Virus record (IMG/VR): IMGVR_UViG_3300044956_000413
Span: 1 to 32,756 of that record
Length of the DNA stretch: 32,756 nucleotides
Direction: 5' to 3' (one strand)
Source: a virus
Shown: positions 1 to 32,756 of the stretch, one piece after another
How the letters are laid out: each line of letters starts with the position of its first letter
Position numbering within the stretch: the first letter of the stretch is position 1
Translations under genes and position numbers: made by a program
The notes under the pieces: model-generated
The model's input: only the letters and a program-made list of their open reading frames with translations
What the model was told of the DNA's origin: nothing
Database searches by the model: none

Positions 1-2564
1 ACGAAAATTGTGTTGGAAGTACATCAGGGGCTTCTGGTCCAATTAAGGATATTTACGATAAAAATAATATTGTATTAATTCCATCAACTACTGGAGCATA
101 TACATTAACAAATAATCAAGTATATACTATAGTACTGAGTAATCATAACGGAAAAATATTCATACAGAATGAAGAATTGAGATTAAATTCTTTAACAAAA
201 TATAATGCTGCCCAAAATACAAATCTTAGAGTTAGTATTGCTAGAGATTCTGGAAGAATTGTAGAATTAAAAGTAAATAGTTTAGGATCTGGGTATGATA
301 GTGCTTCTATTCAAGTAGAAAGTCCTCAACTTCCAGGTGGGGTACAGGCAAGAGCAGTGTGTTTTGTGTCTAATGGGAACATATTTGATACTGACATTCT
401 CGTTGCTGGTAGTGGTTATACAGATCCACCATCAATTATTATCAATGGACAAGGAACATCTGCATCGGGAGCGGCAATTCAATCATTAATTGAAATAGAT
501 ACTCCTTCGGTTAGAATGGGTGTTGCTGTCGATTCCACTACTAGTAGTGTTGTTAATTCAACAACACCAACAAGATTTAATTTTGAATATCCAGTATATT
601 TACAAAATGAAACAGAATATGCTCTTGTAATAGAATCTGACTCAATTGATTATACATTATGGGCTTCTAAATTAGGGGAATCAGAAGTATCTTCTAATTC
701 CGTAGTAAGTTCTCAACCACTATTAGGATCTGTATTTAAATCGCAAAATGTAGATACATGGACTGAAGATCTGTTAGAAGATATTAAATTTACTTTGTAT
801 AGAGCAGAGTTTGATATTAAGCAAAATGGAATTGTAGAACTTTCCAATAAAACACTTGGATACGAATTGTTGGACTCAAATCCATTTGAAACTGATTCAT
901 TATCAGACACAACTGCAACTTCATCACTATATAAAAATAATAATAGTGTGATAAAAGTAAATCATAAAATCAATGGTTTTGAAGATTCTGGAAAATCGTA
1001 TGTGAGTTTTAAAAATTCAAATAGTTTTGGAGGATTTGATAGTTCTCAAATCAACAATGTATTATATCAAGTCAAAAACTCTGGTTCTAATTTTTATAAT
1101 ATTTCAGCAAATACATTAGCATCTTCAAATGCTTTTGGGGGTGGTTCTAAAGTTTTAGTATCTTATAATAGAAAGTATGAAAAACTTTTTGCTCAACTAG
1201 AATTTTTAAATTTTGCAGAAACAAAAGTAGATGCTGAAGTAAAAACTACTAATATTTTACCAATTGATACAAAGATTGTGAATTATCAATCATACAGTCA
1301 AACAGATTATGAAAAAACTTTCTTAAATGAAGAACACTTTTTCAATAATCAAAAAGTAGTTTGTTCTCGTGTAAATGAGTTAAAAAATATTTCCGTATCT
1401 AATAAAAACTCACTACAATACAAATTATTACTATCATCTACAAAATCATACTTATCACCAGTAATTGATTTAAGATCGGCTAATGTTATATTAATTAATA
1501 ATCACATAGAAAAATGTTCTGGTATTGAAGATAGATACGGCAGAAGAGATCAATTATTAGAATTTTATTCCGTTTATAAATTTATTGTTAATGGTACTAA
1601 TGCAAACACTATTAATCCTGGAGATGCTGCAAACGTTAAATTAATTTCAGGAAATGCTTCAAAAGCAAAGGCAGCAATTGTTAAATTTAATTCTGCTACC
1701 AGTGAATTATTTGTTAAAATGCTTACTGACACTTTATTTACTCCTAGTGAATCTCTATTATTTTCATCACAACCAACTTTAACTGGTTTGACTATTGCTG
1801 CTACTGGATTAACAGAAGTTGTTTTCTCTTTTGACTTCAACTCAACTGTTACTGCAATAGATAAAACAGATACCACAAAAGCATATGATAATTTAATTAA
1901 TGGGAAGGTTGTTTTCTGGGATTCTAAGAAAAAAATTCTTAGAGTTTCTTGTAATAAACAACCAATTAATAATAACTTTGTATCACCTTCAATTGTTGGA
2001 TCTGATTATGCTCGTATACCCATATCTAGTTCATCTGGCACTCAAGGTAAAGATATTTTCCGTGTAAATGATTTGTTAGGGTACGAAAATCAATCAACTG
2101 ATACAAAATCTTTCTTAGAAGTTAAAAAAGTTTCTTATGCAAATGGTATTTTATTTGTTCCCGAAACAACCAATAATAGCTCTTCATTAGCAAAATATTT
2201 AACAAAAGAAATAATATTAGAATCTCCAGCAACTTCAATTGATGTTAGATTGACTGCAAATATATTTGAAATTGATGATATTCAAGTTTTATATCGTGTT
2301 AGTTATTCAACCTCTCAATATAATTTTGATGATTTATCGTGGGAATTTTTTAATGGCACTGGCAAATCAGATATTGAAGTAATTCCGTCAATCGACAATT
2401 TAATTGCTGGTTATATAGAAAATCAAAATTCTTATAAAGAATATAAGTACTCTGTTAATAATTTATCTGAATTTACTTCTTTTGCGGTGAAAGTGGTTAT
2501 GAGATCTTCAAATCCTGTATTTGTACCTAAAATTCAAGATATTCGTATTGTTGCATCATTCTAA
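1..2564 (+). CDS. Large tail/baseplate virion structural protein, 3' part only
   Basis: The reading frame is open from base 3, so the window cuts this gene. About 853 residues are visible and the true start lies upstream; the TTG at 177 is not a convincing start. Two GSGY-type beta repeats are seen (encoded near 285-350 and 400-480), followed by a segment with the pattern PVYLQNETEYAL (near 590), LGSVFKSQN and W..DLLEDIKFTLYRAEF (about 725-815). From memory this central block is typical of large cyanophage and myovirus tail proteins grouped under DUF4815. The C-terminus, ending PKIQDIRIVASF, also fits that group. The protein is probably attached to the baseplate or tail. It could instead correspond to the gp7 position of the T4 wedge, but I see no clear gp7 match. 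Its TAA overlaps the ATG of the next gene by one base, which suggests translational coupling. The gene is very AT-rich. Confidence 0.75.
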   Translation, partial: ENCVGSTSGASGPIKDIYDKNNIVLIPSTTGAYTLTNNQVYTIVLSNHNGKIFIQNEELRLNSLTKYNAAQNTNLRVSIARDSGRIVELKVNSLGSGYDSASIQVESPQLPGGVQARAVCFVSNGNIFDTDILVAGSGYTDPPSIIINGQGTSASGAAIQSLIEIDTPSVRMGVAVDSTTSSVVNSTTPTRFNFEYPVYLQNETEYALVIESDSIDYTLWASKLGESEVSSNSVVSSQPLLGSVFKSQNVDTWTEDLLEDIKFTLYRAEFDIKQNGIVELSNKTLGYELLDSNPFETDSLSDTTATSSLYKNNNSVIKVNHKINGFEDSGKSYVSFKNSNSFGGFDSSQINNVLYQVKNSGSNFYNISANTLASSNAFGGGSKVLVSYNRKYEKLFAQLEFLNFAETKVDAEVKTTNILPIDTKIVNYQSYSQTDYEKTFLNEEHFFNNQKVVCSRVNELKNISVSNKNSLQYKLLLSSTKSYLSPVIDLRSANVILINNHIEKCSGIEDRYGRRDQLLEFYSVYKFIVNGTNANTINPGDAANVKLISGNASKAKAAIVKFNSATSELFVKMLTDTLFTPSESLLFSSQPTLTGLTIAATGLTEVVFSFDFNSTVTAIDKTDTTKAYDNLINGKVVFWDSKKKILRVSCNKQPINNNFVSPSIVGSDYARIPISSSSGTQGKDIFRVNDLLGYENQSTDTKSFLEVKKVSYANGILFVPETTNNSSSLAKYLTKEIILESPATSIDVRLTANIFEIDDIQVLYRVSYSTSQYNFDDLSWEFFNGTGKSDIEVIPSIDNLIAGYIENQNSYKEYKYSVNNLSEFTSFAVKVVMRSSNPVFVPKIQDIRIVASF

Positions 2565-2779
2565 TGGATTACTCTAAAATAATAGAGCACGACACCCTTG
2601 TTAGAGATAACTCTACTGGTGCGGTTATAAATATTGATAAAATCACATTTGAAGATATTAAAAGAATTCGTAATGGTAATTTTTCAATGAAACAATTACA
2701 ATCTGATGTGGAAAATTTAAAACATGAATTGTCAGACATAAAAAATCTTCTAAGAGAATTAATAAGACATGGCGGTTAG
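2564..2779 (+). CDS. Small coiled-coil protein, 71 aa, function unknown
   Basis: The ATG overlaps the upstream stop codon in TAATG, and the 3' end overlaps the next ATG by 11 bases, so this gene is locked between two structural genes. The N-terminal half is mixed and contains LVRDNSTGAV. Residues about 42-66 have a heptad pattern (MKQLQSDVENLKHEL and on) that predicts a short coiled coil. Its position between two giant virion proteins suggests a chaperone, linker or trimerisation helper, but that is inference. Small proteins of this shape occur at the same place in cyanophage clusters as I remember them. I assign no function. Confidence 0.75.
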   Translation: MDYSKIIEHDTLVRDNSTGAVINIDKITFEDIKRIRNGNFSMKQLQSDVENLKHELSDIKNLLRELIRHGG

Positions 2780-5700
2780 AGAAGTATTAAAAACATATAC
2801 GTTTGAACAGCAACGTCAAGAAATTAATAACTTATCCAACGATGTTGGGGATGCTAATTCTCTTACGACCACATCAAAGGTACTGACACAAGCAATTAAT
2901 GATATTGTTGGTGGATCTCAACAATTAGTCAACGCTACATTGACTGGTGATCTAACAATTCAAGGCGGAGACATTTATTTACAGGATGCAGCAACGGATG
3001 TTTTTATACGAGATAATGTTCTTAATGCTCTTCTAATCACTGAAGGAGCAAATCCATATATTAGCGTAGATACTATAGATGGATCTGAACTTGTAACCAT
3101 TCATAAAAATGCGCTAATTGGCGGCAACTTAACTGTTAATGGTGATATAACTTTTCGAGCAGGTCAAGGATCTTCGGGTTCTATTACTTTAGGTGATGGT
3201 AATACTGATAATATTGTATTTGGAGCTGATGTTAATTCCAGTATTATACCAAATACAAATAATGCATATAATTTAGGATCATCTTCCCAAATTTGGTCAA
3301 GCATATTCTTGACTACAATTTCTGGAGGGATAAATGCAGATATTACGATTGATCCAAACGGAACTGGAGATTTTATTTTTAAAGGTGGAGTAGGACAAAA
3401 TTTTATTATTAATGATGGAACTTTACAAAAATTTAAAATTGAAAGCGAAACAGGAAGTGTTTTCTTTGGTGGTCCTATTAATGTTCCTGGTGGTATTACA
3501 TTAACAGATAATACTGTAAATGCCTTTACTATCACCGAAGGAACAAATTCTTATTTTACGATTGACACTGTAAATAATGCAGAAAAAGTTATTGTTCACA
3601 AAAATTTAGATGTTCTTGGCGATCTTTATGTTGCTGGAAATGTAACTACAATTAATTCAACTACTGTTACGGTAGATGATAAAAATTTAGAACTTGGTTC
3701 TGTTGCAACTCCTACAGATATTACAGCAGATGGTGGTGGTATTACATTAAAAGCTGCTCAAGATAAAACTATTAAATGGTTACAATCATCTAATTCTTGG
3801 GAATTTAACGTTCCCACCAGAATAGAAGATGGTTTAAAAATTTCTCAAAATGCAATTACAAATACCAATTCGACCGCTTCTGATATTACTGTTACTCCAG
3901 GATTAGATAGAGTTGTAATTCTTGATACTCGTGCTGGTCTTGTCATGCCAAAAGGAACTACATTACAGAGACCAAACACTCCTATTGCTACTGATGGTCT
4001 CGTAAGATTTAACACGACAACCAATGAAATAGAAGCATTTGTTGGTAATGAATTTACTTCTCTAACAAAACAATTTAAATTTGGTATAACTGCTCCTGGT
4101 CCCACATTGGGAAACAATGGCGATTTTTATTACGACAAAGTAAAACAAGAATTTTATGGTCCGAAAGAAGGGGGTTCTTGGCCAGCACCTATTTGCATCA
4201 AGGAAGATAAATCAGAAAACGTAATTTATGTCTCCAAAGGAGGAAGTGACACTGTATATGATGGTTCAACTCCAGCAAAAGCATTCAAAACCATTAAAAA
4301 AGCAGCGGAGGCAGCAAGAGCGACTACTGGTAATACAACAATTAAAGTTGCTTCTGGAGATTATTACGAAGACAATCCAATTTATCTTCCAAAAGGAACT
4401 ACTTTAATTGGAGATAACTTAAGAGAAACATTGATTAGACCCATAAACCCTGGAGTAGACATGATTTGGGTAACCAGTGGATGTTATGTTGCTCAGCTTG
4501 TTATGCGAGATAATTATGGAGATCCAAATAATTCAGTGGATGCTCTCCGTGGCATAGGAGCAGTAAGTTCTGGCATTAATCCTTTTATTTCTTCAACTAT
4601 ATCTACTTTTAATTTATTTCCAGGACACAATTTAAAAGATATAGATGATATCTATAAAGATGGCGCTAATATACTACAATACAGAAGAACAAATCTAATT
4701 ACTTATGCATACTCTCAACTAGTTGCTGGATATCCATCTTTGGTAATTCCTCCAACTAATTTTGTGGGAAGATTGGTTTTAGGAAGTCCTATAGTTACTG
4801 GAGTAAGTAGTATCCAAGGGTTAGAAGTCACCGATGTTGTTACTGGCAACAACATCACTCCAGGAACAACAATTATTTCAATAGACAGTGCTACACAGAT
4901 TACTCTTTCTGATCCTGCAATTGCAGGAGAAAATGGAGCTATACTTAGTGTTCCAGGTGACGGAAAATGTAAGAGAGATTTGGGAGTAATTTTAGATGCT
5001 ATTATTCATGATTTAAAAGTTGGTGGTAATGTAAAATCAATTTTAGCAGGCGAATCGTATAGAGATGCAAATGGAAATCTGCAGCATATTACTACTGAGT
5101 TTATTGAAACAAAATATGCCATAGATCAATTGCGTTTAGCAGCAAGACAAGATATTGCTGACACTAGTATTATTAATGAACTTGGATTTACTTCTCAATT
5201 TCCTGTTATAACAGTTGGTGATTGTACTAATGTACAAACAAATATTGATAATTTATTTGGCATAATTGTTTCTATATTGGATGGCGCAGATAGTCCACAA
5301 TTTAATCCAGGTCCAGGATATCTTTTAATTGATCAAGAATGGATGCGTATAGACGATATTACTGGAAATGTAGTTACTGTATCTACAAATGGTAGAGGTG
5401 TAGCAAATCCAATAACAGGTGCTCAATCAATAGCAGCACCTCATCCAAATGGTGCAGTTGTTACTCAAGGAGGCAGAATTTTTAGATATGCCGTTTCTTA
5501 TCCAGATCAAGGTGGTATTAAAGGTACTGGAAGAATTACTTTGCAATCATCAACATCTGTAGTTCAAGGTATAAACACTAAATTTACTTCACAGACATTT
5601 GCTGGTGGATCAATTAGAGTTCAAAATACTTCTTATACTATTCTTTCAGTACAATCAGATACTCAACTAACATTATCAACTGTACCATCGTCTTCAATTT

Positions 5701-8700
5701 CTTTAACAATTTATAAATTTATTCCACCTAAAGAAAGAATCTTTTTATCTCCATATATTCAAAACTGTTCTGTTATTTCTGTTCTTGGAGAAACTTCGTA
5801 TGATTCAAATATTAAAGCATACGATTCTACCAAAACAAGGGGTGGTGGATTACTAATAGATGGAGCTAATTTACTTATAGACACTCCATTAAAATCAATG
5901 GTAGCTGATGCGTTTACTCAAGTTGTACTTAACTCTATTGGTTTTCATTTAAAAAATGATGCTTATTCTCAGTTAGTTTCTATATTTGAAATTTTTGAAG
6001 ATGTTGGAGTTCTTTGTGAATCTGGTGGTTATGCTTCAGTTACTAACTCAGCAACAAACTTTGGTAATGAGGGTCTGAAAGCAATTGGATTTAGCCCAGT
6101 AGCATTACCTTTCTACTCTAATGGTAGAGTTGCTGGTGTTACTAATATCACGAAAACTTCTTTTGCTACAACAGCATCATCAATTATTCAAACTACGTTC
6201 AGTTCTGTTCTTAGCGGAGCAAAAACAAGAGTAACCGTTAAAGTTTCAGCAAACGATATTAGTAAATTTGAAAGAGGTCAAATTGTTACTATTTCTAATC
6301 ACACAGCAACTCCAAATATTAATGGAGCAAATATTGAAATTGAAACTGTTAAATTTAGTGATAACTATTTTACTTTTATTTTAAATACTCCTTTCTTGTC
6401 TCAATATGCTCCACCATATTCAGGCGGAACTAGCGGTAGTGTGGTAGTTACTAGTGGATCTACTTTTACTAAAGTTACTGTTATCAATTTTCAAAAAGCT
6501 CCTCAAGCAAATCAAATTGTTAAAATTGATCAATTACCAGTAGCTCCAGATGGAGAGTATATTGTTGATGAAGTATTTGTATTTTCTCCACCAGATCAAG
6601 AAAATGTTTGTGAATTTAGTTTAGTGCAAAAAGTGCCAAACGCCGATATTTCTTTGATTCCAAATAATGCTTTTTGTGAATTGCGCTCACCATCTAGTGT
6701 AAACAGTTCTGGTCATACATTTGAATATGTCGGTTCTGGCGTCAATTATATGGCGCTACCTACTAATGGTGGTAGAGCAATCACATCAAAACAAAGTGTA
6801 GAAATTAACTCTGGTAAATGTTACGTTTCTGCTACAGACCAAGATGGTAACTTTACAGTTGGTCCAAACTTTAACGTGGACCTAAGAACTGGTAAGGCAA
6901 CATTTACTGGTGCGGTGGCTATTGGTGTTCTTGATTCATTACAACTTAAAGGATCTCCTGGTACACCTATCTTTGCATTCTCTACAAATGTTGATTTGGG
7001 TGGATCTGCAAATAGATCAGATACAATACTGCCAACACAAAAAGCTGTTAGAGATTTTATTGTAGATAAAGTTGGTAATTTCTTTGATTTAGATGTAGGA
7101 ACAAGTTCCCAAGCAGGCATTGTTGTTCAGTTGGATGGTACTGGTAAAATTAACAGAGATCAGATTCCGCCACAGGAACCATTTAATGTATACGTCGTAG
7201 ATACAGATGCCGATCGTCTGGTGGGAGCAATTCCGACTTTATCTAAAACTGTAGTATCACATAGTATTGGAAGTAACGTAATTACTTTAAATAATCTTGT
7301 TCAAGTTGCTGCTGGTTATGCTGTTACAGGAACTAATGTTCCTGTAAATGGATTAGTTGATGCTAAAATAGTTTCTTTCGATACTCAAAATAACACTATT
7401 ACTCTTGATGTTCCTGGTGCTAATTTTACATCACAAATTACAGGAACAATTACTATTAAAAATGCAATTCCACTAAAAGTTGGTGACTTCGTTGTACAAA
7501 CAAACTCTACAAATCCTCCATCAAGATCTTACATTCTTGCTAACTTACCATCTACAGTAAATGGCAATTGGCAAGTTATTTCGTCAGAACAAGTTGATGC
7601 AAGTCAAATTGTTTCTGGTATTGTATCGCCCTCAAGATTGGGCACAAGGATCTCTAATGAAAATACTTTTCTTTCTGGTCTCAGTAAGTATGTACCTCTT
7701 CCAAGGGGCGTTAGAGCGGTTCCTAACTCCGTCTCAGGAACAACCATTATTTCTCTTGGTAGTGATGGTCCTATATCGGTAAAAAGAACTACACAGAGTG
7801 TTTCTATCTCATCTGCTTTCTATACTGTTAGTGGAAATCCAACATTTACGTTTAATACTGCAACAGCACATGGTTTAACGACTGATGATTATGTAGAAGT
7901 AGATAGTGTTTCTCCAGGTTCTTATAACGGATACTATCAAGTAACGGTTGTTAATGCAACAAGATTTACTGTACCTGCTGCTGTCAATCCTGGAGTTTAT
8001 TCAAATGGTGGCACCGTAACAAAAGGAGATCCATATAAAACTGGATTCTTAGATCTTGATGTTAATATCGCTAAGTTCTCTGCTGGTCAATCTGCAGGTA
8101 GTAGCGAATACGGTGTTGCTAGCTTTGATTACAGTACCTTCGAAATGCTTTCTTCTACTGGATTTTCAGTAACTCTTAGGGATAAAGGCGTTACCTTATC
8201 TAAAATTGAAAATATTGGACCTCGTTCTATTCTTGGTAACACATTCTATAATGAACAAAACGTTGCTGAAGTACCATTAAGAGGATTTGCTGCTGAAATT
8301 TTTGAATACGAAACGATTCCTAACGTTAGTGGTGCTTGGGAAATTAATGAACTAGTAACAGCAAGATCTTTAGGTATTAGACCACAACTTCAAATGGTTA
8401 CTGGTCAATCAATCAAATTTGTTTTGAGAACATCTAATGCTGGACATCCATTGTTTATTACTACTTTTCCTGGACAAACAGGAACTTTAGCAAATCCACC
8501 AGCATCTGTTTATAACATTGGAGTGACAAAATTTTCAAGCAGCGTTCAAAGTGGCGGATCAGGAATTGATATTGGAGAAATTGTTGTCACGGTTACTCAA
8601 GACACACCATCCGTTCTATATTATCAAGATGGATCTGATTCTACTAATTATGGCATTATTAATATCACCAATTTTAGAGGAACAACTGTTAATGTTTCAC

Positions 8701-9077
8701 AGACATTTTCAACTATTGCTCCAATAGTTATTGACACATTCTCAGCAAAAGATATTTACACAGCTAAGTATCTAATTCAAATTCACAACAAATATGTTGG
8801 TCCAACTAACGTACAAAATCAAGAAATAAAATATTTACATTCTACAGAAATTATGATTGTTCACGACGGAGTAGATGTAATGATTAGTGAATATGGTACG
8901 TTATTAACAAAGAATCTTGGAGAATTTACTGCAACTCTTGAAAATAATATTATATCAGTTAAGTATACGCCAACGCCTGTTAATGGCGTTCCTGCGGGTA
9001 ATCCAGGAGGATTCTGGAGTGGAGTTACGGATGTTATTTCTAATGTAATCAGATTAAACAGAGATTTCTTAACATAA
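2769..9077 (+). CDS. Giant fibre-like virion protein with beta-helix and degenerate cupredoxin-like segment, 2102 aa
   Basis: An intact 2102-codon frame begins MAVREVLKTYTFEQQ. Residues about 55-360 hold two cycles of a fibre repeat (GDLTIQGGDI, LLITEG, VTIHKN, then GNVTTINSTTVTVDDKNLEL). Residues about 480-600 (IYVSKGGSDTVYDG, AFKTIKKAAEAA, YLPKGTTLIGDN) look like a right-handed parallel beta-helix of the pectate-lyase type. Around 918-978 there is a GINTKF...SDTQLTL beta module that recurs in the 2602-aa protein. Residues about 1305-1438 carry SSGHTFEYVGSGVNY and a later KAVRDFI. Residues about 1890-1960 resemble a cupredoxin-like fold (GHPLFITT...LYYQDGSD) lacking the usual Cys and His ligands. 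The last ~110 residues (IMIVHDGVDVMISEYGTL) match a C-terminal domain I know from marine phage structural proteins. Likely a baseplate-attached fibre or tail-pin-like protein; correspondence with T4 gp10 is possible but unproven. The start is preceded by AAGAGAA. Confidence 0.85.
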   Translation: MAVREVLKTYTFEQQRQEINNLSNDVGDANSLTTTSKVLTQAINDIVGGSQQLVNATLTGDLTIQGGDIYLQDAATDVFIRDNVLNALLITEGANPYISVDTIDGSELVTIHKNALIGGNLTVNGDITFRAGQGSSGSITLGDGNTDNIVFGADVNSSIIPNTNNAYNLGSSSQIWSSIFLTTISGGINADITIDPNGTGDFIFKGGVGQNFIINDGTLQKFKIESETGSVFFGGPINVPGGITLTDNTVNAFTITEGTNSYFTIDTVNNAEKVIVHKNLDVLGDLYVAGNVTTINSTTVTVDDKNLELGSVATPTDITADGGGITLKAAQDKTIKWLQSSNSWEFNVPTRIEDGLKISQNAITNTNSTASDITVTPGLDRVVILDTRAGLVMPKGTTLQRPNTPIATDGLVRFNTTTNEIEAFVGNEFTSLTKQFKFGITAPGPTLGNNGDFYYDKVKQEFYGPKEGGSWPAPICIKEDKSENVIYVSKGGSDTVYDGSTPAKAFKTIKKAAEAARATTGNTTIKVASGDYYEDNPIYLPKGTTLIGDNLRETLIRPINPGVDMIWVTSGCYVAQLVMRDNYGDPNNSVDALRGIGAVSSGINPFISSTISTFNLFPGHNLKDIDDIYKDGANILQYRRTNLITYAYSQLVAGYPSLVIPPTNFVGRLVLGSPIVTGVSSIQGLEVTDVVTGNNITPGTTIISIDSATQITLSDPAIAGENGAILSVPGDGKCKRDLGVILDAIIHDLKVGGNVKSILAGESYRDANGNLQHITTEFIETKYAIDQLRLAARQDIADTSIINELGFTSQFPVITVGDCTNVQTNIDNLFGIIVSILDGADSPQFNPGPGYLLIDQEWMRIDDITGNVVTVSTNGRGVANPITGAQSIAAPHPNGAVVTQGGRIFRYAVSYPDQGGIKGTGRITLQSSTSVVQGINTKFTSQTFAGGSIRVQNTSYTILSVQSDTQLTLSTVPSSSISLTIYKFIPPKERIFLSPYIQNCSVISVLGETSYDSNIKAYDSTKTRGGGLLIDGANLLIDTPLKSMVADAFTQVVLNSIGFHLKNDAYSQLVSIFEIFEDVGVLCESGGYASVTNSATNFGNEGLKAIGFSPVALPFYSNGRVAGVTNITKTSFATTASSIIQTTFSSVLSGAKTRVTVKVSANDISKFERGQIVTISNHTATPNINGANIEIETVKFSDNYFTFILNTPFLSQYAPPYSGGTSGSVVVTSGSTFTKVTVINFQKAPQANQIVKIDQLPVAPDGEYIVDEVFVFSPPDQENVCEFSLVQKVPNADISLIPNNAFCELRSPSSVNSSGHTFEYVGSGVNYMALPTNGGRAITSKQSVEINSGKCYVSATDQDGNFTVGPNFNVDLRTGKATFTGAVAIGVLDSLQLKGSPGTPIFAFSTNVDLGGSANRSDTILPTQKAVRDFIVDKVGNFFDLDVGTSSQAGIVVQLDGTGKINRDQIPPQEPFNVYVVDTDADRLVGAIPTLSKTVVSHSIGSNVITLNNLVQVAAGYAVTGTNVPVNGLVDAKIVSFDTQNNTITLDVPGANFTSQITGTITIKNAIPLKVGDFVVQTNSTNPPSRSYILANLPSTVNGNWQVISSEQVDASQIVSGIVSPSRLGTRISNENTFLSGLSKYVPLPRGVRAVPNSVSGTTIISLGSDGPISVKRTTQSVSISSAFYTVSGNPTFTFNTATAHGLTTDDYVEVDSVSPGSYNGYYQVTVVNATRFTVPAAVNPGVYSNGGTVTKGDPYKTGFLDLDVNIAKFSAGQSAGSSEYGVASFDYSTFEMLSSTGFSVTLRDKGVTLSKIENIGPRSILGNTFYNEQNVAEVPLRGFAAEIFEYETIPNVSGAWEINELVTARSLGIRPQLQMVTGQSIKFVLRTSNAGHPLFITTFPGQTGTLANPPASVYNIGVTKFSSSVQSGGSGIDIGEIVVTVTQDTPSVLYYQDGSDSTNYGIINITNFRGTTVNVSQTFSTIAPIVIDTFSAKDIYTAKYLIQIHNKYVGPTNVQNQEIKYLHSTEIMIVHDGVDVMISEYGTLLTKNLGEFTATLENNIISVKYTPTPVNGVPAGNPGGFWSGVTDVISNVIRLNRDFLT

Positions 9078-9080
9078 ATA
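9073..9080 (+). promoter_or_regulatory. Probable T4-type late promoter (CATAAATA)
   Basis: CATAAATA differs from the T4 late consensus TATAAATA at the first base only. It overlaps the stop codon of the 2102-aa gene and lies 27 bases before the ATG of the 62-aa gene, a normal late-leader distance. The same ten bases, AACATAAATA, occur in front of the minus-strand fibre operon, which supports the assignment. Confidence 0.55.
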
Positions 9081-9107
9081 GAGCGTATCGTAATTTTTTA
9101 ATCACAT

Positions 9108-9296
9108 ATGAATGCTGAAACTTTAAGGACCAATTTTAACAATCAACTAAAAGAAACTGAAGGTCAAATCGCTAAGATAAAAGGCGAATTAGAAAAACTG
9201 GAAGAGTATAAACTAAAGTTGCAAGGCGGTTTGGAAACTTTAGAATTGTTATCTGCACAAGAAAGCGAAGAAGAAGCAGCGACTACAGCAGAGTAA
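9108..9296 (+). CDS. Small coiled-coil protein with acidic tail, 62 aa
   Basis: The product is 62 residues. Residues about 8-50 are a continuous charged heptad pattern (LKETEGQIAKIKGELEKLEEYKLKL), so a long helix or coiled coil is expected. The last 12 residues are strongly acidic (ESEEEAATTAE). The ATG has no clear Shine-Dalgarno sequence (leader AATTTTTTAATCACAT), but a late-promoter box lies about 28 bases upstream. This is the last plus-strand gene before the inverted fibre cassette and it converges on the 94-aa gene with 17 bases between the stop codons. I recall similar small helical proteins in cyanophage structural clusters, with no established function. A fibre-assembly chaperone is conceivable, but that is inference. 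Confidence 0.7.
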   Translation: MNAETLRTNFNNQLKETEGQIAKIKGELEKLEEYKLKLQGGLETLELLSAQESEEEAATTAE

Positions 9297-9315
9297 AAAA
9301 TAGACGTCTTTTTTT
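9295..9315. terminator. Possible weak bidirectional terminator between convergent genes
   Basis: An A-run, the palindrome AGACGTCT and a T-run form a near-symmetric dyad centred at about 9305/9306, with one mismatch. It lies between the plus-strand stop (9294-9296) and the minus-strand stop (9314-9316), and each strand reads into a T-tract. The stem is short and AT-rich, so termination would be weak. Confidence 0.35.
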
Positions 9316-9598
9316 ATCGGTTGAAATAACCTCTCGGAAATAGTTGCCCGAATCGTGGTCTACGACCAGTGAGAATTCCTGGAGTTGATGAACGACTTCC
9401 TGTTACGGGAGAATCTAAATTTGCAATATTATAATTATAAGAAATTGCAATATTATTGGAAGTTCTTGCTACTGAAGAAAATACAGGATTAATAAATCCC
9501 GTTGCGGTTGTTTGTGTAAATGCAACTAATTGATTTACTGCCGCGGCATCTGCCGTTGTTGCTGTTGTTGGTGTTTCCGATAAAATTATTTGTGGCAT
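9314..9598 (-). CDS. Small fibre-associated protein, 94 aa, function unknown
   Basis: This is the last gene of the three-gene minus-strand operon. Its ATG overlaps the TGA of the 780-aa gene in TGATG, so translation is probably coupled. The N-terminus (MPQIILSETPTTATTADAAA) is Thr/Ala-rich and the middle looks beta-rich (ISYNYNIANLDSPVTGSRSS). The C-terminus is short and basic-aromatic (GRRPRFGQLFPRGYFNR), a tail I recall seeing on cyanophage fibre-region proteins. The coupling to a fibre gene suggests a fibre-tip subunit or an assembly partner. No catalytic motif is visible. Confidence 0.7.
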   Translation of the reverse strand: MPQIILSETPTTATTADAAAVNQLVAFTQTTATGFINPVFSSVARTSNNIAISYNYNIANLDSPVTGSRSSTPGILTGRRPRFGQLFPRGYFNR

Positions 9599-11940
9599 CA
9601 GATTGTCCTCGCAGCAAAGATTATACCTATAGAACTATTGCCGTCTATATTATCCAATCCATTTTGTGATTTTTGATATCCAGCAAGAATAATTTCGTAC
9701 ATTTCAGATGAACTTATTGTTATTGTATCTCCAGTTCTAAACTCTGTTAGTCCAGGAGAAGTTGAAACTTGCAACATAATATAATCATCTGGAAGATAAT
9801 ATGGACAGGGCATTAAATGATTTGAAATTGGAATTCCTTTCATTGGTTTATAATAGTTTGCTAAAGGTGACACTGTTTTAATTCTGTCAGAATTATTCAT
9901 TGTATCGTGATTATTTTTCGTTCCATCATAAGTTGAATTTCTGTAATAAGTAATGACGTTTCTATCAGAATTCTTTGAATCTATATTGGATTCATAGATA
10001 GTTGTTGATGTATAATAATCTTTAGCGTTGCGAAGATATCCATAATTAGCTTCTCTAGCTAATGAATAATTATTGACAGGTTCGCTTGATGGATTAATAT
10101 TTTCTGTATAAAAATTATTAGCACCAGGGCATTTATAATTCATTGCAATACTTCTTCCGGAGTAAATATTATATTCTGTCATACCACCATTCCAAACATA
10201 ATTTAAGTCCCAAACATTTGATCCAAAATTACTTCCTTTGTTAATAGAGAATGTAGCAAATGGAGTTATAACATTATTAATTGTTTGAGTAAATTGTATT
10301 ACTGCAAAATTTGTATCTTGTGGAGATTGAGCTTTATATAATCTTATCGATAAAGGATATGACGTTGGAGTTGAAGAAGTAGCATAATCAAGGTATGTTG
10401 GTTGGTAATAGTAGATTGGCGAGGTAGTGTGAATATAATTATAAGGATCTTGATAATCTAATCCTCTATCTCCTTCATAAAATCCATAGTCATATTGTCC
10501 ATTTATACCAGATGCATTTGTTCCTCTTTTATTCAATAAAGACCACATAGGTCCAGAATTGATATACATTCTATAATTGTTGGAATCTAATCCAAAACCA
10601 TAGTACGTTGTACCAAAAATTTTGCTTGCATCGTTTACATTTTTTAGCACAGCAAAATGACCAAAAGAACTCTTCTGGTACATAGTATTTCCAGATCCAT
10701 AGTTTGTTGTAAGTAAATTACAAACACCGTTAAATGTTGATTGCTCTGCTGATGTTGCGCTATTGGCACCTACTAAAATATCATTAGTTCCATTAACTCC
10801 ACCAATAGCAGAACCAGGAATAGTGCAACTTTCGTTTATTCCCCAACCAGATCCTCTGCTGTATATTTGTATTCCAGCTACTCTACCAAAATGTGTTGAT
10901 TGATATGGGAAACGAAAAACTTTAATATTTAATGAGGATCTTCCATAAGAAGCAGGAATAATATACTTCCAATATGGATAATATGTGGTATATCCAGTAC
11001 TATCATTTTTTAGACCTGGCAATATTCTAATTACTCCACGCATAGCAGAATTATTAGAATTGCCGTACCCATATGAATAGATTCCAGTTAATCCTGTTCC
11101 TGGAATATTTTCTATATTCATTACTTCGGTTTCTGTTTGTGGCCATCCCGACACTCGCCATAATACGTTAGAAGTTCCGTTACCAGTAGGAAATGTTTGA
11201 TAACTTACTCCCGTGTAATTAGTTGTGTTTAGTACTCTGTTTGCTGTATATCCTGTTGAGGGACTATCAATCAAAAAGAAATTACCACCGCTTGTTGTAT
11301 CATTAATTATAAAATTAAGAGTATCTCCCATTTCAACATCAATTTGATAATTGTTGTATAAAACATTAAATTGTCTTCTTAGCGGAATATTGGACAATGA
11401 TCCAAAAACTTGCGTAATATTAATTGCAGTACCATTTGAAGCGTTTTCTAAAGTTTCAGCTAACTTAATATTATTTCCATCTACTCTAATTGCATAATAT
11501 GTTCCATTATTTACTAACGGATTAATACTACCAGATGAATTATCAGGATTCCACACAACAGGATCCCCTGTTTGTAATAAATGCCCTACACCAGTAGTAT
11601 ATGTGGAAATTTGTAAAGTATCATTTGCAAGATTATAATTACTGACATACCATTGTTCCAATAAATTATATGACGAAGTACCATTATTGGTTACATAAAA
11701 AGTTCTTGTCATTGAAGAATTTCCTGTTATTGCTGGTCCACCACAGAATCTCCAATTTGGATCGCCAAGATTAATAGAATTATTTCCTGGTGCTTGAAAT
11801 GCTACGGGAGAACCAGAAATAGTACTTCCGCCGTTCCATCCAAGTTGACTAAAAGCAATTTCTAATGCATCCAGTACCTGTTGACGATTCCATCCAGAGT
11901 TTCCGTTATTAACATTAATAACTGATTTAAAAATTGCCAT
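9598..11940 (-). CDS. Fibre-like virion structural protein, 780 aa
   Basis: The N-terminus reads MAIFKSVINVNNGNSGWNRQQVLDALE, a cap I remember from cyanophage structural proteins; it may be the attachment part. Residues about 107-190 contain one copy of the His-Gly-Leu module (TLQISTYTTGVGH, LLQTGDPVVW, TYYAIRVDGNNIKLAET, NGTAINI), the same module that is repeated in the 2602-aa plus-strand protein. The rest is Asn/Tyr/Ser-rich and beta-like. The C-terminus (YYLPDDYIMLQV, GDTITISSSEMYEII, GIIFAARTI) also matches a recurring fibre end domain. A good GGAG ribosome site lies just before the start, inside the end of the 899-aa gene, with only 3 bases between the genes. Probable receptor-binding tip or accessory fibre. 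Confidence 0.8.
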   Translation of the reverse strand: MAIFKSVINVNNGNSGWNRQQVLDALEIAFSQLGWNGGSTISGSPVAFQAPGNNSINLGDPNWRFCGGPAITGNSSMTRTFYVTNNGTSSYNLLEQWYVSNYNLANDTLQISTYTTGVGHLLQTGDPVVWNPDNSSGSINPLVNNGTYYAIRVDGNNIKLAETLENASNGTAINITQVFGSLSNIPLRRQFNVLYNNYQIDVEMGDTLNFIINDTTSGGNFFLIDSPSTGYTANRVLNTTNYTGVSYQTFPTGNGTSNVLWRVSGWPQTETEVMNIENIPGTGLTGIYSYGYGNSNNSAMRGVIRILPGLKNDSTGYTTYYPYWKYIIPASYGRSSLNIKVFRFPYQSTHFGRVAGIQIYSRGSGWGINESCTIPGSAIGGVNGTNDILVGANSATSAEQSTFNGVCNLLTTNYGSGNTMYQKSSFGHFAVLKNVNDASKIFGTTYYGFGLDSNNYRMYINSGPMWSLLNKRGTNASGINGQYDYGFYEGDRGLDYQDPYNYIHTTSPIYYYQPTYLDYATSSTPTSYPLSIRLYKAQSPQDTNFAVIQFTQTINNVITPFATFSINKGSNFGSNVWDLNYVWNGGMTEYNIYSGRSIAMNYKCPGANNFYTENINPSSEPVNNYSLAREANYGYLRNAKDYYTSTTIYESNIDSKNSDRNVITYYRNSTYDGTKNNHDTMNNSDRIKTVSPLANYYKPMKGIPISNHLMPCPYYLPDDYIMLQVSTSPGLTEFRTGDTITISSSEMYEIILAGYQKSQNGLDNIDGNSSIGIIFAARTI

Positions 11941-11943
11941 TTT

Positions 11944-14643
11944 TTATTCTCCGATCTTTAATACTGTTAGAGTAACTGTAATTGCTGTAGAAGAGGTACT
12001 TCTGTTTGTAACAGAAAGATAAATTGTAGTTGTTCTTGGGTTGTCATTATTAAAACCCAAAATACCAGGACTGATTAACACTGTATTTGTAACACCATCG
12101 GTTCTAATTTCACTAATTACGCCAGTTCCAACAAGAGGGTCTTGACCTTCACTTCTGGTGGCATCAGCATCTCTTGATGCGTCATCTGTATAAACACGAA
12201 CCCATGCTTCTGCAGTGGTAGTAATTTTAAATAATGAATAGGCTTTGTATCCTGTAATATTTAGTTCTGTAGTTGCGTCAGGAGCAAGAGAAGTAGTAAT
12301 TCCTGATAAATCTTGAATTGAAGGAACGCTCGATGCTACCGAAGCACTGACAACTCCGTTGCCATCAATTGTTAATCCAGAACCAATCTTGATGCCACCA
12401 AGAACGCTTGCTGTTGCGGTTGGCAAAGTATAAGATCCTGGATTAGCATCAAGTACACCTGTAACTGAATTAATACTTAGATTGGCACCTACTTTAATAC
12501 CACCGAGTACTGATGCGGTTGCTATTGGTAACGTGTACGCTGAAGGAATGAAGGGTTTATTTCTAATAAAATCAAGCGATGCATTATTAGTTTGATTCCA
12601 ATCCGATTGAACTGGAGCAACGCTACCTATTGTAATTCTTTTATTTCCAGAATCCCAATTGACTGTAGTGCCAGCACTTCCAGCGATTTCAACACTATCA
12701 GTTAATCCAGTACTGGGAACTAAATCAAGGAAAGCATTATTACTAGTAGTGTTTCTTCCTTGAAAATCATAAGTAATTACAGTTCCTCCTCCTCCGCCGC
12801 CTCCACTTACAATTGTGTTAATTACTTTGTTGACACTATCATAAGTATACGAAATACCGACTTTGCTTCCGTTGATTAGCATCAAAGCTGCAGCATCTTT
12901 TGCTAATCCATCGGTATATTGAGTTACTGTATTAGCAGGTGCTCTGAATGTAATTGTGGTTGCATTAGTTCTTTCTATTTGTAATCCATCTGCACCAGCA
13001 AAAGTAATGTCGGTGTTTGTAGTTGCAACACCAATTTCTTGTAATCTTAGTTTTATTTGATTACCAGTAGCAGTTTCTGTACTAAAATTATAAACTTTGC
13101 CCGCTAAAGTTAATTGATTATTAACTGTGGATATTGTAATACCAGATGTTGCTCTAATTGTTATATCACTGTTAGCACCCCCAGAAGCAGATAATCTAAG
13201 AATTTTTCTTTCTGCGTTTTGCTGAATTGTTCCTTCAGTATAATCTTGTGTGGATATTGAATATGTTTGTTGAAAGTTTCCTATTAATGTTTGAAGATCT
13301 GATGATGTTGAACTGTTTGTAGTAACAATTCTTTGGTTTGTCCAACTACTATTATGTGAATAATATAAAGCACCACCAGATTCTGTATATGCTACAGCAC
13401 CAGCATTAGCAGCAGCAGAAGGAAGTTCTGCTAATGAAGAATAATAAAAAGGAATTAAATTTTTTACTTTTGGTGCTGTAATTGCACCATCATCTCCAAT
13501 AGTAACTAGAGAGTTTTGTACTTCAAGACCATTTATTCCATTAAATCTGGCAATTGCTTTATCAGTAGAAGTAATTGGACCAATTATAGTTCCACTACCA
13601 CCTCCGACGCCAGATCCTCCAGCTGGTGCAGGTGCCCATTGTGTACCATCCCAACGAAGAATATTACCTGTTATAGGTACTGCACTAGAAACATTATTAA
13701 GGTTTTGAAGTAATGTTGGAATAGTTGGTTTGCCAGTGAGATCAACATATGCACCACTAAACAATGTTGGTTTATTTAAAATTGCTGAAACACCTGCTGT
13801 TGCATTCCAATCAGATTGAACTTGCGCTGCTGGAATTGTAGGGCGATTCAAAAGATTATTATAATTATTGTAATCTATAGGAACAGGAATATTAAAATAA
13901 GTTGTTCCATCATTTGTAAATTCCCATCTATCACTCAACTCATTCCAGCGAAGTTCGGTATCAGGAAATAATCCTCTGTTAATAATTATATTTGCATTTG
14001 ATGTTGGTTGACCCACAACATTATCATTTAAAACAACCTGATTATTTTGAATATTCAAAGTGGTTAGATTATTAGTTGTGATAGTACCAGATACATTTAA
14101 ATTTCCAGTAATAGAAGCGTTGCTAAATGTAGGTGAACTATTTTCTGATACAAAACTAACCGTAGACCAAGTAACTCCAGTTCCAGTACTTGTTAAATAT
14201 TGACCAGAATTACCACTACTACCATTCACCGATAATGAAGTAATATTTAATCCATTTGGAAATGATGGAGATCCAGTTCCAGCAAGGTTTGTAATTGAAT
14301 TTGTTAATGTACTTGCAGAAGAAATTGATGTATTTACTACCAACGATGAAAATGCTTCAGATGCATTTTTTACTGCATATCCTGTTAGTAATGGTGGGGT
14401 GTAAGTGAGAACACCAGAATTGCTATTATATGATAACTCTCCCGATCCCGATGCTCCTTGTGTAGTAATACTTAAACTGGGCGGAGTTGATCCTCCTCCT
14501 CCACCACCGCCTGTTGCGATTGCGTTTACTCTTCCATTTACAGAATCGTAAGCAAAACTAATGCCACTATGAAATCCATTTATTAAAAGGTTTGCAGCGA
14601 TTTTTTCAACTGTTGACCAAGGAAATTGGTTTGGTGATGGCAT
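11944..14643 (-). CDS. Tail fibre protein with duplicated Gly-hinge segments, 899 aa
   Basis: I place the start at the ATG encoding MPSPNQFPWSTVEK (14643). A longer frame to 14748 would include a late promoter box, and GGAAAATATA precedes the chosen ATG. Residues 17-51 (LLINGFHSGISFAYDSVNGR then seven Gly) recur near 585-619 (MLINGSKVGISYTYDSVNK then seven Gly), an internal duplication with Gly hinges. QSDWN...LNKP/RNKP repeats lie near 274 and 677, and TLPxATASVLGGIK repeats near 704-768. All are common phage tail-fibre building blocks. A segment near residues 400-430 (ELPSAAANAGAVAYTESGGALYYS) is also fibre-like. The C-terminal ~130 residues (AWVRVYTDDASRDADATRS, GILGFNNDNP, LTVLKIGE) look like a compact beta-sandwich I recall at the ends of cyanophage fibres. 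It is the first gene of a minus-strand operon inside a plus-strand cluster. Likely host-recognition fibre. Confidence 0.85.
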   Translation of the reverse strand: MPSPNQFPWSTVEKIAANLLINGFHSGISFAYDSVNGRVNAIATGGGGGGGSTPPSLSITTQGASGSGELSYNSNSGVLTYTPPLLTGYAVKNASEAFSSLVVNTSISSASTLTNSITNLAGTGSPSFPNGLNITSLSVNGSSGNSGQYLTSTGTGVTWSTVSFVSENSSPTFSNASITGNLNVSGTITTNNLTTLNIQNNQVVLNDNVVGQPTSNANIIINRGLFPDTELRWNELSDRWEFTNDGTTYFNIPVPIDYNNYNNLLNRPTIPAAQVQSDWNATAGVSAILNKPTLFSGAYVDLTGKPTIPTLLQNLNNVSSAVPITGNILRWDGTQWAPAPAGGSGVGGGSGTIIGPITSTDKAIARFNGINGLEVQNSLVTIGDDGAITAPKVKNLIPFYYSSLAELPSAAANAGAVAYTESGGALYYSHNSSWTNQRIVTTNSSTSSDLQTLIGNFQQTYSISTQDYTEGTIQQNAERKILRLSASGGANSDITIRATSGITISTVNNQLTLAGKVYNFSTETATGNQIKLRLQEIGVATTNTDITFAGADGLQIERTNATTITFRAPANTVTQYTDGLAKDAAALMLINGSKVGISYTYDSVNKVINTIVSGGGGGGGTVITYDFQGRNTTSNNAFLDLVPSTGLTDSVEIAGSAGTTVNWDSGNKRITIGSVAPVQSDWNQTNNASLDFIRNKPFIPSAYTLPIATASVLGGIKVGANLSINSVTGVLDANPGSYTLPTATASVLGGIKIGSGLTIDGNGVVSASVASSVPSIQDLSGITTSLAPDATTELNITGYKAYSLFKITTTAEAWVRVYTDDASRDADATRSEGQDPLVGTGVISEIRTDGVTNTVLISPGILGFNNDNPRTTTIYLSVTNRSTSSTAITVTLTVLKIGE

Positions 14644-14672
14644 TATATTTTCCGATACTTTTTTCCTAAAGA

Positions 14673-14680
14673 TATTTATG
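14673..14680 (-). promoter_or_regulatory. Late promoter for the minus-strand fibre operon (CATAAATA)
   Basis: Reading the minus strand from 14680 gives CATAAATA, one base from the T4 late consensus. It ends 29 bases before the ATG at 14643, leaving a short leader. It is preceded by AA, as is the box at 9073. It supports the shorter start of the 899-aa gene, because a start further upstream would not be on this transcript. Confidence 0.7.
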
Positions 14681-14699
14681 TTTTGAATTTTTTTTTTCT

Positions 14700-14707
14700 T
14701 ATAAATA
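14700..14707 (+). promoter_or_regulatory. Late promoter (TATAAATA), divergent pair member
   Basis: A perfect match to the T4 late-promoter box. It lies 39 bases before the ATG of the 89-aa gene and only 19 bases from the minus-strand box, so the two promoters are arranged back to back around a T-rich tract. It should drive the 14747-26710 fibre genes. Confidence 0.85.
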
Positions 14708-14726
14708 ATCATAGAAAAATTTAGCA

Positions 14727-14746
14727 GAAGGGGAGAGTGAACCTTC
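14727..14746 (+). promoter_or_regulatory. Ribosome site in a small inverted repeat
   Basis: GAAGG (14727-14731) pairs with CCTTC (14742-14746), leaving the core GGAG (14732-14735) in a 10-base loop just before the ATG at 14747. The stem is only five pairs, so any effect on translation is uncertain. Confidence 0.35.
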
Positions 14747-15016
14747 ATGGCAACGAATGCTAAGGCGTTCGTCGTTAAAAACGGCGTCGTCGTACAAAAT
14801 CAAAATAAATTAGAGTTACAAGAATTGTCTATCAATGGAGACAATTCAGTATCACTAAGAGCTCCTGCCTCTCTTTCTGCTAATTATACGTTGACTTTAC
14901 CATCTGACGATGGTATAGATAGACAGGTGTTGCAAACGAATGGATCTGGAGATCTATCGTGGGTAACTCCTGTTTTTGTTGAAGATGTTTTAGCATTATC
15001 AATTGCATTGGGATAA
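14747..15016 (+). CDS. Short fibre-type protein (adaptor stub), 89 aa
   Basis: The sequence begins MATNAKAFVVKNGVVVQNQN and continues with SVSLRAPASLSANYTLTLPSDDG and QVLQTNGSGDLSWV. In cyanophages as I know them, these segments open much longer fibre proteins: the first is the N-terminal cap and the second a common spacer. Here the frame ends after 89 residues (VEDVLALSIALG), leaving only the cap. It may be the remnant of a fibre whose distal part was lost or replaced, or a free-standing adaptor. It starts under a strong late promoter with a good ribosome site, and its stop is one base from the next ATG, so it is probably still translated. The first 15 codons use unusually many C- and G-ending codons for this genome. 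Confidence 0.75.
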   Translation: MATNAKAFVVKNGVVVQNQNKLELQELSINGDNSVSLRAPASLSANYTLTLPSDDGIDRQVLQTNGSGDLSWVTPVFVEDVLALSIALG

Positions 15017-15017
15017 A

Positions 15018-15350
15018 ATGGCAACTAACACCTTTAGATCTAAAGTAAGTGCTGCAGTTGGAACTAGTTTTACTTCTGTATATACTACACCTGCAAATAC
15101 CGTATCAATTATTATTGGTCTTAACCTTGCATGTGTGGCAACTTCTTCTGTCGTTGCTGATGTACTTATTGATAAAGCAGTTGGAGCTGATGCTAATTTA
15201 ATTAAAAATATTCCTATTCCTACGGGATCTTCTTTTGAAGTATTATCTGGACAGAAGATTGTATTGGAAGTTGGAGATATTGTAAAGGTGAGATGTGATA
15301 CCGCTGGTGGCATGGATGTATTATTAAGCTTTTTAGAAATTATTAATTAA
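15018..15350 (+). CDS. Small beta-rich virion-associated protein, 110 aa
   Basis: The start is set at the ATG at 15018 (MATNTFRSKVSAAVG). An in-frame TTG at 15003 would add MHWDK only and overlap the previous gene, so it is less likely. The pattern is that of a small beta-sandwich: alternating hydrophobic strands (SVYTTPANTVSIIIGLNLA, VVADVLI), a glycine turn before GQKIVLEVGDIVKV, and a final strand LLSFLEIIN. Similar ~110-aa proteins with a GDSV-type motif and a short ILEI end occur in cyanophage structural regions as I remember them. A virion decoration or fibre-base protein is likely. It is cotranscribed with its neighbours, and CGGAG for the next gene follows its stop. Confidence 0.7.
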   Translation: MATNTFRSKVSAAVGTSFTSVYTTPANTVSIIIGLNLACVATSSVVADVLIDKAVGADANLIKNIPIPTGSSFEVLSGQKIVLEVGDIVKVRCDTAGGMDVLLSFLEIIN

Positions 15351-15361
15351 TACGGAGTAAT

Positions 15362-17590
15362 ATGCCATACTTAGGTATAAGTCCTACGAGGACAGATAAT
15401 AGAAAACTCGACACTCCGCTGCAAAGAGTTGGTGGAGGAGTTGGATTTAATGGATCCATAACTCAATTTTATTTGACTATTGAAGGAGAACCAGTTTATC
15501 CAGATACCGAACTTCTTCTTCAAGCAGTTCTAAACGGAGGACAACTTAATCCAAAAGTTGATTTTACAATTGAAACTAATATAATTACTTTTGCTATTGC
15601 TCCTTCTCAGGGAGCGATTTTCTTTGGTATTTTAGGAGATCGAATTTCTCTTAATAAACCAGGAACAGATACTGTTACTACTATTAGTATTAAAGACAGT
15701 GCAGTAACAACTGCAAAAATTGCAGATAATGCAATCACTAGTGAAAAAATTGCTGCTGGTACAGTAATCGCAGCGGACGTAGCAGATGGTGCAATTACAA
15801 CCATCAAACTAGATGGAACTCCAGGTGCAGAAGCAGTATCAACTGCTAAAATTAGAGATCTTAATATTACAACTTCAAAACTAGATAGTTCTGCAGTAAC
15901 AACTGCAAAAATTGCAGATTCTGCTGTAGATGCATTAAAATTAAAATCAAGTGCTTCCGTTGATGCAGATCGAGCGGTAACAACTAATCATATCCGTGAT
16001 TTAAATATCACCACTAGTAAATTAGCTGGTAATTCAGTAGATTCTTCCAAATTAAAAAGTAGTCCTCTTGTAGATTCTGACAGAGCAATAACTACAAATC
16101 ATATTCGTGATTTAACTATAACCAGTGATAAATTGACAACAGAGTCAGTAACTTCTGAGAAAATTGCAACTGGTTCAATCGTAAATACAAAAATAGCAAA
16201 TGGAGCAGTTACTTCAGAAAAATTAAATATTACAGTTCTTACTGATCCAATAAATCCCACAGATGGTCAGTTAATTTTTAATACCTTTACAAATGCTCCA
16301 AAAATTTACAACCAATCGCAAACCAGATGGGAAGAAATTCTCACCCAATCCACATCTGGTTCTTTAGTTGGTTGGACATTTCTTGCTGCTATTCCAACAT
16401 TAATTTCTGCATTTACAGAAAGAAACACCCAGGTATCTCCAGAAACTGTTGTTAAAAGTTATGCGTTTAATGAAAATCCATTTGTTCCTAGACATGTAAT
16501 TGTTACGAATGGTGGTAAAATCTCATCATCAAATGATTTAAATTCTTGGTCAGCAAGAACATCAGGAACTCCTAATAATTTAAATTCTGTTTCTTGGGGC
16601 GGAACTTTCTTTTTTGCGGGAGGAAATGCAAATACTTTATGCACTTCATCAAATGGAGAAAGTTGGACTACTGCGTTTGGTCCGTTTGGGTCTAGTAACG
16701 GTGATATTACTGCAACTTATGCTGCAAATAACTTAGTATTACTAGGAACTTCTTTTGGAGAAATTGCAGGTGGAGTGTCATTTACTTTGAGAAATAGTAA
16801 TTTATCTTCGTCAATTACATCATTTGCATACAATAACAATGTATTTGTTGCAGGAGGATCTGCTGGTGATATATCTTCTTCTAGTGATACTACAATATGG
16901 ACACGGAGATTAAATATTGGTGGACTAAACAAAGTACATCTACAACCATTTGGAACTGGATTTATAGCTGTAATTGATAATCAAACAAATAATGACGTTG
17001 TTATAAAAACATCAACAAATGGTGTATCATGGACAGATCTCATTATTAATCCCGCAAATATTCAAACTGTACAATCTTTTAAATATTTTCCAGTGACTCA
17101 AGCTTACTTGATTGTTGATCAAAATGGAAATAGTTTAAGATCAACAAATGGAAAAGATTGGGCGGTTTTTAATCAACCAGTTTTTGAATTTGGAACTAGT
17201 ATTTCAATTTCTGATTTTAATTATGTTGAGCAAAGTGGTGTGCAGTACTTTTTAATGATGGGAACAAAAAATGTGAGTGGAACTTTAAGTCCATATTTTG
17301 TTACTGCAACTTTTAATGTAACGAATAATCAACTTGAATCGAATAAAAATTACATTGTTGATACATCATACGGTTTAATTAGCGCTAGTTTGCCTAATAA
17401 CCCTAACATTGGGGATATTGTTAGATTAGCCGATGGTGCAAATACTTGGGGCACCTCAAATGCCGTAATTAATGCAAATAATAAATCATTCTTAGTTAGT
17501 ACAGGTGTTATTGATAATGCATTAATTCTTGATTATTCTGGTGTAAATATTGATTTAATATGGACAGGTTCATATTGGAGAGTTTACTAA
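15362..17590 (+). CDS. Tail fibre with collagen-like shaft repeats and Asp-box beta-propeller, 742 aa
   Basis: Residues 1-100 are a conserved fibre-base domain (PYLGISPTRTDNRKLDTP, VLNGGQLNPKVDFTI). Residues about 105-295 are a shaft of short repeats (SAVTTAKIADNAITSEKIA, NHIRDLNITTSKL). Residues about 380-605 contain Asp-box-like motifs S-x-N/D-x-x-x-W: SSNDLNSW (389), TSSNGESW (428), SSSDTTIW (506), TSTNGVSW (550) and RSTNGKDW (593), spaced by 39-44 or twice that. This predicts about six blades of a sialidase-like beta-propeller with one degenerate blade near 467. The C-terminal ~80 residues (NYIVDTSYGLISASLP, GDIVRLADGA, DLIWTGSYWRVY) are a common phage fibre end domain. No sialidase catalytic arginine triad can be assigned, so glycan binding is a better guess than cleavage. 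CGGAG lies before the ATG. Confidence 0.85.
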   Translation: MPYLGISPTRTDNRKLDTPLQRVGGGVGFNGSITQFYLTIEGEPVYPDTELLLQAVLNGGQLNPKVDFTIETNIITFAIAPSQGAIFFGILGDRISLNKPGTDTVTTISIKDSAVTTAKIADNAITSEKIAAGTVIAADVADGAITTIKLDGTPGAEAVSTAKIRDLNITTSKLDSSAVTTAKIADSAVDALKLKSSASVDADRAVTTNHIRDLNITTSKLAGNSVDSSKLKSSPLVDSDRAITTNHIRDLTITSDKLTTESVTSEKIATGSIVNTKIANGAVTSEKLNITVLTDPINPTDGQLIFNTFTNAPKIYNQSQTRWEEILTQSTSGSLVGWTFLAAIPTLISAFTERNTQVSPETVVKSYAFNENPFVPRHVIVTNGGKISSSNDLNSWSARTSGTPNNLNSVSWGGTFFFAGGNANTLCTSSNGESWTTAFGPFGSSNGDITATYAANNLVLLGTSFGEIAGGVSFTLRNSNLSSSITSFAYNNNVFVAGGSAGDISSSSDTTIWTRRLNIGGLNKVHLQPFGTGFIAVIDNQTNNDVVIKTSTNGVSWTDLIINPANIQTVQSFKYFPVTQAYLIVDQNGNSLRSTNGKDWAVFNQPVFEFGTSISISDFNYVEQSGVQYFLMMGTKNVSGTLSPYFVTATFNVTNNQLESNKNYIVDTSYGLISASLPNNPNIGDIVRLADGANTWGTSNAVINANNKSFLVSTGVIDNALILDYSGVNIDLIWTGSYWRVY
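15701..16220 (+). repeat. Internal shaft repeats in the 742-aa fibre gene
   Basis: Short repeats coding for variants of AVTTAKIADNAIT. One 27-base unit beginning GCAGTAACAACTGCAAAAAT occurs identically at 15701-15727 and 15893-15919. Two longer degenerate units coding for DxDRAxTTNHIRDLxIT follow at about 15961 and 16075. Such repeats can drive length change of the shaft by recombination. Confidence 0.8.
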
Positions 17591-17591
17591 A

Positions 17592-17966
17592 ATGGCAATC
17601 AATTTAAGCAATTTAATAACAACAGGTTCTGGATCAGGAACTAACGTTTATGAATTTCATGCTCTTAAAAGATCTTCTGATGGTATGCTGATCTATACCT
17701 TAGAGGACACTGTTTCTAATACAGTTATTAATGTATTTAATGAACCCATAAATGGAGTATTTGCTCCTTTTAATGAGGATTACACAGATTCACTTCCTGC
17801 TAATCGTCAAAGAAATAACATCAACGATATGGGGGATTTAAATAGTGCTAATGATAAATACCAACAGTATAGATTTGAAAATAAAAAAGTGAGATATTTT
17901 ATTGATGATGATGGTTATATAGTCGCAAGATTAAATGCAAACTATTCTTACACAGGTCCAAAATAA
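17592..17966 (+). CDS. Conserved structural-region protein, 124 aa, function unknown
   Basis: It starts one base after the stop of the fibre gene, with GGAG in the end of that gene acting as the ribosome site. The sequence (MAINLSNLITTGSGSGTNVYEFHALKRSSDGMLIYTLED) gives no catalytic motif. The middle is polar with acidic patches, and the end has YFIDDDGYIVARLNANYSYTGPK, a beta-hairpin-like pattern. I recall a homologous small protein beside the chitin-binding-repeat protein in cyanophages. A virion component or assembly factor is the likely class. Confidence 0.65.
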   Translation: MAINLSNLITTGSGSGTNVYEFHALKRSSDGMLIYTLEDTVSNTVINVFNEPINGVFAPFNEDYTDSLPANRQRNNINDMGDLNSANDKYQQYRFENKKVRYFIDDDGYIVARLNANYSYTGPK

Positions 17967-17978
17967 TAGGAAACTAAA

Positions 17979-18878
17979 ATGGCAGATTTCAGATTAGGTA
18001 GATTAAAATTTAATTGGAGAGGCAATTGGAATGCTTCAACCGCATATGAAATTGATGATATTGTGAAGTTTGGTGGTAACACATATGTCTGTGTTGTCAA
18101 CCATACATCTGCCGCATCTGAAGCGGCATTTTATACTAATGATCTTGCGGCATCTCCAACAAGATGGAATGTTCATGTTCCAGGTAACGAAGTAAAAGGA
18201 ACATGGGCAGCAACCAGATTTTACAAACTAAATGATCTTGTTACTTATGGTAACACCATTTATGTTTGTACAACTCAACACACTTCAGAAAGCACATTCG
18301 ATGCTACAAAATTTTCAGTTTATTTAGATGGACTGAAGTTTGAAAATAACTGGAGTAGTTCAATTGAATATCAACAAGGAGATATTGTTGCTTATGGCGG
18401 ATATACATATACCGCCAAAACAATCAATACAAACGTAGTTCCTTCTTCAAGTTCTGCTGATTGGGGTCTCCTAGTCACTGGACTATCCCCAGTGGGAGCA
18501 TGGAGTGGAGCAACTGCTTATAAACCAGGTGATGTTGCCCAGTACGGTGGTTATCTTTATGTTGCTATTGCTAGCAACACTAATGTTAAACCTTCGTCAG
18601 ATGTAACTAAGTGGATATTTCTTCAAACTGGTCTTAAGTGGAGAGGCACTTGGAGTGCGGTTACCGATTATAACGTCGGGGAAATCGTATTTAAAAATGC
18701 TAGTGCTTATATAAATATTCAAGAATACACCATTGCTATTGGTGGTGCAAGAGATCCCGAACAAGCACCTGCTTTCTGGGAACTATTTGCTCAAGGTGAT
18801 AATACAAGTAATGTAACCGCACAAATTGCTGCAGTTAAGGCGGCAGCTTTGACATACTCGCTAACATTCGGATTCTAA
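17979..18878 (+). CDS. Virion protein made of five chitin-binding-like (CBM5/12-type) repeats, 299 aa
   Basis: Five repeats of 45-55 residues follow the pattern W-x4-Y-x2-G/D-D-I/V-V-x-Y/F-G-G-x-x-Y-x-C/A...W. They lie at about residues 11-66, 73-115, 119-165, 169-216 and 219-270. Clear examples are GNWNASTAYEIDDIVKFGGNTYVC and GAWSGATAYKPGDVAQYGGYLYVA. This is the signature of the chitin-binding type 3 / CBM5/12 fold, which uses exposed Trp and Tyr to bind polysaccharide. A related single unit is in the adjacent 2602-aa protein (GDWNASDNYLYGDIVIYRNSFY). No hydrolase domain is attached, so adhesion is the likely role. Repeat 5 lacks the GG turn and carries KNASAYIN. The ribosome site is AGGAAA, seven bases before the ATG. 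Confidence 0.85.
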   Translation: MADFRLGRLKFNWRGNWNASTAYEIDDIVKFGGNTYVCVVNHTSAASEAAFYTNDLAASPTRWNVHVPGNEVKGTWAATRFYKLNDLVTYGNTIYVCTTQHTSESTFDATKFSVYLDGLKFENNWSSSIEYQQGDIVAYGGYTYTAKTINTNVVPSSSSADWGLLVTGLSPVGAWSGATAYKPGDVAQYGGYLYVAIASNTNVKPSSDVTKWIFLQTGLKWRGTWSAVTDYNVGEIVFKNASAYINIQEYTIAIGGARDPEQAPAFWELFAQGDNTSNVTAQIAAVKAAALTYSLTFGF

Positions 18879-18901
18879 TTTAAAAGGAGAAGTAAACCAA
18901 A

Positions 18902-21900
18902 ATGGCAAGAAAATTAGCATTTGACTATACATTTAATAAAGCTGCTCGTCAGATTATATTGAATGGTAATGTCAACCCCAAGAGATTACTCTTAATCAAC
19001 AACGCAACCGCTAACATTGTTATCTATAACGTTGGCGATCCTGCTCTTAAAGCTACTAGCAACGTATATAACTCAATAACTGATAAAACAACAATTACAT
19101 TAAATTATGACACCACTGGAATGTCAGATACTGATGTTCTTCAGATTTTTACTGAACAAGATGGTGTAGAAATTAAACCCGTTGATACTCTGCTTGACCC
19201 AGTATCTAAGTTTCGTATGTCGGAACCAAATACTCTAATCGATACTGACTTTGAATATGGTCTACAGGCAACCAAATGGGAAACTCTAGAAAGAGCAAAT
19301 AATATTCCAGGATATTATTCGATTACTGGAGATACTCCTCTCACTAACATTTCAGATGTAACCACTAATGGTACCAATATTGTAACTGTGACAACTACAT
19401 CACCACACGGATTAACCACTGGTATTCCTGTTGATGTTCGTGGTCTTGATAGCATCACTGCAGAAGGAACTTTCCTCGTTCGCAAAACAACTGAATTTAC
19501 TTTCACATATGAAACAAGAACAGTTCAACCTGGTTCACCATCAGTTCCAGTCAGTATTAACACCGCTTATGTAACGATTACTACTGGTCGTTTTTATGTA
19601 CAGGCACAGATTCCTTTTGATAACAGTGCATCCATAGATGAAGGATCAGTTGTTACTAACAATGCATCTCCTAGCACACTAACGGTTACTACTCCATATA
19701 AGCATGGATTTAAAGTTGGTGCTCCTTTCTATCTAACAAATACTCTTTCAAATAAAAAAATAAATTTCTCATCTGCGTCAATCACTTCTGGTGGTAATGT
19801 AGAAGATAGAATTTCTTATTCGCTAGACACAGGTAACTTCAACCCATATGAACCGTTCCACATGGGAACTACTCTCCGTACAATTGATGCAGCGACATCA
19901 ATTTCTATAGTAAATGAAACGATTACTATTCCCAACCATGGACTTGTAACTGGTGATCCAATTACATATCTTGGTGCAACTGGTGCTCACCCAACTATTA
20001 ACGCTGTTACTGCTGGTAATTTTAACATATCTGGTGGTCAACTTCCTATTTATAATAATGGTACTGCTGCTGCTGCTTCTTCGTTCTTCTATGCGTTTGT
20101 CATTGACGCCGATACTATTAGATTAGCAACAAACCCGAAGAATGCTTACAACGGTGACACTTTGATCGATTTTCAGAGTACTGGTACTGGTACTCTCACA
20201 TTCTCTCTATTCAATAGCAGAGGTTATACATTACAGCAAAACATTTCTACGATTCAGACAATCAATGGTCAGTCAGAGATTAAAGTAACATTTAGTGGGA
20301 AAACAAACAAACAAATGCAGGTTTATCCTGAGCGTCAAATTACGCTTAGCGATACTGGTGTTGCTGGACTTGATGGTGTTTATGTTGTTAAAGCAACTCC
20401 TACAGCTTCAACATTTGCAAGTCAAAACTGGAGAGAAACTGATAGTTTCTTTATTATGGAAGGTCCAACAAACTCCACCGGTGGAGCTTTTAATAATCAA
20501 TCTTTTAGTGCTACATATACATTATCAAATACTGCAGCAGGAACAAATACTCTTCTAAGAACAAAGATCTTCGAGAATACATTCTCTCCAACCATTAATA
20601 GTGTTAGTGGCACTACTCTTAATGTAAGTGCTATGACATCTCTAGGCGACGGAGATCTTCCAACTCGTGTTGGATCTATTGTACGATTCACTAATATTGG
20701 ATCATTAACTGGTGTTGCAATTAATACAAACTATTTTATTTCTGCAGTAACATCAACATCTATTGCTATTTCAACAACACATCCCGCTTCATCTGCTGGA
20801 GTAACTCCTATTGTATTAGGCGGAACTACTGGAACTGCTGTGGTAAAAGTGTTCCGTTCTGGTGTTCGTGCTCAAATGCATGACGGTGCAACTTCGTGGA
20901 TGAATCACACTCGTTGTTCTATTCATGATTGGTGTTCAATCACTGGCAAAATGTTCACTCGTGAGTGTATATTTTCTAATAGAATTTTTATCAAGAATCA
21001 TGGTTTATCAAGTGGTGTTCCTATTATGTTTGTTGGAGGCGGTAACACCTGGAGTGGTGGTACAACACCTCCCGTAGAATCTGTTTCTCAATCTGCTATT
21101 TATTTTGTAGATGCAATTAATAAAGATGAAATTGAACTTCGTACTACAGAAGCGGTTGCTGGTGTTGGTCCTTACACTGGTTCTGTTGGAGCTACTAGTG
21201 TAAACTTTGTCACAGCAAACACATATGCTGGTGGCATATATCAAATTCACCCTGGTTTTACAGTTGACAGGTTCACCTCACCTGGTGGTGGTGCTGGTGG
21301 TGGTCGTGACCGTGTTATCGGTGCTTATACAAACCTCCCAGCATATATGACAGAAAAAGCAGAAATTGTTCTTAAAAATGGTACTGGTTCTTCTCTTCCT
21401 GGTTCAGTAACAGAAACTCCAAACACATATGCTAGCTATCAGAAATATTTTGCAAGAACTCTTATTAATTCTGGTCCTTCTACTGGAAGTGGCGAATTCT
21501 CTCTAACTCTTTCCGATAATGGTTCTCCAGTTAACTTCACGGCGGCACATACTACTGGTAGTGGTAGATTTATTGCTATTCGTATTTCTGAAAATATTTT
21601 CTCCAATAGTTTCTATCTACCAAATCATGGTGGTATTGTAGGTCAAAGAACTGCATATAGTATTACTGGTTCATTCACCAATGGTACTAGAGACACTCAG
21701 GCGATTTACCCAGCCACTGCAGGATTCCCTGGACCTCTATTTGATTATGTCACTGACTCTACTGGTGTTAACTGGCCAAGGGTTAATATGACTCTCACTC
21801 AACCAACTGGAACTGTGCAGGGACTCAGTAATACAGGTCAATATTACATGGTTCCCATAAATGATGATGTGTTTAAAGTACAAGCATTTGCTTCTAATAC

Positions 21901-24900
21901 ACTTCCAACTGGTCAACCAACAATTCAATTCACAATTACTTCTACTGCTCAGCAGGCAACCAGTTCTGCTTCTGGACCATTCGGTATCACCGACATGAAG
22001 TTTTCAAATTCTGCAGTTGGTAACACATTTGGTAACAGAATCTTCTTACCTATTGAGCAACAAGTATTAGTAGAAGGTGATGTTGTTCGTTATGAAACAA
22101 CTGGTGCTGCAGAAGTTGGTAGCGCATATCCTGGTGCTCCTGGTCTAGTGAACGGTAACTTGTTTACCATACGAAACGTAAGTGATTTCACTCCAGTATC
22201 AACTGGTCTTTTCACAACAATTGACCACGATGCAGACGCTACTATTTTAACATTAAACACTTCTGTATCTTCAATTACTGCAGGAAATACTTTATGGACT
22301 GGTGCATATTTGAACGAGAGGTTGTTTGTTAATGCAGTTGGCCCAGGAACATTTACAATTGGTGGTCAAAGTGTAACACTAACTACTAATCAAATTCATG
22401 TTACCAGAGGATATGGCGGAACAACACCTAAAGTAATTGTTTCTGAAATCACACTATATCGTATTAATGGTAGTTTTCAACTTCAGGTTAGAGATACCGC
22501 AACTCCAAGATCTTTCTCGGTTTCCTTCAGTAGTACAAACAGTACTCTAGATAGCTGGAACTTAACTAATCACGGTTTAAGAATTGGTGAAACTGTTGCT
22601 ATTTCTGCCATCGCTGGTGGTGGTCAAATTAATAATACTATTATTAACGTCGTGAATCAACCAGCTAACGCACAACTTTATTTTGCTTTTCCTGTTGATG
22701 CTAATAATTTTAAATTAGCACACTCAAGAGCTGCTGCTTTTGCTGGATTTCCGATTGATATCAGCGCCGGTAGCAGCGGGTCATGGACGTTTGTTCAATA
22801 CTATGATTCTGTACCTCTTGCTTCTTCTGCTATTGGTACTCATTCTCTCGCTAATATTTCGTCTACTGGAACTATTGACGGTGGATATGATGCATCTACT
22901 GTAACTGATGTCAGAATGACATTTTCTCCTAATATAACTATCAATAATAGAACAATTACTTTCGATCCACAGAGAAATACCGATCTTAAAACTGGTACTT
23001 TCTTCTATCAAAATCATGGATTAACCACAGGAACCAGAGTAATTTACTCTAGAAATGGAAATAGTTTTGAAATTGGTAGATCTAGTGGAAATACTAATCC
23101 TCGTGCTGGATATAATGCTTTATACGATCTACAAATTACTAATGTACAAGCTTCCACACCTTCTATTGGATATGTAACTTACAATTTTGGTACTCTACCC
23201 TCCTCCCCATTTGATATTGTTCCAAATCAATCAATTACAATTTCAGGTGTAACTAGAGATGGTTCACTGGTCAATGGTTACAATGGCACTTTCAAAGTTT
23301 TTTCGTCTACTGTTTCTTCGGTAACAGTTCTAAATACAACAACGGGAGGTACTATTGCTGGAACTTCATTTGTTTCTGGAACTTATTATGTTATTCGTAA
23401 AAACCTGGATATGTTACAACTTGCATATACAAAGCAAGATGCATTGAATGGTATTGCGATTCAAAACTTCTCAGCACCTGGTACAACAAACGCTGGGCAT
23501 AGTATCACAACTGCACAAGTTACTGGTGAGTCATTAGGTAATGGTTTAGCAACTATTATTGCTAGAGACATTATTGTTAATGGTTCTTCCTCTTCTGCTG
23601 TTCTACCTGCTTCGGATAGAATTGTCTCTAGTAGTCATGGTTTTAACACTGGTGACCGAGTAATTTATCAAGTTTGGGGTAATGGTAGAAATATCAATGG
23701 ACTTGTTTCTGGTAAACAATACTTTGTGAACAACACCGCTGGAAGTCAACCAAGAGGTGGTGCTTCAAGTGGTCAATCTGCTAACCAGTTCTCTCTCCAT
23801 AATACATGGGTGGGTGCTTACACAAACACCGACCTTGTTGATATTCTTGGAGTTGGAACAAGTACACTTCACCAGTTCAAGGTTACCAACCCAACACTCA
23901 AAGGCACTACCTTTAAAGGAGATTGGAACGCATCTGATAATTATCTTTATGGTGATATTGTTATTTACAGAAACAGTTTCTATATGTCAGTAACTGGTGC
24001 CGCTCCTCCTGGTACAACGACTGTTGTCTTCAACACCAACAACGCACCAGTTATTGATAGCGATGGTAGAGCAAACCTCAACTGGATGCTACTTCCACCA
24101 CTACCAGCATACCCAACTAAATTCTTAGCTCAGTATAGAGGTGGTGATAGCGTTAAGTTATCTGGTAAAATGCCAATCAAGACCCTTGTGTTCCCTGGTA
24201 CTGGTGCTGTTAGTACTACTTCTGGTATCTTTACTATTAATGGTCACGGTCTATCAACTGGAGATTGTGTTACTTATAAATTAGATGCTCAGGGTGGTTA
24301 TCACCAAGGCAGCAATGGAAACTGGTCAGAATATACTTCACAGCTTCCTCAGCTACCTTATGGTGGTATGACTGCTAACACCATGTACTACATCAATGTT
24401 ATTGACGCAAACAATTTTACTATCCACACTTCACCTGCTGGTGCATTCATCGGTGGTTCAACTGGTACAGGGGTAGATCAACTGATTCCTACTGGTAATG
24501 GTACTGGTAGTTATCATCGTTTTGAAAAGTATGAGGGGTTTGTATTTGATATGCAAGTACTTGCAGTCAATAATGATGCTGATATGATTGTATCTGATCC
24601 ATATCCAACTCGTCAAATTCAGTTCAACCCACAAACTACAGTAGTCGCTGTTACTGGATTAGCAACACCAGTAATCTCCGTCGAAAGAGATGAAATTTAT
24701 ATTCCAAACCACGGTTTAAACACTGGTGTTAAAGTTTACTATTCTGCTGGTTTTGGTATTGGTAATATTATTGGTAATTTAACTGAAGGTAGTGCTTTCT
24801 TCGTAATTAAGATTAACGATGATGTAATTCGTCTTGCTAACTCGCTAAGCAACGCTCTCACATTCCAGTTTATCGATATTACATCAACTGGTCAGGGCTT

Positions 24901-26710
24901 TAATCACTACCTGGTTGCTGCTACATACTGTTCAAGTTCATACATTCGTTATCAATCAAATGGATTACTTGTAACAGATGCTCTATCTAGTTCAAACCTG
25001 TACCTCTCACAAACAGGTGCTAATATTCGTGATGGTGTTATTCAAGCAATTCCATTCCTCTACGAAACTCAAATGTTTGTAAGACCAGATTGCCTGAACT
25101 TACATAGATCATTTGATGGTGGTGTTGAAATTTCAACTGCAAGAGCTCCTGGGATTGATATTACTAGACAGACGAGAAGATACTTCCGTTATCAATCAGG
25201 TAAAGGTCTACAGTACTCGACTGGTATTAACTTTAGTCCTTCAATTGATGTTTCTAGTATTACACATGATGGTAATACTCTTGCGACAGTTATTACAAGA
25301 AAACCACATAAATTAACGAATTCGAATAAAATTATATTAGAAAATGTTGATGTAAGTTCTGGAACAAATGCTCCATATGTGACTCCTTTAAATGGTCAGT
25401 TCTTCACTGTTGATAGCGTCATTGATGAATTTACATTCCGCTATGCGACTAATGGAGTGCCATCTGATTTAAGTCCTGCTGGATTTCCCGCACTCTTCAT
25501 TTATGAGTGGACAGATGCTAAAGTTCGTGCTGGTATGTTCGATGATCAAAATGGTATGTTCTTTGAGTATGATGGTCAGCAACTCTATTGTGTAAGAAGA
25601 AATTCAACTGCACAAATGGCTGGTAGTGTTGCTGTGGCATTCAAGAGCAATGCTATTATTGGAACAGGAACTAAGTTCAGTAAGCAACTTGTTGTTGGTG
25701 ACCTCGTAGTTATTCGTGGTATGACTTATAAAATTACTGCTGTAGATTCAGATACTTCTATTCACATCAGTCCTTCTTATAGAGGAACCACAAGATCAAG
25801 AATCATTATGTGTAAGGTTCGTGATCTAAGAATTCCGCAATCTCAGTGGAATATTGATAAGTGTGATGGTACTGGCGTAACCGCATTCAAGCTTAACATT
25901 CACCGTCAGCAAATGGCATACCTGGATTACTCCTGGTATGGTGCTGGCAAGGTTCGTTTTGGATTCAAGGATCAAGATGGTATCGTAACATACATTCATG
26001 AGTTTGTTCACAATAACTATGAAAATGAAGCGTATCTTCGTTCAGGTAACTTACCTGCTCGTTATCAAATTTTAAATGGTGATGCTCCAACATATGCTCC
26101 ATCACTCTATCACTGGGGTGCTTCGGTAATTATGGATGGTAAATTTGAAGATGATAAGGCATATCTCTTTACAGTTGCTTCTGGTTCTTCTGGTTCAGAT
26201 ACTATTTCAATTCCACAGATACTTGCTGGAACTGCTGTGCCTATTCTGTCAATTCGTCTTGCTCCATCGGTTGATAGTTCACTCGTTGGTCCTCTTGGTG
26301 AGAGAGATCTTGTTAACCGAATGATTCTAAAGATGAACTCTTGTGGATTAGTTATTGGCAACACCAACAACAGACCTGCGTCGGTTCGTCTCATTCTGAA
26401 TGGCAACCTCTCACAATCAGCATACTTCACCAACTATAGTCCTCCTTCACTATGTCAAATTATTAAGCACACCGGTCAGTCAGCTGATACAGTTACTGGT
26501 GGTGTAACCATCTTCGAATTCCGTGCTGCTGTAAACTCACCTGTTGCACAAGATCTAAATGAACTTGTTGAAATGGGTAACAGCATTCTTGGTGGTGATT
26601 ATGTATTCCCCAACGGTCCCGACATTCTCACTCTTGCCGTTGTTCCTACGGATACAGCAGCAACGACTACATGTACTGCACGTCTCACCTGGGTTGAGTC
26701 ACAAGCTTGA
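18902..26710 (+). CDS. Giant virion structural protein with repeated His-Gly-Leu modules, 2602 aa
   Basis: This is the largest gene in the window and has a strong AAGGAG ribosome site (18884-18889). The N-terminus (MARKLAFDYTFNKAARQI; PNTLIDTDFEYGLQATKWE at ~109-127) matches a protein I know from many T4-like cyanophages, where its function is undefined. About eleven modules follow, each opened by N/P-H-G-L-x-T-G-x-x-V-x-Y and closed by a YFVxxIDxxxxxLA-type strand: near residues 168, 267, 345, 699, 908, 1223, 1371, 1578, 1781, 1937 and 2136. A CBM5/12-like unit precedes residue 1781. The C-terminal ~500 residues are non-repetitive (RSFDGGVEISTARAPG, FFEYDGQQLYCVRR, GTGTKFSKQL, DYSWYGAGKVRFGF, TARLTWVESQA). 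Residues 660-689 form an unusual Cys/His/Trp cluster. Likely a long tail-associated adhesin. Confidence 0.85.
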   Translation: MARKLAFDYTFNKAARQIILNGNVNPKRLLLINNATANIVIYNVGDPALKATSNVYNSITDKTTITLNYDTTGMSDTDVLQIFTEQDGVEIKPVDTLLDPVSKFRMSEPNTLIDTDFEYGLQATKWETLERANNIPGYYSITGDTPLTNISDVTTNGTNIVTVTTTSPHGLTTGIPVDVRGLDSITAEGTFLVRKTTEFTFTYETRTVQPGSPSVPVSINTAYVTITTGRFYVQAQIPFDNSASIDEGSVVTNNASPSTLTVTTPYKHGFKVGAPFYLTNTLSNKKINFSSASITSGGNVEDRISYSLDTGNFNPYEPFHMGTTLRTIDAATSISIVNETITIPNHGLVTGDPITYLGATGAHPTINAVTAGNFNISGGQLPIYNNGTAAAASSFFYAFVIDADTIRLATNPKNAYNGDTLIDFQSTGTGTLTFSLFNSRGYTLQQNISTIQTINGQSEIKVTFSGKTNKQMQVYPERQITLSDTGVAGLDGVYVVKATPTASTFASQNWRETDSFFIMEGPTNSTGGAFNNQSFSATYTLSNTAAGTNTLLRTKIFENTFSPTINSVSGTTLNVSAMTSLGDGDLPTRVGSIVRFTNIGSLTGVAINTNYFISAVTSTSIAISTTHPASSAGVTPIVLGGTTGTAVVKVFRSGVRAQMHDGATSWMNHTRCSIHDWCSITGKMFTRECIFSNRIFIKNHGLSSGVPIMFVGGGNTWSGGTTPPVESVSQSAIYFVDAINKDEIELRTTEAVAGVGPYTGSVGATSVNFVTANTYAGGIYQIHPGFTVDRFTSPGGGAGGGRDRVIGAYTNLPAYMTEKAEIVLKNGTGSSLPGSVTETPNTYASYQKYFARTLINSGPSTGSGEFSLTLSDNGSPVNFTAAHTTGSGRFIAIRISENIFSNSFYLPNHGGIVGQRTAYSITGSFTNGTRDTQAIYPATAGFPGPLFDYVTDSTGVNWPRVNMTLTQPTGTVQGLSNTGQYYMVPINDDVFKVQAFASNTLPTGQPTIQFTITSTAQQATSSASGPFGITDMKFSNSAVGNTFGNRIFLPIEQQVLVEGDVVRYETTGAAEVGSAYPGAPGLVNGNLFTIRNVSDFTPVSTGLFTTIDHDADATILTLNTSVSSITAGNTLWTGAYLNERLFVNAVGPGTFTIGGQSVTLTTNQIHVTRGYGGTTPKVIVSEITLYRINGSFQLQVRDTATPRSFSVSFSSTNSTLDSWNLTNHGLRIGETVAISAIAGGGQINNTIINVVNQPANAQLYFAFPVDANNFKLAHSRAAAFAGFPIDISAGSSGSWTFVQYYDSVPLASSAIGTHSLANISSTGTIDGGYDASTVTDVRMTFSPNITINNRTITFDPQRNTDLKTGTFFYQNHGLTTGTRVIYSRNGNSFEIGRSSGNTNPRAGYNALYDLQITNVQASTPSIGYVTYNFGTLPSSPFDIVPNQSITISGVTRDGSLVNGYNGTFKVFSSTVSSVTVLNTTTGGTIAGTSFVSGTYYVIRKNLDMLQLAYTKQDALNGIAIQNFSAPGTTNAGHSITTAQVTGESLGNGLATIIARDIIVNGSSSSAVLPASDRIVSSSHGFNTGDRVIYQVWGNGRNINGLVSGKQYFVNNTAGSQPRGGASSGQSANQFSLHNTWVGAYTNTDLVDILGVGTSTLHQFKVTNPTLKGTTFKGDWNASDNYLYGDIVIYRNSFYMSVTGAAPPGTTTVVFNTNNAPVIDSDGRANLNWMLLPPLPAYPTKFLAQYRGGDSVKLSGKMPIKTLVFPGTGAVSTTSGIFTINGHGLSTGDCVTYKLDAQGGYHQGSNGNWSEYTSQLPQLPYGGMTANTMYYINVIDANNFTIHTSPAGAFIGGSTGTGVDQLIPTGNGTGSYHRFEKYEGFVFDMQVLAVNNDADMIVSDPYPTRQIQFNPQTTVVAVTGLATPVISVERDEIYIPNHGLNTGVKVYYSAGFGIGNIIGNLTEGSAFFVIKINDDVIRLANSLSNALTFQFIDITSTGQGFNHYLVAATYCSSSYIRYQSNGLLVTDALSSSNLYLSQTGANIRDGVIQAIPFLYETQMFVRPDCLNLHRSFDGGVEISTARAPGIDITRQTRRYFRYQSGKGLQYSTGINFSPSIDVSSITHDGNTLATVITRKPHKLTNSNKIILENVDVSSGTNAPYVTPLNGQFFTVDSVIDEFTFRYATNGVPSDLSPAGFPALFIYEWTDAKVRAGMFDDQNGMFFEYDGQQLYCVRRNSTAQMAGSVAVAFKSNAIIGTGTKFSKQLVVGDLVVIRGMTYKITAVDSDTSIHISPSYRGTTRSRIIMCKVRDLRIPQSQWNIDKCDGTGVTAFKLNIHRQQMAYLDYSWYGAGKVRFGFKDQDGIVTYIHEFVHNNYENEAYLRSGNLPARYQILNGDAPTYAPSLYHWGASVIMDGKFEDDKAYLFTVASGSSGSDTISIPQILAGTAVPILSIRLAPSVDSSLVGPLGERDLVNRMILKMNSCGLVIGNTNNRPASVRLILNGNLSQSAYFTNYSPPSLCQIIKHTGQSADTVTGGVTIFEFRAAVNSPVAQDLNELVEMGNSILGGDYVFPNGPDILTLAVVPTDTAATTTCTARLTWVESQA

Positions 26711-26732
26711 TTCATTTCCTACATACTTTTTG

Positions 26733-26757
26733 GAGGGGGGCAACCCCCTCTTTTTTT
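26733..26757 (+). terminator. Strong intrinsic terminator with GCAA tetraloop
   Basis: GAGGGGG (26733-26739) pairs perfectly with CCCCCTC (26744-26750) around the GNRA-type loop GCAA, followed by seven T. It lies 23 bases after the stop of the 2602-aa gene and should end the fibre transcript. Confidence 0.92.
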
Positions 26758-26764
26758 ATAAATA
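26757..26764 (+). promoter_or_regulatory. Late promoter (TATAAATA) for the neck/terminase operon
   Basis: Perfect T4 late box whose first T is also the last T of the terminator tract. It lies 28 bases before the gp13 ATG and restarts transcription immediately after termination of the fibre unit. Confidence 0.88.
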
Positions 26765-26780
26765 CCAATAGGAAACTATT

Positions 26781-26792
26781 ATGGACTGGTAA
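26781..26792 (+). promoter_or_regulatory. In-frame minicistron Met-Asp-Trp-stop before gp13
   Basis: ATG GAC TGG TAA is followed directly by the gp13 ATG in the same frame. The ribosome site AGGAAAC (26770-26776) is correctly spaced for the minicistron ATG (seven bases after AGGA), not for gp13 (19 bases). The same leader, ATAGGAAACTA, stands before the 299-aa gene at 17967 and there points at the true start. Translation may start here and re-initiate on gp13. Confidence 0.55.
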
Positions 26793-27605
26793 ATGTCAGC
26801 ATCAAAACCAGCGACAAGAACAGAATTAAAAGATTACTGTTTACGTCAACTTGGTGCTCCTGTTCTTGAAATCAATGTTGACAATCAACAACTCGAAGAT
26901 AGAATAGACGAAGCATTACAATTTTTCCAAGAACGTCATTTTGACGGTATGGACAAAATGTATCTTAAACACACATTGACGCAAACAGAGGTAGATAGAT
27001 TTAATAGTAATAATATTACCCACAACACTTCTGAAGGTGATGTGTGGACAGAACGTGGTAACTATCTGGATCTTCCAGATCATATTATCGGTGTGGAAAA
27101 AGTATTTGGAGTAACATCAAGTAGTATTCGTGGTGACTTATTTGGTATTGAATATCAAATTTTCTTAAATGATTTGTATGCATTTGGTTCTATTGACATC
27201 TTAAACTATTACATGGTTAAGTCATATATTGAGACACTTGATATGGTGCTTAATACTGGTTCTCTGATTCGTTTTAGATTTACCAAAAGAGATGGTCGTC
27301 TTTATATTGACTATGATCCTCAGATGCTCACAAAAGATAAAATTCTAATTATCGAATGCTACCGAGCTCTTGACCCAACAAACCTCGAAAAAATTTGGAA
27401 TGATTTTTGGTTGAAGCGTTATACCACTGCTCTTTTCAAGCGGCAGTGGGGGCAGAATCTAATCAAGTTTAACAACGTTCAATTGCCTGGCGGTGTTCAA
27501 TTAAATGGTCGTCAGATATATGAAGACGCTGTAAGAGAACTTCAAGATATTGAATCTAAGATGCTTACAGATTACGAACTACCACCACTTGACGCAATCG
27601 GATAA
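26793..27605 (+). CDS. gp13: Neck protein gp13 (head completion)
   Basis: 270 residues, somewhat shorter than T4 gp13 (about 309). The N-terminus (TRTELKDYCLRQLGAPVLEINVDNQQLEDRIDEALQFFQ) is the conserved gp13 opening, and the rest follows the family (HFDGMDKMYLKHTLTQ, DLPDHIIGVEKVF, IIECYRALDP, FWLKRYTTALFKRQWGQNL). In T4, gp13 acts with gp14 to close the filled head and form the connector to the tail. It is followed by gp14 with a TAATG overlap. The start is defined by the upstream in-frame TAA at 26790. The leader oddity is described under the minicistron. Confidence 0.93.
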   Translation: MSASKPATRTELKDYCLRQLGAPVLEINVDNQQLEDRIDEALQFFQERHFDGMDKMYLKHTLTQTEVDRFNSNNITHNTSEGDVWTERGNYLDLPDHIIGVEKVFGVTSSSIRGDLFGIEYQIFLNDLYAFGSIDILNYYMVKSYIETLDMVLNTGSLIRFRFTKRDGRLYIDYDPQMLTKDKILIIECYRALDPTNLEKIWNDFWLKRYTTALFKRQWGQNLIKFNNVQLPGGVQLNGRQIYEDAVRELQDIESKMLTDYELPPLDAIG

Positions 27606-28510
27606 TGGCAAAGAGTCAATATTTCCCCCAGTATGGCGGAAAAACATCAGAACAAACATTAGTTCAGGATCTTGTAGACGAACAGATTAAGCTGTTTGGG
27701 CAGGATGTTTATTATGTTCCTAAAACTATGTTAATTGATAAATCTCTTAATGATGTTATTCTTTCAAAATTTGAAGATAACGTTTTAATTGAGATGATGT
27801 TAATTAATGTAGAGGGGTTTGGTGGTTCAGGCGCAGTAGCAATGTCTAAATTTGGTCTTAGATTAAGTGATGAGATTACATATGCTGTATCTAAAAGACG
27901 TTGGATTGATTACGTAGAAACTCAAATTGATACTCGTGTTCCAAACAGACCTAATGAAGGTGATTTACTTTATGTTCCAATGACTAATAATCTATACGAA
28001 ATTAAATTTGTTGAAAGAGAAGTTCCATTTTATCAGTTAGGTAAAAATTATATTTTTTCTTTAACTTGTGAGCTTGTAGAAAATGCCGACAATTACTTTA
28101 ACACTGGTAATGACGTTATCGATGATTTAACTCAAGAGTCGCATGTGTTCCCAGTGTACATGAAAACTGGTGGCACTGGTGCATACATTGTTGGAGAAGA
28201 AGTAAGACAAACATATACGCCTACTGGTGGAAGTCCTGTAATCACAAAAGCAACGGTTGCTGATTGGAATCCAACAACTCGTAAGTTACGATTGACCTAT
28301 ATAAATGGTGTATTACAATCAAATTTACCTTTAGTCGGTCAAGAAGGCGGGGCATCGTGGGTGGTAAATAATTTCTCCACAATTGATTTTGATATCGATA
28401 ATTATGATAACAATAATAACAAATACTACGAAACAACAGCAGATTCTATTCTTGATTTTACGGAGAAGAATCCATTTGGTGAATATGGAAATATGGGAGG
28501 TTCATTCTAA
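27605..28510 (+). CDS. gp14: Neck protein gp14 (head completion)
   Basis: 301 residues. The opening (AKSQYFPQYGGKTSEQTLVQDLVDEQIKLFGQDVYYVPK) and the block LSDEITYAVSKRRWIDYV are typical of gp14 of T4-like phages, the partner of gp13 in the neck. Residues about 190-260 form an inserted beta domain (GGTGAYIVGEEVRQTYTP, TTRKLRLTYINGVLQ, GQEGGASWVV) that I recall in cyanophage versions. The C-terminus is short and glycine-rich (NPFGEYGNMGGSF). The gene overlaps gp13 and gp15 by one base each, so the three proteins are translationally linked. Confidence 0.93.
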   Translation: MAKSQYFPQYGGKTSEQTLVQDLVDEQIKLFGQDVYYVPKTMLIDKSLNDVILSKFEDNVLIEMMLINVEGFGGSGAVAMSKFGLRLSDEITYAVSKRRWIDYVETQIDTRVPNRPNEGDLLYVPMTNNLYEIKFVEREVPFYQLGKNYIFSLTCELVENADNYFNTGNDVIDDLTQESHVFPVYMKTGGTGAYIVGEEVRQTYTPTGGSPVITKATVADWNPTTRKLRLTYINGVLQSNLPLVGQEGGASWVVNNFSTIDFDIDNYDNNNNKYYETTADSILDFTEKNPFGEYGNMGGSF

Positions 28511-29310
28511 TGTTAGGTAATCGTCATTATTATCATGAAATAATTAAAAAAAATGTAAAAGCATTTGGTACGCTTTTTAACAATATTCAAATTGAAAAAA
28601 AAGATCCAGAAACAGGTGCTGTAATTCGCCAAGAAAAAGTAGCTCTTGCTTATGGTCCCAAGAGTAAGTTTCTTGCTCGTCTTGATCAAGATCCAAGTAC
28701 TGAGCGTAAAGTTAGTATCACAATGCCACGTATCTCATTTGAGATGACTGACATTTCATATGATGCTTCTAGAAAAACATCACCCATTCAAAAATATTTA
28801 AAGAAAGACGACAACAATAGTGTCAGGGTTCAATACATGCCTGTGCCTTACAATCTTCTTTTTGAATTAGGTATTCTTTCCAGAAATCAAGATGATGCTT
28901 TACAGATTCTTGAACAGATTCTACCATACTTTCAACCATCTTTCAATGTCACAATTAATCTTATTCCAGAAATGGATGAGAAAAAAGATTTGCCAATTAT
29001 TTTGAATGGCATTTCGTATGAAGACGATTATGAAGATGATATGTTAAGAAGAAGAAGTATTACATATACTTTAGATTTTATTTTAAAAACATATTTGTAT
29101 GGACCTGCTAGTGATGCTGCAATCATTCGCAAAGCTACCGTATACGAATCTCTTGGTGATTACAATGAGCATCGCAGAAATCTGAGAATTGATGTCACTC
29201 CACGAGCATTAACCGATCTAGATGGAGATAATGATATTGATGTAGATGATGATGCATTAGTCATGCCAGATGATGACTTTGGATTCAATGAAGGTATTAC
29301 ACTACTATGA
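28510..29310 (+). CDS. gp15: Tail completion and sheath stabiliser gp15
   Basis: 266 residues, close to T4 gp15 (272). The body matches the family (MLGNRHYYHEIIKKNVKAFGTLFNNI, ITMPRISFEMTDISYD, VQYMPVPYNLLFELGILSRNQDDALQI, FNVTINLIPEMDEKKDLPIILN, YTLDFILKTYLYGP). In T4 a gp15 hexamer caps the tail tube and sheath and is the surface to which the head neck binds. Residues 236-248 read DLDGDNDIDVDDD, a calcium-loop-like acidic run next to the C-terminus (DDDFGFNEGITLL). gp16 starts in a 4-base ATGA overlap. Confidence 0.93.
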   Translation: MLGNRHYYHEIIKKNVKAFGTLFNNIQIEKKDPETGAVIRQEKVALAYGPKSKFLARLDQDPSTERKVSITMPRISFEMTDISYDASRKTSPIQKYLKKDDNNSVRVQYMPVPYNLLFELGILSRNQDDALQILEQILPYFQPSFNVTINLIPEMDEKKDLPIILNGISYEDDYEDDMLRRRSITYTLDFILKTYLYGPASDAAIIRKATVYESLGDYNEHRRNLRIDVTPRALTDLDGDNDIDVDDDALVMPDDDFGFNEGITLL

Positions 29311-29720
29311 ACGAGTTTGAACAGACCATGGAAGATATCTTTGATATCGATATTGGACCATTAGAAAAAACTACTGAAATGATTACACAAGCAAATAATG
29401 AAGTCGCTATCGACGCCACCAAAGATTACGAATATACTAGAGGGCAGTTATACACCCTCATATCACAGGGTCAGGAAGCGGTACAAGGCGCCTTAGAGGT
29501 TGCACAGGAGAGCGGACACCCAAGAGCGTATGAAGTCGCTGTAAATGCCATGAAGCAGGTCTCAGACATGACTGATAAACTTATAGACCTTCAACAGAAA
29601 ATGAAGAATCTTGGCAAGGAAGATAAGAAGTCAACACCAACAACTGTAAATAACACAATGTTTATTGGAACCACTGCTGATTTACAAAAGATGATTAAAA
29701 ATGCTGGCAAGAATAAATAG
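29307..29720 (+). CDS. gp16: Small terminase subunit gp16
   Basis: 137 residues, with the fold order expected for gp16: an acidic N-terminus (MNEFEQTMEDIFDIDIG), a central pair of long helices (RGQLYTLISQGQEAVQGALEVAQESGHPRAYEV, then MKQVSDMTDKLIDLQQKMK) that make the oligomer, and a basic polar C-terminus ending in QKMIKNAGKNK. gp16 binds DNA and regulates the gp17 motor during concatemer cutting and packaging. The family motif SGHPRAYEV is clear. Unlike in T4, gp17 does not follow directly; three other genes lie between. Confidence 0.92.
   Translation: MNEFEQTMEDIFDIDIGPLEKTTEMITQANNEVAIDATKDYEYTRGQLYTLISQGQEAVQGALEVAQESGHPRAYEVAVNAMKQVSDMTDKLIDLQQKMKNLGKEDKKSTPTTVNNTMFIGTTADLQKMIKNAGKNK
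29712..29719 (+). promoter_or_regulatory. Possible late promoter variant (AATAAATA)
   Basis: One base off the T4 late box, overlapping the gp16 stop and 20 bases before the next ATG. Such AT-rich octamers arise by chance in this genome, so the call is weak. Confidence 0.3.
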
Positions 29721-29739
29721 AAAATAAACGGTAACTATC

Positions 29740-30009
29740 ATGAGAATTAAACTTTTAGGAACGGCAGTAACGCTTACAACCACTCCAAACGTTGTTGCTA
29801 CAACAGCAGTCGATATTTTGATCGTTCATGATGCTAGTGGTAATACTGGTAGAACGATTACTCTATACGAGAATGATGGAACAACTGTAGTTGGTTCTTA
29901 CTTTAGCAATCCTGGTTCAGAGATTGTTATTCACAAGAGAGCAGACCAGAAACTCAAAGTTGATACTGGAAGTGATGTAAGAGCTACACCAATTGGATAT
30001 TTCTCATGA
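29740..30009 (+). CDS. Small beta-sandwich virion-associated protein, 89 aa
   Basis: MRIKLLGTAVTLTTTPNVVATTAVDILIVHDASGN is followed by RTITLYENDGTTVVGSYFSNPGSEIVIHKRADQKLKV, an all-beta pattern. Small proteins of this type sit between gp16 and gp17 in several cyanophages as I remember them, without known function. It resembles the 110-aa protein at 15018 in layout (strands around a lone V-D-I-L stretch and a final basic hairpin) but not closely in sequence. The stop overlaps the next ATG in ATGA. No clear Shine-Dalgarno sequence is visible. Confidence 0.75.
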   Translation: MRIKLLGTAVTLTTTPNVVATTAVDILIVHDASGNTGRTITLYENDGTTVVGSYFSNPGSEIVIHKRADQKLKVDTGSDVRATPIGYFS

Positions 30010-30509
30010 AAACATTTAAAGAAATGAAACAGATTTGCGAGAATCACGTTGCTGTTGCTATGGGCAAGGAGATTGATGATGAGGGTGGTATGATTATAAG
30101 TCAACTTGATACGATTGATAATGCAGTGCAACGTCTTCGTGGTATTGTTCAAGACCCAAAGATGCAACTTCCTGGATGGGTGCAATCTAAAGTTACTCTT
30201 GCTTGCGATTATATTGATACTGCCGCTGATTACATGACAAGTAAGAATGAAGAGGTTGAATATGTAGACGAATCTGCTTGGACTCGCAAGGAGGGCAAGA
30301 ACAAAAATGGTGGTCTTAACGAGAAAGGAAGAAAATCTTACGAGCGTGAGAATCCTGGAAGTGACCTTAAAGCACCTTCAAAAAAGGTTGGAAATCCCCG
30401 TAGGGCGTCATTCTGTGCAAGAATGAAAGGAATGCGTAAGAGACAAAAAGATAGCAATAACACTGGTGAAGATCGTTTATCTAAGGCGCTTCGTGCTTGG
30501 AATTGCTGA
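30006..30509 (+). CDS. Two-domain protein: helical N-domain plus GGL...NPRRxSFCARM C-domain, 167 aa
   Basis: Residues 25-80 (IISQLDTIDNAVQRLRGIVQD, LPGWVQSKVTLACDYIDTAADYM) form a small helical domain seen as a unit in other marine phage proteins. Residues 94-167 are a second, basic domain with GGLNEKGRKSYERE, GSDLKAPS, GNPRRASFCARMKGMRKR and the end SKALRAWNC. I recall this second domain as DUF6321, found in many marine phages and of unknown function; its conserved Cys (137 and 167) and many Lys/Arg suggest nucleic-acid or metal binding. This is a fusion of the two. Location between the terminase subunits suggests a role near packaging or capsid maturation, but that is inference. It overlaps the previous gene by four bases. 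Confidence 0.8.
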   Translation: MKTFKEMKQICENHVAVAMGKEIDDEGGMIISQLDTIDNAVQRLRGIVQDPKMQLPGWVQSKVTLACDYIDTAADYMTSKNEEVEYVDESAWTRKEGKNKNGGLNEKGRKSYERENPGSDLKAPSKKVGNPRRASFCARMKGMRKRQKDSNNTGEDRLSKALRAWNC

Positions 30510-30541
30510 CATTTCTACAAAAAATTATATTATTTATTACT

Positions 30542-30568
30542 TTGCAAACATTCGTTATGCTATATAAT
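30542..30568 (+). promoter_or_regulatory. Host-like sigma-70 promoter before the gp17 gene pair
   Basis: TTGCAA (30542-30547) and a perfect TATAAT (30563-30568) are separated by 15 bases, slightly short for sigma-70. They sit in the 87-base gap before the 80-aa gene. The -10 box lies in the dyad at 30557-30573. Confidence 0.5.
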
Positions 30569-30573
30569 AGCAT
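30557..30573. repeat. Perfect inverted repeat over the -10 box
   Basis: ATGCTAT-ATA-ATAGCAT is a perfect 7-base inverted repeat with a three-base centre, overlapping the TATAAT box. It could be an operator, or a weak hairpin if transcribed from upstream. It has no T-tract, so it is not a good terminator. Confidence 0.55.
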
Positions 30574-30596
30574 TACCGTCTCAAGGTAAGACACAT

Positions 30597-30839
30597 ATGG
30601 ATACTAAAAATACTAAAACCTGCCCCAAGTGTGGGGCTATTTGGATTGGTGGTCAACATTTTTGGTTAGGAACTGCAAAAAAAGGAGATGAATCTGAACT
30701 TGCAAGTTTAGTGTGTGATAAATTTAAATACCAAGAATGCATCAATCCAGCACAAGGCACCACAAAAGGTGACGGGTGGGAAAAAAGATTAAATGGTATG
30801 GAAATAATAGAAAAAGATTTAAGGAGAATACATGAGTGA
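30597..30839 (+). CDS. Small zinc-ribbon-like protein, 80 aa
   Basis: The motif CPKCGAIWIGGQHFW (Cys9, Cys12) is followed by Cys40 and Cys48 (LVCDKFKYQECINP), giving four cysteines in a zinc-ribbon-like layout. The pattern C-x2-C...C-x7-C-I-N-P and a later GDGWEKRL match a small family I remember in cyanophages, function unknown. Its end overlaps the start of gp17 by eight bases, and the AAGGAG for gp17 lies within it, so the two are probably coupled. AAGG at 30583 is the likely ribosome site. A role as cofactor of gp17 is possible. Confidence 0.75.
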   Translation: MDTKNTKTCPKCGAIWIGGQHFWLGTAKKGDESELASLVCDKFKYQECINPAQGTTKGDGWEKRLNGMEIIEKDLRRIHE

Positions 30840-32493
30840 TGCAGTATATCTTGGTAATCCTAATTTAAAAAAAGCTAATACTGCTATTAGTTTTACAAAG
30901 GAACAAGTTGAAGAATTTATCAAATGCAAAGATGACCCAGTATACTTTGCAAGAAACTATGTAAAAATTATTTCACTTGATGAAGGTCTTGTTCCTTTTA
31001 AAATGTATGATTTCCAAGAACAATTGATTACGAACTTCCACGAAAACAGATTTAATATTGCCAAACTTCCAAGACAGACAGGAAAATCTACAACTGTTAT
31101 TTGTTATCTGTTGCATTATGCGGTCTTCAACGACAACATTAAAGTTGCTATTCTAGCAAATAAAGCAGAAACGTCAAGAGAACTTCTGTCACGTTTACAG
31201 CTTGCGTATGAGAACCTTCCTAAGTGGATGCAGCAAGGTATCATAGCATGGAACAAAGGTTCTATGGAACTGGATAATGGTTCCAAGATTGTAGCAGCAT
31301 CCACCTCATCATCTGCTGTGCGAGGAAACTCATTCAACATCATCTTCCTTGACGAGTTTGCGTTCGTTCCAAATCATATCGCAGAACAATTCTTCTCGTC
31401 TGTGTATCCTACCATCTCATCTGGTAAGAAAACAAAAGTTATTATCATTTCTACCCCACAGGGTATGAATATGTTTTACAAACTCTGGCATGATGCAGAA
31501 CGTGGAAAGAATGGTTATGTGCCTCTAGAAGTGCATTGGAGTCAAGTTCCTGGTCGTGATGCCAAATGGAAAGAAGAAACTATCAGGAATACTTCGGAAA
31601 GACAGTTTACGCAAGAGTTTGAGTGTGAGTTCTTGGGGTCGGTTGATACGCTCATCACAGCATCTAAGCTACGCTCTATGGTCTATGATGACCCTTTGCA
31701 TACAAACAAAGGATTGGCGGTCTATGAAGAAGTAATACCAGACCACGATTATATCATGACGGTTGATGTATCTCGTGGAACCAACAATGATTACTCCGCT
31801 TTTGTTGTATTCGACATTACCACACTGCCTTGGAAGGTAGTTGCTAAGTATCGCAACAACGAAATCAAACCAATTTTGTTTCCTAACATTATCGAACAGG
31901 TTGCTAAGAACTACAACAAAGCCTATATACTCGCAGAAGTGAATGACATTGGTGAGCAGGTAACAAATATTCTTCATTACGATTTAGAGTATCCAAATAT
32001 TCTAATGTGTGCGATGAGAGGTAGAGCAGGTCAGATTGTCGGTCAAGGATTTTCTGGAACCAAATCTCAGTTAGGTTTGAAAATGTCAAAGGTGACTAAA
32101 AAGGTTGGTTGTTCTAACTTGAAAACGTTGATTGAAGATGATAAGTTGTTAATTCCAGATTATGAAATCATTAGTGAGTTAACAACATTCATTCAAAAAA
32201 ATCAATCTTTTGAGGCGGACGATGGATATAACGATGATCTTGTAATGTGTTTGGTCTTGTTTGCGTGGTTGGCGGTTCAACCCTATTTCAGGGAGATGAC
32301 TGATAACGATGTTCGCAAGAGAATCTACGAAGAACAGAAAAATCAAATAGAACAAGATATGGCTCCCTTTGGATTTATATCAGATGGTGTTGATGATATA
32401 GAAGAAAAATTTATAGACGAAGATGGAAACGTTTGGTATACCGATGGATATGGCAATCCATATTCAGATGTAAAATACGTGTTAGGTTTCTGA
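30832..32493 (+). CDS. gp17: Large terminase subunit gp17 (packaging ATPase-nuclease)
   Basis: 553 residues, close to family length. The ATPase half shows the adenine-binding block FKMYDFQEQLI (~56-66), Walker A RQTGKST (81-87), Walker B IIFLDEF (170-176, with catalytic Glu175) and the coupling motif IISTPQG (205-211). The nuclease half shows VDVSRG (Asp312), LAEVNDIG (Glu369, Asp372) and the acidic end block EADDGYNDDLVM (Asp463-469), as in T4 gp17. All key residues are present, so the motor should be active. It powers DNA translocation into the prohead and cuts concatemers. No intein or homing endonuclease interrupts it. The AAGGAG site is 5 bases from the ATG. Confidence 0.97.
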   Translation: MSDAVYLGNPNLKKANTAISFTKEQVEEFIKCKDDPVYFARNYVKIISLDEGLVPFKMYDFQEQLITNFHENRFNIAKLPRQTGKSTTVICYLLHYAVFNDNIKVAILANKAETSRELLSRLQLAYENLPKWMQQGIIAWNKGSMELDNGSKIVAASTSSSAVRGNSFNIIFLDEFAFVPNHIAEQFFSSVYPTISSGKKTKVIIISTPQGMNMFYKLWHDAERGKNGYVPLEVHWSQVPGRDAKWKEETIRNTSERQFTQEFECEFLGSVDTLITASKLRSMVYDDPLHTNKGLAVYEEVIPDHDYIMTVDVSRGTNNDYSAFVVFDITTLPWKVVAKYRNNEIKPILFPNIIEQVAKNYNKAYILAEVNDIGEQVTNILHYDLEYPNILMCAMRGRAGQIVGQGFSGTKSQLGLKMSKVTKKVGCSNLKTLIEDDKLLIPDYEIISELTTFIQKNQSFEADDGYNDDLVMCLVLFAWLAVQPYFREMTDNDVRKRIYEEQKNQIEQDMAPFGFISDGVDDIEEKFIDEDGNVWYTDGYGNPYSDVKYVLGF

Positions 32494-32726
32494 TGGATAT
32501 AGAAGATCAATTTTCATTAGAACATTTATTGTTTAGAGAAAGACAATGTAGAACTTGTTATGAAATAAAAGATTTGATGTCAGATTTTTACGTGATTAGA
32601 AAAACAAAAAAATATCTTCCATCGGCATATTCTTACGAATGTAAAGAATGTACTATAAAAAGAATACAAAAAAATAGAAAAATAAAAAATAAATTTATTA
32701 ATTTATACGAATACCCTGACTGGTAA
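32493..32726 (+). CDS. Small zinc-finger-like protein, 77 aa
   Basis: The start is the ATG overlapping the gp17 stop in TGATG; a longer frame would run inside gp17. Cys19-x2-Cys22 and Cys50-x2-Cys53 flank LSDFYV-like and YSYECKEC segments. This is the pattern of the zinc-binding part of HNH-type phage proteins (CRxCxxxKxxxxFY...CKxC), but no HNH catalytic motif follows. The C-terminus is basic (KRIQKNRKIKNKF), so nucleic-acid binding is likely. It may be a stand-alone finger, or a remnant of an HNH protein. It is the last gene in the window; 30 bases without a gene follow. Confidence 0.75.
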   Translation: MDIEDQFSLEHLLFRERQCRTCYEIKDLMSDFYVIRKTKKYLPSAYSYECKECTIKRIQKNRKIKNKFINLYEYPDW

Positions 32727-32756
32727 TTGTTCATGCATTGTTTCCCAATTTGAAAT

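Follow-up and report, generated by a model that had tools for sequence, protein, structure and literature searches.

In T-even phages, the gp37 shaft gene of the long tail fibre is followed by the gp38 tip adhesin gene, which varies and recombines between phages. Cyanomyoviruses have no clear homologues of the T4 tail fibres (PMC2984593), and recognition of Synechococcus and Prochlorococcus by these phages is poorly known for that reason. The published consensus of their late promoters is NATAAATA (PMC2984593). Mobile cassettes (zwf/gnd/petE/PTOX, a hypothetical cluster, and LPS clusters) occur at varied locations in cyanomyovirus genomes, including near psbA (Sullivan et al., 2010; PMC3037559). 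Our literature search, which was limited in coverage, returned no account of the fibre module described here, of an inverted fibre cassette, or of a link from work on cyanophage evolution; such an absence is not proof.

The DNA analysed here (the window, 32.8 kb) is a late-region fragment of a T4-like cyanophage and encodes homologues of gp13, gp14, and gp15. Its nearest named relative is S-BM3, with 60% identity in gp13. Three minus-strand genes of 899, 780, and 94 aa (9314-14643) break up the plus-strand late structural cluster, and their open reading frames were confirmed as originally predicted. Every other plausible gene of the window is on the plus strand, and the leftover minus-strand frames are short and antisense. 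The features are as follows.

9108-9296, plus strand: conserved late gene of 62 aa (phrog_580), left neighbour of the cassette
9295-9315, both strands: putative bidirectional terminator between convergent genes; hairpin collapsed in the window, full in relatives
9314-9598, minus strand: 94-aa gene for the small module protein, conserved C-terminus GRRPxxGQLFPRGYFNR
9598-11940, minus strand: 780-aa gene, putative tip adhesin, conserved ends and variable middle
11944-14643, minus strand: 899-aa fibre gene, putative shaft, length counted from the conserved start
11944-12336, minus strand: C-terminal beta-sandwich, proposed docking domain of the 899-aa fibre, about residues 770-899
14673-14680, minus strand: predicted late promoter of the cassette, CATAAATA, 37 nt upstream of the 899-aa gene
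14700-14707, plus strand: predicted divergent late promoter, TATAAATA, 47 nt before the start of the right neighbour at 14747
14747-15016, plus strand: late gene of 89 aa, right neighbour of the cassette
30832-32493: terminase large subunit

The mechanical reading frame of the 899-aa gene extends to 14748. The 899-aa protein overlaps the PHROG tail-fibre families, and the 780-aa and 94-aa proteins of the window match nothing in Pfam or PHROGs. The cassette neighbours are late structural or unknown genes, with no endonuclease, plasmid-stability, or other mobility gene in or beside the cassette. The 62-aa gene directly precedes gp13 in many T4-like cyanophages, and a tblastn search with it against named phages gave no match. 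In the same gp8-gp13 variable stretch, P-SSM2 and S-SSM7 also carry minus-strand gene pairs just before gp13; unlike the window cassette, these encode a nucleotide-sugar epimerase and a partner (sugar metabolism) and occupy another exact site.

We collected 11 close relatives from IMG/VR whose contigs reach the site (8 with the full cassette and 3 cut by contig ends; two pairs are near-duplicates). Their flanking genes are mostly 64-95% identical to those of the window, and all 11 carry the minus-strand fibre at the same place. Misassembly as the source of the inverted layout was ruled out because the layout recurs in these independent contigs. The original prediction took the block to be mobile. 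Within the clade this does not hold, as the same genes stand at the same place and in the same orientation in every close relative that reaches the site; this comparison was the test that the prediction had proposed for itself, and the arrangement turned out to be old and fixed there. Further minus-strand genes were seen in this part of other contigs. L061 and L062 carry two minus-strand genes of about 200 aa just ahead of the 62-aa gene and gp13. L071 has a large block on the minus strand (10926-20114), located downstream of the 62-aa gene; one of the proteins encoded there, of 2080 aa, is related to the 2102-aa protein of the window. In L083 (3-4751), the inverted fibre at this site extends beyond the docking domain into more repeat domains and reaches at least 1583 aa at the contig end.

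The cassette appears to have its own transcription signals. As at T4-type late promoters, NATAAATA stands some tens of nucleotides before its first gene. By itself the motif is no rarity in such AT-rich DNA, with about 14 copies per strand expected from shuffling, so the weight lies on its position and its conservation in relatives. A minus-strand copy is found at -35 to -37 in all seven relatives tested. Over 37 dereplicated loci, nearly all outside the window clade, the motif lies 20-65 nt before the fibre gene in 22, versus none for the 780-type gene. The window likewise has no late promoter motif before the 780-aa or the 94-aa gene; CATAAATA occurs only before the 899-aa gene, which agrees with the claim of a single promoter for the cassette and predicts late expression. 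The divergent promoters claimed for 14673-14707 were also found, CATAAATA on the minus strand and TATAAATA on the plus strand. The dyad claimed for 9295-9315 is real, but weak in the window (about -1 to -2.7 kcal/mol) and strong only in the relatives. There the convergent genes are separated by a perfect GACCCC-loop-GGGGTC hairpin, flanked by A and T runs and with an energy of about -15 kcal/mol on both strands, which resembles a bidirectional terminator. The window version resembles this hairpin minus its top (about 10 nt, CCC-loop-GGG), which would be either a true deletion or an assembly error. Judged from these motifs, there is support for the cassette as a separate transcription unit that brings a late promoter and a terminator of its own.

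The same three genes were found at other addresses. Profile searches gave 80 loci, and the order of fibre, 780-type, and small protein is kept almost everywhere. About 40 further IMG/VR loci have a fibre gene and then a 780-type gene, with a GQLYPR(G) small protein next in nearly all of them; across the loci, the small protein ends in GRRPxxGQLYPRGYYNK or similar. Among named phages, ACG-2014i (Syn7803US120_165 to _167; 780-type homologue AIX26887.1), S-H9-1, Sf-CH1b, and S-BM3 have counterparts in the same order at about 30-50% identity. Unlike the window cassette, these copies are co-directional with their neighbours at other addresses and are annotated as hypothetical or tail fiber-like. 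The module lies after nrdAB/talC in ACG-2014i, S-H9-1, Sf-CH1b, and many contigs; co-directional within the gp8-gp13 cluster in phages of the S-BM3 type, among others; adjacent to psbA, either on its strand or opposite to it; with an 80-aa gene on one side and gp17 on the other in L201 and L202; and, in the contractile phage L161, flanked by a baseplate gene and by a terminase that belongs to a different PHROG family. With address labels assigned from the neighbouring genes, the tree of 780-type proteins (a quick tree with some long branches) needs 12 address changes, the least possible number being 7. The window clade is monophyletic on this tree (support 100), and its nearest relative, L162, carries the module divergent from psbA.

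Like the cassettes of Sullivan et al. (2010), the fibre module is thus one gene set at varied addresses, psbA among them. It differs from those metabolic, hypothetical, and LPS genes in consisting of structural fibre genes, and no flanking endonuclease or mobility gene accompanies it in the window. Relocation of the block over long evolutionary time agrees with the original prediction, since three-gene blocks stand at many addresses and in both orientations in other phages. The mobile-block reading is therefore partly supported: it holds over long evolutionary time and not within the clade, where the tip gene is the fast-moving part. Two other observations concern the 780-type genes. Eight loci (L169, L174, L175, L220, L221, L222, L225, and L230) carry two of them in tandem behind a single fibre gene, which points to duplicate or alternative tips. 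A search of bacterial genomes found 780-type proteins encoded on two contigs (L254 and L255, each about 9 kb) from marine MAGs; these contigs are most likely phage DNA binned into bacterial or archaeal MAGs.

The last ~120 residues of the 899-aa fibre form a confident predicted beta-sandwich, whose top PDB match is a weak one to the PRD1 vertex spike P5 (E 8e-4, TM about 0.33). A C-terminal domain of this type was confirmed in at least 560 viral loci, and the 780-type gene starts directly after it in the closer of these. We infer that this domain docks the 780-aa tip. The 780-aa protein has conserved N-terminal (VNNGNTGW..DALE) and C-terminal (PCPYYxPDD...ARTT) ends around a variable middle, and its predicted model is confident and mostly beta (pLDDT 88, pTM 0.84). 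A fold search of this model against the PDB gave nothing at E below 0.001, with cupredoxins weakly matching a sub-stretch. The module is like T-even gp37/gp38 in that a fibre gene is followed by a varying tip-type gene (about 40 loci), the shaft and tip identities here being putative. It is unlike gp37/gp38 in its third small conserved gene and in its relocation, with an inverted copy in the window; Pfam, PHROGs, and the PDB fold search gave no gp37 or gp38 homology for the 780-aa protein. A cupredoxin-like stretch is present in the 780-type proteins of L186, L189, L200, L206, and S-H9-1 (L007), where its Cys/His/Met copper-ligand motif appears intact (YYYVCQLHSSMNG, YYYQCSVSGHEGM); the Cys and His of this motif are absent from the 780-aa protein of the window.

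The 780-aa gene is exchanged by itself within the clade. When contigs 022752 and 042288 are compared, identity is 96-100% for the 2102-aa neighbour and for the 899-aa and 89-aa genes but 72% for the 780-aa gene, and the drop in nucleotide identity begins and stops near the two ends of that gene. In AU tests based on six sequences, the flank tree is rejected with the 780-aa alignment (p 0.018-0.019), and conversely the 780-aa tree with the 2102-aa alignment (p 0.0003). The trees of the 2102-aa and 899-aa proteins agree, and block-level swapping within the clade was rejected because the 899-aa tree is that of the flanks. Within the clade, the expectation of a swappable locus thus stands for the 780-aa gene and fails for the whole block; likewise, of the proposed variation in content and orientation between conserved flanks, the 780-aa content varies and the orientation is constant. 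At the right of the cassette, a 742-aa fibre gene and a 124-aa gene (15362-17966 in the window) also drop in identity, allele-like, between near-identical contigs.

The exchanged 780-aa protein might instead have another role in the virion, for instance as accessory decoration or as an enzyme that degrades the cell surface. Its lack of a fold match to any known receptor-binding protein would agree with this, as would the cupredoxin-like stretch of some members and the weak PHROG matches of some 780-type members to baseplate and fibre proteins. However, the obligate pairing after the fibre C-terminal domain, the conserved ends around a variable body, and the exchange of the tip gene alone suit an adhesin better, and we consider the other roles unlikely. 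The 780-aa protein would then be the receptor-binding tip adhesin.

How the cassette reached its place can be judged from a sister contig of 30 kb, L017 (IMGVR_UViG_3300001848_000290), in which the cassette is absent. There the 89-aa gene comes next after the 62-aa gene, across a gap of ~50 bp holding only the plus-strand TATAAATA, and all neighbours keep the window's order at 51-74% identity. The fibre profile has no match anywhere in this contig, and the 780-aa profile gives only short repeat-domain matches inside a 2600-aa structural gene. At none of the more distant loci holding the 62-aa gene does the cassette lie beside it. Because of these loci and the empty site of L017, the one such site known, insertion is likelier than loss. 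The cassette at this place is thus probably an insertion, and the original idea of a locus that moves as a block gains from the empty site with the same neighbours. Alternatively, an ancestral inverted layout may have been inherited vertically, without relocation, and lost in L017 and other lineages. The fixed arrangement within the clade and the single empty site would suit such a history. However, the more distant phages with the 62-aa gene lack the cassette beside it; ACG-2014i and Sf-CH1b carry the module ~55-65 kb away, co-directional, with none before gp13; and the nearest relative by the tip tree adjoins psbA. We therefore regard plain vertical inheritance as improbable.

A fibre segment of the invertible, phase-variable kind known from Mu (G) and P1 (C), caught in one orientation, could also give a reversed fibre block bounded by convergent and divergent junctions, but we rejected this very improbable switch because all 11 relatives share the place and the minus strand, with no contig in the opposite orientation, and because bounding repeats and a second, alternative fibre end are absent. 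Apart from shared promoter letters, no real inverted repeats bound the cassette; the repeats found are short and imperfect, the longest being 37 nt at 70% inside the 899-aa gene. No invertase gene was seen within the window. Variation of the DGR type was rejected as well, as no long direct repeat (a template/variable repeat pair) exists within 8900-15200.

In our view the cassette is likely to be a self-contained late unit that encodes the distal part of the fibre, where the host would be recognised, and that was inserted once and has had its tip gene exchanged since. It is best read as a portable transcription unit, with a proposed role in receptor binding, that encodes a shaft with a docking domain, a tip adhesin, and a small partner. 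The 899-aa protein would form the shaft, with the conserved beta-sandwich at its end for docking. The tip adhesin would be the 780-aa protein, whose ends are conserved and whose body varies, and the 94-aa protein would be a small obligate partner, possibly an assembly factor or a cap. In the ancestor of the clade, a single insertion would have placed a copy of the widespread three-gene module in reverse orientation between the 62-aa and 89-aa genes. Its own NATAAATA promoter and bidirectional terminator would allow late expression without reading into the convergent neighbour. Since insertion, the block would have been stationary, and host specificity was probably altered when homologous recombination in the conserved flanks replaced the tip gene.

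In a broader and more tentative proposal, the set of docking-domain fibre, 780-type tip, and small GQLYPRG protein may be a general host-recognition unit of marine cyanomyoviruses: a portable late unit that moved as a block among several addresses, on both strands and into at least one unrelated contractile lineage, and whose tip is exchanged alone within lineages. The tail fibre genes of these viruses have long been described as missing. A module with a single fast-exchanging gene offers a concrete adhesin candidate that is directly testable in ACG-2014i and S-H9-1. A further suggestion from the inverted, fixed copy is that relocation of T4-like late genes, together with a promoter and terminator of their own, can leave the late cluster undisturbed.
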